This document shows positions 1 through 64,000 of a DNA stretch of 64,000 nucleotides, one piece after another. Both the position numbers and the translations under genes were made by a program. The stretch covers positions 62,001-126,000 of the forward strand of contig MPDD01000001.1 of the NCBI GenBank assembly GCA_001874265.1. Direction: 5' to 3'. This DNA is from Bacteroidetes bacterium MedPE-SWsnd-G1 (GTDB taxonomy: Bacteria; Bacteroidota; Bacteroidia; Flavobacteriales; Flavobacteriaceae). Each line of letters opens with the position of its first letter. Position 1 is the first letter of the stretch. Below the pieces are notes generated by a model. The model was not told the DNA's origin. It ran no database searches and saw nothing but the letters and a program-made list of their open reading frames with translations.

Positions 1-711
1 AGTGTTTCCCCCCACAATGCTATTCTCACCTATAACCGTATCTCCGCCTAAAATTGTAGCATTTGCGTAGATAATTACATTTTTTTCTACCGTTGGATGT
101 CGTTTTGTGTTTTGTAGACTCTTTTTCACTTGTAACGCACCTAACGTAACTCCTTGGTAAATTTTCACATTTTCTTCGATGATACAAGTTTCACCAATTA
201 CGATCCCAGTAGCATGATCAATAAAAAATGAATCTCCAATGGTGGCTCCAGGGTGAATATCTACTCCTGTAACTCCATGTGCATATTCACTCATTAATCT
301 TGGAATAAGAGGAACATTCATTTTGTACAATTCATGACTAAATCTATGAATAGCGATGGCGAAAAACCCCGGATAAGCAATATAAACTTCTTCAATAGAT
401 TTTGAAGCAGGATCAAACTCAAGAGATGCATTGGCATCTAAATTTAAGCGCTCTAGAAGCGAAGGTAATTTTTGAAGAAAACCATCCCATACATTTTCAC
501 ATGGTTTAGATTCGTCATAGCAAGCAAGTGAATATATTTCCGAAAATTCTGACTCAAGAACATCAATGTTTGTTTTTACGCACGAATTAGCGTCGAACAA
601 TGTGTGAAATAAATTATTCGTAAATTTTTCAGTCTTGTGTTTTATGCTAAAATCAAGTTGAGGTGTGGCTTGATTTGAGATAATTTTTTCAATAATAGAA
701 TCCTTAGTCAT
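1..711 (-). CDS. cysE: Serine O-acetyltransferase, partial (C-terminus beyond left edge)
   Basis: This enzyme acetylates serine with acetyl-CoA, the first step of cysteine synthesis in the cytosol. From the ATG at 711 there are 237 open codons with no stop before the window edge, so the C-terminal end is missing. The first 150 or so residues form a helical domain. From about residue 158 the sequence turns into left-handed beta-helix hexapeptide repeats, with [17 protein letters not shown] (residues 158-174) holding the Asp-His pair of the family, then GVTLGALQ. The N-terminal part is longer than in short bacterial CysE proteins, as is usual in Bacteroidota. The gene reads away from leuA's end and is separated from it by about 90 bases. 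The family assignment is firm; the gene symbol is by homology. Confidence 0.88.
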
Positions 712-768
712 GCGGTTAATTTTGAGCTAAACTACAAAATGTAGTCGATAAAAAACCGAATCCTAACC

Positions 769-785
769 TTAATCTACTAGATTAA
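769..785. repeat. 17-bp perfect palindrome between leuA and cysE
   Basis: TTAATCTACTAGATTAA is a perfect inverted repeat around a central C in the 90-base gap between the leuA stop and the cysE start. It could be an operator for cysE or the remnant of a weak leuA terminator. No U-tract follows on the minus strand, so a factor-independent terminator is unlikely. The rest of the gap (712-801) holds a small ACTAC/GTAGT hairpin near 731-745 and no clear promoter. Confidence 0.35.
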
Positions 786-801
786 TAGACTTTTAACGAT
801 T

Positions 802-1962
802 CTATAACAAAACCTTGCTCATTTCCATCAATTGATGGATGCCGTTATCGTCAACCTCTTTGTTTTGATCGGCGTATTTCAAGAATTCTGGGTATAAAGC
901 ATCTAATTGGTCTTTTGTTAATTCGTAACCAACATTTTTCGCTCTATATGCCAAGGCTGCTCTTCCGCTTCTTGCAGTTAGAACAATCGATGATTCAGTA
1001 ACTCCTACATCAGCCGGATCCATGATTTCGTATGTCTCACGATTTTTAATTACACCATCTTGATGAATTCCAGAACTGTGAGCAAAAGCATTATCACCAA
1101 CAACGGCTTTGTTCGGTTGAACAATCATACCCATACTTTCTTGAACTAATTTACTTATTCCAAAAAGCATTTGAGTATTGATATTGGTGTCTAAGTTTAA
1201 ATATGGATGTTGCTTCATAATCATCACCACTTCTTCCAAAGCAGTGTTTCCAGCTCGTTCTCCAATTCCGTTAATGGTACATTCTATTTGACGAGCTCCA
1301 TTTTGCACTCCCGCAATGGCGTTTGCTGTAGCCAATCCTAAATCATTATGGCAATGACAAGATAGAATAACATTTTCAATACCTTTTACGTTTTCACGTA
1401 AGTATTTCATTTTTGCCCCGTATTCTTCAGGTAAACAATATCCAGTGGTATCAGGAATATTTAATACGGTGGCACCAGCTTTAATTACTGCTTCACATAC
1501 TCTCGCTAAATATTCATTATCCGTTCTTCCTGCGTCTTCTGCGTAAAACTCAACGTCTTCTACAAACGATTTTGCATAGGATACGGCATCAACAGCACGT
1601 TCAATAATTTTTTCTGGAGTGGTATTAAATTTAAATTTAATGTGCGATTCAGATGTTCCAATTCCCGTATGAATTCTTGGGAGTTTTGCATACTGTAATG
1701 CGTCTGCCGCAACTTTAATATCATTTTTATGAGCACGAGTTAATCCACAAACTGTTGCGTTTTTAACCAATTTCGAAATCTCTTCAACCGATTTGAAATC
1801 TCCAGGACTTGATACCGGAAAGCCAGCTTCAATAATATCAACGCCTAGTAGATCAAGTTGTTCTGCAATAATTAATTTTTGTCCTGTATTTAACTTGCAT
1901 CCTGGTACTTGTTCTCCATCTCTTAGAGTGGTGTCAAAAATTTGAACTTGATTTGTGCTCAT
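802..1962 (-). CDS. leuA: 2-isopropylmalate synthase, short form
   Basis: The enzyme condenses acetyl-CoA with 2-oxoisovalerate, the committed step to leucine. It belongs to the HMGL-like TIM-barrel family. The signature [10 protein letters not shown] is at residues 9-18, the metal-binding CHCHNDLG lies near residue 205, and GIGERAGN follows near residue 232. At 386 residues it ends soon after the catalytic and linker parts, so it lacks the C-terminal LeuA regulatory domain (about 130 residues) that binds leucine in full-length enzymes. Homocitrate or citramalate synthase are alternatives for this fold, but the neighbouring ilv operon favours leucine synthesis. leuB, leuC and leuD are not in the window. 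Confidence 0.82.
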
Positions 1963-1994
1963 TATTTAAATATTTTTTATCACTTTTGAATATT

Positions 1995-2002
1995 CAAAAA
2001 TA
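1995..2002 (-). promoter_or_regulatory. Candidate -7 element for leuA
   Basis: On the minus strand this reads TATTTTTG, an exact match to the Bacteroidota -7 consensus TAnnTTTG, 32 bases before the leuA start codon. No TTG is seen at the proper distance upstream, so the call rests on one element. The rest of the divergent gap (1963-2113) shows no other clear signal. Confidence 0.35.
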
Positions 2003-2113
2003 AGTAGGTGCATAAAAAAGCCATACTTCATAATTGATTCTATTACTACATTCAATTAATTCGTGGTAATGTTAAAACCTTAAAAATCAGATTAATAATA
2101 CGATTTATTTACA

Positions 2114-3661
2114 ATGGCTACTGAAAAAAAAGATGCATTATTTACATTGATAAAGTCTTTGTCAAAATCTGAGAAAAGGCAATTCAAATTGTATGCTGGT
2201 AGACTAGGAGGTAATAGTGAAGCAAATTTTATTGCGCTTTTTAATGTTATGGATAAACAGCAACGTTATGATGAACGCGGTATTTTGCAAAACACCAATA
2301 TTAAAAAACAGCAATTATCAAATTCTAAAGCGCATTTATATAAGCAGTTATTGATAAGTTTGAGGTTAAGTCCTTTGCATCAAAATGTGCGAAGTTTAAT
2401 TCGTGAACAAATTGAATTTGCAACAATTTTATATAACAAAGGCTTGTATAAGCATAGTTTGAAGTTGTTGGATAAAGCAAAAAATTCTGCTATTGAAAAC
2501 GAAGAAGATAATTTGGCGTATGAAATTGTTGAATTAGAAAAAGTCATTGAATCTCAATATATAACAAGAAGTTTAAGTAATAGGGCAGATACGCTTTCGA
2601 TTCAGGCTAAGGAGTTGAGCATGAGAAATGTGATGACCAGTAAGTTGTCTAATTTATCCTTGCAGTTGTATAGTTGGTTACTTAGAAATGGGTATGCAAA
2701 AAGTATTGACGATATTGAGCAGGTTACACATTATTTTAATTCACATCTCCCAGCATATAAAATTTCCGAATTAGGTTTTAAGGAAAAACTATTTTTATAT
2801 AAAGCTTATTTGTGGTATAGTTTAATAACACAAGATTTTGTAGCGAGTTATAGATATTCTCAAAAGTGGATCGATATTTTTACCGACAAACCATCGATGA
2901 AAAATGTGAACCCGGTATTTTATTTGAAGGGATATAACTACTTGTTAGAATCACTATTCATGATAAAACACCATAAGAAATTTAGAGTTGTTTTAGATGG
3001 TTTAAGGTCTGAAATGGAATTGAAGAGTGTTATGTCTAATGAGAATACACTTGCATTGGCCACAGTTTACTACTATCAAAATAAATTGAATTTGTACTTT
3101 TTAGAGGCAGATTTTGAAGATGGTGTAAAGTATGTGCCAACTGTTTTAGACAATATAGAAGCGTATAAAAAGAAAATTGATGCACATCATATTATGGTTT
3201 TTTATTACAAAATTGCCTGTATGTATTTTGGGGTATCCGATTATAAAAACAGCATCATATATTTAGAAAAGATTATATCGAATAAGGAGTTGTCCATGCG
3301 CGAAGATTTACTTTGTTTTTCGAGAGTTTTAAATCTTGTAGCGCACTATGAAGCAGGATTGGATGAGAATATAGATGTGTTAATTAAATCTACTTTCAGA
3401 TTCTTGATCAAGATGAATGATTTACATTTAGTTCAGCGAAAAATGATAGACTTCTTAAAAAGCTTATCAGACTTGTATCCAAGTGAATTAAAATCAGCCT
3501 TTAAAAAATTGCGTGACGAATTAAAGGAATATGAAAACCACCCATATGAGAAACGTTCATTCTTGTATTTAGATATTATTTCATGGTTAGAAAGTAATAT
3601 CGAAGGCGTGCCAATTCAAACCATAATTTCAAGAAAAAATTCGAAACTATTGCCTAATTAA
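2114..3661 (+). CDS. Uncharacterised helical-repeat protein
   Basis: I do not recognise a named family. The 515-residue protein has no signal peptide and no membrane segment, and appears almost entirely alpha-helical. It has a charged start (KSLSKSEKRQFK) and repeated aromatic- and leucine-rich helices such as LYNKGLYKHSLKLLDKAKN and VFYYKIACMYFGVSDYKNSIIYLEKI, which resemble TPR-like solenoid units. It is divergent from leuA and directly upstream of the ilv leader, whose promoter appears to overlap its 3' end. A scaffolding or regulatory role is possible, but nothing in the sequence shows it. Confidence 0.7.
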   Translation: MATEKKDALFTLIKSLSKSEKRQFKLYAGRLGGNSEANFIALFNVMDKQQRYDERGILQNTNIKKQQLSNSKAHLYKQLLISLRLSPLHQNVRSLIREQIEFATILYNKGLYKHSLKLLDKAKNSAIENEEDNLAYEIVELEKVIESQYITRSLSNRADTLSIQAKELSMRNVMTSKLSNLSLQLYSWLLRNGYAKSIDDIEQVTHYFNSHLPAYKISELGFKEKLFLYKAYLWYSLITQDFVASYRYSQKWIDIFTDKPSMKNVNPVFYLKGYNYLLESLFMIKHHKKFRVVLDGLRSEMELKSVMSNENTLALATVYYYQNKLNLYFLEADFEDGVKYVPTVLDNIEAYKKKIDAHHIMVFYYKIACMYFGVSDYKNSIIYLEKIISNKELSMREDLLCFSRVLNLVAHYEAGLDENIDVLIKSTFRFLIKMNDLHLVQRKMIDFLKSLSDLYPSELKSAFKKLRDELKEYENHPYEKRSFLYLDIISWLESNIEGVPIQTIISRKNSKLLPN

Positions 3662-3680
3662 TAATTTAGTTTTAGTATTG
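3650..3680 (+). promoter_or_regulatory. Candidate promoter of the ilv operon
   Basis: TTG at 3650-3652 is followed after 20 bases by TAGTATTG at 3673-3680, one mismatch from TAnnTTTG. The -33 part lies within the last codons of the upstream gene. Initiation would fall only a few bases before the leader peptide's ATG at 3690. The 12-mer TTTAGTATTGTA recurs at 3921-3932 and might be a second start site after the attenuator, though no TTG precedes it at the right distance. Confidence 0.45.
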
Positions 3681-3689
3681 TACACTCAA

Positions 3690-3752
3690 ATGAAGAACAG
3701 CATTTTAAATAGTATTTCAATTCTTGTCATTGTCGTGATTATTATCACTTGA
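3690..3752 (+). CDS. ilv operon leader peptide (20 aa)
   Basis: ATG to TGA encodes MKNSILNSISILVIVVIIIT. Twelve of 20 residues are Ile, Leu or Val, with nine in a row at positions 11-19, followed by Thr. This is the composition expected of an attenuation leader sensing charged branched-chain tRNAs, as in the enterobacterial ilvGMEDA leader, and it lies 253 bases upstream of ilvD. The stop codon is 5 bases before the left arm of the predicted antiterminator, so a ribosome that finishes translation would mask it. Translation has not been shown; the composition and position make chance unlikely. Confidence 0.8.
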   Translation: MKNSILNSISILVIVVIIIT

Positions 3753-3757
3753 CGATT

Positions 3758-3800
3758 AAGGGATTGCTATAATATTTTGTGAAAATATATAACCTCCCTT
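3758..3800 (+). promoter_or_regulatory. Predicted antiterminator of the ilv attenuator
   Basis: AAGGGA at 3758-3763 is complementary to TCCCTT at 3795-3800, which is also part of the left arm of the terminator. Between them lies a 7-bp hairpin, ATATTTT (3772-3778) and AAAATAT (3782-3788) with loop GTG, which would bring the two arms together. Pairing 3758-3763 with 3795-3800 excludes the terminator. A ribosome stalled on the Ile/Val codons (3720-3746) leaves the left arm free; one at the stop codon would cover it. Confidence 0.6.
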
Positions 3801-3819
3801 GAAAAAGGGAGGTTTTTTT
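3791..3819 (+). terminator. Intrinsic terminator in the ilv leader (attenuator)
   Basis: AACCTCCCTT (3791-3800) and AAGGGAGGTT (3805-3814) form a perfect 10-bp stem with a GAAA tetraloop, followed by a T tract. It lies between the leader peptide and ilvD, so it would cut off the operon when branched-chain amino acids are abundant. Confidence 0.85.
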
Positions 3820-4005
3820 ATGAATAAACTAAAAGTATTTTTATTAAAATACCGTGATTGGTGTAAAATAAAATAACATAAAAAACTAACAATCAGAACA
3901 TTAAACAGTACTACTGTGTTTTTAGTATTGTAAATATGAAATTGAATAATCACAAATTAATAGGATAGAAAGTAATTTTGAATAATTAAATAGGAATAAA
4001 CCTTT
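3820..4005 (+). other. Rest of the ilv 5' leader
   Basis: This AT-rich stretch between the attenuator and ilvD holds no gene that I can support. A weak hairpin GTATTTT/AAAATAC lies at 3835-3852. The motif TTTAGTATTGTA at 3921-3932 repeats the upstream -7 region and may be an internal promoter. Confidence 0.4.
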
Positions 4006-5691
4006 ATGGAATTAAATAAGCATAGTAAAAGATTAACGCAAGATGAGTCGCAACCGGCATCACAAGCAATGCTATATGCAGTTGGTCTTACTGATGAGGA
4101 TATGAATAAAGCCCAAGTTGGAATTGCAAGTACTGGGTACGATGGTAATCCATGTAATATGCACTTAAACAATTTGGCAGCTGAAGTAAAAACAGAATGT
4201 AATATTGCAGGTCAAGTCGGATTAATTTTTAATACAATTGGTGTAAGTGATGGAATTTCTATGGGTACTTCAGGAATGAATTATTCTTTGGCTTCTAGAG
4301 ATATTATTGCCGATTCTATTGAAACAGTAATGAATGCTCAAAGTTATGATGCGTTGGTTTCAGTAGTTGGATGTGATAAAAATATGCCAGGTGCAGTTAT
4401 AGCAATGTTGCGTTTAAATCGTCCGTCAATTATGATGTACGGAGGAACTATTGCATCAGGAAAATATAAAGGAAGAAAATTGAATATCGTTTCTGCTTTT
4501 GAGGCCTTAGGTCAAAAAGTAGCAGGAGAGATTGATGAGGATGAATATAGAGAAATTATAAAAAGAGCCATTCCAGGTGCAGGAGCTTGTGGTGGTATGT
4601 ATACGGCAAACACAATGGCATCTGCTATCGAAGCAATGGGATTTGCTTTGCCATATAACTCTTCAATTCCTGCAGAGAATCCAAATAAGTTATCTGAAAG
4701 CGAAAGAACGGCGAGAGCAGTTAAGAACTTATTAGAACTGGATTTGAAACCGTTAGATATTATTTCTAAAAAATCTATAGAGAATGCCATTGCAATAGTA
4801 AACGCTTTAGGTGGGTCTACCAATGCGGTATTACACTTTTTAGCAATTGCACATGCAGCAGATATTGAATTTACTTTAGAAGACTTTCAAAGAGTGAGTG
4901 ATAGAACACCATTAATTGCAGATTTGAAACCATCAGGTAAATATTTAATGGAAGACGTACATGGTGTTGGAGGAACTCCAGCTGTGATGAAATATTTATT
5001 AGATAATGGCTATTTACATGGCGAATGTTTAACAGTTACGGGGAAAACCTTAGCAGAAAATTTAGCAAATGTTGAGCCACTTTCATTTGAAGAGGATGAT
5101 CAAGATGTAATTTATACAAAAGAAAATGCGTTAAAATCATCTGGTAATCTTCAGATATTATATGGAAACTTGGCCACTGAAGGTGCTGTTGCAAAGATTA
5201 GTGGGAACGAAGGTTTGTTGTTTGAAGGAAAAGCAGTTGTGTATGATGGGGAGCAAGCGGCAAATACGGGAATTTCAAACGGAGAAGTACAAAGAGGAGA
5301 TGTTGTTGTGATCCGTTATGTTGGTCCAAAAGGAGGACCAGGTATGCCAGAAATGTTGAAGCCAACTTCATTAATTATGGGAGCAGGTTTAGGAAAATCA
5401 GTTGCCTTAATTACGGATGGTCGTTTTTCAGGTGGAACTCATGGATTTGTAGTAGGTCATATTACTCCAGAAGCACAATCCGGCGGAACAATAGGATTAT
5501 TAAAAACAGGAGACAATATTAGAATTAGTGCAGAAGATAACTCAATAAATGTACTGCTTTCTGATGAAGAATTAGCGGAAAGAAAAGCAAGTTGGGTTGC
5601 ACCAGAATTGAAGCACAAAAAAGGAATATTATACAAATATGCGAATACAGTTGCTTCGGCTTCTGAAGGATGTGTAACAGATAAGTTTTAG
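4006..5691 (+). CDS. ilvD: Dihydroxy-acid dehydratase
   Basis: This Fe-S and Mg2+ dependent enzyme dehydrates 2,3-dihydroxy acids to the 2-oxo acid precursors of valine and isoleucine. The 561-residue length matches the IlvD/Edd family. Cluster-ligand cysteines are visible in GNPCNMH (near residue 49), VGCDKNMPG (near 124) and [13 protein letters not shown] (near 196), and the conserved [11 protein letters not shown] lies near residue 474. It is the first structural gene after the attenuator, and its stop is three bases before ilvB, indicating one transcript. Confidence 0.96.
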
Positions 5692-5694
5692 ACT

Positions 5695-7389
5695 ATGAGT
5701 ACTGAAAGAATAACAGGAGCAGAGGCCGTTATCAAGTGTCTTTTAGAAGAAGGGGCTGATTTAATATATGGATATCCAGGAGGAGCCATTATGCCTATTT
5801 ACGATGAATTGTATAAGTATCAAGATAAGTTGCAACATGTATTAACTCGTCATGAGCAAGGTGCTACGCACTCTGCACAAGGTTTTGCACGTGCAACTGG
5901 CAAAGTTGGAGTAGCTATGGCGACTTCAGGTCCAGGAGCAACGAACTTAATTACTGGTATTGCGGATGCGCAGATAGATTCTACACCAATGGTGTGTATC
6001 ACAGGGCAAGTGGCAAGACATTTATTGGGGTCTGATGCATTTCAAGAAACTGATATTGTTGGAATTTCAACGCCAGTGACAAAATGGAACTATCAGATAA
6101 CTTCTGCGGATGAAATTCCTGAGGTTATGGCAAAGGCGTTTTATATTGCTAGATCTGGTCGTCCGGGTCCAGTTTTAATTGATATCACAAAAAATGCACA
6201 AATGGAAGAATTGGATTTTTCGTATGAAAAATGCAAAGGTGTTCGTAGTTATAAACCAGTTCCAAAAATTGAACCAGCAAAAGTTCAGGCAGCGGCCGAT
6301 GTAATTAATGCGGCTAAAAAGCCAATGATCGTTTTCGGGCAAGGAATTATTTTAGGTGAGGCTGAAGCAGAATTAAAAGCATTTATAGAAAAGGCAGATA
6401 TTCCATCAGCTTGGACAATTATGGGCTTATCTGCACTAGAAACGAAACACCCTTTAAATGTTGGGATGGTTGGTATGCATGGAAATTATGGACCAAACTT
6501 ACTTACAAATGAATGCGATGTGTTAATAGCTCTAGGAATGCGTTTTGATGACCGTGTTACGGGTAATTTAGCAACGTATGCAAAACAAGCAAAAGTGGTG
6601 CATTTTGAAATTGATCCGGCAGAGATTGACAAAAACGTAAAAACGGACGTTGCTGTTTTAGGAAATGTAAAAGATACCCTAGCGCAAATTCTTCCATTAA
6701 TCAATAAAAATGATCATGCTGTTTGGAGAGAAGAATTTAAAAAGAAAGATGCCATTGAGTTTGATAAAGTAATCAAAGAAGACTTACATCCTACAAAAGA
6801 GGGGATGACTATGGCAGAAGTGTTAGAGCAAATTAACGTAGCTTCTAATGATGATGCGGTAATCGTTTCAGATGTAGGGCAGCATCAAATGTTTGCGTGT
6901 AGATATGCAAAATTTAGTCAAACAAAAAGTAATATAACTTCAGGTGGATTAGGAACAATGGGCTTCGCATTACCAGCAGCGATTGGTGCTAAAATGGGTG
7001 TGCCAAATAGGGAGGTAGTTGCAATTATTGGTGATGGTGGCTATCAAATGACCATCCAAGAATTAGGAACCATTTTTCAAACAAAAGTCCCCGTAAAAAT
7101 TGTTGTATTAAACAACGAATTTTTAGGAATGGTACGTCAATGGCAACAGTTGTTTTTTGATAAGCGTTATGCGTCTACCGAAATGATAAACCCAGACTTT
7201 ATCACCATTGCGAAAGGATATCACATTCCAGCAAATAGAGTGACAAAAAGAGAAGATTTAGCAGGAGCAGTTCAAGAAATGATGGATTCTAAAGAGGCCT
7301 ATTTCTTAGAAGTATGTATAGAAAAAGAAAATAATGTATTTCCGATGATTCCAACAGGAGCTTCGGTATCAGATATGAGATTAAGTTAA
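5695..7389 (+). CDS. ilvB: Acetolactate synthase, catalytic (large) subunit
   Basis: This ThDP- and FAD-dependent enzyme makes acetolactate or acetohydroxybutyrate from pyruvate, the first common step of the pathway. The 564 residues hold the N-terminal pyrimidine-binding domain (YGYPGGAIMPIYDEL, with the catalytic Glu in TRHEQGATH), a central domain and the C-terminal ThDP motif running from GDGGYQMT to NNEFLGMVRQWQ. It lies between ilvD and its regulatory subunit ilvN, with gaps of 3 and 5 bases. Confidence 0.96.
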   Translation: MSTERITGAEAVIKCLLEEGADLIYGYPGGAIMPIYDELYKYQDKLQHVLTRHEQGATHSAQGFARATGKVGVAMATSGPGATNLITGIADAQIDSTPMVCITGQVARHLLGSDAFQETDIVGISTPVTKWNYQITSADEIPEVMAKAFYIARSGRPGPVLIDITKNAQMEELDFSYEKCKGVRSYKPVPKIEPAKVQAAADVINAAKKPMIVFGQGIILGEAEAELKAFIEKADIPSAWTIMGLSALETKHPLNVGMVGMHGNYGPNLLTNECDVLIALGMRFDDRVTGNLATYAKQAKVVHFEIDPAEIDKNVKTDVAVLGNVKDTLAQILPLINKNDHAVWREEFKKKDAIEFDKVIKEDLHPTKEGMTMAEVLEQINVASNDDAVIVSDVGQHQMFACRYAKFSQTKSNITSGGLGTMGFALPAAIGAKMGVPNREVVAIIGDGGYQMTIQELGTIFQTKVPVKIVVLNNEFLGMVRQWQQLFFDKRYASTEMINPDFITIAKGYHIPANRVTKREDLAGAVQEMMDSKEAYFLEVCIEKENNVFPMIPTGASVSDMRLS

Positions 7390-7394
7390 TAATT

Positions 7395-7910
7395 ATGGAA
7401 GAAAGAAAATTTACCATATCCGTATATTCTGAAAATCATTTAGGGTTGTTAAACCGTATTTCAGGAATATTTTTAAAACGTCACATCAATATTGAAAGTT
7501 TGACGGTTTCAGAATCTGAAATCGAAGATGTGTCTCGATTTATTATTGTAGTTCGCACTTCAGAAGAGTATGTAAAGAAAATTGTAGGGCAGATTGAGAA
7601 GCAAGTAGAGGTCATTAAAGCATATTTTCATACCAATGATGAAACTATTTATCGTGAGTCTGCTTTGTTTAAAATAGCATCGGATTTACTTTTTGATGAA
7701 CGTCAGATTCAAAATATTATCAAAGAGAGCAATGCAGAAATTGTAACTGTAGCGCGCGACTTTTTTGTATTGTCTAAATCGGGTCGTAGGTCAGAAATTC
7801 AAGGTTTATATGATAAATTAAAACCTTTTGGAATTATGCAATTTGTGCGTTCCGGAAGAATATCTGTTTCAAAAGAAGCAATGAATATCTCAGAATTATT
7901 AAAATATTAA
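7395..7910 (+). CDS. ilvN: Acetolactate synthase, regulatory (small) subunit
   Basis: The small subunit activates IlvB and confers feedback control by valine. The N-terminal ACT domain is clear (FTISVYSENHLGLLNRISGI, then RHINIESLTVSESE), followed by a second alpha/beta domain to residue 171. Length and position, 5 bases after ilvB, fit the family. Confidence 0.93.
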   Translation: MEERKFTISVYSENHLGLLNRISGIFLKRHINIESLTVSESEIEDVSRFIIVVRTSEEYVKKIVGQIEKQVEVIKAYFHTNDETIYRESALFKIASDLLFDERQIQNIIKESNAEIVTVARDFFVLSKSGRRSEIQGLYDKLKPFGIMQFVRSGRISVSKEAMNISELLKY

Positions 7911-7940
7911 ATAAAAAATAGAATTTAAATTAGATAAAAA

Positions 7941-9419
7941 ATGGCAAATTATTTTAACACCCTTTCTTTAAGAGAGCAATTGGCACAATTGGGTGTATGT
8001 GAGTTTATGGACACTTCTGAATTTTCAGAAGGTGTTAAGGCTTTAGAAGGGAAAAAAATAGTAATTGTAGGATGTGGAGCACAAGGCTTGAATCAAGGAT
8101 TGAATTTACGTGATTCTGGATTGGATGTTTCTTATGCATTGCGAGAAGGAGCGATTAAAGATAAGCGTCAATCGTTTTTGAATGCTTCTGAAAATGGGTT
8201 TACTGTCGGTACGTACGAAGAGTTAATTCCATCTGCAGATTTCGTTTCTAACTTAACTCCAGACAAGCAACATACTGCTGTGGTTTCTGCAGTGATGCCA
8301 TTGATGAAAGAAGGAGCGACATTGTCATATTCTCACGGATTTAATATCGTTGAAGAAGGAATGCAAGTTCGTAAAGATTTAACGGTAGTAATGATTGCAC
8401 CTAAATGTCCTGGTTCTGAAGTTAGAGAAGAGTATAAAAGAGGATTTGGAGTGCCAACATTAATTGCTGTGCATCCAGAAAATGATCCAGAAGGAAAAGG
8501 GTTTGATCAAGCAAAGGCATATGCTGCTGGTACAGGTGGTCATAGAGCAGGAGTTTTACATTCATCTTTCGTTGCTGAGGTAAAATCTGATTTAATGGGT
8601 GAGCAAACAATTCTTTGTGGATTATTACAAACAGGTTCTATTTTATGTTTTGACAAAATGGTTGAAAAAGGAATTGATGCAGGATATGCTTCAAAATTGA
8701 TTCAGTACGGTTGGGAAACAATCACTGAAGCAATGAAGTATGGTGGAATTACAAACATGATGGATCGGTTATCTAATCCAGCTAAAATTAAAGCATTTGA
8801 ATTGTCTGAAGAATTAAAAGATATCATGCGTCCTTTATTCCAAAAACATATGGATGATATCATGAGCGGTCATTTCTCTAAAACGATGATGGAAGACTGG
8901 GCTAACGATGATAAAAACTTATTGACTTGGAGAGCAGCGACTGGTGAAACGAATTTTGAAAAAACACCAGCTGCTGATTTTGAGATTTCTGAACAAGAAT
9001 ATTTCGATCATGGAGTATTAATGGTTGCAATGGTAAAATCTGGTGTAGAATTAGCTTTTGAAGCAATGACCGATGCTGGTATTATCGCAGAATCTGCTTA
9101 CTACGAATCATTACACGAAACACCGCTTATAGCAAACACAATTGCACGTAAGAAATTGTTCGAAATGAACAGAGTTATTTCAGATACAGCAGAGTACGGA
9201 TGTTATTTATTTGATCATGCATGTAAGCCTTTATTAGAAGACTTTATGAAGACTGTAGATACTGATATTATCGGTACTGCATTTGGTGCTGGGCAAGGAA
9301 ATGGTGTTGATAACAAAACATTGATTGATGTGAACGAAGCAATTGAATCTCATGGAGTAGAGGATGTTGGTTATGAATTACGTTTGTCTATGACAGATAT
9401 GAAGAAAATCGTTTCATAA
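7941..9419 (+). CDS. ilvC: Ketol-acid reductoisomerase, class II
   Basis: The enzyme isomerises and reduces acetolactate with NADPH and Mg2+. At 492 residues it is the long class II form with a duplicated knotted C-terminal domain, like the E. coli enzyme. The Rossmann motif [18 protein letters not shown] is followed by [14 protein letters not shown], whose Arg and Lys residues suit [22 protein letters not shown] carries the conserved linker. It follows ilvN after 30 bases in the same operon. Confidence 0.95.
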
Positions 9420-9432
9420 ATGAAAAAAAACT

Positions 9433-10692
9433 ATGACCAATAATAGTAATTTAGTGTCATTAGATCGCATTCGAAATGCGAATACGAATATCAAAGGTGT
9501 TGTGAAAACAACACCTTTGCAATTTGTACAATCTCTTTCTGAGTTGCACGATGCCAACGTTTTTTTAAAACGCGAAGACCTACAGGTCGTTCGCTCGTAT
9601 AAATTAAGGGGGGCTTATAATAAAATTAGCAGCCTTTCTAAAGAAGCGTTGAAAAAAGGAATTGTTTGTGCAAGTGCTGGGAATCATGCTCAAGGTGTAG
9701 CATTCGCCTGTAAAGAATTGGAAGTTCATGGTGTTATTTTTATGCCAGTCACAACACCTATGCAAAAGATTCAGCAAGTACGAATGTTTGGTGGCGATTT
9801 TGTGAGAATTGAATTGATTGGAGATACGTTTGATGAAAGTTTCCATGCTTCAAAGAAGTATTGTAATTCTCAAAATACTAGTTTCGTTCATCCTTTTGAT
9901 GACATTGACGTGATTGCAGGGCAGGGGACTGTTGGGTTAGAAATTTTGCAAAACTCTGAAGCCGAAATAGATTATTTAATATTACCTGTTGGTGGTGGTG
10001 GTTTGGCATCAGGTGTTGGCAGTGTGTTTAAGCAATTAAGCCCAGATACTAAGATTATAGGTGTAGAGCCAACCGGAGCTCCTTCTTTAAAAGTTTCTTT
10101 AGAGAATGGAAAAAACACCGAATTAGAACATATTGAAAAATTTGTAGATGGAGCCGCTGTAAAGAAATTAGGGGATCAAAATTTTGAATATTGTAAAGAA
10201 GTATTAGAGGATGTTTTAACTATTGATGAGGGCTTGATTTGCGCTACCATTTTAAAAGTGTATAATGAAAATGCGTTAGTAGTGGAACCTGCTGGAGCCT
10301 TGAGTATTGCTGCGCTTCATTTGTTACAAGATAAAATAAAAGGTAAGAATGTTGTTTGTGTTGTGAGTGGAGGTAATAATGATATTACCAGAATGGAAGA
10401 GATGAAAGAACGCGCTTTGTTGTATCAAGGCTTAAAACATTATTTCTTAGTTAAATTTCCGCAACGCCCTGGTGCTTTGAAAGAATTTGTCGTAGACGTA
10501 TTGGGCGCGAACGATGATATCGTACATTTTGAATATACTAAAAAGAATCAGCGTTCAACTTCTACCGCATTAGTCGGAATTGAATTGAAAAACAAATTAG
10601 ATTTTGATCCATTGCTATCAAGAATGGAAACGCTTGGTTTTTTAGGGAAGTATCTAAATGATGACGAGCGCTTATTTGAATTCATAACATAA
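9433..10692 (+). CDS. ilvA: Threonine dehydratase (deaminase)
   Basis: This PLP enzyme converts threonine to 2-oxobutyrate, the entry point to isoleucine. The PLP lysine lies in VRSYKLRGAYNKI (near residue 58), and the phosphate-binding glycine loop is LPVGGGGLASG (near 185). From about residue 335 there is one ACT-like domain starting YFLVKFPQRPGALKEF, so allosteric control by isoleucine is likely. At 419 residues it is the shorter biosynthetic type. It is the last gene of the operon, 13 bases after ilvC. Confidence 0.93.
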   Translation: MTNNSNLVSLDRIRNANTNIKGVVKTTPLQFVQSLSELHDANVFLKREDLQVVRSYKLRGAYNKISSLSKEALKKGIVCASAGNHAQGVAFACKELEVHGVIFMPVTTPMQKIQQVRMFGGDFVRIELIGDTFDESFHASKKYCNSQNTSFVHPFDDIDVIAGQGTVGLEILQNSEAEIDYLILPVGGGGLASGVGSVFKQLSPDTKIIGVEPTGAPSLKVSLENGKNTELEHIEKFVDGAAVKKLGDQNFEYCKEVLEDVLTIDEGLICATILKVYNENALVVEPAGALSIAALHLLQDKIKGKNVVCVVSGGNNDITRMEEMKERALLYQGLKHYFLVKFPQRPGALKEFVVDVLGANDDIVHFEYTKKNQRSTSTALVGIELKNKLDFDPLLSRMETLGFLGKYLNDDERLFEFIT

Positions 10693-10754
10693 TTATTATC
10701 CTTCCTACTTTGGTGGATTTGGTTTTTAAAATTACAAAAAAATAGATTCGCGCT

Positions 10755-10784
10755 TTTGCGTGAATTTCAATCTCCATACCTTTG
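10755..10784 (+). promoter_or_regulatory. Consensus promoter for the GAPN gene
   Basis: TTTG at 10755-10758, 18 bases, then TACCTTTG at 10777-10784 match both Bacteroidota promoter elements exactly. Initiation would fall near 10790, about ten bases before the start codon. The -33 element lies in the loop and right arm of a small GC-rich hairpin (10746-10765), whose role is unclear. Confidence 0.65.
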
Positions 10785-10801
10785 TTCTTTCATATTAGGT
10801 A

Positions 10802-12391
10802 ATGAAAAAGCAATCTGAAATTTTACATATACCATCTAAATTCCAAATTAAGGAATTGCATCAAAACACGTATTTACTAAATGGTGAGTTAGTGCAGTGG
10901 ACTGGTGAAATGGCGACTGTAAATGCGGCGATTTATGAAGAAGATTCAAAAGGGAATTCAATGCCAAGAGTTTTGGGATCTATTCCAAAAATGCAAGAAT
11001 CTGATTCTTTAATAGCGCTGGAAGCAGCGGAAAAATCATATGACAATGGCCGTGGAGAATGGCCGTTGATGACCATAGAGCAGCGTGTAGAAAAAGTGCA
11101 AGCATTCACTAAAGAAATGATACAACAACGTGAAGAAGTTGTAAAATGGATGCTGTGGGAAATTGGTAAATCATATGATGAATCTTGTATGGAATTTGAC
11201 CGTACAATTGATTACATAAACGATACTATTGAAGAAATAGAAAAGTTGGATGCGCAACAAAGCATCATGGAAACGCACGGAGGTATAACCGCTCAAATAA
11301 AACGAAGTCCGCTCGGAGTTGTATTATGCATGGCGCCCTATAATTTCCCTTTAAATGAGGCTTTTTGTTTGTTGATTCCAGCCTTGTTAACTGGAAATAC
11401 AACTATATTTAAACCGGCTCGATTCGGAGTGCTGTTATTTGAACCATTATTGAGATTATTTCAAAAACACTTTCCAAAAGGCGTTGTGAATTTTATTTAT
11501 GGTGATGGTGAGACGTTGGCTACTCCAATTATGAAATCTGGAAAAGTAGATGTGTTGGCATTGATTGGAAATAGTACATCTGCCAATGCCTTACAAGGAT
11601 TACACCCAAAACAAAATCGGTTGAGATTGGTATTAGGGTTGGAGGCAAAAAATCCTGCTATTATTCTTCCAGATGCTGATTTAGAATTGAGTGTAAAAGA
11701 ATGTGTGTTGGGATCTTTGGGTTTTAATGGGCAGCGTTGCACGGCCTTAAAAATTGTATTTGTACACGAGAGTTTGGTGTCTAAATTTAACGCCGAATTT
11801 GTAAAGCAGGTTAACTCATTAAAAATTGGAATGCCTTGGGAAGAAGGAGTAAGGATTACTCCGTTACCGGAACCACATAAGCCAAATTATTTAAGGGAAT
11901 TGGTATCTGATGCGCTTTCAAATGGGGCAGAGGTGCTAAATAGCGAGGGACAGTCAGATTCTGAGAATTTAGTTAGCCCAAAGGTGTTGTATCCGGTAAA
12001 TGAATCGATGCGTGTATTTCATGAGGAACAGTTTGGCCCTATAGTTCCGATTGTTCCTTTTAAGGATGTTCAAGAGCCTTTACAATACATTTCAGAATCA
12101 AATTACGGGCAACAAGTTAGTTTGTTTTCGAGTAATGCAACAACGTTAGCACCTTTAATTGATGTATTGGTAAATCAAGTAAGCAGGGTAAACATCAACT
12201 CAAAATGCCAACGAGGACCAGACGTATTTCCGTTTGTTGGTCGTAAAGATTCTGCTGTAAGCACTTTAAGTGTTACAGATGCATTAAAATCCTTCTCAGT
12301 TCGTACAATGGTTGCATTAAAGGAATCGCAAGAAAACAAAAATATCCTTAAAGATTTGAAGGTGTCTAAGCAGTCGAATTTTATGAATTAG
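10802..12391 (+). CDS. gapN: NADP-dependent non-phosphorylating glyceraldehyde-3-phosphate dehydrogenase
   Basis: This aldehyde dehydrogenase-family enzyme oxidises glyceraldehyde 3-phosphate directly to 3-phosphoglycerate, giving NADPH and no ATP. The catalytic Cys is C313 in FNGQRCTALK and the general-base Glu is E281 in GLEAKNP. The C-terminal CQRGPDVFPFVGRKDSA is typical of the GapN branch rather than of other aldehyde dehydrogenases. The 529 residues include an extended N-terminus. It has its own promoter, and a porin gene follows after 61 bases, hinting at a sugar-related unit. Confidence 0.8.
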   Translation: MKKQSEILHIPSKFQIKELHQNTYLLNGELVQWTGEMATVNAAIYEEDSKGNSMPRVLGSIPKMQESDSLIALEAAEKSYDNGRGEWPLMTIEQRVEKVQAFTKEMIQQREEVVKWMLWEIGKSYDESCMEFDRTIDYINDTIEEIEKLDAQQSIMETHGGITAQIKRSPLGVVLCMAPYNFPLNEAFCLLIPALLTGNTTIFKPARFGVLLFEPLLRLFQKHFPKGVVNFIYGDGETLATPIMKSGKVDVLALIGNSTSANALQGLHPKQNRLRLVLGLEAKNPAIILPDADLELSVKECVLGSLGFNGQRCTALKIVFVHESLVSKFNAEFVKQVNSLKIGMPWEEGVRITPLPEPHKPNYLRELVSDALSNGAEVLNSEGQSDSENLVSPKVLYPVNESMRVFHEEQFGPIVPIVPFKDVQEPLQYISESNYGQQVSLFSSNATTLAPLIDVLVNQVSRVNINSKCQRGPDVFPFVGRKDSAVSTLSVTDALKSFSVRTMVALKESQENKNILKDLKVSKQSNFMN

Positions 12392-12452
12392 TTAAAATCA
12401 TTGAAGTTTTTTGTAACTTTATGATTATTAACTAACCGTAAAAAACTCTGCT

Positions 12453-13907
12453 ATGAAGAAATTTTCACACATTTATTTCTTTGTTTTATTTTTCTTTTTT
12501 CTTTTTTCATTTGAAAATTCCACAAGTCAAATATCTTATCAAAATGTATCTAATAAAAACGTTTCACTAGGGTCTTATGGTCGTGTTGGGGTAGATTGGT
12601 CTTTTGAAAATGGAGGTTCTATTGGTCGCCGATTAAACCTGAACAATATGGGAAGTATTGGTGGTAGATTGGAAGAGCAAGATTATTTAGAATTAGCGCC
12701 GGCATTTCATTGGAGTCCTAAGGATGGTGATGAAACTAATATCCATGCGCAAGTTCGTTTTGCGATGTATTCTAATAGTTTATCCTTATTTGGAAACAGT
12801 TCAACAACAAGTTTGGGAGGTTTGACATTGTCGGTTCCTGAAATTTTTGTGGAAGCCAGGAATATAAAAGGAAAAGAGTTGAGTATTTGGGTAGGTTCTC
12901 GATTGTATCGCGGACCAGATGTGCATATTGCAGATCACTTTTATTTTAATGACCATGGTGGACAGGGTTTTGGAGTAGAGTATAAAAAAACTCGATTTGC
13001 TACAATCTTCGTTTCATCAACTGATACTACTTCAACGGTTCCACCATACTTTTATTTAAATATTAAAACAGGTACGCCAAGTGCAGAATTAAGACAACGA
13101 ACTGTTATGCTAGTAGAGCAGGATTTTGATTTAAATGAAGATCATAAAATTACCCTGTTGGGAGAATATCATAGAATGGCTGATGCGGGTTATGACGATG
13201 TAGACGATCCAGTGCAATTACCTGAAAACCCAGATATTATTACAAATTTCCCTTCGGATGATGGTTTTGTTTTTGGAGCACGATTGACTTCAAATTTAAA
13301 AAATCTAAATACTGGGTCGTTTAATGATTTTACCATTAGATATGGGTCTGGAATTGCGAATGGAGGTGATGGTGGTGTTTCTAAAACCTGGGCAACCTTT
13401 GGCGCACCCGATTTAGATAAACTAAATTTTAACGGAGCCTATTCTTGGGCATTCGTAGATCATGCTGTGTTTAACTTTTCAGATAAATATGCGTTAAACG
13501 CATATGGAATTATGACAGCAAGTAAAGGAGGAGCAGCAACTAACGGATTGGCGAAGACCTATTTTGGTAGAGAGGTATATAATAAAAAGTTTGATTTAAC
13601 CGTAGGAGTTAGAAATGAACATTTTATATCTGATTATTTTCATTTGCTAACAGAATTACATTATTCTCAGCGCACCGATGGAGATAATCCAGTGGCTAGT
13701 ATGACAAAATTTAGTATTGCGCCAGTATTGGTTCCTACAGGAGAGCGTGATGTTTGGGCCAGACCTCATTTGCGTTTTGTGGCGTCTGCTGCATATTATA
13801 ATGATTACGCCAAAGAGTCATTGTATTCTCCATATTTGCAATTTGCAGGAGAAAAACAATGGGGTTATTATTTTGGTGTTAAAGCAGAATGGTGGGTGTG
13901 GAATTAA
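12453..13907 (+). CDS. LamB-like outer-membrane carbohydrate porin
   Basis: The protein starts with a strong signal peptide (residues 1 to about 26, with a run of Phe and Leu) and continues as an aromatic- and glycine-rich beta-barrel. LGSYGRVGVDW near the mature N-terminus, SIWVGSRLYRGPDVHIADHFYF near residue 145 and the tail YYFGVKAEWWVWN resemble the maltoporin superfamily; the last ends in aromatic residues as outer-membrane barrels do. At 484 residues the size fits an 18-strand porin. Substrate unknown; passage of oligosaccharides is inferred from the family. It is convergent with the next gene. Confidence 0.72.
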   Translation: MKKFSHIYFFVLFFFFLFSFENSTSQISYQNVSNKNVSLGSYGRVGVDWSFENGGSIGRRLNLNNMGSIGGRLEEQDYLELAPAFHWSPKDGDETNIHAQVRFAMYSNSLSLFGNSSTTSLGGLTLSVPEIFVEARNIKGKELSIWVGSRLYRGPDVHIADHFYFNDHGGQGFGVEYKKTRFATIFVSSTDTTSTVPPYFYLNIKTGTPSAELRQRTVMLVEQDFDLNEDHKITLLGEYHRMADAGYDDVDDPVQLPENPDIITNFPSDDGFVFGARLTSNLKNLNTGSFNDFTIRYGSGIANGGDGGVSKTWATFGAPDLDKLNFNGAYSWAFVDHAVFNFSDKYALNAYGIMTASKGGAATNGLAKTYFGREVYNKKFDLTVGVRNEHFISDYFHLLTELHYSQRTDGDNPVASMTKFSIAPVLVPTGERDVWARPHLRFVASAAYYNDYAKESLYSPYLQFAGEKQWGYYFGVKAEWWVWN

Positions 13908-13915
13908 GATTAGAC

Positions 13916-15484
13916 TTATTTCTTTATTCCTGGTTGTTTAAGATCCCAGTCTAGCTTTTCCTTTTCACTATCTACCATTTTTTTAACATCAGAGAGTAAT
14001 TTTTTGGCGTCATATATAATTCCGTCTTTTACCGTAAACTTAACTCCACCGGCTCTAATAACTTCGTTATCTTCTGTTAATTTAACGGCACCGGTTCCAT
14101 ATAATACTTTTAAGTTTTTTAGAGGATTTTCGTCTACAATAACGAAATCGGCTAATTTCCCAACTTGAATGGAACCAATTTTATCGTCCCATTTTAAGGC
14201 CTCTGCACCATTTAATGTAGCCGCTCTAATAACTTCTAAAGGGTGAAAGCCGGCCTCTCTTAAAAGTTCTAATTCTCGAATGTAAGCAAAGCCATAAAGT
14301 TGATATATAAATCCGGAATCCGAACCGGCCGTTACACGGCCTCCTCTATTTTTATATTCATTTATAAAAGTCATCCAAAGTTGATAATTCTTCTTCCAAG
14401 CTACTTCTTGTTCGGTTCCCCAGTCGTGCCAATAAGAGCCATGAGAAATTTTACTAGGTTCGTAGAATTTCCATAATGAAGGGAGTGTATAATCTTCATG
14501 CCATTCTGCACGTCTTGCTCTATGTAAATCTCTACTCGCTTCGTAAATATTAAATGTTGGGTCTAATGTAAAGTCTAAATCTATTAATTCATTCATAACA
14601 TTATTCCAATGCTCTGAATATGGTTTTGCTGCTTGCGCCCATAGTTTTCCAGCTTCTTCAAATCGATGCTGTTCATTTTGATAATTATAATCTAAAGGGT
14701 AATTCTGAATTGTTCTATCTTCGAATAGTGCCTCCGGCAGACCATACCAATGTTCCATAGATGTTAAGCCTGCTCTAGCGGAATGTAAAACATTCCATCG
14801 TGCAACACTTAATTGGGCATGATGGCATGCAGACCCAAGGCCTAATTTTTTATTTTCATCCAGTGCTGCGGTCATAATTTCTGGTTCTGCTCCAAAAAAC
14901 TTAATACCGTCTGCTCCTTTTTCTGAGTTTTCTCTGACCCATGCTCTTGCTTCTTCTGGGGTGTTTATCCCGTTTTTAGCTCCGCTTCCAAATCCTGTAT
15001 AGCCGAATATTCTAGGAGCAACGATTTCATTTGCATTGCTTTTATTTTTTAATTCTAAAAGTTCCTTTGCGCTTTTTCCACTAGGTTGTCTTACTGTTGT
15101 AATACCATGAGCCATCCATAACTTAAAGACATATTCAGGGTCTGCACCCTGTGCATTACCGCCGATATGTCCATGCATATCAATAAAGCCAGGTAATAAG
15201 TACATGCCAGACGCATCTAATTCTTTTCCACCTTCTATTAGTTTCGGTCTACGACTTTCATTAATTGAAACGCCTGGATAGCCAACTATTTGGATCTTAA
15301 TAATTTTGTTGTTTTCAACTACAATATCAATAGGGCCTCTTGGCGGCGATCCATCTCCATTAATTAACATTGCACCCCTTATAATTAATTGATTGAATGG
15401 GCCTTCTCCTAAATAATTTTCTTGAGAAAATGAATTGAAAGTAAAAAGAAAACTTAAAAGTAAAAACAGCGTATTGGACTTCAT
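13916..15484 (-). CDS. Exported metal-dependent amidohydrolase
   Basis: A 20-residue signal peptide ending FNSFSQ indicates export, probably to the periplasm. The rest is an amidohydrolase-superfamily TIM barrel of the imidazolonepropionase or prolidase-like type. Metal-ligand motifs are present in order: HGH in FIDMHGHIGG, a Lys in ADGIKFFGAE, His in SACHHAQ and SMEHWYG, and Asp in TAGSDSG. The C-terminal ADFVIVDENPL is typical of the family. It is transcribed away from the Nramp-like, GntR, SDR and M24 genes and shares their control region. Substrate unknown; hydrolysis of a peptide-like or cyclic amide bond is inferred. Confidence 0.82.
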   Translation of the reverse strand: MKSNTLFLLLSFLFTFNSFSQENYLGEGPFNQLIIRGAMLINGDGSPPRGPIDIVVENNKIIKIQIVGYPGVSINESRRPKLIEGGKELDASGMYLLPGFIDMHGHIGGNAQGADPEYVFKLWMAHGITTVRQPSGKSAKELLELKNKSNANEIVAPRIFGYTGFGSGAKNGINTPEEARAWVRENSEKGADGIKFFGAEPEIMTAALDENKKLGLGSACHHAQLSVARWNVLHSARAGLTSMEHWYGLPEALFEDRTIQNYPLDYNYQNEQHRFEEAGKLWAQAAKPYSEHWNNVMNELIDLDFTLDPTFNIYEASRDLHRARRAEWHEDYTLPSLWKFYEPSKISHGSYWHDWGTEQEVAWKKNYQLWMTFINEYKNRGGRVTAGSDSGFIYQLYGFAYIRELELLREAGFHPLEVIRAATLNGAEALKWDDKIGSIQVGKLADFVIVDENPLKNLKVLYGTGAVKLTEDNEVIRAGGVKFTVKDGIIYDAKKLLSDVKKMVDSEKEKLDWDLKQPGIKK

Positions 15485-15503
15485 AAAAATAGGTTTAGAG
15501 GTC

Positions 15504-15511
15504 TAAAGATA
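15504..15511 (-). promoter_or_regulatory. Candidate -7 element for the amidohydrolase gene
   Basis: The minus strand reads TATCTTTA here, one base from TAnnTTTG, 19 bases before the start codon. No TTG is seen at the right spacing. The tandem palindrome is about 55 bases further upstream. Confidence 0.3.
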
Positions 15512-15563
15512 GCAGTTTTTTATTTGTATTAAATAAGTTTTTTTCCTGGTAAAAATAAATTAC

Positions 15564-15590
15564 ATTTGGGTATCCAATTTGGGTACCCAA
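15564..15590. promoter_or_regulatory. Tandem palindromic operator in the divergent promoter
   Basis: TTGGGTACCCAA at 15579-15590 is a perfect palindrome. TTGGGTATCCAA at 15566-15577 is the same with one mismatch, 13 bases upstream, and both lie in a repeated ATTTGGGTAYCCA context. The pair abuts the -7 element of the Nramp-like gene, so binding should block transcription. The half-site TGGG..CCCA resembles the TGG...CCA pattern of FadR-type GntR operators. The obvious candidate protein is the GntR/FCD regulator at 16962. Confidence 0.65.
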
Positions 15591-15598
15591 TATTTTTG
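15591..15598 (+). promoter_or_regulatory. -7 element for the Nramp-like gene
   Basis: TATTTTTG matches TAnnTTTG exactly, directly after the second palindrome. TTTG at 15565-15568 could serve as the -33 element with a long 22-base spacer that would contain nearly all of the operator. Initiation near 15605 leaves a 25-base leader to the ATG at 15630. Confidence 0.5.
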
Positions 15599-15629
15599 TA
15601 AATTGAATTTAATAAGTGAATATAGTAGT

Positions 15630-16904
15630 ATGGAAGTTTTAGAGAAAAATAAATCAATTTTAAAGAAAATAATTGCACTAGTATTGGGATTTGGTCCTGG
15701 AATATTTGCTATTGGATATACCATTGGTACTGGAAGTGTTACTTCTATGATTGTAGCTGGTAGTAAGTTTAATATGCAGTTGCTTTGGGTATTATTTTTA
15801 AGTTGTTTGTTTTCGGGGATCTTGATGTTTGTATACGGTAATTATGGTTTAATTACTGGGGAAACTGCGCTTTTCGGATTTAAAAAGCATTTAAAATATG
15901 GTAAACCCTTGGCAATATTAATTATTGTAGGTATTACGTTTGGTCAATGGAATTCTTTAATGGGAATTCTCGGTATTTCATCAAATATTATTTTTGAGAT
16001 ATTAGCAATCAACTTTGAAGGTCTAGGGAAATACCAATATTTTATTGTTTTGGGGATTGCCATAAGTATACTAGTTGTTTTTTATTTACTTCTTTTAGTA
16101 GGTAAATACACTTTTTTTGAAAAGATATTAGTCATTTTTGTTTCTTTAATGGGGTTTTCATTCATTTTGTCATTATGCTTTGTTTACCCTTTGCCAATAG
16201 ATGTAATAAAAGGACTTATTCCTACCATTCCAGAGGTGCCGGGAGGTAAAATGTTAGTTGCTGCTTTTGTTGGCACTACAATGGCATCTGCTACCTTTTT
16301 GTCTAGGCCTTTATTTGTTAAAGGAAAAGGATGGGATATAAAAAATTTGGGACAACAAAAAAGAGATGCCATAACTGCAGCTGTCTTAATTTTTATAATT
16401 AGTTCAACTATAATGGCTGTTTCAGCAGGGGCCTTGTTTTATGATGGAAAGGAAGTTACGAACGTTTTAGATATGGCAAATACCTTGGAACCTGTTGCAG
16501 GAAAATGGGCGGTAACTATTTTCTTTTTTGGAGCATTAAGTGCAGGATTATCATCAATTTTTCCATGTCTTCTAATTGCACCATTATTGCTAGCAGATTA
16601 TCAATCAGGACAATTAGATACTAGTTCTAAGCAATTCAGGATAATAACCTTTGTTGCTTGTTTGGTTGCTTTAATTGGACCTGTTTTTGGTGCAAATCCT
16701 ATTGAGATACAAATATTATCACAAGTATTTAATGTGTTTGTTTTACCTGCTGTAATTCTTGGAATAATTTTACTAGCAAATAGTAAAAAGGTAATGAATG
16801 GTTATAAAACAACCATTTGGATTAATATAGGACTTTTTGCTGCCTTGTTTTTTTCTTTGGTTATTTCGATTAATGGAATTATTGCTCTTAAAGAATATTT
16901 TTAA
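15630..16904 (+). CDS. Nramp-related (SLC11-like) membrane transporter with divergent substrate site
   Basis: About 11 membrane helices and the opening ALVLGFGPGIFAIGY place it in the Nramp/SLC11 family (LeuT fold, inner membrane). Canonical members bind Mn2+ or Fe2+ through DPGN in helix 1 and MPHN in helix 6. Here helix 1 reads TIGTGSVTS (residues 31-39) and helix 6 reads GTTMASATFL (215-224), so the Asp, Asn and His ligands are missing and only Met218 remains. Transport of a different substrate is therefore likely. I chose the ATG at 15630: a longer frame from TTG at 15579 would start inside the operator. GntR, SDR and M24 genes follow. Confidence 0.78.
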   Translation: MEVLEKNKSILKKIIALVLGFGPGIFAIGYTIGTGSVTSMIVAGSKFNMQLLWVLFLSCLFSGILMFVYGNYGLITGETALFGFKKHLKYGKPLAILIIVGITFGQWNSLMGILGISSNIIFEILAINFEGLGKYQYFIVLGIAISILVVFYLLLLVGKYTFFEKILVIFVSLMGFSFILSLCFVYPLPIDVIKGLIPTIPEVPGGKMLVAAFVGTTMASATFLSRPLFVKGKGWDIKNLGQQKRDAITAAVLIFIISSTIMAVSAGALFYDGKEVTNVLDMANTLEPVAGKWAVTIFFFGALSAGLSSIFPCLLIAPLLLADYQSGQLDTSSKQFRIITFVACLVALIGPVFGANPIEIQILSQVFNVFVLPAVILGIILLANSKKVMNGYKTTIWINIGLFAALFFSLVISINGIIALKEYF

Positions 16905-16961
16905 TCAAGTGTAGAGAAAAGTTAAAATAAGTAAAAGAGACTTTAATGTAATTAGATGTAA

Positions 16962-17660
16962 ATGAAAATTAGTTTAATAGAAGAAAATCGAAAAAGGACA
17001 GTTCAGAATGATGTCATTTGTAAAATTCGAGATTTGGTAAATACAAGAAATCTTGAATTTGGCGATAAATTGCCTTCAGAGCGGTTTATGTCTGAAAAAT
17101 TTGAAGTGAACAGAAATCAAATTAGAGAGGCAATAAGAAGGTTAGAGTTTTTTGGTGTTTTAAAATCAAAGGCTCAAAGTGGTACTATATTGAATGTTGG
17201 ATTGATTGGTTTCAATGCAATTATTAATGAAATAGTATCCTTAGATATTCCAACATTTAAACAATTAGTAGAAACTAGAATAACTATTGAATTAAAAACA
17301 GTTTGTTTGGCCGCGGAAAGGCGATCTGAAGAAGATTTACAGAAAATTCACAGTGCTTTACACTCATTAAAGTTAAAATTAATAAGCGGAGAAGATCATT
17401 TAGAAGATGACTTGTTATTTCATATAGAAATAGCAAAGGCGTCCAAAAACAATGCTTTGTTAACATTTATGCTATTAATTACACCTTCAATTCTCGCTAT
17501 TTATGACAAGGATACTGTATGTGAAGGAGATAAGGTGACATCTGAGATAAAGAAACATGAAGATGTTTATCTAGCGATAAAGTCAAAAAATGTAAAGTTG
17601 GCGAAAAAAATGATGAAAGAGCACTTTGTTAAATTGAGTCAACACCTAGAAGGAGTTTGA
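16962..17660 (+). CDS. GntR-family transcriptional regulator, FCD (FadR) subfamily
   Basis: Residues 15-80 form a winged helix-turn-helix (KLPSERFMSEKFEVNRNQIREAIRRLE without its wing) and residues 95-228 an all-helical FCD ligand domain. The four metal-ligand positions of FCD proteins appear present: Asp and His in DDLLFHIEIAK, His in KKHEDVY and His in MMKEHFVKLSQ. Such domains usually bind a small carboxylate through the metal. It lies 57 bases after the transporter and 28 before the SDR, and probably controls the cluster through the palindromes at 15564-15590. Confidence 0.88.
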   Translation: MKISLIEENRKRTVQNDVICKIRDLVNTRNLEFGDKLPSERFMSEKFEVNRNQIREAIRRLEFFGVLKSKAQSGTILNVGLIGFNAIINEIVSLDIPTFKQLVETRITIELKTVCLAAERRSEEDLQKIHSALHSLKLKLISGEDHLEDDLLFHIEIAKASKNNALLTFMLLITPSILAIYDKDTVCEGDKVTSEIKKHEDVYLAIKSKNVKLAKKMMKEHFVKLSQHLEGV

Positions 17661-17688
17661 TTTTATAGAGGTGTATAAAATTTAAAAT

Positions 17689-18456
17689 ATGAATATGGGT
17701 AAATTAAAAGGGAAAAAAGTTCTAATAACAGCTGGAGGGCAAGGGATTGGAGAGGCGATAACACAGCATTTTATTGAAGGGGGAGCTGATGTTTCAATTC
17801 ATTATTATTCCAGTGAATTGAAAGCTAATCAGTTAATGGAGTTTGCAATTGAGAAAGGGCAAAAAGCATTTGTCTTTAAAGCCGATTTAACAAATGAGAA
17901 TGAAGCAAATTTATTGGTTGAAAAAACGGTAAAAGAACTGGGAGGGCTAGATATTCTTATAAATAATGCAGGATCCTTAGTTGCACGAAAATTATTAAGT
18001 GAAATGGAAACAAGCTTTTGGCAAAAGGTTATGGATATTAATCTGACTTCGATGATGTTTGTAACACGCGCTGCAGCACCCTATCTTTCAAAAAATGAAA
18101 ACAGCAGTATAGTTAATTTGGCTTCATTAGCTGGTCGTAAGGGTGGGCATCCTGGTTCATTGGTTTATTCAACTAGCAAAGGAGCTATTTTAACATTTAC
18201 AAGAGCGTTGGCATCGGAATTAGGTCCGGCTGGTATTCGTGTAAATGCCGTCGCACCTGGACTCATTTTAGGAACTTCGTTTCATAATACACATACTACA
18301 AAAGAATCTGCAGAGGAAACAACTGCAGGTATTCCTATTCAGCGAGCAGGTAGTGCTGATGATGTTGCTCGAGCAGTTTTTTATTTAGCTTCAGAGTATG
18401 ATGGATTCATAACAGGTGCAACATTGGATATTAACGGAGGTGTTTATAATATGTAA
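17689..18456 (+). CDS. Short-chain dehydrogenase/reductase
   Basis: This is a classical SDR of 255 residues. The cofactor loop reads LITAGGQGIGEA in place of TGxxxGIG, the NNAG motif is ILINNAGS, and the catalytic Ser, Tyr and Lys lie in VNLASLAGRKG and VYSTSKGA. It resembles FabG-like 3-oxoacyl reductases, but its place between a GntR regulator and an exported peptidase points to a catabolic oxidoreductase. A second ATG at 17695 is equally possible as start. Substrate unknown. Confidence 0.85.
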   Translation: MNMGKLKGKKVLITAGGQGIGEAITQHFIEGGADVSIHYYSSELKANQLMEFAIEKGQKAFVFKADLTNENEANLLVEKTVKELGGLDILINNAGSLVARKLLSEMETSFWQKVMDINLTSMMFVTRAAAPYLSKNENSSIVNLASLAGRKGGHPGSLVYSTSKGAILTFTRALASELGPAGIRVNAVAPGLILGTSFHNTHTTKESAEETTAGIPIQRAGSADDVARAVFYLASEYDGFITGATLDINGGVYNM

Positions 18457-18589
18457 TCTTTAAATAACTAGTTTTTTTGAAAGTGCCTAAATAAGATGGT
18501 TTGGTTCTTAGTTTTAAAATGTCGAAATTCGCTATACTGATGTATTTCATAACAAAAACGATTCAATATAAACCACTAATTATTCCATT

Positions 18590-19945
18590 ATGAACAATAT
18601 TAAGAAATTTTCAATTTGTTTTTTTATAGTGATATGTAATCAAATTGTTGCTCAAAATTCTTATGTTCCAATTACTCTTAATATGGAGAAACGCGCCCAG
18701 GTAATAGACACTTGGTTGGAGGAGAGAGTTGATGTGGTTTTGCCTAAAATAATGAATCGCTCGGGAATTGATATGTGGCTCATAATTGCTCGAGAATACA
18801 ACGAGGATCCGGTGATTAAAACGCTTTTACCAGCTACTTGGCAATCGGCTAGACGTACAACAATTTTAATAGTTTATAATCCTGGGGAAGGAAAAGGTTT
18901 GCAGACTTTTGGGTTGAATAGGTATGATACTGGAAGTATATTTAAAACAGTTTGGGATAAAGATGTAGAGCCTAATCAATGGCAGGCGTTGGCGGATTTA
19001 ATTTCTGAAAAGAATCCAAATAAAATTGGTATTAATAAGTCCGAAACTTTTGGATTGGCAGACGGTCTTTCTTCTACACATTATGATAAGTTGTTAGAAG
19101 TTTTGCCAGAAAAGTATCATACAAGGTTGGTAAATGCAGAAGAACTTGCATTAGGATGGTTAGAAACTAGAACAGATTCAGAGATGATGGTATATGGCAA
19201 TATAGTTAGAATGGCACATCAAATTATTGCAGAAGGATTTTCTGAAAAAGTTATTCAGCCAGGAGTTACGACTACTAACAATGTAGAGTGGTGGTATAGA
19301 GATAGGATTCGAGAGTTAGGTTTTACGACTTGGTTTCATCCAAGTGTCTCAATTCAGCGTTCTAATTCTGATAAAGGAAAATTTGACCCGTCGAAATCTC
19401 CTGATGAATCCTTAATTCTACCAGGTGATTTAGTTCATGTAGATTTTGGAATCAATTATTTACGTTTAAATACTGATACGCAACAACATGTTTATATTCT
19501 TAAATCAGGTGAGCGAGAGGCTCCTGATTTTTTAAAGAAAGCGCTGAAAACAGGGAATAGGTTGCAGGATATTCTTACTTCAAATTTTAAGCTGGGTAGT
19601 ACCGGAAATGATATTTTAAAAGCGAGTTTGGAGCAGTGTAAAAAGGAAAGTATAAGGGGATTAATTTATACACACCCGATAGGTTACCACGGGCATGGTG
19701 GAGGTCCAGCGATAGGTATGTGGGATCAGCAGAATGGTGTTCCAGGTAAGGGAGATTATGAGTTGCATAAGAATACTGCTTATTCTATTGAACTTAATGC
19801 GAGCGTCTATATAGAGGAGTGGAACAAAGACATTAGAATTATGCTTGAGGAAGATGCTTTTTTTAATGGAGAAGAAGTTTTTTATATTGATGGCAGACAA
19901 ACTGAACTAATGACGATTCCTAGAATGCTTTCACATAACAATTGA
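18590..19945 (+). CDS. Exported M24-family peptidase (Xaa-Pro peptidase-like)
   Basis: A signal peptide (residues 1 to about 21, ending QIVAQ) is followed by an N-terminal creatinase-like domain and a pita-bread catalytic domain. The five metal ligands of M24 enzymes can be read: D285 in HVDFG, D296 in NTDTQQ, H362 in THPIGYHGHGG, and Glu in YSIELNAS and MLEEDAFF. An Xaa-Pro dipeptidase or aminopeptidase, or a creatinase-type hydrolase, is possible. With the exported amidohydrolase, transporter and SDR it looks like part of a degradation pathway. The 133 bases before it show no clear promoter. Confidence 0.82.
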   Translation: MNNIKKFSICFFIVICNQIVAQNSYVPITLNMEKRAQVIDTWLEERVDVVLPKIMNRSGIDMWLIIAREYNEDPVIKTLLPATWQSARRTTILIVYNPGEGKGLQTFGLNRYDTGSIFKTVWDKDVEPNQWQALADLISEKNPNKIGINKSETFGLADGLSSTHYDKLLEVLPEKYHTRLVNAEELALGWLETRTDSEMMVYGNIVRMAHQIIAEGFSEKVIQPGVTTTNNVEWWYRDRIRELGFTTWFHPSVSIQRSNSDKGKFDPSKSPDESLILPGDLVHVDFGINYLRLNTDTQQHVYILKSGEREAPDFLKKALKTGNRLQDILTSNFKLGSTGNDILKASLEQCKKESIRGLIYTHPIGYHGHGGGPAIGMWDQQNGVPGKGDYELHKNTAYSIELNASVYIEEWNKDIRIMLEEDAFFNGEEVFYIDGRQTELMTIPRMLSHNN

Positions 19946-19995
19946 AAACTGATGTGATAAGGATTATGGCTTAGAAGTTGTTTTGTTGATTTTTC

Positions 19996-20682
19996 TTATT
20001 TACAGGCTTCCCAAATCACATCTTTTGGTATAGGGGCTGTGACTGAAACTTGCTCTTTGCTCACTGGGTGAGTAAATTCAATTTTCCTGGCATGTAAATG
20101 AATACTTCCATCTTTGTTACTACGGTTAAAACCATATTTTAAATCACCTTTAATAGGGCATCCAATACTAGAAAGTTGACTACGTATTTGGTGATGTCTT
20201 CCAGTTTCTAAATCAATTTCTAGTAAAAAATAAGATTTCAATTTTTTAAGAATGTTGTAGTGTAAAATGGCTTTTTTACTACCGTCAATTTCTTTAAAGT
20301 GAGCGGTAGACTTGTTGTTTTTTGGGTTTTTTCGCAACCAATTTATAAGGGTGTCTTTTTCTTTTGGCGGTTCATTTTTCACAACAGCCCAATAGGTTTT
20401 GTTAATATTTTTATCGCGTAGCATTTTATTCAAGCGCTCTAAGGCTTTTGATGTTTTTGCAAAAATAACAACGCCAGTTGTGGGTCTATCTAGCCGATGA
20501 ACTGTACCTAAATAAACATTACCTGGTTTGTCGTATTTGTCTTTTATATAAGATTTTACGATCTCATTTAACGGTGTGTCTCCAGTTTTGTCTCCTTGCA
20601 CAATATCACCAGCACGTTTGTTTACAATCAGTAAATGATTGTCCTCAAAAAGTACTTGTAAGTTGTGTTTGTTGGTGTGCAT
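19996..20682 (-). CDS. RluA-family RNA pseudouridine synthase
   Basis: The enzyme isomerises uridines in rRNA or tRNA. The catalytic Asp is in GTVHRLDRPTTGVVIFAK (near residue 64), and RHHQIRSQL near residue 163 is the second conserved block. There is no S4 domain, and 228 residues is the short RluA type. The exact target cannot be told. It is convergent with the M24 gene and lies 97 bases after engB, a gap in which I see only a weak CTC-rich hairpin. Confidence 0.88.
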   Translation of the reverse strand: MHTNKHNLQVLFEDNHLLIVNKRAGDIVQGDKTGDTPLNEIVKSYIKDKYDKPGNVYLGTVHRLDRPTTGVVIFAKTSKALERLNKMLRDKNINKTYWAVVKNEPPKEKDTLINWLRKNPKNNKSTAHFKEIDGSKKAILHYNILKKLKSYFLLEIDLETGRHHQIRSQLSSIGCPIKGDLKYGFNRSNKDGSIHLHARKIEFTHPVSKEQVSVTAPIPKDVIWEACK

Positions 20683-20779
20683 AACGTATTCTGAAACTTC
20701 TGGACTCTCTTTTAAGAGGAGTATCGTATGTTTTTGTTAGATCGACAAGATTGATGTTGGGAAGAGTCGAAACCTATTT

Positions 20780-21391
20780 TTAATTGAAATTATCGGCAAC
20801 ATTTTCATTAACCTGCGTAATGAAATTTAAAACATCCTCTCTTCCCATAGCGGTTTCTGATGATGTGATAAAATGTGTTGGAACGCTTTCCCAGGTTTTT
20901 AATAATTGCTTTTTGTATTTGGTAATATTCTTGTTTAAAGTAGAACTTCCGAGTTTGTCCGCTTTTGTAAAGATGATTCCAAAAGGAACACCATTTTCAC
21001 CTAAAAACTGCATAAATTCCAAGTCAATTTTTTGTGGTTCATGCCGAGAATCTACCAAAACAAAAGTACAAACAAGTTGTTCTCTTTGTAAGAAATAATC
21101 TTTTATAAAACTTTGAAATGTTTTGCGTTTTGATTTAGAAACCTGTGCATAGCCATACCCCGGTAAATCCACTAAAAACCATTCGTCGTTAATTTTAAAA
21201 TGATTTATTAACTGTGTTTTTCCAGGTTTTCCAGATGTTTTGGCCAGTTTTTTATGGTCGGTTAATGCGTTAATTAAACTAGATTTTCCAACATTAGAGC
21301 GGCCAATAAAAGCATATTCAGGCAATAGGTCTTTTGGGCACTTTGAAACATCAGTATTACTGATAATGAAGTTTGCCGAATGAATTTTCAT
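20780..21391 (-). CDS. engB: Ribosome biogenesis GTPase EngB (YihA/YsxC)
   Basis: This small GTPase helps assemble the 50S subunit. The G motifs are in order: G1 GRSNVGKSSLINAL (residues 31-44), G3 DLPGYGYAQV (near 74), G4 TKAD (near 141) and G5 TSSETAMG (near 176). At 203 residues it is the normal length. It follows the alpha/beta hydrolase after three bases, so both are probably cotranscribed. Confidence 0.94.
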   Translation of the reverse strand: MKIHSANFIISNTDVSKCPKDLLPEYAFIGRSNVGKSSLINALTDHKKLAKTSGKPGKTQLINHFKINDEWFLVDLPGYGYAQVSKSKRKTFQSFIKDYFLQREQLVCTFVLVDSRHEPQKIDLEFMQFLGENGVPFGIIFTKADKLGSSTLNKNITKYKKQLLKTWESVPTHFITSSETAMGREDVLNFITQVNENVADNFN

Positions 21392-21394
21392 GAT

Positions 21395-22159
21395 TTAGAT
21401 ATTTCTCTTTTTAAACCAGTCTTCGAGTTTTTCGTTAAATTCATCTGGGCGCTCCATCATTGGAGCATGACCACATTTATCAATCCAGAACAATTCAGAA
21501 TCAGGCATTAAACGGTCAAAGTCATTCGCAACTTCTGGTGGTGTAACAATATCTTGTTTTCCCCAAATTAAACAGGTGGGAACATTCATATCTGGTAAGT
21601 TATCCGCCATATTATGTCTAATAGCACTTTTTGCAATTGACAGCGTCTTTATTGCTTTTATACGGTCGTTTACAATCTCAAAAACTTGATCTACCAGTTC
21701 TGGTGTAGCAATTTTATCGTCGTAAAAAACTTCTCTTACCTTATTTTCAATAAATTCTTTATTTCCTCTCTTTGGGTAGGTGTCTCCCATGGAGTTCTCA
21801 TATAGTCCAGAACTACCTGTTAACACCAAAGCTTTAACGTTATCAACATTGTGCGTGGTAAAATATAATGAAATGTGACCTCCTAAAGAGTTGCCTAAAA
21901 AGATGACATTATCTAGTCCTTTATGATTGATAAACTCCTTAACGAACATAGAGAGGTTTCGAACATTTGTTTTAACTAGAGGCAAAGTGTATAGGGGTAA
22001 TTCAGGAATTAAAACTTTGTATCCAATTTTTGAAAAATGCGATACAATCCCATCGAAGTTACTTAACGCGCCCATAAGCCCGTGCAGTACTATAATTGGT
22101 TGTCCTTCGCCCTCTTCAATATAACTGAATTTCCCTTCATTTTTTAGTGTATAACTCAT
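21395..22159 (-). CDS. Alpha/beta-fold hydrolase
   Basis: The fold is recognisable from the oxyanion motif VLHGLMGALSNF, the nucleophile elbow GNSLGGH (Ser near residue 92), and the late IWGKQDIVTP Asp and CGHAPM His. The 254 residues include a short helical cap. No signal peptide. It leads the engB transcript and stands divergent to mraZ. Substrate unknown; an esterase or C-C hydrolase is possible. Confidence 0.85.
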   Translation of the reverse strand: MSYTLKNEGKFSYIEEGEGQPIIVLHGLMGALSNFDGIVSHFSKIGYKVLIPELPLYTLPLVKTNVRNLSMFVKEFINHKGLDNVIFLGNSLGGHISLYFTTHNVDNVKALVLTGSSGLYENSMGDTYPKRGNKEFIENKVREVFYDDKIATPELVDQVFEIVNDRIKAIKTLSIAKSAIRHNMADNLPDMNVPTCLIWGKQDIVTPPEVANDFDRLMPDSELFWIDKCGHAPMMERPDEFNEKLEDWFKKRNI

Positions 22160-22188
22160 ACTGTAAAGCGTCTATTTAAAAACTTCGG

Positions 22189-22196
22189 CAAATGTA
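22189..22196 (-). promoter_or_regulatory. -7 element for the hydrolase-engB transcript
   Basis: The minus strand reads TACATTTG, an exact TAnnTTTG, 29 bases before the start codon. A TTTG lies only 12 bases further upstream, which is too close for a normal -33 element. Confidence 0.4.
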
Positions 22197-22301
22197 GCCA
22201 ATTTAAAGCAAAGTACGATTTTTTTATAAATATGCCTAACTAAAATTTTACCGATATGGTAATGTTTTGTTTGTCAAGTTGCTATCCTGATTTAAGTATT
22301 G

Positions 22302-22350
22302 GTGGTAAAAGTTATCAACAAAGTGGTAGAATGTGGGAAAAAGTGGAAAA
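22302..22350 (+). promoter_or_regulatory. MraZ-box direct repeats upstream of the dcw cluster
   Basis: GTGG occurs at 22323, 22333 and 22343, exactly 10 bp apart, each preceded by A-rich sequence, and once more at 22302, about two turns upstream. MraZ in E. coli binds TGGGN repeats with 5-base spacers (10-bp period), and mycoplasmal MraZ binds AAAGTGG-type repeats. The repeats end 8 bases before the -7 element of mraZ, a position suited to self-repression. Confidence 0.75.
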
Positions 22351-22357
22351 TAATTTC

Positions 22358-22365
22358 TATTTTTG
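22358..22365 (+). promoter_or_regulatory. -7 element of the mraZ/dcw promoter
   Basis: TATTTTTG matches TAnnTTTG, 21 bases before the mraZ ATG. No TTG is found at the expected -33 position; the MraZ boxes occupy it instead. Confidence 0.5.
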
Positions 22366-22386
22366 AAATTGAATAACACTAACTAA

Positions 22387-22860
22387 ATGATAAACTTAAT
22401 TGGTACATACGAGTGCAAAGCTGATGCGAAAGGTCGTCTTATGATGGCGTCTTCGTTAAAGAAGCAATTGGCGCCTGTGCTGCAAGAGGGGTTTGTTATT
22501 AAAAGAGCTGTGTTTCAGCCATGTCTAGAGTTATATCCAATGTCTGAGTGGAATACAATGATGGAGAAAGTGAATAAGTTGAATCGCTTTGTAAAGAAAA
22601 ACAATGACTTTATCAGGCGCTTTACAGCAGGTGTTAAAATGGTAGAATTAGATGCTTCCGGCCGTTTGTTGATACCAAATGATTTGCAAAAATTTGCTGG
22701 AATTACAAAACAGGTTACGTTGTCATCGGCGGTAGGGATAATTGAGATTTGGGATACGGATCGATATGAGAATGCAATTGATGAAGCGGCACTTGACTTT
22801 GGAGAATTGGCAGAACAAGTGATGGGGAATGTAATGGATGATGAAGATGGAGTATCATAA
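22387..22860 (+). CDS. mraZ: Transcriptional regulator MraZ
   Basis: MraZ is a ring-forming regulator with two SpoVT-AbrB-like halves that controls the division cluster, itself included. The first half holds GTYECKADAKGRLMMASSLKKQL (residues 5-27, here split by reading as GTYECKADAKGR and MMASSLKKQL). The second carries VELDASGRLLIPNDLQKFAG, near residue 95. The 157 residues are a usual length for Bacteroidota. It is the first gene of the cluster, with binding repeats directly upstream. Confidence 0.93.
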   Translation: MINLIGTYECKADAKGRLMMASSLKKQLAPVLQEGFVIKRAVFQPCLELYPMSEWNTMMEKVNKLNRFVKKNNDFIRRFTAGVKMVELDASGRLLIPNDLQKFAGITKQVTLSSAVGIIEIWDTDRYENAIDEAALDFGELAEQVMGNVMDDEDGVS

Positions 22861-23743
22861 CCCAGTTTTACTACACGAAAGTATAGATGGTTTGGATTTG
22901 AAACCAGATGGAATTTATGTGGATGTGACTTTTGGTGGAGGAGGTCATTCTAAAGAAATTTTGAATCGGCTTGGTGAAAATGGAAAGTTGTTCGCGTTTG
23001 ATCAAGATAAAGATGCGCAAGCAAATACAATAGATGATGAACGATTTGTGTTGATACCTGAAAACTTCAGGTTTATAAAAAGGTTCTTACGTTTTTATGG
23101 TGTAAAAAAAGTTGATGGTGTATTGGCTGATTTAGGTGTTTCTTCTCATCAATTTGATGAAGCAGAACGTGGGTTTTCTACACGCTTCGATGCTGATTTG
23201 GATATGCGAATGAATCAGAAAGATGAATTGTCTGCGTATGCAGTAATTAATAAGTATAGTGAAGAACAATTGAGTGCTGTGTTGTTTAATTATGGCGAAC
23301 TGCGAAATGCACGAGCAATGGCTAAAAAAATTGTAGAGGCTAGATTGGAAGGGAAGATTAAAACAAGTTTTGAGTTAAAGACCGTGTTGAGGCAGTTTTT
23401 ACCAGCAGCAAAAGAGCATAAGATTTTAGCTCAGATTTTTCAGGCGGTTCGTATTGAAGTGAATCAAGAAATTGAAGTATTGAAAGAGTTTTTAAGTCAA
23501 ATGCCAGAATTGTTAAATGAGGGAGGTAGGTTAAGTGTTATTTCATATCACTCGTTAGAAGATCGATTGGTGAAACGTTTTATTAGAAATGGATTGTTTG
23601 AAGGAGAGCCAGAGAAGGATTTTTATGGAAACTTCGAAGTGCCTTTAAAGAAAGTTGGGAAAATGATCATCCCTACAAAAAAGGAAATTAAATTTAATAA
23701 TAGAGCGCGTAGCGCCAAATTAAGAATTGCAACAATAGCTTAA
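22847..23743 (+). CDS. rsmH: 16S rRNA (cytosine-1402-N4)-methyltransferase RsmH (MraW)
   Basis: The enzyme methylates C1402 of 16S rRNA with SAM. DVTFGGGGHSKEIL is the SAM loop, LADLGVSSHQFD and YHSLEDRLVKRF are family hallmarks. I chose the ATG at 22847 (MEYHNPVLLHES), which aligns with the usual family start; ATGs at 22838 and 22841 are alternatives. It overlaps the mraZ end, and its stop overlaps the next start (TAATG), so translation is coupled. Confidence 0.93.
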   Translation: MEYHNPVLLHESIDGLDLKPDGIYVDVTFGGGGHSKEILNRLGENGKLFAFDQDKDAQANTIDDERFVLIPENFRFIKRFLRFYGVKKVDGVLADLGVSSHQFDEAERGFSTRFDADLDMRMNQKDELSAYAVINKYSEEQLSAVLFNYGELRNARAMAKKIVEARLEGKIKTSFELKTVLRQFLPAAKEHKILAQIFQAVRIEVNQEIEVLKEFLSQMPELLNEGGRLSVISYHSLEDRLVKRFIRNGLFEGEPEKDFYGNFEVPLKKVGKMIIPTKKEIKFNNRARSAKLRIATIA

Positions 23744-24072
23744 TGTCAAAATTTAAACAAGGAATATATAATGCGTTAAAGGGTAAGATTCTTGTTAGTA
23801 AGGATGCCTTTAAAAATTGGCGAATTATCATTTACGTTGTAATGCTGCTGTTGTTTATGATTTCAAGATCGCATAGTACTGATAAAAAAGTAATAAAAAT
23901 TGCAAAATTGAATTCAGAGATTCGGGAGTTGAAAGCAGAATTTATAGATACCCGGACAAAAGTAATGCGATTAGAATTAGAATCGTCAGTGCAAAAAAAA
24001 GTAGTAGAGAGAGGATTACTACCGTCAGAAAATCCTCCAAAAAAAATTAAAGTAGTTCAAAAAGCAGAGTAG
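23743..24072 (+). CDS. ftsL: Cell division protein FtsL-like
   Basis: A small bitopic protein of the divisome FtsQ-FtsL-FtsB subcomplex. It has a basic cytoplasmic N-terminus, one membrane helix (IIIYVVMLLLFMIS, residues 29-42) and a coiled-coil-prone periplasmic part (residues 50-90). Sequence similarity in this family is weak, so the call depends on topology, its 109 residues and its place between rsmH and ftsI. The start overlaps the rsmH stop by one base. Confidence 0.8.
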   Translation: MSKFKQGIYNALKGKILVSKDAFKNWRIIIYVVMLLLFMISRSHSTDKKVIKIAKLNSEIRELKAEFIDTRTKVMRLELESSVQKKVVERGLLPSENPPKKIKVVQKAE

Positions 24073-24073
24073 G

Positions 24074-26059
24074 TTGGCAACAGAGAAAAAAAGCATATTA
24101 AACAGGTTATATATCGTATTTGTCTTCTCGACCCTGTTTTTTATCGCAATTATTGTCAAATTAATAAGTATCCAATACTCTGAAGACGGCGATAAATACA
24201 GAAGCCTTTCCGAAAAAAGAACCATAAAGAATGATACTATTCATGCCAATCGTGGTAATGTGTATGCAGACGATGGTAGTTTGCTTGCAACTTCGATGTC
24301 GCGCTATGAAATTAGAATGGATACATATACGGTAGATGCGCAAGTTTTTGAGGATGGTGTGAGAGGTTTGGCTAATGAACTTTCAAAGATGTTCGGGAAA
24401 TCGTCTTCACATTATGTGCAAAAACTGAGAAAGGCACGAGCGAATAAAAATCGCTATTTATTAATTGCTCGTAACATTGGGTATTTAGACTATCAAACAA
24501 TGAAAACGTTTCCAATTTTCAATTTGGGGATGTATAAAGGAGGTTTTATTGCGGAGCAAAGTACAAAGCGCGAACATCCTTTAGGTAAAATTGCAGAACG
24601 TACGATTGGGTATGATGATTATCGTGGTGCGCCAGGTATCGAAGGTGCATATAAAAAATATTTAAGAGGAAAATCTGGTTGGAGGTTAAAGCAGCGCATT
24701 GCGCAAGGGCAATGGAAGCCAATTAATGATAATAATGAGGTTGAGCCACAAGATGGGAGAGATGTTATAACAACAATAAACGTCAACATTCAAGATATCG
24801 CGCATGATGCATTGCTAGGTCAGTTAGAAAAGTTTGAAGCAGAGCATGGTTCAGTAATAGTGATGGAAACCAAAACGGGAGAAGTAAAAGCTATTTCAAA
24901 CTTGGCAAGAACTTCTGAAGGAACATACTATGAGAAAAGAAATTATGCCGTTTATGAGAAGCACGAGTTAGGATCTACGTTTAAAATGGTGAGTATGGTT
25001 ATTGCTTTAGAAGATAAAGTAATTGATACGAGTACAGTCGTGGATACCGATGGTGGAATTTATAAAATTTATGGAAGAAGTGTTCGTGATTCTCACAGAG
25101 GAGGTTATGGAGTAATAAATGCGGCACGTGCTTTTGAAGTTTCATCAAATGTAGGTTTGGTAAAATTGATTTACGAAAACTATAAAGATCAACCTGAGAA
25201 GTTTTCGAATAAAGTGAGAGAGTTTGGATTGGACCAAAAATTAGGATTGCCAATTAAAGGAGAAGGGCAGCCTATTGTTCCGCATCCAGATGATAAAAAT
25301 TGGAGTGGAATATCATTGCCTTGGATGGCTTATGGATATGGAATTGAAATGACACCGCTTCAAATTTTAACATTCTACAATGCTATTGCAAATAATGGCG
25401 AAATGGTAAAACCACGCTTTATTAAAGAAATAAGACATCAGAATAAGATTGAAAAAGTATTTGAAAAAGAAGTGTTGAATCCTCAAATATGTTCACAAGA
25501 AACCATCGATAAAATGAAGGAATTGATGAAAAATGTGGTGAAAAGAGGTACAGCAGATAACATATATTCTCCAGATTTTTCAATGGCAGGTAAAACTGGT
25601 ACTTGCCAATTAGATTATGGAGATCCGAACACCCCGACTCAATACATAGCGTCGTTTGCAGGGCATTTCCCTGCAGATGACCCTATTTACTCGTGTATGG
25701 TAGTTGTGCACAGGCCAAACAAGAAGAAGGGATATTATGGCAATATTGTTGCCGCGCCTGTATTTGAAAAAATTGCACATAAAATTTATAGAGATGCTCC
25801 TTTGTTAGAGGAGATTCCAAATGTACAACCGGAATTTGATGTTGTGAATCAAGATTATGGATCGTATTTCGAAGCTTCGAATGCAACCATAACAAAGGTT
25901 CCAAATGTAAAAGGAATGAGTGGTATGGATGCGATTTCACTTTTAGAAAACTTAGGGCTGCAAGTAGAATTTGTGGGGAATGGCAAGGTAAAAAGACAAT
26001 CAATAAAATCTGGTCAAGAAATTGTGGCCGGAACAACTATAAAATTAGAATTGGTCTAG
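24074..26059 (+). CDS. ftsI: Septal peptidoglycan transpeptidase with PASTA domain (PBP3/FtsI type)
   Basis: This class B penicillin-binding protein cross-links septal peptidoglycan. After a membrane anchor (residues 11-31) comes the pedestal domain, then the transpeptidase with S301-T-F-K304, S357-S-N359 and K507-T-G509. A PASTA domain ends the protein (from VPNVKGMSGMDAISLLEN, near 610). E. coli FtsI lacks PASTA; Bacteroidota and Gram-positive orthologues often have it. The only start that fits is TTG at 24074, one base after the ftsL stop. Confidence 0.93.
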   Translation: MATEKKSILNRLYIVFVFSTLFFIAIIVKLISIQYSEDGDKYRSLSEKRTIKNDTIHANRGNVYADDGSLLATSMSRYEIRMDTYTVDAQVFEDGVRGLANELSKMFGKSSSHYVQKLRKARANKNRYLLIARNIGYLDYQTMKTFPIFNLGMYKGGFIAEQSTKREHPLGKIAERTIGYDDYRGAPGIEGAYKKYLRGKSGWRLKQRIAQGQWKPINDNNEVEPQDGRDVITTINVNIQDIAHDALLGQLEKFEAEHGSVIVMETKTGEVKAISNLARTSEGTYYEKRNYAVYEKHELGSTFKMVSMVIALEDKVIDTSTVVDTDGGIYKIYGRSVRDSHRGGYGVINAARAFEVSSNVGLVKLIYENYKDQPEKFSNKVREFGLDQKLGLPIKGEGQPIVPHPDDKNWSGISLPWMAYGYGIEMTPLQILTFYNAIANNGEMVKPRFIKEIRHQNKIEKVFEKEVLNPQICSQETIDKMKELMKNVVKRGTADNIYSPDFSMAGKTGTCQLDYGDPNTPTQYIASFAGHFPADDPIYSCMVVVHRPNKKKGYYGNIVAAPVFEKIAHKIYRDAPLLEEIPNVQPEFDVVNQDYGSYFEASNATITKVPNVKGMSGMDAISLLENLGLQVEFVGNGKVKRQSIKSGQEIVAGTTIKLELV

Positions 26060-27522
26060 TGCAAAAGTTAAAAGACATATTGTACGGTGTAGCTGTTAAT
26101 AAAGTTAATGGTAGTGTAGATACGGAAGTTTTTTCAGTTGAATTCGATTCTAGAAAAGTACAGCAAGGAAGTTTGTTTGTTGCACAAAAAGGATTGCACG
26201 TTGATGGCCATAAATTTATTGGCAAAACTATAGAGTTAGGAGCAGCGGTAGTTGTTTGTGAGCATTTACCAGAGAATTTAATAAATGAAGTTGTTTATGT
26301 AGAGGTAGATGATTCTAACAGTGCTTTGGCAATTATTGCTTCAAACTTTTATGAAAACCCATCACGTAAATTAAAACTAATAGGAATTACAGGGACCAAT
26401 GGTAAAACAACCATTGCAACCTTATCATATAACTTATTTAGAAAGGCAGGTTATAAAGTCGGATTGCTTTCTACTGTAAAAGTAATGGTTGACGAAACAG
26501 AATATGTGGCAACACATACAACCCCTGATTCTGTTTCGATCAACCGTTATTTACAGTTAATGGTTCAAAGTGGAGTCGACTACTGTTTTATGGAGGTAAG
26601 TTCTCATGGAATACATCAAAAAAGAACAGAAGGTTTGGAGTTTGCCGGCGGTGTATTTACAAATTTAAGCCATGATCATTTAGATTATCACAATTCGTTC
26701 TCTGAGTATAGAGATGTGAAAAAGGTATTCTTTGATCAGTTGCCTAAAGGTGCTTTTGCCTTGGTTAATGCAGATGATAAAAATGGAAATTTTATGCTGC
26801 AGAATACTAGAGCTAAAAAACTAACCTATGGGCAAAAAACAATGGCTGATTTTAAAGTAAGGATTTTGGAAAATCAATTTTCAGGATTACTACTAAATAT
26901 GAACGGTACTGAAATTTGGGTAAAGTTAATCGGCAGTTTTAATGCAAGTAACCTGTTGGCTATTTATGCGACCTCGGATTTATTAGGTTTAGATGGATTT
27001 AAAGTTTTACAGATAATGAGTCAGTTGGATAGCGTTGATGGTAGATTTCAACAATTTATTTCTAATGGAGGGGTAACGGCAATTGTAGATTACGCTCATA
27101 CGCCAGATGCTTTAAAAAATGTACTAAACACAATTAATGATATAAGAACAGGTAATGAAAATGTAATAACTGTTGTTGGTTGTGGAGGAGATAGAGATAA
27201 AACCAAAAGACCAAAAATGGGGCATATCGCTTCTCATTTAAGTTCTCAAGTAATTTTTACTTCGGACAATCCAAGAACCGAGAACCCACAAGAAATAATT
27301 GAAGATATAGAGAAGGGAGTGGAGCCTCAAAATTATAGAAAAACACTTTCTATTCTAGATCGCGAACAAGCAATAAAAACAGGATGCAAATTGGCTGAAA
27401 AAGGAGATATTTTATTGGTAGCGGGTAAAGGTCATGAAACATATCAAGAGGTGAATGGAGTACGTTCAGAATTTGATGATTATAAAAAGGTAAGAACAAT
27501 ATTAAAAGAATTACAAAAGTAA
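26059..27522 (+). CDS. murE: UDP-MurNAc-tripeptide synthetase, meso-diaminopimelate adding
   Basis: This Mur ligase adds the third residue of the stem peptide. The ATP loop is [14 protein letters not shown] (near residue 110). DNPR at residues 403-406 is the motif that selects meso-diaminopimelate over lysine, so the cell wall should be of the DAP type. It starts with GTG, whose G is the last base of the ftsI stop. Confidence 0.95.
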
Positions 27523-27523
27523 G

Positions 27524-28753
27524 ATGCTGTATTATTTATTTGAATATCTAGAAAATCAATATGAACTAATGGGTGCTGGACTTTTTCAGTACATCTCATT
27601 TCGTTCAGCAATTGCTTTTGTTCTCTCTTTATTGATTTCTACTATTTATGGTAAAAAAATCATTAACTATTTACGTAGAAAACAGGTTGGAGAAACGGTA
27701 AGAGAACTCGGTTTAGAGGGGCAAACTCAAAAGGCAGGAACACCAACTATGGGTGGGATTATCATAATTCTGGCTACGATGGTTCCTGTATTGTTAATTG
27801 CCAAATTAGATAATATCTACATCATCCTATTAATCATTACTACGCTTTGGATGGGGGTAATTGGTTTTGTAGATGATTATATCAAAATATTTAAAAAAGA
27901 TAAGGAAGGTCTTAAAGGACGTTTTAAGATTCTTGGTCAAGTTGGGCTAGGAGTTATAATTGGTAGCATGCTTTACTTTAACAACGATGTTACCATAAAG
28001 GAGAAATTATCACCCCAAGGAATTGTGCAAATCGCCGAAGACGGAAACCCCAAGTTATTCGGCGATGCGCACAAATCAACAAAAACCACCATTCCGTTTT
28101 TGAAAAACAACGAATTGGATTACTCAAAAGCATTGAGTTGGTTAGGGGATGATTATCAAAAATACGCATGGATTATTTTTATTCCGCTAGTAATATTTAT
28201 CATCACTGCGGTATCTAATGGAGCCAATTTAACTGATGGTATAGATGGATTGGCCGCAGGTTCCTCTGCTATAATTGTGGTGACCCTAGGGATTTTTGCC
28301 TGGGTATCTGGTAATATCATTTTTGCAAATTATTTAGATGTAATGTACATCCCAAATTCAGGTGAAATGGTGATTTATATCAGTGCATTTGCTGGGGCAT
28401 TAATTGGTTTCTTATGGTACAATACGTATCCAGCTCAGGTGTTTATGGGAGATACCGGAAGTTTGACAATTGGCGGAATCATAGCTGTATTGGCTATTGC
28501 TACAAGAAAGGAATTGTTGATTCCTGTTTTGGCGGGAATCTTCTTAGCAGAAAATTTATCGGTGATTTTACAAGTAGGATATTTTAAATACACCAAGAAA
28601 AAATATGGTGAGGGAAGACGTATTTTCAAAATGTCACCATTACATCATCACTATCAAAAATCTGGATATCACGAAAGTAAAATTGTTACGCGATTTTGGA
28701 TTGTTGGAATTATGTTGGCGGTAATAACGATTGTAACCTTAAAGTTGCGATAG
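27524..28753 (+). CDS. mraY: Phospho-MurNAc-pentapeptide transferase
   Basis: The integral membrane enzyme makes lipid I from UDP-MurNAc-pentapeptide and undecaprenyl phosphate. About ten membrane helices are visible, with catalytic Asp motifs [23 protein letters not shown] and FMGDTGSL and the HHHYQ block. Residues of about 155-205 form an extra hydrophilic loop (from [13 protein letters not shown] on) absent from the E. coli protein and common in Bacteroidota, giving 409 rather than about 360 residues. Confidence 0.95.
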
Positions 28754-30085
28754 ATGAAACTGGTCGTTTTAGGAGGCGGAGAAAGCGGTGTTGGAGCGGC
28801 AATATTAGGAGTAGAAAAAGACTATGAAGTTTTTGTGTCAGACAAAGGCAATATAGCGGAGAAATATAAAAAAGTTCTTTTAAATAGTAAGATTGAGTTT
28901 GAAGAAGGTTTTCATTCTAAAGATAGAATATTTGAAGCGAATATAATAGTGAAAAGCCCTGGAATACCAGACACAGTTCCTGTGATTTTGGAATTGAAAG
29001 AGAAGGGTGTACCAGTGATTTCTGAAATTGAATTTGCATCAAAATTTACGGATGCAACAATTGTTGGAATAACGGGGTCAAACGGGAAAACTACCACTAC
29101 AATGTTAACGCATCATATTTTAGAATCTAGTGGAATGGATGTTGGCATGGCAGGCAATATTGGAGATAGTTTTGCTTGGCAAATTGCACAGAGTAATGTG
29201 GGTAATTATGTGTTGGAATTGAGTAGTTTTCAGTTAGATGGAATAGAAAATTTCAAGCCTCACATTGCAGTTTTAGCCAATATTTCGCCAGATCATTTAG
29301 ATAGATATGATTACAAATTAGAAAATTATATCGCCTCTAAATTTAGAATCACAATGAATCAAACTAAAGAGGATTATTTGATTTACGACGCGGACGATGA
29401 GCATATAGACAAATGGATGTCAGAAAATAAAACGAACGCTCAGTTAATACCATTTTCTATTGAAAAGGAATTGGAGTTTGGGGCTTATTTAAAAGATGAA
29501 GAAATAATAATAAAACTTAATACAGAGGTATATAAAATGGGGATAAGAACATTAGCATTACAAGGAAAGCACAACGTAAAAAACGCAATGGCAGCATCTA
29601 TGACTGCTCAATTGTTGAAAGTGCGCAAAGAAACAATTAGGGAAAGTTTGGAGAATTTTGAAGGTGCAGAGCATCGCTTAGAACCTGTTTTAAAAATAAA
29701 CGGAGTTGAGTATATCAATGATTCTAAAGCTACAAATGTAAACGCTACTTTTTATGCTTTGGACAGTATGGAGACGCCAACTGTTTGGATTGTTGGGGGC
29801 GTGGATAAAGGAAATGATTATTTCGATTTAATGCCTTTGGTAAGAGAGAAAGTTAAAGCAATTGTCTGCTTAGGAGTAGACAACCAAAAAATAGTTCAAA
29901 CCTTTAGTAGTGTTATAGATGTAATTGTAGAGACTGCAGGTGCAGAAGAAGCAGTTAAAGTTGCTTATAAAATTGCAGAAAAAGGTGAAACAGTATTGCT
30001 GTCTCCTGCATGTGCAAGTTTTGATTTGTTCGATAGTTACGAAGATCGCGGTCGCCAGTTTAAAAACGCAGTAAGAGAATTATAA
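28754..30085 (+). CDS. murD: UDP-MurNAc-L-alanine:D-glutamate ligase
   Basis: The Mur ligase adds D-glutamate to UDP-MurNAc-Ala. LVVLGGGESGVGAAIL forms the N-terminal UDP-binding domain, GITGSNGKTTTTMLTHH the ATP loop (near residue 110), and YINDSKATNVNAT the conserved block joining the C-terminal domain. Its ATG directly follows the mraY stop. Confidence 0.94.
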   Translation: MKLVVLGGGESGVGAAILGVEKDYEVFVSDKGNIAEKYKKVLLNSKIEFEEGFHSKDRIFEANIIVKSPGIPDTVPVILELKEKGVPVISEIEFASKFTDATIVGITGSNGKTTTTMLTHHILESSGMDVGMAGNIGDSFAWQIAQSNVGNYVLELSSFQLDGIENFKPHIAVLANISPDHLDRYDYKLENYIASKFRITMNQTKEDYLIYDADDEHIDKWMSENKTNAQLIPFSIEKELEFGAYLKDEEIIIKLNTEVYKMGIRTLALQGKHNVKNAMAASMTAQLLKVRKETIRESLENFEGAEHRLEPVLKINGVEYINDSKATNVNATFYALDSMETPTVWIVGGVDKGNDYFDLMPLVREKVKAIVCLGVDNQKIVQTFSSVIDVIVETAGAEEAVKVAYKIAEKGETVLLSPACASFDLFDSYEDRGRQFKNAVREL

Positions 30086-30088
30086 AAA

Positions 30089-31282
30089 GTGATAAAACTT
30101 CTAAAAAATATTGAAGGAGATAGCGCAATTTGGTTAGCAATTGCAGTACTGGCATTTTTCTCATTTATGCCTGTATATAGTGCAAGTACCAATTTAGTAT
30201 ATGTTGTTAAAACGGCAAGCAGTCCGACTGCAATTCTGTTGAAGCATGCGGTTTTATTATTTTTAGGGTTTATTATTTTATACGGTGTTCACAAGGTTCC
30301 ATATCGCTATTTTAGTGGTGCATCGGTATTAATGTTGCCAATTGTTTTTTGTTTATTATTATATACTTTAACACAAGGAACTACCATTGGAGGAGCAAAT
30401 GCTAGTCGTTGGATACATATTCCGTTTGTGGGAATAGGGTTTCAGACATCTACGCTGGCAGGCTTGGTCTTAATGACCTATGTGGCTCGCTACTTGGCAA
30501 GAAATAAGGATAAAGAGATAAAATTCAACGAAAGTATTTGGTATTTATGGTTGCCAGTTGGTGCTGTTTTAGCATTGATTTTACCGGCTAACTTCTCAAC
30601 GACAGCAATTTTGTTTTGTATGATTTTGGTTCTAACCTTTATTGGTGGATACCCATTAAAATATTTAGGGTATATCGTTGGAATTGGAATCGTTTTTCTA
30701 ACACTATTTGTATTAATGGCGAAGGCTTTTCCGGATGCTATGCCAAATAGGGTAGATACTTGGATGAGTAGAATCGAAAGTTTCTCTGATAAAAATGCCG
30801 AAGAGACTTATCAAGTAGAGAAAGCAAAAATAGCCATTGCAACAGGTGGCCCACTGGGTGTTGGTCCAGGGAAAAGTGTACAGAAAAATTTTTTACCACA
30901 ATCGTCATCCGATTTTATTTATGCCATTATTGTTGAAGAATTTGGATTAATTGGCGGTATTGGTGTTGTGTTGGTGTATTTGTTTTTGCTTTTTAGAATA
31001 ATGATGGTAGCAAAAAAAGCGCAAACCATTTTTGCAACCTTATTGGTTTTGGGAATTGGATTGCCAATCATTTTTCAGGCGATGATAAATATGGCTGTTG
31101 CAATTAACTTATTTCCTGTTACAGGGCAAACTTTGCCCTTAATTAGTAGTGGAGGAACCTCTATTTGGATGACCTGTTTTGCTATTGGAATGATTTTAAG
31201 TGTGAGTTCAAAAAAAGACGAATCACCACAAAGCATAGAGCATGAAAACCCTTTAAATGTATTACATGAAGCAATCGATTAA
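30089..31282 (+). CDS. ftsW: Septal peptidoglycan polymerase FtsW
   Basis: FtsW is a SEDS-family glycosyltransferase that polymerises septal peptidoglycan together with FtsI. Around ten membrane helices can be seen. The large periplasmic loop contains [32 protein letters not shown] (broken here as [11 protein letters not shown] and [16 protein letters not shown]), a SEDS signature. PLISSGGTS is near residue 355. The start is GTG, three bases after murD. Confidence 0.93.
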
Positions 31283-32357
31283 TATATTAATTAGCGGAGG
31301 TGGTACAGGAGGGCATATTTACCCTGCAATAGCTATTGCGAACGAATTGAAAGCACGTTATCCGGATGCGAATTTCTTATTTGTTGGTGCAAAGGATAGA
31401 ATGGAGATGGAAAAGGTGCCTCAGAATGGATATGAAATTAAAGGGTTATGGATTTCTGGTATTCAAAGAAGTCTTTCCTTAAAGAATTTGTCCTTTCCGT
31501 TTAAGTTGATAAGCAGTTTATGGAATGCTAAAAAGATTGTAAAAAAGTTTAAGCCTAATGTGGTGATTGGAACCGGTGGTTTTGCTAGTGGTCCAACTTT
31601 GTTTATGGCAGAAAGAAAAGGAGTGCCAGCATTAATTCAGGAGCAAAATTCTTACCCCGGAATTACCAATAAATTATTGGCAAAGAAGGCAGGAAAGATA
31701 TGTGTTGCTTATGATAAATTAGATCGATTTTTTCCAAAGAATAAAATTGTAAAAACAGGCAATCCTGTACGTCAAGATTTATTAGAGATAAGTAACTTGA
31801 CAGTAGAAGCGAAAGAGTATTTTAAACTAAACCCTAATAAAAAATCAGTATTGGTTTTGGGTGGTAGTTTAGGGGCAAGAGCAATAAACAAATTGATTGA
31901 AGAAAATTTAGAATGGTTCAATCAGAACGAACTTCAGTTAATTTGGCAAACGGGTAAATTGTATTTCGAAGAATATAAAAAGTATGATGCTAAAGAAGGC
32001 GTGCAAACACATGCTTTTTTAAATAGAATGGATTTGACTTATGCTGCGGCAGATTTTATAATTAGTAGGGCTGGGGCAAGTTCTATTTCGGAATTATGTA
32101 TTGTAGGTAAGCCGACCATTTTTATTCCATCTCCAAATGTAGCTGAAGATCATCAAACAAAAAACGCCCTTGCTGTTGTTGAAAAAAATGGAGCTGTATT
32201 GTTAGAAGAAAAAAACACTTCGATCTTTCAGAATGTTATGGATGAATTATTGAAAGATGAAACGAAACAAGCGTTTTTAAGTAAAAATATAAAGGATTTA
32301 GCGTTGCCAAATGCGACAAAATCTATTGTTAACGAAATTGAAAAATTAATTGCCTAG
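31266..32357 (+). CDS. murG: Lipid II synthase (GlcNAc transferase) MurG
   Basis: This GT-B enzyme adds GlcNAc to lipid I at the inner face of the membrane. [17 protein letters not shown] opens the protein, [11 protein letters not shown] and [12 protein letters not shown] are glycine-rich acceptor and donor loops, and [17 protein letters not shown] is the UDP-GlcNAc site. I chose the ATG at 31266 ([12 protein letters not shown]); 31257 adds three residues. It overlaps the end of ftsW by 17 bases. Confidence 0.94.
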
Positions 32358-32358
32358 G

Positions 32359-33705
32359 ATGAAATTGAACGAGTTTCATAATATTTATTTTATCGGTATT
32401 GGAGGTATTGGTATGAGTGCCTTGGCTAGGTATTTTTCTGTCAATGGTAAGAATGTTTCAGGCTATGATAAAACAACATCACCCATTACTGAAGGGCTTG
32501 AAGAAATCGGAATTCCAATTCATTTTGAAGATGATATAGATAGTGTTGCTGATAATTTTAAGAATGCCTCATCAACAGTTGTGGTGTATACACCTGCAGT
32601 TCCGTCGAAACATAAAGAATTGAATTATTTTTTTAATAATGGATTTTCGGTTTTGAAACGTTCAGAAATGTTGGGAGCAATAACAAAAAACACACGTTGT
32701 TTGGCAGTGGCTGGTACGCATGGAAAAACCACAACATCCACCATTTTGGGACACATTATGAAAGAATGTGGGACAAATGCAACGTCTTTTTTAGGTGGAA
32801 TATCAGAAAATTACAATTCGAATTTAATTCTTGGTGGTTCAGAGATTTCAGTGGTCGAAGCGGATGAGTACGATCGATCATTTTTAAGGCTTTCGCCTAA
32901 TATTGCTTGTGTTACTTCTATGGATGAAGATCATTTAGATATCTACAATCAGGAGAATGCATTAGAAGAATCGTTTATAGAATTTGCTAATAAAGTTTCG
33001 GATAAATTAATTGTTAGAAAAGGACTGCCTTTAGAAGGCTTAACCTATGCAATTGAAGAAAAGGCAGATTATTATGCAGACAATTTAAAAATTAAAGAGG
33101 GGTCATACATTTTTGATGTAATGACTCCAACAGAAATTATAAGAAATGTGGAGTTTAATCTCCCAGGAAAACATAATGTGCTAAATGCTGTAGCAGCCTT
33201 GGCAATGGCGAACTATCACGGAGTTTCACTTCGGGCTATTGCTAAGGCTTTACTTTCTTTTAAAGGAATTAAGCGCAGATTTACATATAAAATTCAGACT
33301 GATAAATTGGTATTGATAGATGACTACGCACATCATCCAACAGAATTAAATGCTGTTGAAAATGCTGTGAGAGAAATGTATCCTTCAGAAAAAGTGATGG
33401 CTATATTTCAGCCGCATTTATTTAGTAGAACAAAAGATTTTGCAGATGATTTTGGTAAAAGTTTATCAAAATTCGACGAAGTATTGTTGTTAGATATTTA
33501 TCCAGCAAGGGAAAAGCCGATTGTAGGAATCACTTCAAGTTGGTTGTTAGATAAAATAAATTGCCCAAAAAAGAAGTTATCAACTAAGGAAGAATTGATT
33601 CAGCATATAAAAGCGTCTGACGCAAAGGTTAAGATGTTGTTGGGTGCTGGAGATATTGGTCAGCTTGTACAAGGAATAACAAAAGAATTGTTAGGTGAAA
33701 ATTAA
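32359..33705 (+). CDS. murC: UDP-MurNAc:L-alanine ligase
   Basis: MurC adds L-alanine to UDP-MurNAc. IYFIGIGGIGMSALAR is the nucleotide-sugar site at the N-terminus and AVAGTHGKTTTSTILG the ATP loop (near residue 113). DDYAHHPTE marks the entrance to the C-terminal domain. I begin at the ATG at 32359, one base after the murG stop; an upstream TTG in frame would lie inside murG. Confidence 0.95.
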   Translation: MKLNEFHNIYFIGIGGIGMSALARYFSVNGKNVSGYDKTTSPITEGLEEIGIPIHFEDDIDSVADNFKNASSTVVVYTPAVPSKHKELNYFFNNGFSVLKRSEMLGAITKNTRCLAVAGTHGKTTTSTILGHIMKECGTNATSFLGGISENYNSNLILGGSEISVVEADEYDRSFLRLSPNIACVTSMDEDHLDIYNQENALEESFIEFANKVSDKLIVRKGLPLEGLTYAIEEKADYYADNLKIKEGSYIFDVMTPTEIIRNVEFNLPGKHNVLNAVAALAMANYHGVSLRAIAKALLSFKGIKRRFTYKIQTDKLVLIDDYAHHPTELNAVENAVREMYPSEKVMAIFQPHLFSRTKDFADDFGKSLSKFDEVLLLDIYPAREKPIVGITSSWLLDKINCPKKKLSTKEELIQHIKASDAKVKMLLGAGDIGQLVQGITKELLGEN

Positions 33706-34417
33706 TTGGAATTACATAAAAGGTTTTGTTCTTGTAGCATTGGTGCTATTTCTATTTGGTTTTACCAATCTAAAAAATGGGGATAAAAAAATAGTGTCTT
33801 TAGAGGTTGAATTTGAACAAGGAGACAACTTATTTATGGATTACGAAATGGTTAATAAGTTGTTAATACAAAATGATGCAACGGTTAAAAATAAAGCAAA
33901 ATCATTAATAGATTTGAATAGCTTGGAGGAGCAGGTCACGTCGCACCCAATGGTTGAGGAGGCAACAACATATGTAACGGTTGATGGTCGCTTAAAAACA
34001 AAGGTGAGGCAACGAACACCAATTGGTAGAATTAATTCTGGTTCAGCATCTTATTATCTCGATAGACAAGGTATTCAAATGCCTTTATCTAAAAATTATT
34101 CAGCAAGAGTTCCAATAGTAACTGGATTTTCTGAAGCAGATGATACAAAAATGTTGTTCACTTTGTTAAAGTATATTGGCGAAGATGACTTTTTGAAAAA
34201 GCAAATTGTAGGGGTACATAAAGAAAATAAGAATCATTTTGTGTTGTTAACACGTGTTGGAAATCATGAAATTGATTTTGGAGCCGTGGAAAACCTAGAG
34301 TTAAAATTTAAGAATTTAAAGGCGTTCTATAATTACGCCATGGAAAATGAAGCCATAGAAAATTATAAGAAAATAAATTTGAATTACAACAACCAAGTTG
34401 TGTGCACTAAAAAATAG
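33695..34417 (+). CDS. ftsQ: Cell division protein FtsQ
   Basis: FtsQ is a bitopic divisome protein. After a short cytoplasmic tail there is a membrane helix (GFVLVALVLFLFGF, residues 10-23), then a POTRA-like domain beginning VSLEVEFEQGDNLFMD, and a beta domain to residue 240. Sequence conservation in FtsQ is low; order between murC and ftsA supports the call. Its GTG start overlaps murC by 11 bases. Confidence 0.88.
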   Translation: MKINWNYIKGFVLVALVLFLFGFTNLKNGDKKIVSLEVEFEQGDNLFMDYEMVNKLLIQNDATVKNKAKSLIDLNSLEEQVTSHPMVEEATTYVTVDGRLKTKVRQRTPIGRINSGSASYYLDRQGIQMPLSKNYSARVPIVTGFSEADDTKMLFTLLKYIGEDDFLKKQIVGVHKENKNHFVLLTRVGNHEIDFGAVENLELKFKNLKAFYNYAMENEAIENYKKINLNYNNQVVCTKK

Positions 34418-34418
34418 A

Positions 34419-35759
34419 ATGATGGAACCAAATGAAATTTCGGTAGGGCTAGATATCGGGACAACTAAAATTGTCGCTATGATTGGTCGTAAGAACGAGT
34501 ATGGTAAGATTGAATTACTTGGTATTGGAAAAGCCAAGAGTTTAGGGGTGCATCGTGGAGTAGTTAATAATATTACACAAACTATACAGTCAATACAGCA
34601 AGCAGTTGACGAAGCAATTGCTGTTTCTGGAGTACAAATTTCAGATGCTATTGTTGGTATTGCTGGGCAGCATATAAGAAGTTTACAGCACAGTGATTAT
34701 ATAACAAGACCGAATTCTCAAGAGGTTATAGATGAGAATGATTTAGAACAGTTAGAAAACCAAGTTCATAAATTGGTAATGTTACCTGGTGAAGAAATTA
34801 TTCATGTATTGCCGCAGGAATTTAAAGTAGACGGTCAAGGAGAAATAAAAGAGCCTATAGGAATGTATGGCGGAAGATTGGAAGCCAATTTTCACGTAGT
34901 TGTAGGTCAAGTTTCATCCATAAGAAATATTGGACGTTGTATTAAAAGTGCAGGTTTAAGCTTAGCAGGGATCACATTAGAGCCATTAGCTTCTGCAGAT
35001 GCTGTCTTAAGTCAAGAAGAAAAAGAAGCAGGAGTTGCTTTGATTGATATAGGTGGAGGCACAACAGATTTGGCGATTTTTAAGGATGGAATTATTCGTC
35101 ATACCGCCGTAATTCCTTTTGGTGGAAATGTAATTACAGAAGATATAAAAGAAGGCTGTTCAATTATTGAGAAACAGGCAGAATTGCTAAAAACCAAATT
35201 TGGTTCAGCATGGCCGGGTGAAAATAAAGATAACGAAATTGTATCTATTCCTGGATTAAGAGGAAGAGATCCAAAAGAAATTACGCTTAAAAATTTATCT
35301 AAAATAATTCATGCACGTGTTGTCGAAATAATTGAACAAACATTTGTTGAAATTCGCAACTATGGCCATGAAGAAGCAAAGAAAAAATTAATTGCAGGAA
35401 TTGTGCTAACTGGTGGTGGAGCGCAATTAAAACATATAAAGCAATTGGTAGAATATATTACCGGCATGGATACACGAATTGGGTATCCTAACGAGCATAT
35501 TGCCGGTGATTCAGATGAAACTATTTCGAGTCCTATGTTTGCAACAGCAATAGGATTGTTGATGAAAGGAATCGAAGACAAAAACAAATTGAAAGTACGA
35601 GAAGATTCTGAACCTTTAGAGCCAGAAATTGAAGAGGAGCAAGAAACTAAGGAAGAAGAAAGTACTGAAACTGAAAAAGAAGAAGAAAAAGTTGATAAGA
35701 AATCGATGTTCGAACGTTGGTCGGATAAATTTAGAGATTTTTTAGACAACGCAGAATAA
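34419..35759 (+). CDS. ftsA: Cell division protein FtsA
   Basis: FtsA is an actin-like ATPase that anchors FtsZ to the membrane. The phosphate loop is VGLDIGTTKIVAMIG, and ALIDIGGGTTDLAIF and VLTGGGAQLKHI complete the ATP site. A Glu-rich linker of about 35 residues precedes a terminal amphipathic helix (FERWSDKFRDFLDNA), the expected membrane-targeting sequence. I chose ATG at 34419; ATG at 34422 is as good, while an upstream TTG would overlap ftsQ. Confidence 0.94.
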   Translation: MMEPNEISVGLDIGTTKIVAMIGRKNEYGKIELLGIGKAKSLGVHRGVVNNITQTIQSIQQAVDEAIAVSGVQISDAIVGIAGQHIRSLQHSDYITRPNSQEVIDENDLEQLENQVHKLVMLPGEEIIHVLPQEFKVDGQGEIKEPIGMYGGRLEANFHVVVGQVSSIRNIGRCIKSAGLSLAGITLEPLASADAVLSQEEKEAGVALIDIGGGTTDLAIFKDGIIRHTAVIPFGGNVITEDIKEGCSIIEKQAELLKTKFGSAWPGENKDNEIVSIPGLRGRDPKEITLKNLSKIIHARVVEIIEQTFVEIRNYGHEEAKKKLIAGIVLTGGGAQLKHIKQLVEYITGMDTRIGYPNEHIAGDSDETISSPMFATAIGLLMKGIEDKNKLKVREDSEPLEPEIEEEQETKEEESTETEKEEEKVDKKSMFERWSDKFRDFLDNAE

Positions 35760-35812
35760 AATAAAAAAGATATAACCAAATAATATAACCTGAATAACAA
35801 CCCTACTAGACT

Positions 35813-37696
35813 ATGGACAATTTTGAAAACATTTCATTTGACATGCCAAAGAACCAATCGAACGTGATTAAGGTAATTGGCGTTGGTGGAGGAGGTAGCA
35901 ATGCAGTAAATCACATGTTAACTCAAGGAATTAATGGAGTTGATTTTGTGATTTGTAATACAGATGCTCAAGCATTAGAAAACAGTCAAGTACCAACCAA
36001 AATTCAATTAGGTCAATCATTGACTGAAGGATTAGGGGCAGGAGCAAATCCAGAAGTTGGACAGAAATCTGCTTTAGAAAGCGAAGAGCAATTAAAGAAA
36101 ATGCTTGGAAGCAATACCAAAATGGTGTTTATCAATGCTGGTATGGGTGGTGGAACCGGTACAGGTGCCGCACCAGTAATTGCTAAGTTTGCTAAAGAAC
36201 AAGATTTATTGACTATTGGAATTGTTACAATTCCGTTTGAATTCGAAGGTAAAACAAGAATTGCACAAGCAAGAAAGGGTGTTGAAGAGATGCAAAAGCA
36301 TGTAGATTCTTTAGTGGTTATAAACAATAATAAATTAAGAGAAGTTTACGGTAATCTAGGGTTTAAAGCCGGGTTCTCTAAAGCAGATGAAGTATTAGCA
36401 ACAGCCTCTAGAGGTATTGCAGAAGTAATAACGCACCATTACACGCAAAACATTGATTTACGTGATGCTAAAACAGTATTAGAAAATAGTGGTACTGCTA
36501 TAATGGGTTCTGCCAAAGCATCAGGTACAAACAGAGCAGAAGAAGCGATTAGTAAGGCATTAGATTCACCTTTATTAAACGATAATAAAATTGAAGGTGC
36601 AAAGAACGTTTTGTTGTTAATTGTTTCTGGAAGTGATGAAATTACAATCGATGAGATTGGAGAAATCAATGATTTTATTCAATCGGAAGCGAAGACTAGC
36701 GTGAATATTATAATGGGGGTTGGAGAAGATGAGGCATTAGGAGATGCTATTTCTGTAACAGTAGTCGCTACAGGATTCCATAAAGATCAACAAAATGAAA
36801 TTACAAATACAGAGCCTAAAATTGTAAAGCATATTTTGGGTGATGATCAGGCTGCGACCTATGATTTTTCAGAGAAAAAAGAAATAGTTTCGATTTCAGA
36901 TGAAACTAGAATTGTACATACATTGGAAGAAGAAACAACTTCTGAAAGAATTGTTCATACCCTTGATTCTTTAGATGAGCCTATGGAATTGATTTCTACG
37001 ACAGAATTAATTAAAAATATGAATGTGGTGTATGATGAGATTTCATACGAGAAAATAGATGATTTTGTAATTACTTCTGCTGTTAAAGATATTGATGTAG
37101 AGTATGAGCAGGTAAAAGCAAATGAGGAACAATTTGAATTCACATTTGAATTAAATGTTGATAATGAAGAATCTAAGAAAGAAGAAGTTGCGATAAATGA
37201 TATTGAAGTAATAGGGCATGTAGAGGTAAAGCCTTCAAAAGTAGTCGAAGAAATTAAAGTTTTTGAACTCGGTGAGTACGATGAGTTTGCAACTAAAATG
37301 GAGACCGCTAAAAAGCCAGTTGCAGTTCAAGAAGTTGAAGAGGTAGAAGAAGAATTAAATATTAATGTTAGGACAGAAGCACCTAAAGACAAAGTTGAAA
37401 ATTCTGAGCCGAAAAAAGAGGTTTCTCCATTGCATTTAACAATTTCTGAATTGCAAAAGAGATCAGAGGAACGTAAAGAAAAAATGAAGCAATTCAATTA
37501 TAAGTTTACAAATAATGTAAAACAAAATATTGATGAAATAGAGAAAGAACCTGCGTATAAACGTATGGGTGTAGAATTAGAGAATTCTACACCATCATCT
37601 GAAAACATTCAATCAAAAACAACTTTGAGTGTAGATGATAACGATGATTTGCAGTTTAGATCTAACAATTCATTTTTACACGATAACGTAGATTAG
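35813..37696 (+). CDS. ftsZ: Cell division protein FtsZ, long form
   Basis: FtsZ is the tubulin-like GTPase that forms the division ring. VIGVGGGGSNAVNHM and the signature GMGGGTGTGAAPV (residues 110-122) are intact, and the globular part ends near residue 325. An acidic, repeat-poor linker of about 290 residues follows, giving 627 residues against 383 in E. coli; long tails are usual in Flavobacteriaceae. The extreme C-terminus (LQFRSNNSFLHDNVD) lacks an obvious match to the proteobacterial FtsA/ZipA-binding peptide. A strong terminator follows. Confidence 0.96.
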   Translation: MDNFENISFDMPKNQSNVIKVIGVGGGGSNAVNHMLTQGINGVDFVICNTDAQALENSQVPTKIQLGQSLTEGLGAGANPEVGQKSALESEEQLKKMLGSNTKMVFINAGMGGGTGTGAAPVIAKFAKEQDLLTIGIVTIPFEFEGKTRIAQARKGVEEMQKHVDSLVVINNNKLREVYGNLGFKAGFSKADEVLATASRGIAEVITHHYTQNIDLRDAKTVLENSGTAIMGSAKASGTNRAEEAISKALDSPLLNDNKIEGAKNVLLLIVSGSDEITIDEIGEINDFIQSEAKTSVNIIMGVGEDEALGDAISVTVVATGFHKDQQNEITNTEPKIVKHILGDDQAATYDFSEKKEIVSISDETRIVHTLEEETTSERIVHTLDSLDEPMELISTTELIKNMNVVYDEISYEKIDDFVITSAVKDIDVEYEQVKANEEQFEFTFELNVDNEESKKEEVAINDIEVIGHVEVKPSKVVEEIKVFELGEYDEFATKMETAKKPVAVQEVEEVEEELNINVRTEAPKDKVENSEPKKEVSPLHLTISELQKRSEERKEKMKQFNYKFTNNVKQNIDEIEKEPAYKRMGVELENSTPSSENIQSKTTLSVDDNDDLQFRSNNSFLHDNVD

Positions 37697-37732
37697 GGAT
37701 TTAAAAGAGTAAAGTAAGATTTTAACCCCAAG

Positions 37733-37778
37733 AAACTCGAATGTATTCATTAAGTTGAATTTAGTTCGAGTTTTTTTT
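37733..37778 (+). terminator. Terminator of the dcw cluster
   Basis: AAACTCGAA (37733-37741) pairs with TTCGAGTTT (37765-37773), with an inner ATTCA/TGAAT stem, followed by an eight-base T tract. It lies 37 bases after the ftsZ stop. Confidence 0.8.
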
Positions 37779-37785
37779 ATCTTCG
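37755..37785 (+). promoter_or_regulatory. Candidate promoter for the yqeY-like gene
   Basis: TTG at 37755-37757, 20 bases, then TATCTTCG at 37778-37785 (one mismatch from TAnnTTTG). The elements overlap the dcw terminator, so termination and restart would be closely spaced. Confidence 0.45.
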
Positions 37786-37803
37786 CAGACTAATACAAAC
37801 GAT

Positions 37804-38253
37804 ATGAGTTTACAAGCAAAAATAATGGTGAAAATGAAGGAGGCAATGAAGTCGAAAGACAGCGTTGCATTGCAATCTTTAAGAGCCGTTAAGTCAGAGA
37901 TACTATTGGCTCAAACCAAAGGAGGAGATATTCAATTTGGTGAAGCAGAAGAGATAAAACTATTGCAAAAGTTGGTTAAGCAACGTAAAGATAGCGCTGC
38001 TTTATATGTAGAGCAATCTAGGCAAGATTTAGCGGATCCAGAATTGGCTGAAGCAGAAATAATTGCTCAGTTTTTACCTGCTCAAATGAGTACAGAAGAT
38101 CTTAAAACTTTTATTACGGATTTGATTGCAAAAGTTGGAGCAGATGGAATGAAAGATATGGGAAAGGTTATGGGAATAGCTTCTAAAGAATTGGCCGGTA
38201 AAGCGGATGGTAAAGCGATTTCTACAATTGTAAAAGAATTACTTAGCAAGTAA
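37804..38253 (+). CDS. GatB/YqeY domain protein
   Basis: The whole 149-residue protein matches the YqeY family, related to the tail domain of the amidotransferase subunit GatB. It is helical, with KMKEAMKSKDSVALQSLRAVKSE split as KMKEAMKSKD and LQSLRAVKSE near the start, and FLPAQMS near residue 100. The function is not settled; tRNA binding is suggested by the domain. A tRNA gene follows after 15 bases and may share its transcript. Confidence 0.88.
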   Translation: MSLQAKIMVKMKEAMKSKDSVALQSLRAVKSEILLAQTKGGDIQFGEAEEIKLLQKLVKQRKDSAALYVEQSRQDLADPELAEAEIIAQFLPAQMSTEDLKTFITDLIAKVGADGMKDMGKVMGIASKELAGKADGKAISTIVKELLSK

Positions 38254-38268
38254 TTTTTTAAGTGTTTA

Positions 38269-38342
38269 GGCCCCGTGGCGCAACTGAATAGCGCATCAGA
38301 TTTCGGCTCTGAGGGTTACAGGTTTGAATCCTGTCGGGGTCA
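38269..38342 (+). tRNA. tRNA-Arg (anticodon TCG)
   Basis: A full cloverleaf of 74 bases can be folded: acceptor GGCCCCG/CGGGGTC (one G-U pair), D arm GCGC/GCGC, anticodon arm TCAGA/TCTGA with loop TTTCGGC, T arm ACAGG/CCTGT and discriminator A. The anticodon TCG reads Arg codon CGA. CCA is not encoded. The D loop has A where G19 is normal and the T loop has T where C56 is normal, an apparent compensating change. Confidence 0.93.
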
Positions 38343-38350
38343 CTTAATAT

Positions 38351-38385
38351 AAAAAAAGCGAGTACAAAATGTACTCGCTTTTTTT
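38351..38385. terminator. Bidirectional terminator between tRNA-Arg and lspA
   Basis: A 15-bp perfect stem (38351-38365 with 38371-38385) has the core GCGAGTAC/GTACTCGC flanked by A7 and T7, with loop AAAAT. It can stop both the tRNA transcript and leftward lspA transcription. Confidence 0.85.
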
Positions 38386-38415
38386 ATGTATATATTTACT
38401 TTGAAATGGAATAAA

Positions 38416-38907
38416 CTACTTCTTTCTATTCATAAAAATATCTGTAAAGACTAAGATAATACCCACAACAATAGAAACATCAGCAATATTAAAAACGCCA
38501 TTTTTAAAAAAACCTACATTTAATATGATGAAATCGGTAACATAGCCATCAACTATTCGGTCTATAACATTTCCAAATCCACCTCCAAGGGCAAAAGCTA
38601 TTCCTGTTACTAATAATTTTGAAAATTCGGGAGATTTTAAAATTAAACGCAAAAGGTAAATTAAAAATACAACAGGGAGTAGTTGAAAATACATGGTTTT
38701 AAGCATGGAAGGTAAATCCGAACCAATGCCTAAGGCAGCTCCAGAATTATCTACATTTTTAAATAGAATAAAATCAAATAAAACTCCAGTAACTTCATTT
38801 TTAACCAATGTTAATCGCACTAAATATTTACTAAATTGATCGATGCCAATATTTAGTAAAACAATAGCAATGATTTGTTGTTTTCTTGAAAGGGGTTTTG
38901 CAGTCAT
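38416..38907 (-). CDS. lspA: Lipoprotein signal peptidase (signal peptidase II)
   Basis: This four-helix inner-membrane aspartyl protease cleaves lipoprotein signal peptides. The two catalytic Asp residues lie in GNVIDRIVDGYVTDFI and FNIADVSI, and KNVDNSGAALGI is the conserved block before them. At 163 residues it is the normal length. The 126 bases upstream, to the end of the next leftward gene, hold no feature I can support. Confidence 0.94.
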   Translation of the reverse strand: MTAKPLSRKQQIIAIVLLNIGIDQFSKYLVRLTLVKNEVTGVLFDFILFKNVDNSGAALGIGSDLPSMLKTMYFQLLPVVFLIYLLRLILKSPEFSKLLVTGIAFALGGGFGNVIDRIVDGYVTDFIILNVGFFKNGVFNIADVSIVVGIILVFTDIFMNRKK

Positions 38908-39033
38908 GTTAATTTAACCGAAAATTTCTAAAGCAATTTTTAATGAAATTCTAATGTAAATATATTCAAAAAAAATTAATGTTCTATTTGGTAATAGAGA
39001 CTGTCAGAATTTTTAATTTTTAAAAAGAAGTTT

Positions 39034-39267
39034 TCATCCTAATTCCCCTCTATGAGGTTTTAAGGCGTCTCTATAGGTTTTCATATTTATATCATCAACA
39101 ATTACAAAAGCATTAGCGTGCATTTCCGAGATTTCGATGAAGCCAATATCATAAAACGGAAGATTTTCCATTTGAGCAAATTCTTTTAAATGAATTGCAT
39201 GATGTTCTGCAGTTTTGAGGCAGACAGGACCTTTAAAATCCCAAATCAATTTTATTTTTCTAGACAT
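39034..39267 (-). CDS. Small conserved protein of unknown function
   Basis: I do not recognise a named family. The 77-residue protein (MSRKIKLIWDFKGPVCLKTA at its start) is soluble, has one Cys and three closely spaced His in the first third (AEHHAIHLKEFA), and looks alpha/beta. It is divergent from mvaD with a 57-base gap and upstream of lspA. The reading frame, lacking any competing frame, and its position suggest a real gene. Confidence 0.65.
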   Translation of the reverse strand: MSRKIKLIWDFKGPVCLKTAEHHAIHLKEFAQMENLPFYDIGFIEISEMHANAFVIVDDINMKTYRDALKPHRGELG

Positions 39268-39300
39268 CTTTTATTATTATGCAACAAAAGTAATTAATCT

Positions 39301-39308
39301 TATTTTTG
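39301..39308 (+). promoter_or_regulatory. -7 element for mvaD
   Basis: TATTTTTG matches TAnnTTTG exactly, 16 bases before the TTG start of mvaD. No TTG is found at the -33 distance. Confidence 0.45.
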
Positions 39309-39324
39309 CACAAACACTTTTACT

Positions 39325-40422
39325 TTGATTGAGAAAGATTTTATTTTTAATTCCACAGAAGTTGCATCTACTAAAAACGGAGAGGTTACTTGGAAAACAC
39401 CGAGCAATATAGCTTTAGTAAAATATTGGGGTAAGCGCGAGCCACAATTACCAGAAAACACCTCCGTAAGTTTTACATTGAATAATTGTCATACAATTAC
39501 AAAAATGACATTTGAAAAAAATGATTCTAAGGCATCTGAAAATAAATTTGACTTTGATGTGTTTTTTGAAGGAGAGAAGAACGAAGCATTTAAGCCTAAA
39601 ATTTCAACGTTCTTTAAACGTATTGCAATCTATTGTCCGTATTTAAAAGACTTTAAGTTTAAAATTGAATCTGAAAATTCCTTTCCACACAGTTCTGGTA
39701 TTGCTTCTTCGGCAAGTGGTATGAGTGCGATTGCTCTGTGTATCATGAGTTTAGAGCGTTCTTTGTCAGTTGCAGATATAACTGATGATTATTTTTATAA
39801 GAAAGCGTCTTTTTTAGCTCGATTAGGTTCTGGAAGTGCCTGTAGAAGTGTAAAGGGAGAATTAGTTGTTTGGGGAGAACATAAAGATATTAATGGCAGT
39901 TCGGATTTATTTGGGGTCGAATTTAAAGATAAGGTGCACTCAAATTTTAAAAATTACCAAGATACTATTTTGTTGGTAGATAAGGGAGAGAAGCAAGTGA
40001 GTAGCACAGTAGGGCATAATTTAATGCATGGACATCCGTTTTCTGAACAACGATTTAATCAAGCGAATGAAAATATTGCTAGAATAAAAGGAATATTAGA
40101 GTCAGGAGATCTCGACGCATTTGTTAATTTGGTGGAAAGTGAAGCTCTTACTTTACATGCAATGATGATGACTTCGAATCCATATTTCATTTTAATGAAG
40201 CCAAATACCTTAAAAATTATTAACAAGATTTGGGATTATAGAAAAGAAAGTAATTCTTATTTATGCTTTACGTTAGATGCAGGAGCAAATGTTCATTTGT
40301 TATTTCCAGTATCTGAAAAAGAGACAGTTGCTAAGTTTGTTGAAAAAGAATTGGCACAATACTGTCAAAATAATCACTATATTTGCGATGTTGTTGGCAA
40401 GGGAGCCCAACAATTGAATTAA
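39325..40422 (+). CDS. mvaD: Diphosphomevalonate decarboxylase
   Basis: This GHMP-family enzyme decarboxylates mevalonate diphosphate to isopentenyl diphosphate with ATP. WKTPSNIALVKYWGKREPQLP near residue 24 (read as WKTPSNIALVKYWGK) and the GHMP glycine loop SFPHSSGIASSASGMSA near residue 123 are diagnostic. The likely start is TTG at 39325, as no suitable ATG exists before the conserved part. With the next gene it shows a mevalonate route to isoprenoids. Confidence 0.92.
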   Translation: MIEKDFIFNSTEVASTKNGEVTWKTPSNIALVKYWGKREPQLPENTSVSFTLNNCHTITKMTFEKNDSKASENKFDFDVFFEGEKNEAFKPKISTFFKRIAIYCPYLKDFKFKIESENSFPHSSGIASSASGMSAIALCIMSLERSLSVADITDDYFYKKASFLARLGSGSACRSVKGELVVWGEHKDINGSSDLFGVEFKDKVHSNFKNYQDTILLVDKGEKQVSSTVGHNLMHGHPFSEQRFNQANENIARIKGILESGDLDAFVNLVESEALTLHAMMMTSNPYFILMKPNTLKIINKIWDYRKESNSYLCFTLDAGANVHLLFPVSEKETVAKFVEKELAQYCQNNHYICDVVGKGAQQLN

Positions 40423-40482
40423 ACCAAAATTTACTCCAAATATAATTGACAATTATTTATTGCTAATTATAAAACGAAACAT

Positions 40483-41409
40483 ATGAAGGGACCCCTTTTT
40501 TACGCAAAAATTTTATTGTTTGGAGAATATGGAATTATCAAAGATTCTAAAGGATTGGCGATTCCATATAATTCTTATCAAGGAGCATTAAAATCTTCTG
40601 AAGAATTAAGTGAAAAGGCGTTAGAGTCTAACAGAAACTTGTTAAAATTCCATTCGTATTTGTCAAATTTAGATTCGGAATTGGTTCAATTTAGATTGGA
40701 TGAATTTAAATCAGACGTTGATGCTGGGATGTATTTTGATTCTAGTATTCCGCAGGGATATGGTGTAGGAAGTTCTGGAGCTTTAGTTGCTGCGATTTAC
40801 GATAAATATGTTGATGATAAGATTACTGTTTTAGAAAACCTTACTAGAGAGAAATTATTGAAATTGAAATCAATTTTTTCTTTGATGGAATCTTTTTTTC
40901 ACGGGAAGAGTTCTGGTTTAGATCCGTTAAATTCATACTTAAGTTTACCTATTTTAATCAATTCAAAAGATAACCTAGAAGCAACTGGTATTCCTTCTCA
41001 AAAAGAAGGGAAAGGTGCAGTGTTTTTATTAGACTCTGAAATGATTGGTGAAACAGCACCAATGATCAACATCTTTATGAATAAGATGAAAAATGAAGGG
41101 TTCCGTAAAATGATTAATGAAGACTTTGCAAATTATACCGATGCATGTATTGAAGACTTTTTACATGGAAATGTAAAGTCATTATTTGGTAATGTAAAGC
41201 AGTTATCTAAAGTGGTATTGTCAAACTTTAAACCAATGATTCCGAAAGCATTTCATTCACTTTGGCAACAAGGCATAGACACTAATGCTTATTTTTTAAA
41301 GTTATGTGGCTCTGGAGGTGGAGGATATATTCTTGGGTTTACTGAAGATTACGACCATGCAAAGGAATTACTTAAAAATTACAAGTTAGAATTGGTTTAC
41401 AGATTTTAA
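40483..41409 (+). CDS. Mevalonate kinase-like GHMP kinase
   Basis: The N-terminal YAKILLFGEYGIIKDSKGLAIP and the ATP loop PQGYGVGSSGALVAAIYD (near residue 91) identify a GHMP kinase, and the tail KLCGSGGGGYILGF is the third GHMP motif. Its place between mvaD and a prenyltransferase supports phosphorylation of mevalonate; phosphomevalonate kinase activity cannot be excluded. At 308 residues it is a usual length. No other mevalonate-pathway kinase is in the window. Confidence 0.82.
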   Translation: MKGPLFYAKILLFGEYGIIKDSKGLAIPYNSYQGALKSSEELSEKALESNRNLLKFHSYLSNLDSELVQFRLDEFKSDVDAGMYFDSSIPQGYGVGSSGALVAAIYDKYVDDKITVLENLTREKLLKLKSIFSLMESFFHGKSSGLDPLNSYLSLPILINSKDNLEATGIPSQKEGKGAVFLLDSEMIGETAPMINIFMNKMKNEGFRKMINEDFANYTDACIEDFLHGNVKSLFGNVKQLSKVVLSNFKPMIPKAFHSLWQQGIDTNAYFLKLCGSGGGGYILGFTEDYDHAKELLKNYKLELVYRF

Positions 41410-41443
41410 ATTTAATTCATAATTCAAAACTTCAAAAAGAATT

Positions 41444-42358
41444 ATGAGTACTTCTAATAATAATCAGACTTATTTATATAAACTATTAAGTTTATTTTCT
41501 GTTGTGAGAGGGTATAATATTCTCACTTTAGTCGCAGCGCAATATTTAGCAGCACTTTTTATTTTTTCTCCTCAAAAGTCAGTTAAGAATGTACTGTTAG
41601 ATGCCAATTTATTTTTGGTTGTTTTAGCAACAGTTTGTGTTGTAGCATCAGGATATATCATTAATAATTTCTATGATAAGGAATCGGATCAAATCAATAG
41701 ACCAGTTAAATCAAGAATTGATAGTTATGTTAGTCAGCAGACTAAACTGACAATTTACTTTTTATTAAATTTTGTTGGAGTTCTGTTTGCTTTTATGGTT
41801 TCTTGGAAAGCGTCATTGTTCTTTTCCGTGTATATATTTCTTATCTGGTTTTATTCACATAAGTTAAAACGGTATCCAATGATGGGCCTGTTTTCTGTGA
41901 CCATACTTACTATTTTGCCATTCTTTGCAGTATTTGTTTATTTCAAGAATTTCTCAGAAATCATTTTTATTCATGCGTTTTTCTTATTTGCCTTATTGCT
42001 AATTCGTGAACTAGTAAAAAACATGGAAAACATGGAAGGTGATATTTTAGTTAATTATCACACTGTTCCTATTAAGTATGGTATATCATTAACTAAAAGG
42101 TTTATAACCATTATTAGTATTGCTATGATCGTTCCAATGTATATTTTATGGCAATACCCAGAAATTGGATGGATGAAAATTTACTTTATAACTTCGTTAT
42201 TTGGCATGCCACTGTTCTTATTTTTGCTATGGAAGTCAGATACAAAGAGTAGGTATAGATTATTACACAATTTAATTAAATTACTCATTTTTGCAGGGAT
42301 ATTCAGTTTAGTACTAATAGACGTAAATCTTATAATTGATAGGATTTTGAATAATTAA
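41444..42358 (+). CDS. UbiA-family prenyltransferase
   Basis: Eight to nine membrane helices and the first Asp-rich motif NNFYDKESDQINRP (near residue 71) place it in the UbiA superfamily, which transfers prenyl groups from prenyl diphosphates. Relatives next to mevalonate genes are often named geranylgeranylglycerol-phosphate geranylgeranyltransferases. The second Asp-rich motif reads KNMENMEGD (near 199), with Asn at both positions that are Asp in the usual KDxxDxxGD. The acceptor substrate is unknown. Confidence 0.75.
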   Translation: MSTSNNNQTYLYKLLSLFSVVRGYNILTLVAAQYLAALFIFSPQKSVKNVLLDANLFLVVLATVCVVASGYIINNFYDKESDQINRPVKSRIDSYVSQQTKLTIYFLLNFVGVLFAFMVSWKASLFFSVYIFLIWFYSHKLKRYPMMGLFSVTILTILPFFAVFVYFKNFSEIIFIHAFFLFALLLIRELVKNMENMEGDILVNYHTVPIKYGISLTKRFITIISIAMIVPMYILWQYPEIGWMKIYFITSLFGMPLFLFLLWKSDTKSRYRLLHNLIKLLIFAGIFSLVLIDVNLIIDRILNN

Positions 42359-42380
42359 ATGATTTAAAGTCATATCTTTG
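42346..42380 (+). promoter_or_regulatory. Candidate promoter for the rluB-type gene
   Basis: TATCTTTG at 42373-42380 matches TAnnTTTG exactly and lies 15 bases before the ATG. TTTG at 42346-42349 is 23 bases upstream, at the long end of the accepted spacing. Confidence 0.5.
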
Positions 42381-42395
42381 CAAAAATTCAAAATT

Positions 42396-43265
42396 ATGGC
42401 CAGAGAAAAATCGTCGCGAGGACGACATGCTAAAAAAAGTACTCCTCAAAAATCGGGTGTTAAAAAGATGAAAACAAAAAATTTTCGTCCCAACCCTCAG
42501 AATGTCAAAACTTTTAAAAGAAAACCGAATGCAACTCCGAAAAAGGAAAATGTTGCAGATGGAATTCGTTTGAATAAATTCATTGCAAATGCAGGGATCT
42601 GTTCTCGTAGAGAAGCCGATGTATTTATTGCTGCAGGAAATGCAACTGTAAACGGTAAAATCGTTACGGAAATGGGTTATAAGGTGCAAGAAAATGACAC
42701 TGTTCATTTTGATGGGCAGTTATTATCAATTGAAGAAAAGCGCTATATTTTATTAAATAAGCCTAAGAATTATATCACTACCATGGATGATGATCGTGGT
42801 CGTAGAACAGTAATGGATATTATAGACAATGCTACCAAAGAACGTATTTATCCGGTAGGTCGTTTGGATAGAAATACAACGGGTTTGTTGTTGTTTACCA
42901 ACGATGGTGAGATGGCTAAAAAGTTGACGCATCCAAAGCACGATGTAAAAAAGTTGTATCATGCTACGTTAGATAAGAAGTTGGATTTAAGAGATTTACA
43001 AAAAATCAGCCAAAACTTTATGTTAGAAGGGAAGATGGTTTTTGTTGATGCAATTTCATATATAGATGGACAGCCAAAAACAGAAGTTGGAATCGAAATC
43101 CATTCTGGTAGAAATAGAATTGTACGTAAGATTTTTGATCATTTTGGGTATACTGTTACCAAATTAGATCGTGTGATTTTTGCGGGATTGACAAAAAAGA
43201 ATTTGCCAAGAGGTCATTATAGACCTTTGACAAATCAAGAAGTGATTAATTTAAATATGATTTAA
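42396..43265 (+). CDS. RsuA/RluB-family pseudouridine synthase with basic N-terminal extension
   Basis: After about 55 Lys/Arg-rich residues comes an S4 RNA-binding domain (RLNKFIANAGICSRREADVF) and the catalytic domain with GRLDRNTTGLLLFTNDGE (Asp near residue 160). Targets in the family are 23S U2605 or 16S U516; the large-subunit type is more likely here. The ATG at 42396 fits the promoter; a TTG at 42378 would lie within the -7 element. A terminator follows the stop. Confidence 0.87.
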   Translation: MAREKSSRGRHAKKSTPQKSGVKKMKTKNFRPNPQNVKTFKRKPNATPKKENVADGIRLNKFIANAGICSRREADVFIAAGNATVNGKIVTEMGYKVQENDTVHFDGQLLSIEEKRYILLNKPKNYITTMDDDRGRRTVMDIIDNATKERIYPVGRLDRNTTGLLLFTNDGEMAKKLTHPKHDVKKLYHATLDKKLDLRDLQKISQNFMLEGKMVFVDAISYIDGQPKTEVGIEIHSGRNRIVRKIFDHFGYTVTKLDRVIFAGLTKKNLPRGHYRPLTNQEVINLNMI

Positions 43266-43289
43266 TCATTTCGATAAAATAAAATTGGC

Positions 43290-43319
43290 AATGGCAATCT
43301 AAAAAGGTTGCCATTTTTT
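43290..43319 (+). terminator. Terminator after the rluB-type gene
   Basis: AATGGCAATCT pairs with AGGTTGCCATT (an 11-bp stem with one G-U pair) over a short A loop and is followed by a T tract. Confidence 0.75.
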
Positions 43320-43320
43320 A

Positions 43321-43388
43321 TTGTCATTCTGAACGTAGTGAAGAATCTTTATGCTATGAGATTCTTCGTATTCACTCCGAATAACAAG
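43321..43388. repeat. Intergenic hairpin repeat, copy 1
   Basis: The element begins TTGTCATTCTG and contains GAAGAATCT (43340-43348) inverted as AGATTCTTC (43359-43367), with a longer imperfect stem outside. The same opening and the GAAGAATCT word recur at 44575-44682. Such hairpin-forming elements are scattered between genes in flavobacterial chromosomes. It fills the convergent gap. Confidence 0.55.
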
Positions 43389-43389
43389 A

Positions 43390-44109
43390 TTATTCAATTG
43401 GTATGTCCACACAATCAATGGTTTCATTACTGATAGTCAATGAAGCGTCGGAAGGGGAAATGTAAGGGGTGCCTAATCCCAATCCCCTAGTAATAAAAAG
43501 TAGCCCAATAACCACAACAAATATGGGTACCGCTTTTTGAATTTTAGCACGGACATTTAAAGATAAAAAGTTGCCTAAATAAACGGCCATAGTCATTAAA
43601 GGAATAGTTCCTAAACCGAACAAAGCCATATAGAATGCACCATCTAAAGACGTGCCCCCGGCCATAGCACCCACCAAGGCCATGTATACCATTCCGCATG
43701 GTAGAAAACCGTTTAAAATACCAATTGAGAAAAGAGCTTTATTCGATTTTTGTTTCAGTAATTTTCCTAAACCTGATTTAACCTTTCCAACTGCAGAGTA
43801 CAAAGGTTTAGAGAAATTATATTTATTGAAAATTCTAACCGGTATCAAAATCATCACAATCATTAAAACGCCAATTAAAATTGAAATACGCTGCTGAAAT
43901 CCTGCCAGATATAGGCCTTTACCAATCCATCCAAAAATAAATCCAATGAAAGAATAGGTAAGGAGCCTGCCGATATGATAGAGACTAATTTGAACTATTT
44001 TTTTGGCGCTATTAGAGCGGTCAATAGGTAAAACAAAGGCAATAGGACCGCACATACCTGCACAGTGAAAACTACCTAATAATCCTAATATGAACGCCGA
44101 GTACAACAA
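43390..44109 (-). CDS. SafE/DsbD-like membrane protein of the cbb3 oxidase cluster
   Basis: Six or seven membrane helices and the opening LGLLGSFHCAGMCGPIAFVLP mark the sulfite exporter TauE/SafE-like branch related to DsbD and CcdA. A second conserved Cys is in NGFLPCGMVYMALVGA (near residue 137). In Bacteroidota this gene regularly ends the cco operon; thiol-disulfide transfer or copper supply during oxidase assembly is inferred rather than shown. It follows ccoH with no gap. Confidence 0.78.
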   Translation of the reverse strand: MLYSAFILGLLGSFHCAGMCGPIAFVLPIDRSNSAKKIVQISLYHIGRLLTYSFIGFIFGWIGKGLYLAGFQQRISILIGVLMIVMILIPVRIFNKYNFSKPLYSAVGKVKSGLGKLLKQKSNKALFSIGILNGFLPCGMVYMALVGAMAGGTSLDGAFYMALFGLGTIPLMTMAVYLGNFLSLNVRAKIQKAVPIFVVVIGLLFITRGLGLGTPYISPSDASLTISNETIDCVDIPIE

Positions 44110-44553
44110 CTAAAATTTAATTGATTTTTTATATAAATAAGGAGTCCCTTCAGAACTAAATTCAATTTTCAAGTTCCAATTACCTTCCACCAAGTTACGC
44201 TTAGGTAATAGAAGTTTATTATTATTTAATTGAATTACTGTTTCAAAATCCAGCGCTTTATTAGAAGGCCTTGCCATTATAACAACTCCTAAAATATTAT
44301 CATTAGTAAATTGAGATGGAAACTGTATTTCAATACCTTCTGAAATTTTTTGAACTATAAAAGCCTCCTCTAAGTTCTTAACATTGTTTTGCTTGTCAAT
44401 TTCGTCTTGAAATTTTAATTCATCCTTATAATATTCTTCAGATACCAAATCGTGTTTGTTATTTGGATTGTGTGACTTAATCACAAAGAATAAAATAAAG
44501 CTTATAAATAGTGCGAAGGCAATTACAATACTAGTTCCCCAATTTATTTTCAT
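44110..44553 (-). CDS. ccoH: FixH/CcoH-family oxidase assembly protein
   Basis: A single N-terminal membrane helix (SIVIAFALFISFILFFVI, residues 8-25) is followed by HDLVSEEYYKDELKFQDEID and a beta-rich outer domain. This pattern is that of FixH, which is needed to assemble the cbb3 oxidase and perhaps to insert copper. Size (147 residues) and place between ccoG and the SafE-like gene agree. Confidence 0.87.
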   Translation of the reverse strand: MKINWGTSIVIAFALFISFILFFVIKSHNPNNKHDLVSEEYYKDELKFQDEIDKQNNVKNLEEAFIVQKISEGIEIQFPSQFTNDNILGVVIMARPSNKALDFETVIQLNNNKLLLPKRNLVEGNWNLKIEFSSEGTPYLYKKSIKF

Positions 44554-44574
44554 GTGTTTTTATGGTTTAATTTT

Positions 44575-44682
44575 TTGTCATTCTGTCCCGATAGTTATCG
44601 GGATTGTCGAAGAATCTATTGGTTAGCACTTCGACAGGCTCAGTTTGACAGTTATTTGTCATTCCCGTGCAAACGGGATTCT
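44575..44682. repeat. Intergenic hairpin repeat cluster, copy 2
   Basis: The 137-base gap between ccoG and ccoH holds three stems in a row: TCCCGATA/TATCGGGA (44586-44603), TGTCGAAG/CTTCGACA (44605-44636) and TCCCGT/ACGGGA (44663-44678). The first part shares TTGTCATTCTG and GAAGAATCT with the element at 43321. On the minus-strand transcript these could stabilise or attenuate the ccoG-ccoH message. Confidence 0.6.
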
Positions 44683-44690
44683 AGTTTGTT

Positions 44691-46112
44691 TTATCTATAA
44701 CTTCTCGGTCCAAGAAAGTTTGTCGTTGTTGTTTCTATTAATTTACCATCGGCATAAACTCCAATTCTGAGCTTCTCTTTAGATTCTTCTAAATCTTTTT
44801 TATTAATCTCGATGAACAAGGTTCCACTAGTTAGTTCTTGTCTTTTTAATTTGAATTCTTCATTCCCAATTAGTTTAATTTCTCCTTCGTGTGAAATGAG
44901 TTCAAATGTAATATTCTCTACATCCCTTGAAGTTTTGTTAACCAATTTATAAGTAAATACATTGCTAATGATATTGTTCTCTTTAGTTTCGAATAATTGC
45001 CCAGGCAATCTTAAAACAGTAGCTTCAATATCACTTCTTAAAAATAACATTCCAATGAGCATTCCAGTAAGAATAATAAGAACACTTGTATATCCTTTCA
45101 TTCTTGCTGTAAATTCGAATTTCCACCCTTTTTCAATGTTTTCTTCAGACGCATACCGAATCAGACCTCTAGGTTTATCAATGCTGTCCATTATATGGTC
45201 ACATTCATCAATACAAGCGGTACAATTTACACATTCTAATTGTGTACCATTTCTAATATCAATTCCAGTCGGGCAAACATGCACACATTGCATACAATCT
45301 ATACAATCCCCTTTGCCTGCAGCTTCTCTATTTTCATTTTTCTTGAATTTTGCACGGCCTTTTTCTCCTTCTCCGCGTTTGTGATCGTAAGCAACATTAA
45401 TCGATTTATTGTCTAGTAAAACACCTTGTAATCTACCATACGGACAAACAATTATACATACTTGCTCTCTAAACCAAGCGAAAACAAAATAGAAAACTCC
45501 GGTAAAAATTAATAAAGAAATTAAACCACTAACATGATTGCTAGGGCTGTCTGTTATAATAGCAATCAATTCATCAGACCCAATGATATAGGCTAAAAAT
45601 ACATTGGCAATTATAAAGGAGATGATAAAGAAAATCGACCATTTTAAAAACTTCTTTCTAATTTTATCTGCATTCCAATCTTGTTTTGCTAAACGTCTTT
45701 GTGCACCTCTATCTCCTTCGATTGCATATTCAATTCTTCTAAAAATCATTTCTAAAAAAATAGTTTGCGGACAAATCCACCCACAAAATAGTCGGCCAAA
45801 AATAACTGTAAAAAGGGTAATGAATACCACCCCTATGAGCATAGAAATTACAAAAAGATAAAAATCTTGAGGCCAAAATGGAATAGAGAAAATATTAAAT
45901 TTTCGTTCGATTACATTTATTAAAATAAATTGGTTGCCGTTAATTTTAATAAAGGGAGCTGAAAAAAGCATTGCCAATAAAATATAACTTAACTGCTTTC
46001 GATATTTGTAATAACGACCTTTTGGCTTTTTAGGATACACCCATTGGCGTTTCCCATCCTTTTTCATGGTTCCTATGGAGTCTCTAAAAGATTCATCTTC
46101 GTAATTTGACAT
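44691..46112 (-). CDS. ccoG: Cytochrome c oxidase accessory protein CcoG (RdxA/FixG type)
   Basis: This membrane-bound iron-sulfur protein acts in maturation of the cbb3 oxidase, with a proposed role in copper reduction. Five or so membrane helices surround CGWICPQ and CIIVCPYGRLQG. CIDCMQCVHVCPTGIDIR and CVNCTACIDECD are two ferredoxin-type 4Fe-4S sites, near residues 265-305. A C-terminal immunoglobulin-like domain follows. The 473 residues are normal for the family. Confidence 0.93.
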   Translation of the reverse strand: MSNYEDESFRDSIGTMKKDGKRQWVYPKKPKGRYYKYRKQLSYILLAMLFSAPFIKINGNQFILINVIERKFNIFSIPFWPQDFYLFVISMLIGVVFITLFTVIFGRLFCGWICPQTIFLEMIFRRIEYAIEGDRGAQRRLAKQDWNADKIRKKFLKWSIFFIISFIIANVFLAYIIGSDELIAIITDSPSNHVSGLISLLIFTGVFYFVFAWFREQVCIIVCPYGRLQGVLLDNKSINVAYDHKRGEGEKGRAKFKKNENREAAGKGDCIDCMQCVHVCPTGIDIRNGTQLECVNCTACIDECDHIMDSIDKPRGLIRYASEENIEKGWKFEFTARMKGYTSVLIILTGMLIGMLFLRSDIEATVLRLPGQLFETKENNIISNVFTYKLVNKTSRDVENITFELISHEGEIKLIGNEEFKLKRQELTSGTLFIEINKKDLEESKEKLRIGVYADGKLIETTTTNFLGPRSYR

Positions 46113-46137
46113 GGTTTATTCTTTTTCAATAAAACAG

Positions 46138-46168
46138 AACTGCACTTAGATTAAATCAAAGTGCAGTT
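46138..46168 (-). other. Hairpin between ccoP and ccoG
   Basis: AACTGCACTT and AAGTGCAGTT form a perfect 10-bp stem with an 11-base loop in the 87-base gap. On the leftward transcript the stem is followed by CTGTTTTATTG, a poor T tract, so partial termination or RNA processing that lowers ccoG relative to the structural subunits is possible. Confidence 0.5.
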
Positions 46169-46199
46169 GCTAATTTAATGTTTATTTACACCTTATTCA

Positions 46200-47048
46200 T
46201 TACTCTTCAGTCCATACATCACCTTCAGGTGCTTTTCCTGCAGCAGGCGTTGTACCTTGAAATGATAATACATAACTAGATACTTGTGCAATTTGTTCTG
46301 GGCTTAACATAGATTTCCAGGCAATCATACCTTTACCATCTCTTCCACCTTCGCTAACTGTTGTAAATACGTTTTTAATACCACCACCTAAAATCCAATT
46401 ATCATCAGTAAAGTTAGGTCCAATACTACCACCACCATCTGCTAAGTGACAAACCATACAGTTGGCTTCGTAGATAGATTTGCCAGCATCTAGATCAGAT
46501 TGTTCTGTCATAACTTCTACTGTAGAAGCATCAATTAAGCCTTTAGCGTTCTTTTTGTACTCTGCAATATCAGCTTCAGCTTGCGCCATTTCTTTATTAA
46601 ATTCTGCAGTTTGGTCATCACCATCAAACATGTGATAATATCCTATATAAACAAACGCGAATACAATGGTTGCATAGAATCCGTACAACCACCATGGCGG
46701 TAAATCGTTATCTAACTCTCTAATACCATCATAAGCATGATCCATTAAAATATCTTGCTCTTCTTCAATCGGTTTTGTAGCCGTTAATTTTTGCATTAGA
46801 TTTTTATACCAATTTGCTTGTGCTGTAGTTTCTAGTGCTTTTTCCTCATCAGATAATTTATCGAATCTCACCTGTCTTAAGTTTTTTCGAACTTTACTAT
46901 TGATAAGTATTACAATTAATAAAATGACTAGTCCAAAAACCAATTCTGGTTCTTTTACAAAATCAAGTGCTGCTTTTGTTCCGATAAAGTACCAAAGCAC
47001 ACCAAAAATGATGATGGCAAATACGGTTGTTTTTAAATATCCTTTCAT
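46200..47048 (-). CDS. ccoP: cbb3-type cytochrome oxidase subunit CcoP, single-haem form
   Basis: CcoP delivers electrons from soluble carriers to the oxidase. Two hydrophobic segments occur near the N-terminus and a third near residue 125 (WWLYGFYATIVFAFVYIGYY). The C-terminal domain carries one haem site, CMVCH (near residue 197), with a Met ligand probably in GMIAWKSML. Proteobacterial CcoP has two CxxCH sites; only one is present here. It overlaps ccoQ by 4 bases. Confidence 0.92.
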   Translation of the reverse strand: MKGYLKTTVFAIIIFGVLWYFIGTKAALDFVKEPELVFGLVILLIVILINSKVRKNLRQVRFDKLSDEEKALETTAQANWYKNLMQKLTATKPIEEEQDILMDHAYDGIRELDNDLPPWWLYGFYATIVFAFVYIGYYHMFDGDDQTAEFNKEMAQAEADIAEYKKNAKGLIDASTVEVMTEQSDLDAGKSIYEANCMVCHLADGGGSIGPNFTDDNWILGGGIKNVFTTVSEGGRDGKGMIAWKSMLSPEQIAQVSSYVLSFQGTTPAAGKAPEGDVWTEE

Positions 47049-47236
47049 GATTTTTGATTGTTATTAGTTGATGGTTCAAAAGGGATGTTGCTTACTTTGT
47101 CGATATACGGTTTCTTGGCTGTGCTTACCCAATAGAATAGAACAACAAAGAAAATAAAGAATATTAACAAGGATATAATCGGATAAATAGCGACTCCGTC
47201 GATACCTTCCATATGATGTTTTATAAACTTTAACAT
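47045..47236 (-). CDS. ccoQ: cbb3-type oxidase small subunit CcoQ
   Basis: The 63-residue protein has one membrane helix (IYPIISLLIFFIFFVVLFYW, residues 17-36) and a short charged tail. Size, topology and place between ccoNO and ccoP identify CcoQ/FixQ, which stabilises the complex. Confidence 0.87.
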   Translation of the reverse strand: MLKFIKHHMEGIDGVAIYPIISLLIFFIFFVVLFYWVSTAKKPYIDKVSNIPFEPSTNNNQKS

Positions 47237-47244
47237 GACCTTTA

Positions 47245-49416
47245 TTATTTAGTATCGTTAACTTTAATATCTGTTCCAAGACGTTGCAAGTATGCAATCA
47301 TTGCTACAATTTCACGTTTTTCTAATGGTACAAAATCGGTACCCAATGCCTCTTCTTCAGCGTCGAATGAACTTTTAATGGAAGGATCTCCATATAAGTT
47401 TTCCTTAATTTGATTTGCTTGCGCAGCCATATCAGATTCAGCATTAGCAATCTCTTCTTCAGTATATGGAACTCCAAGGTTTACCATAACTTCCATCTTC
47501 GTTTGGGTTTCTGAAGTATCTAATTCGTCATGAATAATCCATTGGTACGCTGGCATTATTGATCCAGGTGACGTTGATGAGGGTTCATACATATGATTAA
47601 AATGCCAAGCATCATTATACTTTGCGCCTACACGGTGTAAATCTGGCCCCGTTCTTTTTGACCCCCATAAGAATGGATGATCATATACAAACTCACCTGC
47701 TTTAGAATACTCACCATAACGCTCTACTTCCGATCTAAACGGACGAACCATTTGAGAGTGACACCCTACACAACCTTCACGGATGTATAAATCACGTCCT
47801 TCTAATTCTAACGGTGTATATGGTTTTACACTACTAATTGTAGGAATATTCGATTTCACTAAAATAGTTGGTAAAATTTGGAATGCTCCACCAATCAAGA
47901 TGGTAATCGTAGCCAAGATTGTTAATTTAACAGGCTTACGCTCTAATACTCTGTGCCAGTCTTCACCAGCCAAACGACCTCTAACAATTCTTTTCAATGC
48001 AGGAGCCTCAGCCAATTCGTCTTCAACAGCACTTCCGCCTTTAACAGTTTTAAAGATGTTGTATACCAAGATAAACATACCGAAGATATACATTGAACCT
48101 CCAATTGCTCGCATCCAATACATCGGTATAATTTGCGTTACTGTATCTAAGAAATTACCGTAAACCAATCCACCTAGTGGAGTAAACTGATTCCACATAG
48201 AAGCTTGCATAAACCCTGCTACATACATTGGTAAAGCATATAAGATAATACCTAAAGTTCCAAGCCAAAAATGTGTATTGGCTAATTTTATAGAGTGTAA
48301 GTTTGTTTTAAACATTTTAGGAACCAACCAGTAAATCATACCAAAGGTTAAGAATCCATTCCATGCCAATGCGCCAACGTGTACGTGGGCAATAATCCAA
48401 TCGGTAAAGTGAGCAATAGCGTTAAAAGATTTTAACGATAACATTGGTCCTTCAAAAGTAGCCATACCATAACCAGTAATTGCTACGACCATAAACTTTA
48501 ATACCGGGCTTGTTCTTACTTTATCCCAAGCACCTCTTAAGGTTAAAAGTCCGTTAATCATACCACCCCAAGATGGAGCAATTAACATAATTGAGAATAC
48601 AACTCCTAAGTTTTGCGCCCAATCGGGTAATGCTGTGTATAATAAGTGATGTGGTCCTGCCCAGATATATAAGAATATCAATGACCAGAAGTGAATGATC
48701 GATAACCTGTACGAATATACCGGCCTATTTGCGGCTTTCGGTACAAAATAATACATCAATCCAAGGAATGGTGTAGTTAAGAAGAATGCTACCGCATTGT
48801 GTCCATACCACCATTGCACCAAGGCATCTTGCACGCCTGCGTAAACAGAATAACTTTTTAACATATTTACAGGCCATTCAAAACTATTGAATATGTGAAG
48901 TACTGCTACCGTTACAAAAGTTGCTAAGTAGAACCAAATGGCCACATATAAATGACGTTCTCTACGTTTTAAAACAGTTCCAATTAAATTTACACCAAAT
49001 GCAACCCAAACTAGTGCAATTGCAATATCTATAGGCCATTCTAATTCTGCATATTCTTTACTTGTAGTAAAACCTAAAGGAAGTGTAATGGCTGCAGCAA
49101 CTATAATTAACTGCCAACCCCAAAAATTGAATTTACTTAAAAAGTCACTGTACATTCGTGCTTTAAGCAATCGTTGCGAAGAATAGTAAATTCCTGCAAA
49201 AAGTGCGTTTCCAACAAAGGCAAATATTACGGCATTGGTATGCAACGGACGTAAACGACCGAAACTTAACCAAGAAATACCATCGGTAATACCTGGGAAT
49301 AAAAACATGAGTGCCAAGAGTAATCCAACAGCCATACCAACAATTCCCCATAGAATGGTGGCATAGATGAAGTTTTTTACAATCTTGTTGTCATAATAAA
49401 ATTGTTGTGCTTCCAT
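47245..49416 (-). CDS. ccoNO: Fused cbb3 oxidase subunits I and II (CcoN-CcoO)
   Basis: Residues 1 to about 480 are the twelve-helix haem-copper subunit CcoN, with WWYGHNAVAFFLTTPFLG and GPHHLLYTALPDW supplying His ligands of the copper site and IIAHVHVGALAWNG those of the haems. After a linker and a membrane helix (about 500-520) comes the monohaem cytochrome c domain of CcoO, with CVGCHSQMVRPF. The two are separate genes in proteobacteria; fusion is common in Bacteroidota. The 723-residue frame is unbroken. It reduces oxygen with high affinity and pumps protons. Confidence 0.95.
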   Translation of the reverse strand: MEAQQFYYDNKIVKNFIYATILWGIVGMAVGLLLALMFLFPGITDGISWLSFGRLRPLHTNAVIFAFVGNALFAGIYYSSQRLLKARMYSDFLSKFNFWGWQLIIVAAAITLPLGFTTSKEYAELEWPIDIAIALVWVAFGVNLIGTVLKRRERHLYVAIWFYLATFVTVAVLHIFNSFEWPVNMLKSYSVYAGVQDALVQWWYGHNAVAFFLTTPFLGLMYYFVPKAANRPVYSYRLSIIHFWSLIFLYIWAGPHHLLYTALPDWAQNLGVVFSIMLIAPSWGGMINGLLTLRGAWDKVRTSPVLKFMVVAITGYGMATFEGPMLSLKSFNAIAHFTDWIIAHVHVGALAWNGFLTFGMIYWLVPKMFKTNLHSIKLANTHFWLGTLGIILYALPMYVAGFMQASMWNQFTPLGGLVYGNFLDTVTQIIPMYWMRAIGGSMYIFGMFILVYNIFKTVKGGSAVEDELAEAPALKRIVRGRLAGEDWHRVLERKPVKLTILATITILIGGAFQILPTILVKSNIPTISSVKPYTPLELEGRDLYIREGCVGCHSQMVRPFRSEVERYGEYSKAGEFVYDHPFLWGSKRTGPDLHRVGAKYNDAWHFNHMYEPSSTSPGSIMPAYQWIIHDELDTSETQTKMEVMVNLGVPYTEEEIANAESDMAAQANQIKENLYGDPSIKSSFDAEEEALGTDFVPLEKREIVAMIAYLQRLGTDIKVNDTK

Positions 49417-49421
49417 AAAAA

Positions 49422-49613
49422 TTATGAATTAGGTTTTGTTTTAGAAATGGATTGTTTTTTTGAGCTAATTTTTGTTTCGTCTTCGAAAAGCATTCGAACA
49501 GATGGAGTATAAGAGTCGTCGAACTGACCGCTTTTTACCGATTTTATAAATATAAAAAAGAATAAAAGTGCCAGTGCTAAACTGATAGAAATTAAAATAT
49601 AAATTACACTCAT
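49422..49613 (-). CDS. ccoS: cbb3 oxidase maturation protein CcoS
   Basis: A 63-residue protein with one membrane helix (residues 3-25) followed by KSVKSGQFDDSYTPSVRMLFEDE. The SGQFDD motif is the hallmark of CcoS, needed for haem and copper insertion. It is the first gene after the palindromic control region and lies 5 bases before ccoNO. Confidence 0.92.
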   Translation of the reverse strand: MSVIYILISISLALALLFFFIFIKSVKSGQFDDSYTPSVRMLFEDETKISSKKQSISKTKPNS

Positions 49614-49636
49614 TTAGTTAAACATCTTAAGACAAG

Positions 49637-49644
49637 CAAAACTA
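49637..49644 (-). promoter_or_regulatory. -7 element of the ccoS-NO-Q-P promoter
   Basis: The minus strand reads TAGTTTTG, an exact TAnnTTTG, 23 bases before the ccoS start. The centre of the upstream palindrome is about 30 bases away, which puts it near -43 relative to the expected start, the usual activating position for FNR/CRP proteins. Confidence 0.55.
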
Positions 49645-49656
49645 AAATTTGGTCTT

Positions 49657-49690
49657 TTTAAAAAGTATGATAATTATCATACTTTTTAAA
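49657..49690. promoter_or_regulatory. FNR-type operator: 34-bp perfect palindrome upstream of ccoS
   Basis: All 17 base pairs match around the centre at 49673/49674. The core TGATAATTATCA (49668-49679) fits the FNR consensus TTGATnnnnATCAA in its inner eight positions, and the flanks AAAAAGTA/TACTTTTT extend the symmetry. It lies between ccoI and ccoS, with a consensus -7 element downstream. The regulator is probably the Fnr-type protein at 52245. Confidence 0.75.
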
Positions 49691-49769
49691 TTAAACAACC
49701 GAATTTTTAAGTTGTTGATTATAAGTAGGAAAGTTAATCAATATTTGTTAAAATAAAAAAATAATTGCG

Positions 49770-52148
49770 CTACGCCTTTAGTTTTTGACCTATATAATTG
49801 GTGCAAATAGTCACAAACGTTACAATACTTATTGAACTTAAAGGCATTAGAATTGCCGCTATTATTGGTGATAACTGTCCGGTTACGGCAAAATACAATC
49901 CGATGATGTTGTATACGAATGAAAAAATAAAACTGAATTTAATTACTGTAATAGATTGTTTTGCCAATTTTAAAAACAAAGGAATTTTTTCAAATACCGA
50001 CGCATCAATAATACCATCGCAAGCAGGAGAAAACACATTTATATTTTCTGAAATTGCGATACCTACATTACTTTGAGCCAATGCACCAGCATCATTCAAT
50101 CCATCTCCCAACATAAGCACTTTATCCTTATTTTCTTGAAGGTTTTTAATGTGATCTAATTTATCTTCTGGTTTCTGGTTAAAGTGCAGTTCAGTTTTAT
50201 TAGAAAGTAAGGTTGAGAGCGTCTCTTTTTCACCATCGTTATCTCCTGAAAGTATGGAGAGTTTAAATGATTGCTGCAACTTATTAAATAATTCTTTTGT
50301 TCCTTTTCTGTAATTGTTTTTAAATATAAATTTTCCTCTATAGTTCCCATCTATTTCAATGTGGATAGCGGTTTCATTAAGCATTGTATTTGCTTTATTT
50401 ACCAATGAAGCCGATCCTAACTTATAAAGATGTTCGTTTATGATTCCTTCAATTCCTTTTCCTATAATTTCATTGAATTCGAAAGAAGTTGTAATTGGTT
50501 CTTGAGGTAGAAAATCATACAGCATTCTGCTTAAGGGATGGTTAGAATTCCTTAATAAGCTCTTGATGTTGATGAACTCTTCAGTTGTTAATTCATCGCC
50601 TTCAAAATTAATAGTGTGCTTATCGGTACTTGTAATAGTTCCTGTTTTGTCAAATATTAAATGGTTGATATCTGCTAAGTTTTCGATAACTGTTGCATTT
50701 TTTAAATAAAATTTATGACGTCCAAAAATTCGGAGCATATTCCCTAAAGTAAATGGAGCCGATAGCGCTAAAGCACATGGACAAGCTATAATAAGAACTG
50801 CTGTGATTACATTAATTGCTTTATATGATTCTATGGTGAACCAATAGGCTCCTGAAATGGCTGCTATTAGTAAAATTGCGATGGTAAAGTTTTTACTAAT
50901 TTTATCCGTAATGCCTTTAAAGTGTTCGTTCTTTTTCTTGTTGAATACGTCGTTACTCCATAATTGTGTAAGATAACTTTGTGATACCGTTTTAAAAGCT
51001 TCAATTTCTATAACGCCATTTAACTGCTTACCCCCAGCGTAAATTTTGTCCCCTGATTCTTTTGCAACTGGGGTAGATTCGCCTGTAACAAAACTATAAT
51101 CTATAGATGCATTTCCTTTTATTATGATTCCATCAATTGGGATTAGTTCTTGAGACCGAATTAGTAATCTATCGCCTTTTTCAATATCTTTAATTTGAAC
51201 AACTTCTTCAATTTTATTTTTAACTCTTGTTACTGCAATTGGGAAATAAGATTTGTAATCACGCTCAAATGATAAGAAATTATAAGTTCGTTGTTGGAAA
51301 AACTTTCCTAAAAGCAGGAAGAACACCAATCCATTCATGCTATCGAAATAGCCTTGGCCTAAATCGAAAATAATTTCAATAGTACTTCTTATAAATAATA
51401 CGGAGATTCCTAATGATATTGGCACATCAATATTAAGTAATCCTTTTCTTAAGCCTTTAAATGCAGAAACGAAATAATCGCGGCCTGCATAAAAAACAAC
51501 AGGAACTGAAAAAGCAAAAATCAACCATCGGAAAAAAGTTTTGTATTGATTTAACCAAAACTCATCAACTTCGAAATATTCTGGAAATGCCATTAACATA
51601 GAATTACCAAAGGCAAATCCAGCCACGGCAATTTTATACAATAATTCTCGATGTAGTTTTTTATCAGTATTACTTTCAATACTTTCCAAACTGATGTACG
51701 GGTCGTATCCGATGGATCCAAGCAATTCAGCAATCCCTTTTAAATCAGTCTCGGATTTTTTATAAATGATTCGTGTTGTTTTCTTTGGGAAATTTACCGT
51801 GGACGAACTAATCGCAGGAAGTAATCGATTCAAGTTTTCTAGAATCCAAATACAAGAACTACAATGTATATAAGGAATGTGTAATGTAACTATACCCAAC
51901 TCATCATCTTGAAATTCTAACAGTTTTTCTACAATAGATTCATTGGTTAAATAATCGTATTTGCCGTGAATAGCTTCTGGTATTTTTCCTGGAGTTTTTT
52001 CAATAGAATAGTAATCTGTTAATTCACTTTCATTAAAAATTTCAAACACGGTTTTACAGCCGTTACAGCAAAAGTTCTTATCGGCAAATGCGATTGTAAC
52101 TTTATTTGTATGCTCAATGCCACAATGAAAACATGAGTGTTTGTTCAT
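49770..52148 (-). CDS. ccoI: Copper-transporting P1B-type ATPase of the cbb3 locus (CcoI/FixI)
   Basis: This pump supplies copper for oxidase assembly. The N-terminus has the Cys-rich CFHCGIEHTNK and FCCNGCKTVFEI, then a metal-binding domain with HCSSCIWILENL. Eight membrane helices follow, with the CPC site in IIACPCALALSAP. The phosphorylation site is DKTGTITST, and GDGLNDAGALAQSNVGIA forms the hinge. The 792 residues are full length. It reads towards ccoS, with the FNR-type palindrome between them. Confidence 0.93.
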   Translation of the reverse strand: MNKHSCFHCGIEHTNKVTIAFADKNFCCNGCKTVFEIFNESELTDYYSIEKTPGKIPEAIHGKYDYLTNESIVEKLLEFQDDELGIVTLHIPYIHCSSCIWILENLNRLLPAISSSTVNFPKKTTRIIYKKSETDLKGIAELLGSIGYDPYISLESIESNTDKKLHRELLYKIAVAGFAFGNSMLMAFPEYFEVDEFWLNQYKTFFRWLIFAFSVPVVFYAGRDYFVSAFKGLRKGLLNIDVPISLGISVLFIRSTIEIIFDLGQGYFDSMNGLVFFLLLGKFFQQRTYNFLSFERDYKSYFPIAVTRVKNKIEEVVQIKDIEKGDRLLIRSQELIPIDGIIIKGNASIDYSFVTGESTPVAKESGDKIYAGGKQLNGVIEIEAFKTVSQSYLTQLWSNDVFNKKKNEHFKGITDKISKNFTIAILLIAAISGAYWFTIESYKAINVITAVLIIACPCALALSAPFTLGNMLRIFGRHKFYLKNATVIENLADINHLIFDKTGTITSTDKHTINFEGDELTTEEFINIKSLLRNSNHPLSRMLYDFLPQEPITTSFEFNEIIGKGIEGIINEHLYKLGSASLVNKANTMLNETAIHIEIDGNYRGKFIFKNNYRKGTKELFNKLQQSFKLSILSGDNDGEKETLSTLLSNKTELHFNQKPEDKLDHIKNLQENKDKVLMLGDGLNDAGALAQSNVGIAISENINVFSPACDGIIDASVFEKIPLFLKLAKQSITVIKFSFIFSFVYNIIGLYFAVTGQLSPIIAAILMPLSSISIVTFVTICTNYIGQKLKA

Positions 52149-52163
52149 TCAATAAAAATTTGC

Positions 52164-52171
52164 CAAAGATT
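52164..52171 (-). promoter_or_regulatory. Weak -7 element for ccoI
   Basis: The minus strand reads AATCTTTG, one base from TAnnTTTG. Its distance to the centre of the FNR-like site at 52196 (about 30 bases) equals that at the ccoS promoter, which supports both calls. Confidence 0.4.
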
Positions 52172-52188
52172 GTAAAATTTCAAAAATT

Positions 52189-52214
52189 AAAAGTATGACA
52201 ATTATCACATTTTT
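52189..52214. promoter_or_regulatory. FNR-type operator in the ccoI-fnr divergent region
   Basis: TGACAATTATCA (52196-52207) in an AAAAGTA...TTTTT context is a near copy of the palindrome at 49657-49690, with one changed base in the left half-site. It could activate leftward ccoI and, lying close to the -33 region of the rightward gene, restrain the regulator itself. Confidence 0.65.
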
Positions 52215-52218
52215 AAAG

Positions 52219-52226
52219 TATATTTG
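52219..52226 (+). promoter_or_regulatory. -7 element for the fnr-like gene
   Basis: TATATTTG matches TAnnTTTG exactly, 18 bases before the ATG at 52245. The FNR-like site is centred about 18 bases upstream, where RNA polymerase would bind. Confidence 0.5.
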
Positions 52227-52244
52227 TTCCATAATTATTCACCC

Positions 52245-52931
52245 ATGGCCAACTGTCAACAATGTATTACAAGGCAATTCAACGCACTGCAGAAATTATC
52301 TAAAAGTCAGCTTAAAACAATTTCTGACACCAAAACTCAAACTGTTTTTGAAAAGGGAGATGTTGTATTTGAAGAAGGTGCTAATCTAAACGGAATTTAC
52401 TGTGTGAGTGCTGGAAGTTGTAAGTTGTCAAAGTTAAGTAGCAATGGAAAAGATCAGATTGTTCGTTTTGTTCGTGAAGGAGAGTTGTTGGGATACCGTT
52501 CTGTAATTGGTGAAGAACCGGCAGGATTAACGGTTACAGCATTGGAAGAAATGCAAGCCTGTTTTATATCTAAAGAAGAGGTTTTCGAAATGCTGAAAAC
52601 CAACCCTAATTTTTCTCTAGATATATTTAAAACTGCGTGTCATGATTTACAAATGGCAAATACAGCACTGACCAATATGGCTCAAAAATCCGTGCGAGAG
52701 CGATTGGCAAATACTTTATTGTTTTTAAAGAAAATCTTCGGTCTGGATGCAGATGATAATATCAATGTTCAATTGTCTAGAGAAGAAATTGCCAATGTTA
52801 TCGGTACAGCCACTGAATCTGCAATTCGATTATTATCTGAATTCAAAAAAGAAGAATTGATTGTTCTTAAAGGAAAAAAAATCAAAATTCTCGATTACAA
52901 AGGCTTAGAGAGAATTGGTTTAGGATTTTAA
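52245..52931 (+). CDS. Crp/Fnr-family transcriptional regulator
   Basis: A cyclic-nucleotide-binding-like domain (residues 25-130) is followed by a winged helix with REEIANVIGTATESAIRLLSEF split as REEIANVIGTA and TESAIRLLSEF. Glu and Arg of the recognition helix are kept, consistent with TGA-N6-TCA sites. Cys occurs at residues 4 and 7 (MANCQQC) and in YCVSAGSC, so an oxygen-sensitive iron-sulfur cluster is conceivable but is not the C-x2-C-x5-C of E. coli FNR. I chose ATG at 52245; an upstream TTG lies in the promoter. It overlaps argH's end by 12 bases, convergently. Confidence 0.88.
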   Translation: MANCQQCITRQFNALQKLSKSQLKTISDTKTQTVFEKGDVVFEEGANLNGIYCVSAGSCKLSKLSSNGKDQIVRFVREGELLGYRSVIGEEPAGLTVTALEEMQACFISKEEVFEMLKTNPNFSLDIFKTACHDLQMANTALTNMAQKSVRERLANTLLFLKKIFGLDADDNINVQLSREEIANVIGTATESAIRLLSEFKKEELIVLKGKKIKILDYKGLERIGLGF

Positions 52932-54206
52932 GGCATTCTCCATCTTACCTACAATTTCATTTAAGCATAAGTTACCAATACTTCCTTCGTGTGTATGATT
53001 CACTTTTTTCTCAGGATTGAAGTTTCCGTCACCTATGTTTTTACCCACAATTTTATAGGCATCTCTAAACGGTGTACCGTTTTGCACCAATTTGTTTACT
53101 TCTTCTACACTAAATAAATACAGGTATTTATCATCGCTTAATATGTCATCATTCACTTGAATCTGTTCCATTGAAAACGTAATCATTTCCAAGCAAGATT
53201 TTAAGGTTTGGATTGCGGGTACAATACCTTCTTTCAATAATTGTAAATCTCTGTGATATCCACTCGGTAAATTATTTGAGATTAAAGTCAATTCATAAGG
53301 TAAGGCCTGTAACTTGTTGCACTTACCTCTGATCAATTCAAATACATCAGGATTTTTTTTATGTGGCATAATACTAGAGCCTGTTGTCAATTCATCTGGA
53401 AAAGAAACAAAATTGAAATTTTGGCTCATATACAAACAAATGTCCATGCTCATTTTAGACAAGGTTGCACTCAAACTACTCATTGCAAATGCAACTGATT
53501 TCTCTAATTTTCCGCGCCCCATTTGAGCAGCCACCGAATTGTATTTTAACGTTTCAAAACCCATCAGTTCAGTAGTCATGGTTCTATCAATTGGGAAAGA
53601 ACTTCCGTAACCAGCAGCAGAACCTAAAGGATTTTGATTGGTCACTTTTTCGGCAGCGTTTAAAAAGTAAATGTCATCGATCAAACTTTCTGCATAGGCA
53701 GAAAACCACATCCCGAAAGACGAAGGCATTGCAACTTGCAAGTGTGTATATCCAGGTAATAATACCTCTTTGTATTTCTCTGATAATGAAATTAACAAAT
53801 CAAAAAACGCTTTGGTAAGTGCTTTTAATTCGGCTAATTCATCTCTTAAATACAAATGCATATCAACTAAAACTTGGTCGTTTCTAGATCGTGCAGAGTG
53901 AATTTTTTTTCCGGTGTCACCCAACTTTTCAGTAAGTAAATGCTCAACTTTAGAATGTACATCTTCAAATGAATCTTCAATAGTAAAAGTACCATCTTTA
54001 ATGGATAGCATAATATTATCTAATTCCGTTTGCAGTGCGTTATTCTCATCAGAAGTTAACAATCCAATTTTGGCCAACATTTCTGCATGAGCCTTGTTTC
54101 CGATAATATCATATTTTGCAATGATAAGATCTAATTCACGGTCGTTACCAACTGTAAAGATGTCTATTTTTTTATCTGTGCTAAAGCCTTTATCCCAAAG
54201 TTTCAT
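52920..54206 (-). CDS. argH: Argininosuccinate lyase
   Basis: The last step of arginine synthesis: argininosuccinate is split to arginine and fumarate. SSIMPHKKNPDVFELIRGK is the superfamily signature (near residue 280, written here as SSIMPHKKNPDVFE), and HSARSRNDQV lies near residue 105. At 428 residues it is slightly shorter than the E. coli enzyme. It is the last gene of the arg-pro operon and starts one base after argE. Confidence 0.94.
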   Translation of the reverse strand: MKLWDKGFSTDKKIDIFTVGNDRELDLIIAKYDIIGNKAHAEMLAKIGLLTSDENNALQTELDNIMLSIKDGTFTIEDSFEDVHSKVEHLLTEKLGDTGKKIHSARSRNDQVLVDMHLYLRDELAELKALTKAFFDLLISLSEKYKEVLLPGYTHLQVAMPSSFGMWFSAYAESLIDDIYFLNAAEKVTNQNPLGSAAGYGSSFPIDRTMTTELMGFETLKYNSVAAQMGRGKLEKSVAFAMSSLSATLSKMSMDICLYMSQNFNFVSFPDELTTGSSIMPHKKNPDVFELIRGKCNKLQALPYELTLISNNLPSGYHRDLQLLKEGIVPAIQTLKSCLEMITFSMEQIQVNDDILSDDKYLYLFSVEEVNKLVQNGTPFRDAYKIVGKNIGDGNFNPEKKVNHTHEGSIGNLCLNEIVGKMENALKS

Positions 54207-54207
54207 G

Positions 54208-55266
54208 TTATAATATTTTGCTTAATAAATCAATATATATTTTAATTCCTTCTTCAATTTCATTCACATAAATAAACTCATCAGCACTATGTGATCGAGT
54301 TGAGTCGCCCGGCCCTAATTTTAAAGATTGACAACTTAGTGCTGCCTGATCTGATAGTGTAGGAGATCCATAAGTTTCACGACCCATTTCAATTCCAGCT
54401 TGAACAATTGGATGCACTTTATCTATGGCTGATGAATTCAATCGCAAAGATCGTGGTTTTAATTCACACGGAGCCAATTCTTTTAAGATGTCATAGACTT
54501 CTTGGTTTGAGTATTTGTCGTTTACACGAACATCAATAACCAAATGGGTTTCTGCTGGCACTACATTGTGTTGTTTTCCGGCATTTATTTGAGTCACCGT
54601 TAATTTTACTTCACCTAAAACTTCAGAAACCTTTTCAAATTTAAAATCTTTGAACCATTCCAAGGTTTTTATAGTATTATAAATAGAATTGTTATCGTTT
54701 GGATGTGCGGCGTGACTCGGAATTCCTTTCACAACAGCATCAAAAACAACCAAGCCTTTTTCAGCAATCGCTAAATTCATCAAAGTGGGCTCGCCAACAA
54801 TGGCAAATTCAATTTCTGGAAGTAATTTCAGAGTGCTATTCAATCCATTTGCTCCTGAGTTTTCTTCTTCGGCTGATGCTACAACTACAATATTGTAGTT
54901 TAAATTTTCTCGTCTGTAATAATAGGTGAACGTAACGATAAGCGATACCAAACAGCCTCCTGCATCGTTACTTCCTAATCCAAAAAGTTTACCGTCTTCG
55001 ATATGCGCATTGAATGGATCTTTGGTATAGGCAGCGTTCGGTTTTACAGTGTCGTGATGAGAGTTTAAAAGTAAGGTTGGTTTGCTTTTATCAAAATGTT
55101 TGTTATAAGCAATGATGTTATTTCCGTTTCGTTCAAACGGTATGTTATTCGTATTAAACCAAGATTCAATTAACAGCGCAGTACCTTCTTCTTCTTTTGA
55201 AAAAGACTGTGTTTGAATTAAATTTTTGAGTAATTCAATGGCTTCTGTAGTAAGGTTTTCTATCAT
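54208..55266 (-). CDS. argE: N-acylornithine (or N-acylcitrulline) deacylase, M20 family
   Basis: The M20 metallopeptidase fold is shown by LLNSHHDTVKPN, GLGSNDAGGCLVSL, the catalytic SAEEENSGANG and the late RSHSADEFI. In this operon, with an ArgF' that works on acylated ornithine, the substrate should be N-acyl-citrulline rather than N-acetylornithine. The acyl group (acetyl or succinyl) is not evident. At 352 residues it is shorter than E. coli ArgE. It overlaps argB by 4 bases. Confidence 0.83.
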   Translation of the reverse strand: MIENLTTEAIELLKNLIQTQSFSKEEEGTALLIESWFNTNNIPFERNGNNIIAYNKHFDKSKPTLLLNSHHDTVKPNAAYTKDPFNAHIEDGKLFGLGSNDAGGCLVSLIVTFTYYYRRENLNYNIVVVASAEEENSGANGLNSTLKLLPEIEFAIVGEPTLMNLAIAEKGLVVFDAVVKGIPSHAAHPNDNNSIYNTIKTLEWFKDFKFEKVSEVLGEVKLTVTQINAGKQHNVVPAETHLVIDVRVNDKYSNQEVYDILKELAPCELKPRSLRLNSSAIDKVHPIVQAGIEMGRETYGSPTLSDQAALSCQSLKLGPGDSTRSHSADEFIYVNEIEEGIKIYIDLLSKIL

Positions 55267-56045
55267 AATACCAAGGTTGTATGTAATTGATTTTGATTTT
55301 TTAGTATGGTTGGATTGGCAATTTTCACTTCAGATACGCCTCTTTGCAAGGCATTAAAACAATTCAGCATTTTTGGCAGCATTCCATCTGCAATGATACC
55401 TTCTTCTTTTAATTGCTCGTAATACTTTGAGTTGATGTGCTCAATAACCGATTTATCGTCTTCAATGGTTCTTAAAACACCATTCTTTTCGAACGTATAA
55501 ATTAAAGATGTGTCATAGTCTTTTGACATTGCAATTGCCACTTCTGACGCTATAGTATCGGCGTTTGTATTTAGTAATTGACCTTTTTTGTCGTGTGAAA
55601 TTGCGCAAAATACAGGAGTCATGTCATTTTGTAGAAACACATCAATAGCCTTGTGATTCACAACGTCTATATCTCCCGCAAAACCATAATCAATATCTTT
55701 TACAATTCGCTTATGAGCCCGTATTGCATTTACATCGGCACCTGAAAGACCTAGTGCATTACAGTTGTTTTGATGCAATTCCGCTACAATATTTTTGTTT
55801 AGAAGACCAGCATAGACCATGGTCACGATTTCCAAATTGGCCTCATCAGTAATACGTCTACCATTGATCATTTTTGGCGCTAGTCCAATAGAATTTGCTA
55901 ATTCGGTAGCACGTTTTCCGCCTCCGTGAACTAGGATTTTCTTTCCATCTAACTGGGCGAAATCTTTAATAAATGCTGATAAGGTGTTTTTATCATTAAT
56001 AATGTTCCCTCCAATTTTTACAATATGTAGGTTTTGTTTACTCAA
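55263..56045 (-). CDS. argB: N-acylglutamate kinase
   Basis: This amino acid kinase phosphorylates N-acetyl- or N-succinylglutamate. VKIGGNIINDK opens the protein, VHGGGKRATELA is the nucleotide loop (near residue 39), and GADVNAIRA and MLPKM mark the substrate site. At 260 residues it is the compact type. Partner genes decide the acyl group. It overlaps argF' by 8 bases. Confidence 0.92.
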   Translation of the reverse strand: MSKQNLHIVKIGGNIINDKNTLSAFIKDFAQLDGKKILVHGGGKRATELANSIGLAPKMINGRRITDEANLEIVTMVYAGLLNKNIVAELHQNNCNALGLSGADVNAIRAHKRIVKDIDYGFAGDIDVVNHKAIDVFLQNDMTPVFCAISHDKKGQLLNTNADTIASEVAIAMSKDYDTSLIYTFEKNGVLRTIEDDKSVIEHINSKYYEQLKEEGIIADGMLPKMLNCFNALQRGVSEVKIANPTILKNQNQLHTTLVL

Positions 56046-56988
56046 TGTTCTCTAAAATTTTCTTTAATACAATTTGCGCTGAATACGTTCTATTATTTGC
56101 TTGTTCAATAACCAATGAGTTTTCAGAATCAATCACTTCATCTGCAACCACCACATTTCTTCTCACTGGCAAACAGTGCATAAATTTTGCATTGTTGGTT
56201 TTTGCCATTTTATCGGCTGTTATTGTCCAATTCTTTTCTTGTGGAATTACTTGACCATAATTTTGATATGAACTCCAGTTTTTTACATAGATATAATCAG
56301 CATCTTTAAATGCTTTTTCTTGATCGTATTCTACTTTGGAGTCTTTAACAATTTCAGGATTTAAATCATATCCCATTGGATGCGTTATAACAAAATCTGC
56401 ATCTTGTAAGTGCATCATATCTATAAATGAATTTGCAACTGCATGTGGTAATGCCTTTGGGTGTTGTGCCCAAGACAAAACTACTTTCGGTTTATGACTT
56501 ACAGCATTTTCTTCCATAGTAATTGCATCAGCCAATGCTTGCAATGGATGTCCACAAGAACTTTCTAAATTCACAACCGGAATTCCTGATAATTCTTTGA
56601 AACTATTTATAACAATTTCTGCTTCATCTTTTTCCTTATCGGTTAAGGAAGCAAACGCCCTTATGGCTACAATATCGCAATATTGCGCAACAACTTTTGC
56701 CGCTTCTTTTATATGTTCCGATTTGTTCTGATCCATTATAGCGCCATCTTCATATTCTAACTGCCAGCCTTCACTACCAAAGTTCATAACAATAGTATTT
56801 AAACCTAAGTTTTGTGCTGCTTTTTGAGTACTTAATCGTGTTCTTAAACTGTTATTGAAAAACAACAAACAAATGGTTTTTCCTTTACCTAGCTTTTCAA
56901 ATGCTAACTCATTTTTTTTGAGTTCGATTGCCTCTTGAACCGTTTTATCTAGGTTCTCCAAATCGTTTATATGTGCGTAATGTTTCAT
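56038..56988 (-). CDS. argF': N-acylornithine carbamoyltransferase (ArgF')
   Basis: It transfers a carbamoyl group to N-acylated ornithine. NNSLRTRLSTQKAA replaces the STRT loop of ordinary ornithine carbamoyltransferases, ESSCGHPLQALAD is the HPxQ site, and FMHCLPVRRNVVV the late HCLP site. This pattern is that of the N-acetyl- and N-succinylornithine enzymes. The position that separates the two, Pro90 in the Bacteroides fragilis succinyl enzyme and Glu92 in the Xanthomonas acetyl enzyme, is Ser90 here (QNKSEH). The acyl group therefore cannot be read directly. Confidence 0.9.
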   Translation of the reverse strand: MKHYAHINDLENLDKTVQEAIELKKNELAFEKLGKGKTICLLFFNNSLRTRLSTQKAAQNLGLNTIVMNFGSEGWQLEYEDGAIMDQNKSEHIKEAAKVVAQYCDIVAIRAFASLTDKEKDEAEIVINSFKELSGIPVVNLESSCGHPLQALADAITMEENAVSHKPKVVLSWAQHPKALPHAVANSFIDMMHLQDADFVITHPMGYDLNPEIVKDSKVEYDQEKAFKDADYIYVKNWSSYQNYGQVIPQEKNWTITADKMAKTNNAKFMHCLPVRRNVVVADEVIDSENSLVIEQANNRTYSAQIVLKKILENIE

Positions 56989-56990
56989 AC

Positions 56991-57761
56991 TTATGTTGTT
57001 GTAATTTTTGTAAAATCAACCTTGTTGCTAGCGGCATTTTTAATGAAATCATCTTTCATTCCGTTTACAATCCAAGTATCGATTCCAGCATTTTGTGCAA
57101 TGGTCGCCGCTTCTATTTTTGTAGTCATTCCACCTGTACCATGTTTAGATACTGAATGTAAAACCTCTTGCTCTAATTGTGCAATATTTGTAATGGATGT
57201 AATCGTTTCCAATTTGTTATTTTGAATAGATGCTTTAGTGTAAATTCCGTCAGTATTTGTTGCAATTAATAAGATGTCTGCTTTTACCAATTCTGCAGTA
57301 AGTGCCGCTAGTTTATCATTGTCTCCGAACTTAATTTCGTCCGTTGCAACGGTATCATTTTCGTTAATAATGGGAATGTAATTATTTTCAACTAACACAT
57401 TAATAGTGTTCACAATATTTATTTTAGCTTGTTCTTTTTCAAAGTCAGAATAAGACAAAAGACATTGCGATGTTAATAACCCTAATTCCCTAAAGTTTTC
57501 TTGATAAATTCGCATTAAGTGTGGCTGGCCTATAGAGGCTAAGGCTTGTTTTACTGTAACTTCTTTTCCTTCTAATTGTACAAATTGTTTCGCTGCAGCG
57601 ATAGCCCCAGAACTTACAATAATAAATTCATAAGTGTTATTTAAGGCTGCAATTTGACGTGCAATATCCTCAATCTTTCCTCTTGAGATATGATCGGTGC
57701 CCTTTGTCAAAACATTTGAGCCAATTTTTAGAACGATTCTTTTTCTATCTAATTTGTCCAT
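56991..57761 (-). CDS. proB: Glutamate 5-kinase, without PUA domain
   Basis: The first enzyme of proline synthesis phosphorylates glutamate. IVLKIGSNVLTKG starts the amino acid kinase fold, and IVSSGAIAAA, NENDTVATDEIKFGDND and KHGTGGMTTKIEAA follow. The 256 residues end with the kinase domain. The C-terminal PUA domain of E. coli ProB (about 100 residues) is absent, as is usual in Bacteroidota. It overlaps proA by 17 bases. Confidence 0.93.
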   Translation of the reverse strand: MDKLDRKRIVLKIGSNVLTKGTDHISRGKIEDIARQIAALNNTYEFIIVSSGAIAAAKQFVQLEGKEVTVKQALASIGQPHLMRIYQENFRELGLLTSQCLLSYSDFEKEQAKINIVNTINVLVENNYIPIINENDTVATDEIKFGDNDKLAALTAELVKADILLIATNTDGIYTKASIQNNKLETITSITNIAQLEQEVLHSVSKHGTGGMTTKIEAATIAQNAGIDTWIVNGMKDDFIKNAASNKVDFTKITTT

Positions 57762-58938
57762 TGCCTTTAATGTACCACTTGTTGGTTACTAAATGATGAA
57801 GTCCCAATGGACCTCTATGGTGTAATTTATCTGTGCTAATTGCCAATTCTCCACCCAATCCAAATTGACCTCCATCCGTAAATCTACTGGATGCGTTCTG
57901 ATAGACTGCTGCCGAATCTACTGCTTCCATAAAGCCATTTGCTTCGCTATCATTTTTCGTTACAATAACGGCGGAATGCCCTCCGCTATATTTATTTATT
58001 TTTTCAATAGCTTGTTGTATATTAAGTACTTGGCCGATTACAATTTTATAATCTAAAAATTCTTCAAACCAAATATCATCCGAGACAATTTGATTGATTC
58101 GATCATTACTTGATAATTTATAATCACCTAATATTTCAACATCACTTTCTTTCAATTTCGAAATCAATGAATTGATAAACTTATCTTTATTCGGTAATTC
58201 TGAATGTATCAGTACTTTATCTACAGCATTGCATGCCGAAATTTTTGTCGTTTTTCCGTTGTTGATTAAACTTAATGCCAATTCTAAATCGGCCTCTTTA
58301 TCTACAAATACAAAGTTGTTTCCACGGCCACTTACTATTACAGGACATTGTGAGTTTTTCTTAACAAAGGCGATTAATTTCTCTCCACCCCTTGGAACTA
58401 TTAAATCTAATTTTTGAGTTGGATTTTCTAAAAAGGCTTGAGTTTCCGTTCGATTATAATTTAGGTATTCTACCCAATCTTTAGAAATATTATGTTCTTC
58501 TAAGGCTCGATGCCAAAGTGAAACAATCGCGAGGTTAGAATTTATAGATTCTTTTCCTCCTTTTAATAGTATTTTGTTACCAGACTTGAATGCGATTCCA
58601 GCGGCTTCTACAGTAACATCGGGTCTAGATTCATAGATAATCATAACAGTACCAAAAGGGGCCGTTTTATTTACGATATCCATTCCGTTAGGATGCGTGA
58701 ATTTGTACAGTTCTTTATTAATTGGGTCGCTATCCGCTACCAATTGTTCTAAAGAAAGAATCATACCATCAACCTTGGCGTCATTCACAATGAGTCGGTC
58801 ATGCATAGAAATATCATTCCCTTTATAACTTTCTAGATCTATTGAATTAGCATCTATAATTACTTGTTTGTTTAAAGCAATTAAATGAGCCATGGAATGT
58901 AATACCGCATCTTTTTGTTGTCCGGTTAATGGAATCAT
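57745..58938 (-). CDS. proA: Glutamate-5-semialdehyde dehydrogenase
   Basis: The enzyme reduces glutamyl phosphate to the semialdehyde with NADPH. APFGTVMIIYESRPDVTVEA (read as FGTVMIIYESRPDVT), LLKGGKESINSN and IVPRGG are family motifs, and the catalytic Cys lies in KISACNAVDKVL. At 397 residues it is full length. It overlaps argD by 4 bases and proB by 17, so the order is fixed in one transcript. Confidence 0.94.
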   Translation of the reverse strand: MIPLTGQQKDAVLHSMAHLIALNKQVIIDANSIDLESYKGNDISMHDRLIVNDAKVDGMILSLEQLVADSDPINKELYKFTHPNGMDIVNKTAPFGTVMIIYESRPDVTVEAAGIAFKSGNKILLKGGKESINSNLAIVSLWHRALEEHNISKDWVEYLNYNRTETQAFLENPTQKLDLIVPRGGEKLIAFVKKNSQCPVIVSGRGNNFVFVDKEADLELALSLINNGKTTKISACNAVDKVLIHSELPNKDKFINSLISKLKESDVEILGDYKLSSNDRINQIVSDDIWFEEFLDYKIVIGQVLNIQQAIEKINKYSGGHSAVIVTKNDSEANGFMEAVDSAAVYQNASSRFTDGGQFGLGGELAISTDKLHHRGPLGLHHLVTNKWYIKGNGQIR

Positions 58939-60059
58939 AGTTCTTGCTTTAAAGCCTTTATAAACTGATCTATTTGTTCCGTAGTAACTGTAAGAGGTGG
59001 TAAGATTCTCAATAAATTTTTATTCATTGCACCTCCAGTAAATATGTGATGATTGTAAATCAACTTTTTTCTAAGTTCTCCTACTTCAAAATCAAATTCA
59101 ACACCCGTCATCAATCCTTTTCCTTTGATATTTTTAACTTGTGGAATTGTTTTTATTTGTTGTTGAAAATAAGTTGAAATGGCGGTCGCATTAGCCATTA
59201 ACTTCTCTTTTTCAATAATGTCTAATACTGAAATAGCTGCAGTACATGCTAAATGATTTCCACCAAATGTGGTACCCAGTAGGCCAAAATTTGCTTCAAA
59301 TTTTTGAGAAATTAAAACTCCACCAATTGGAAAACCATTTCCCATTCCTTTCGCTGTTGTTATAATATCAGGGTGTATTCCATGATGTTGAAATGCAAAG
59401 AATTTACCTGTTCTACCATATCCAGATTGGATTTCATCTAAAATTAAAATAACACCATATTTTTTGCATACCATTTCTAAATTTTGAAAGAATTCAGGAG
59501 TTCCTTCATCCAATCCACCAACTCCTTGAATGCCTTCAATTATAACAGCGCAAACATCTCCTTTTTTTAATTCCTTTTCTACCAATTCAATGTTGTTTAG
59601 AGGTAAAAATGTGGCGACTTGTTGTTTGTTAATTGGGGCATTAATTTTATCATTGTCGGTAACAGCAACGGCTGCTGAAGTTCTACCGTGAAATGAGTTT
59701 TTAAAAGATAGAACTCTTGATTTCCCTGTATGGAAAGAAGCAACTTTTAAAGCGTTTTCGTTGGCTTCGGCACCTGAGTTGCATAGAAATAATTCATAGT
59801 CTTCGCAGTTAGAAATTGCACCTAATTTTTTAGCGAGTTCTTTTTGAAGTGGGTTTTGAATTGCATTAGAATAGAAACCAATATTGTTTAATTGTTCCGT
59901 AACTTTTGATATGTAATCTGGATGTGTATGGCCAACAGATATAACCCCATGACCACCATATAGATCTAAATATTCTGTTCCGTTTTCGTCCCAAACATTG
60001 CAGTTTAAGGCTTTTACTGGAGTTACATCATAAAGAGGGTATACATTGAATAGGTTCAT
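58935..60059 (-). CDS. argD: N-acylornithine aminotransferase
   Basis: This class III PLP aminotransferase converts N-acylglutamate semialdehyde to N-acylornithine. LCNSGAEANENALKVA binds the cofactor phosphate, LILDEIQSGYGRTGKFFAF holds the conserved Asp, and the PLP Lys is in TTAKGMGNGFPIGG (near residue 233). Ornithine aminotransferase is an alternative, but the operon supports ArgD. At 374 residues it is the normal length. Confidence 0.9.
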   Translation of the reverse strand: MNLFNVYPLYDVTPVKALNCNVWDENGTEYLDLYGGHGVISVGHTHPDYISKVTEQLNNIGFYSNAIQNPLQKELAKKLGAISNCEDYELFLCNSGAEANENALKVASFHTGKSRVLSFKNSFHGRTSAAVAVTDNDKINAPINKQQVATFLPLNNIELVEKELKKGDVCAVIIEGIQGVGGLDEGTPEFFQNLEMVCKKYGVILILDEIQSGYGRTGKFFAFQHHGIHPDIITTAKGMGNGFPIGGVLISQKFEANFGLLGTTFGGNHLACTAAISVLDIIEKEKLMANATAISTYFQQQIKTIPQVKNIKGKGLMTGVEFDFEVGELRKKLIYNHHIFTGGAMNKNLLRILPPLTVTTEQIDQFIKALKQEL

Positions 60060-60062
60060 TTT

Positions 60063-60866
60063 CTAATTTTTTATTTCGTTTATTTTTTCATAAGATTTAA
60101 CCAAGCCTCTTATTAACGCACTACTCATTCCTTGATGTTCCATTTCATTCAATCCAGAAATAGTGCAACCCATTGGCGTTGTTACTTTATCAATCTCTTG
60201 TTCAGGATGACTAGTTTCTGATTTAACTAATAAGCTCGCTGCACCTAATGCTGTTTGCATTGCTAATTCTTGTGCTTCAGCAGCATCGAAACCTAGTTGA
60301 ACAGCACCTTGAGATGTGGCTCTAATTAATCGCATCCAAAAAGCAATACCACTTGCACAAATAACAGTTGCCGCTTGCATTAAATCTTCTTCTATATAAA
60401 GTGTTTTACCTAAAGAATTAAATATTTGTTTTCCACAATGAATATTCTCTTTACCTAATTTGTTAGCACTTAAACAAGTCATAGATTGAGACACCGAAAT
60501 AGCCGTATTAGGCATGCTTCTTATTATTGGAAATTTTTTTCCAATCAAGTTTTCTATATGATCAATGTTTCTTCCGGTTACAGCAGATACAATGCAATGT
60601 TGTTTTGGATCTAATGCAGGTTTTATAGATTCAACCACATTGTCAAATTGTACAGGTTGAACGGCTAAAATTATAACATTCGAATTTTTGACAGCTTCAA
60701 GGTTATCTGAAGTAATTGTAACGTTGGGAATATGTTCAAAAAGACTTAAAGTGGAGGTGTTCCTTTTGCTCAGGTATAGTGATTCTACATCTATATCACT
60801 TTGTCCTACAATTCCTAAGGCAATTGAATACCCTAAATTTCCTACTCCAATAATAGCAATTTTCAT
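60063..60866 (-). CDS. proC: Pyrroline-5-carboxylate reductase
   Basis: The last step of proline synthesis. The Rossmann loop IAIIGVGNLGYSIALG begins the protein, SMPNTAISVSQSMTCL (near residue 118) and the late TPMGCTISGLNEME are ProC signatures. At 267 residues it is the usual length. With proA and proB it gives the complete proline route inside the arginine operon. Confidence 0.92.
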   Translation of the reverse strand: MKIAIIGVGNLGYSIALGIVGQSDIDVESLYLSKRNTSTLSLFEHIPNVTITSDNLEAVKNSNVIILAVQPVQFDNVVESIKPALDPKQHCIVSAVTGRNIDHIENLIGKKFPIIRSMPNTAISVSQSMTCLSANKLGKENIHCGKQIFNSLGKTLYIEEDLMQAATVICASGIAFWMRLIRATSQGAVQLGFDAAEAQELAMQTALGAASLLVKSETSHPEQEIDKVTTPMGCTISGLNEMEHQGMSSALIRGLVKSYEKINEIKN

Positions 60867-60886
60867 AATGTTTAATTTTTTTAAGT

Positions 60887-61864
60887 TTAGAAATAAGTTG
60901 ATTTTAGATTTAGCCCAAGGTTTTCTTCTAAACCATAAATGAGATTCATGTTTTGAATCGCTTGTCCAGAAGCACCTTTAAGTAAATTGTCAATAGCGCT
61001 AGTAATAAGTAGTTTGTTATTGTGTTTATGTAAATGAATAAAGCAATTATTGGTGTTTACAACTTGCTTTAAATGAACAGGGTTTTTACTTAAATGGGTA
61101 TAAGGAGCATCTTCATAGAATTTTTTATATAAAGCATATGCATCTTCAAGTTTACCTTCAAAATCTGTATAAATAGAAGCGAAAATGCCTCTACTAAAAT
61201 TTCCTCTGTTAGGAATAAATATCAAGTCTTTATCAAATCCGTTTTGCAAAGATTCTAAAGTCTCTCCAATTTCTCCAAGATGTTGATGTGTAAACACTTT
61301 ATATGTAGAAAAGTTATTGTCTCTCCAAGCAAAATGAGTAGTAGCGCCAGGTGAAACTCCGGCTCCAGTTGCGCCAGTTGTAGCATTAATATGAATATCA
61401 GTATTTAAAATACCTTCTTTAGCCAATGGTAATAATGCGAGTTGAATTGCAGTTGCAAAACAACCTGGATTTGCAATGTTTGATGCTTTTTCAATTTCAT
61501 CTTTATTTAATTCAGGTAAACCATATACGAATTCTTTTCCTTCGAAGTTTGCATCATTGTTTAATCTAAAGTCATTACTTAAATCAATGATTTTAGTATT
61601 CGTAGAAAACGAATTTTTTTGTAAAAAAGCGGTGGAATTTCCGTGACCTAGACATAGAAAAACCACATCTACATCCGAATTGATTTCGCTTGAAAACGAT
61701 TGGTCCGTCTGCCCAACTAAATCTTGATGAACTGCATATATTTTGTTCCCTGCATTCGAAGTTGAATACACAAAATCAATCTCAACAGCCGGATGATGTA
61801 TTAATAACCTAATTAATTCACCTGCTGTATAACCTGCTCCTCCAATAATTCCTGCTTTTAACAT
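60887..61864 (-). CDS. argC: N-acyl-gamma-glutamyl-phosphate reductase
   Basis: The enzyme reduces the acylglutamyl phosphate to its semialdehyde. GIIGGAGYTAGELIRLL is the NADPH loop and NPGCFATAIQLALLPL (near residue 137) carries the catalytic Cys. HQHLGEI and the tail NLIYGLEE are also typical. At 325 residues it fits the family. It lies 3 bases after argG. Confidence 0.94.
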   Translation of the reverse strand: MLKAGIIGGAGYTAGELIRLLIHHPAVEIDFVYSTSNAGNKIYAVHQDLVGQTDQSFSSEINSDVDVVFLCLGHGNSTAFLQKNSFSTNTKIIDLSNDFRLNNDANFEGKEFVYGLPELNKDEIEKASNIANPGCFATAIQLALLPLAKEGILNTDIHINATTGATGAGVSPGATTHFAWRDNNFSTYKVFTHQHLGEIGETLESLQNGFDKDLIFIPNRGNFSRGIFASIYTDFEGKLEDAYALYKKFYEDAPYTHLSKNPVHLKQVVNTNNCFIHLHKHNNKLLITSAIDNLLKGASGQAIQNMNLIYGLEENLGLNLKSTYF

Positions 61865-61867
61865 GGT

Positions 61868-63052
61868 TTACTTATTTACGTGGTTAAATATTTTTCCAGA
61901 GTTCGATAAGATTTTAATGAATCCTTTCGCTTCATCAGCACTCCATCCTTTATTCATTTCGCCATAACTTCCAAAAGAAGCATTCATTAAGTCGTTGTCA
62001 GATTCAATTCCTTCAACAATAAATCTGTATGGATACAAGCTTACAATAACATCACCTGTTACCTGTTTCTGGGTGTCTTCTAAAAACACCTCAATATTCC
62101 GCATCACTTCATCTAAATACTGCCCTTCGTGCAACATCATTCCATACCAGTTGCCCAACTGCTCTTTCCAATGCTGTTGCCATTTTGTTTGCGTATGTTT
62201 TTCTAAAGTGTGGTGTGCTTTTATAATTACCAAAGATGCAGCTGCTTCAAAGCCAACTCTTCCTTTAATTCCGATAATTGTATCACCTACATGCATATCT
62301 CTTCCAATGGCGAATTTAGAGGCAATTTCTTCCAATTTTACGATATTGTTTACTGAAGTATCTTTTTCACCATTTAAAGCTACTAATTGTCCTTTATGAA
62401 AAGACAATACAACTTTTTCCGTCCCCTCTTTTTCTAATTGACTTGGATATGCTTCTTCGGGTAAGGTTAAGTTAGATGTTAAGGTTTCATCACCGCCAAC
62501 ACTAGTTCCCCAAAGCCCTTTGTTAATTGAATATTTTGCTTTTTCCCAAGGTAAATCCAACCCATTTTCTTTTAAGTAATTAATTGAATATTCTCTCGAT
62601 AATTTGTTGTCTCTTATCGGTGTGATGATTTCAATTTCGGGAGCCAATGTTTGAAAAATTAAATCGAACCTTACCTGATCATTTCCTGCACCCGTAGAAC
62701 CATGAGCAATATATTTTGCATCAATACTTTTTGCATAATTCACAATTTCAATTGCTTGTACAATTCTTTCAGCACTAACAGATAATGGATAGGTGTTGTT
62801 TTTTAATACGTTTCCATAAATAAGGTACTTTACAACATTGCTATAAAAAGTTTCAACGGCGTCTATAGATAAGTAGGACGACGCTCCCAATTGAATCGCT
62901 CTTTCTTCAATATTCTTGATTTCATCTTTTGAAAAACCACCAGTATTTACACTTACGGCATGTACATCATACCCTTCTTCTTTTGATAAATATTTTGCAC
63001 AATATGAGGTGTCCAACCCTCCGCTATATGCTAAAACTAATTTCTTGCCCAT
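61868..63052 (-). CDS. argG: Argininosuccinate synthase
   Basis: The enzyme joins citrulline and aspartate using ATP. The PP-loop KLVLAYSGGLDTSYCAKYL is at the N-terminus, HGSTGAGNDQVRFDL lies near residue 117, and GLWGTSVGGDE near residue 188. At 394 residues it is full length. It follows the GNAT gene after one base, so it is second in the operon. Confidence 0.95.
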   Translation of the reverse strand: MGKKLVLAYSGGLDTSYCAKYLSKEEGYDVHAVSVNTGGFSKDEIKNIEERAIQLGASSYLSIDAVETFYSNVVKYLIYGNVLKNNTYPLSVSAERIVQAIEIVNYAKSIDAKYIAHGSTGAGNDQVRFDLIFQTLAPEIEIITPIRDNKLSREYSINYLKENGLDLPWEKAKYSINKGLWGTSVGGDETLTSNLTLPEEAYPSQLEKEGTEKVVLSFHKGQLVALNGEKDTSVNNIVKLEEIASKFAIGRDMHVGDTIIGIKGRVGFEAAASLVIIKAHHTLEKHTQTKWQQHWKEQLGNWYGMMLHEGQYLDEVMRNIEVFLEDTQKQVTGDVIVSLYPYRFIVEGIESDNDLMNASFGSYGEMNKGWSADEAKGFIKILSNSGKIFNHVNK

Positions 63053-63053
63053 C

Positions 63054-63695
63054 TTATTTTTTGCCTTTTTTCAAGGACTTTTTTAAAAACAATGCTTGTT
63101 TAATATTCTTTAAACGTGTCCATACTTTTTTATCGTACGGATGTTTATGGATTTCTTTTTGTAAAACTTCTTCTTTTTTTGGATTGTACAGCATGCCTGT
63201 ACATAAGCACATTTTTTGTTCTTTTAATTTAAGAATTTCATAATTGGTACAGGTTTGACATCCAGCCCAAAATTTTTTGTCATCTGTTAATTCTGAAAAT
63301 GGTACGGGTTTGTAACCTAATTCAGAGTTAATTTTCATAACAGCCAATCCAGTTGTGATCCCAAATATTTTTGCATCGGGGAATTTTTCTAGAGAATAAT
63401 CAAAAATCTTCTTTTTGATTTTTTTAGCTAAACCTCTATTCCTAAAATCAGGGTGAACAATTAAACCAGAATGAGCAACATACTTACCGTGATCCCATTT
63501 TTCTATATAGCAAAATCCAGCAAACTTATCGCCTTCGATAGCAATAACGGCGTTGTTGTTCTTCAGTTTTGCAGTAATATATTCAACAGTTCTTCTTGCA
63601 ATCCCTGTTCCTCTTTGAGAGGCAGAATTCTCAATAGTGTCGCAAATATCTTGTGCGTATCTAATATGTGATATATCAGCAATTACAATTTTCAT
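63054..63695 (-). CDS. GNAT acyltransferase, probable N-acylglutamate synthase of the arg operon
   Basis: Residues 1-150 form a GNAT fold with the acyl-CoA loop VHPDFRNRGLAKKIKKKIF. The C-terminal part is unusual, with FWAGCQTCTNYEIL and QKMCLCTGMLY, four or five Cys that could bind metal, and a basic tail. No argA or argJ is seen in the operon, and this gene is its first member, so acylation of glutamate is the likely job. Related Bacteroidota proteins have been linked to N-succinylglutamate synthesis. The acyl donor is an inference. Confidence 0.75.
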   Translation of the reverse strand: MKIVIADISHIRYAQDICDTIENSASQRGTGIARRTVEYITAKLKNNNAVIAIEGDKFAGFCYIEKWDHGKYVAHSGLIVHPDFRNRGLAKKIKKKIFDYSLEKFPDAKIFGITTGLAVMKINSELGYKPVPFSELTDDKKFWAGCQTCTNYEILKLKEQKMCLCTGMLYNPKKEEVLQKEIHKHPYDKKVWTRLKNIKQALFLKKSLKKGKK

Positions 63696-63749
63696 TGTAA
63701 ATTATGATTAAATTATAAAAAATTTGAAATGTGTCTTTGTCTTGAAAGC

Positions 63750-63771
63750 GGAATTGGACTCACCTAATTCC
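63750..63771 (-). promoter_or_regulatory. Hairpin in the arg-pro leader
   Basis: GGAATT-A-GG and CC-AATTCC pair over TGAGT, an 8-bp stem with one bulged A, between the leader frame and the first gene. No T tract follows on the minus strand, so it is not a standard terminator. Confidence 0.45.
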
Positions 63772-63787
63772 ATGAAATAGAATAACC

Positions 63788-63807
63788 CTTACGGGCGACG
63801 ACGTAAG
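63788..63807 (-). promoter_or_regulatory. Hairpin over the Arg codons of the leader
   Basis: CTTACG (codons 14-16 of the leader frame) pairs with CGTAAG, which spans the stop codon. A ribosome translating or stalled on the Arg codons would open this stem, as in the 1:2 hairpin of classic attenuators. Confidence 0.45.
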
Positions 63808-63848
63808 CGAGGGAAAAATGTACGTGTATGTGTGTTTCCTACTTTCAC
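63789..63848 (-). CDS. Candidate arg-pro leader peptide (19 aa)
   Basis: From GTG to TAA the frame encodes MKVGNTHTRTFFPRLRRRP. Five of 19 residues are Arg and two are Pro, with RLRRRP directly before the stop, in a genome where Arg is rare. It lies 93 bases upstream of the first gene of an operon making exactly arginine and proline. The GTG start is only 4 bases after a -7 element, so the real start of transcription or translation is uncertain. No clear terminator follows. Confidence 0.6.
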   Translation of the reverse strand: MKVGNTHTRTFFPRLRRRP

Positions 63849-63852
63849 GTGG

Positions 63853-63860
63853 CAAACGTA
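63853..63860 (-). promoter_or_regulatory. -7 element of the arg-pro operon
   Basis: The minus strand reads TACGTTTG, an exact TAnnTTTG. A TTG at the usual -33 distance is missing. If used, transcription starts at or close to the leader frame's GTG. Confidence 0.5.
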
Positions 63861-63960
63861 CAATTATATTTTAATATGTAAAACTATTTTCAACAAAAAA
63901 TACATATTGTTAGGGATAATTTAACAATACATAAAAATCAATAAAATAATCATATTTAAA

Positions 63961-63991
63961 TTTGGAGGTAATAAAATAGGTTTTATATTTG
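63961..63991 (+). promoter_or_regulatory. Consensus promoter reading out of the window
   Basis: TTTG at 63961-63964, 19 bases, then TATATTTG at 63984-63991: both elements and the spacing match the Bacteroidota consensus exactly. It points rightwards to a gene beyond the edge. Confidence 0.6.
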
Positions 63992-64000
63992 CAATGTAAA

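Follow-up and report, generated by a model that had tools for sequence, protein, structure and literature searches.

A putative arginine-sensing leader peptide without an intrinsic terminator upstream of the arginine operon of Flavobacteriaceae

Results

An arginine-rich leader frame and two hairpins precede the arg-pro operon

The window (the whole stretch of DNA analysed here, 64,000 nucleotides in length) carries on its minus strand an operon that begins with a GNAT acetyltransferase gene (63054..63695), assigned with Pfam and giving no NCBIfam match at 1e-10, and continues with argG, argC, proC, argD, proA, proB, an N-acetylornithine carbamoyltransferase gene, argB and an argE-like gene (54208..63052). 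The NCBIfam cut-off was reached by argG, argC, proC, proA, proB, argB and the N-acetylornithine carbamoyltransferase gene, with argD and the argE-like gene giving family matches below it. Upstream of GNAT and on the same strand lies a short open frame (63789..63848), which starts with GTG at 63848, ends with the stop codon TAA at 63791-63789 and encodes MKVGNTHTRTFFPRLRRRP. Its 19 codons include five for Arg and two for Pro, as an earlier note on this DNA had read them, and we confirm that reading on the minus strand; the C-terminal end is Arg-Arg-Arg-Pro-stop. The start codon follows, at a spacing of 4 nt, the sequence TACGTTTG (63853..63860, minus strand), which corresponds to TAnnTTTG, the Bacteroidota -7 consensus, and no good -33 element was seen by eye at the usual distance from it.

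Two hairpins, which the earlier note had placed at the Arg codons and further downstream, were located on the minus strand at 63796-63785 and 63771-63750. Hairpin 1 (63785..63796; GCCC-GUAA-GGGU) takes in the last Arg codon, the Pro codon and the stop codon, and within the window the pairing CTTACG/CGTAAG competes with it. Hairpin 2 (63750..63771; GGAATT-A-GG-UGAGU-CC-AATTCC) covaries in relatives and is separated from the first gene by a G-poor spacer (63696..63749, minus strand). Folding of the window leader was no better than that of shuffled sequences (z -0.60, single sequence), so that the one window sequence is weak evidence alone; we nevertheless regard the leader as an element above chance since relatives show the open frame, Arg enrichment, a start codon shortly after the promoter box and covarying hairpins.

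A divergent his operon, which begins just beyond the end of the window (63982-64000), has a leader of its own, MNFNRRHHHHFTLTIQVS, as well as a strong terminator, and the two operons, both of them attenuated, have one intergenic region in common. In 2 of 130 arg loci, both from the same genus, a His-run frame faces away within 337-500 nt upstream.

The leader frame is conserved in Flavobacteriaceae

A covariance model of the tail, hairpin 1, linker and hairpin 2, built from 23 sequences, was matched by 194 of the 299 genomes of Flavobacteriaceae, leaving 105 with no match. In 12 of the 194 even the best match is weak, with E above 2e-5, and may be due to chance. The analysis below covers 130 loci from these 194 matches, 30 obtained as loci and a further 100 fetched, and leaves aside about 20 listed matches, some because of short contigs and others to keep the fetched set at 100, together with the weaker ones. 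A GNAT gene lies downstream on the same strand in 128 of the 130, mostly ~100 nt away, and two loci (L127 and L181) had no GNAT match within 900 nt. Of 80 loci found through GNAT itself, 21 have the R-R-P tail no more than 330 nt upstream, and Maribacter, Leeuwenhoekiella and Psychroflexus are among the genera with this type. When 196 genomes sampled from the order were searched, model matches at E 4e-9 or better occurred only inside Flavobacteriaceae. Two weak matches in other families of the order are also upstream of GNAT and read RRPLGV-stop and RRPLWVLN-stop, and three of 12 weaker-match loci (L242, L243 and L252 of L242-L253) precede GNAT, the remaining nine looking like chance matches.

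The tail of the leader reads R-R-P in 121 loci, R-R-T in four, P-R-P in four and Q-R-P in one, and a stop codon follows the tripeptide directly in 118 of 130, in 117 of these after Pro; these frequencies are partly selected, because the model contains R-R-P and stop columns. We therefore give separately the 20 codons upstream of the tail, which lie largely outside the modelled columns, the last two being inside the model. Across the 130 loci this stretch contains 2 stop codons in the leader frame versus 135 and 175 in the other frames, and 326 Arg codons versus 121 and 87. Of the 572 Arg codons in the leaders, 510 are CGC or CGT (260 of 317 when the two modelled ones are set aside), and in the ten operon genes of the window CGC accounts for 0 and CGT for 7 of 69 Arg codons, a comparison of many genomes with one. 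The earlier note had made its case depend on short Arg/Pro-rich frames at this place in close relatives, and Arg-rich leader frames are indeed kept there.

In one locus, from Tenacibaculum sp. M341, the motif's own tail is R-A-P-stop, and a second frame, MHTNNKTNQITVRRRPNGRR, with R-R-R-P lies upstream of the motif, ~256-280 nt from GNAT; these are possibly tandem leaders.

An exact TAnnTTTG box is present in 39 of the 130 loci, including the window, the other 91 having no exact box. A start codon 4-9 nt past the box was found in the leader frame in 36 of these 39 loci and in neither of the other two frames (0 and 0), and the spacing is 7 nt in 25. The closeness of the GTG to the -7 box, which had been raised in the earlier note as a point against the leader, is thus no objection, since an in-frame start at this distance is the usual arrangement among exact-box relatives. 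Given the usual distance from a -7 box to the transcription start site, the short spacing from box to start codon would put the 5' end within a few bases of the start codon.

The hairpins covary and hairpin 2 has a nearly fixed apex

Covariation was evaluated in 100 loci (98 distinct sequences) aligned to the covariance model, an alignment that is fitted to the structure and so leans towards it. Changes on both sides were seen in six of the eight pairs of hairpin 2, and hairpins 1 and 2 together gave 46 cells with both-sided changes compared with 9.1 in shuffles, and seven such pairs compared with 3.5. Over the whole structure 94.6% of cells were paired, versus 89.1% in shuffles. A control slid by +1 column had more both-sided cells (69, against 46 for the structure) but only three such pairs instead of seven, with 53.6% of cells paired and a score of 0.108 versus 0.166. 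Hairpin 2 includes one pair, out of eight, that fails to form in 37 of the 98 rows. In hairpin 1 a single pair changes from C-G to A-U on both sides, in four sequences that are all R-R-T loci, and the other three pairs show no both-sided change in the aligned relatives. These R-R-T loci (L212-L215; L118, L122, L178 and L182) represent a natural compensatory change of CCC/GGG to CAC/GTG in hairpin 1.

RNAalifold, run on a model-free alignment of 35 sequences, returned the same two hairpins with 12 conserved pairs and no third conserved structure. The apex of hairpin 2, GG-UGNGU-CC, is nearly fixed, with the loop reading TGAGT in 103 loci, TGTGT in 17 and TGCGT in nine, and one locus unmatched (n=130), and its distance from the leader tail is constrained, with 33-39 nt between the first Arg codon of the tripeptide and AGGTG in 130 of 130 loci. 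No Rfam family matched the leader region at its gathering score, and matches were sub-threshold only. A riboswitch was discarded as a candidate, further conserved structure being absent from the alignment.

A nearly invariant apex on a covarying stem is what one would expect if a protein or ligand bound a structured RNA here and the reading frame were accidental. We consider this highly improbable, given that the frame is open, that Arg is enriched in one frame and that start codons occur in the leader frame only; furthermore, different Arg codons are used across families, and the 35 sequences have only 12 conserved pairs and nothing further, with no Rfam match at gathering score.

The arg leaders lack an intrinsic terminator after hairpin 2

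Scanning for intrinsic terminators gave terminator-like sites in 12 of the 130 arg leaders, compared with 5-9 of 130 in shuffled arg stretches, and none (0/130) at or after hairpin 2. Stretches of equal length upstream of hisG contained a terminator in 30 of 30 loci when scanned by script, and in pheA leaders we recognised one by eye in 11 of the 14 loci looked at, out of 30. In the sampled family genomes his and phe leaders encode peptides rich in His or Phe, after which come a hairpin and a T run; like the arg leader, these attenuators place a peptide enriched in the operon's end product before the biosynthetic genes, and they differ from it in their terminators (30/30 for his, 11/14 by eye for phe) and, for his, in an antiterminator pairing (25 usable loci). 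For the arg loci, pairing between leader and hairpin 2 was matched or bettered by permuted partners in 19 of 20 runs, whereas in the same kind of test on the his control, with 25 of 30 loci usable, permuted partners were as good in 0 of 20. An alternative helix of eight pairs between CUCGCUUA and UAGGUGAG, seen by eye in the window, was rejected as a general feature by this permutation test.

Eleven of the 12 terminator-like sites sit at hairpin 1, the one in the window among them, where a lax scan flags the Arg-codon hairpin followed by TTATTCT; after hairpin 2 the absence of a T-rich terminator recorded in the earlier note holds. As the linker that follows is also U-rich (54.6% T in arg leaders), hairpin 1 could be a poor terminator, and in classic attenuation hairpin 1 and linker would form a weak intrinsic terminator, opened by the ribosome itself. 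We rate this as very unlikely: the stem is short and the T run broken, 12 of 130 is little above shuffles and far from the 30 of 30 for hisG, and hairpin 2 is left unexplained. The suggestion that the mechanism may differ from classic attenuation is in line with the negative results for both terminator and antiterminator pairing. By sequence, the locus would share with his/trp-type attenuators the leader frame with codons for the product amino acid but neither the intrinsic terminator nor the antiterminator, and would agree with Rho-dependent leader-peptide control of the orf34/TnaC type in having a leader frame without an intrinsic terminator.

A rho gene is present in the window genome. The candidate Rho loading region is the spacer between hairpin 2 and the first gene, which in the 130 loci contains 5.3% G and 15.8% C, a composition that is suggestive only; the 42 nt before hisG contain 11.3% G (30 loci). 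A search of 60 his and phe loci with the model retrieved only the arg copy of the window genome itself and a partial match (E 0.09), and hairpin 2 was dismissed as a general part of attenuators on this result.

Proline content does not follow the proline genes

The earlier note had proposed that one leader senses both tRNA-Arg and tRNA-Pro, in keeping with the gene content, so that the arg-pro operon would be switched on by a stall on the Arg run or on the Pro codons alike. We scored proB as present when it lay at most 12 kb downstream in the same orientation on one contig, contig breaks counting as absence, and found it in at least 52 of 130 operons, the strong proB matches standing at the head of those listed. 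Among the matches listed, the last 18 leader residues contain on average 2.52 Pro with proB (52 loci) and 2.49 without (78 loci), and the part upstream of the last three residues 1.52 and 1.56, respectively (p 0.90). In the 10 codons upstream of the tail Pro is no commoner in the leader frame than in one of the wrong frames (170 versus 62 and 171 in the other frames), unlike Arg (292 versus 72 and 39). Furthermore, two operons that lack pro genes altogether (G059 and G131) still have R-R-P, and three of the four R-R-T operons have retained proC.

In favour of a dual sensor, Pro follows the last Arg in 126 of 130 loci, all four R-R-T operons lack proA and proB, and 17 of the 20 fully read operons, a chosen set that includes nine picked for unusual tails, contain proC. 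Likewise, leaders ending directly in Pro are somewhat commoner among the matches listed with proB (51/52) than without (66/78; Fisher p 0.015, a value that ignores kinship), which leaves room for a minor role of proline. Operon content nevertheless rejects proline coupling as a strict rule, and we hold a dual sensor to be distinctly unlikely. Pro is kept in the tail, but a place in hairpin 1 and around the stop codon accounts for it better than proline sensing does. The earlier interpretation thus survives in its Arg-rich leader, which relatives keep, and not in the matching of Pro to the proline genes.

Discussion

A model for arginine control and its relation to known systems

An arginine sensor at this locus is very probably real, because so many relatives keep both the Arg-rich frame and the hairpin. 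We think it probable, from comparative sequence, that the frame encodes a regulatory leader peptide of the arginine operon which works without an intrinsic terminator. Transcription would start almost at the leader start codon, so that ribosomes would begin on a message with hardly any 5' untranslated region. Under a shortage of Arg-tRNA, a ribosome pausing on the Arg codons would let RNA polymerase continue into the operon; with arginine in good supply, the ribosome would reach the stop codon and leave, and hairpins 1 and 2 could then form behind the polymerase. The early stop would most likely be due either to Rho, acting on the G-poor spacer left exposed, or to a factor binding the conserved apex of hairpin 2. 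We favour such terminator-less, perhaps Rho-dependent, pausing on Arg codons because there is no terminator after hairpin 2, leader and hairpin 2 pair no better than permuted partners, a rho gene is present and the spacer is G-poor.

The nearest described case, likened by its features, is orf34/speF of Salmonella, for which the part of PMC6386406 drawn on here describes consecutive Arg codons in a short leader frame, control by arginine, no intrinsic terminator and Rho-dependent early termination. There, transcription starts 516 nt upstream of speF, and arginine lowers expression of the ornithine decarboxylase gene via mRNA decay (PMC6386406, same part). Consecutive Arg codons, and Rho if our proposal is right, would be common to both systems; what sets the present locus apart from that description is an operon that makes arginine, a short and nearly leaderless leader and a conserved hairpin 2.

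The Arg-Pro-stop end, found in 117 of 130 loci, also recalls E. coli TnaC, whose control is Rho-dependent and which, as described in the part of PMC8429421 used here, stalls with Pro24 in the P site and Arg23 before it, blocking Rho. By analogy, the leader could be an arrest peptide that senses a free metabolite, such as arginine or ornithine, stalls the ribosome at its stop codon and so shields a Rho site. TnaC, however, responds to free Trp by way of nascent-chain contacts (PMC8429421, same part), whereas a comparison by eye of the 130 family loci shows the arg leaders to keep only the tail, the chain upstream of it differing in both length and sequence. In addition, 12 of 130 loci have no stop after the tripeptide and four have Thr for Pro, tails outside Flavobacteriaceae end otherwise, and TnaC itself tolerates changes of residue 23 (PMC8429421, same part). 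An arrest peptide is in our view unlikely as an explanation of the family leaders.

Leader-peptide attenuation as such is already on record in the family, as structured 5' regions of F. psychrophilum gave clues for it at amino-acid operons, with pheA and hisG elements named (PMC9723704); the section on 5' regions in the main text of that paper names no arg element. The literature searched, mostly open-access articles in their main text, and Rfam contained no description of an arg leader in Bacteroidota, and an arg leader of this form, the missing terminator and hairpin 2 are new relative to that literature, general leader-peptide attenuation in Flavobacteriaceae having been reported before (main text of PMC9723704). 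The locus offers a simple, testable candidate arginine sensor for a large group of bacteria, in which, to our knowledge, the control of arginine synthesis has been little studied. It also offers a contrast within one family, his operons (and mostly phe operons too) having terminator attenuators and arg operons something else. A factor acting at hairpin 2, once found, would show how transcription is stopped without an intrinsic terminator, and the near-leaderless start would offer a clean setting in which to study translation that lacks a Shine-Dalgarno site.

Arginine leaders in the genus Flavobacterium and beyond the family

In the genus Flavobacterium, 38 of 42 loci have a different conserved leader, typically MNKISLHITSLSRTNSPITSPEVRTLSL, and the Arg run is therefore not universal. 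By script, this leader starts 5 nt past the -7 box in 29 of the 38 loci. It (SLSRT...TSPEVR...; loci among L003-L043 and L057) lies ~320-390 nt upstream of GNAT, with CGG as the Arg codons in those read. With the whole peptide conserved, it would fit an arrest peptide better than the family leader does. Three of the four other loci (L039, L045 and L055) carry R-R-P, and in L039 and L045 the Arg codons are CGA CGA, with hairpin 1 changed to match.

Outside Flavobacteriaceae we scanned, without the model, 79 loci found through GNAT (61 from a genome sample and 18 named). An Arg/Pro score of at least 4, for a frame ending 60-200 nt upstream, was obtained in 41 of them and a lower one in 38. The reverse strand reached this score in 6 loci and 20 mononucleotide shuffles in 0-6; score and threshold had been chosen after leaders were looked at. 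In the 52 loci scoring at least 3 the Arg codons are AGG (56), CGA (44), CGC (28), CGT (26), AGA (17) and CGG (6). With AGG and CGA thus prominent outside the family, it appears to be the amino acid arginine, and not a nucleotide string, that is kept across the class.

A hairpin with a five-base loop was found in 29 of 41 loci examined outside the family, and in six of these the loop is U-N-N-G-Y, compared with 0.24 on average and at most 2 in shuffles. More cases, with bulges, were seen by eye, and these loops are no more than suggestive. We offer as a tentative idea, which we would not yet call likely, that these leaders represent a Bacteroidia-wide type of attenuator, one that combines an Arg-codon leader, translated from an almost leaderless message, with a sequence-specific hairpin (a U-N-N-G-Y loop on two G-C pairs) that would replace the terminator and be read by a factor, Rho, the polymerase or the ribosome. 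The hairpin 2 apex in Flavobacteriaceae also contains AGGUG, and direct contact with the ribosome is conceivable there, since AGGUG is, we assume, complementary to the 3' end of 16S rRNA.

In Chitinophagaceae and relatives (L065, L066, L070-L073, L077 and L079) we observed upstream of GNAT a leader type ending VRR-stop, mostly PFWVRR-stop.
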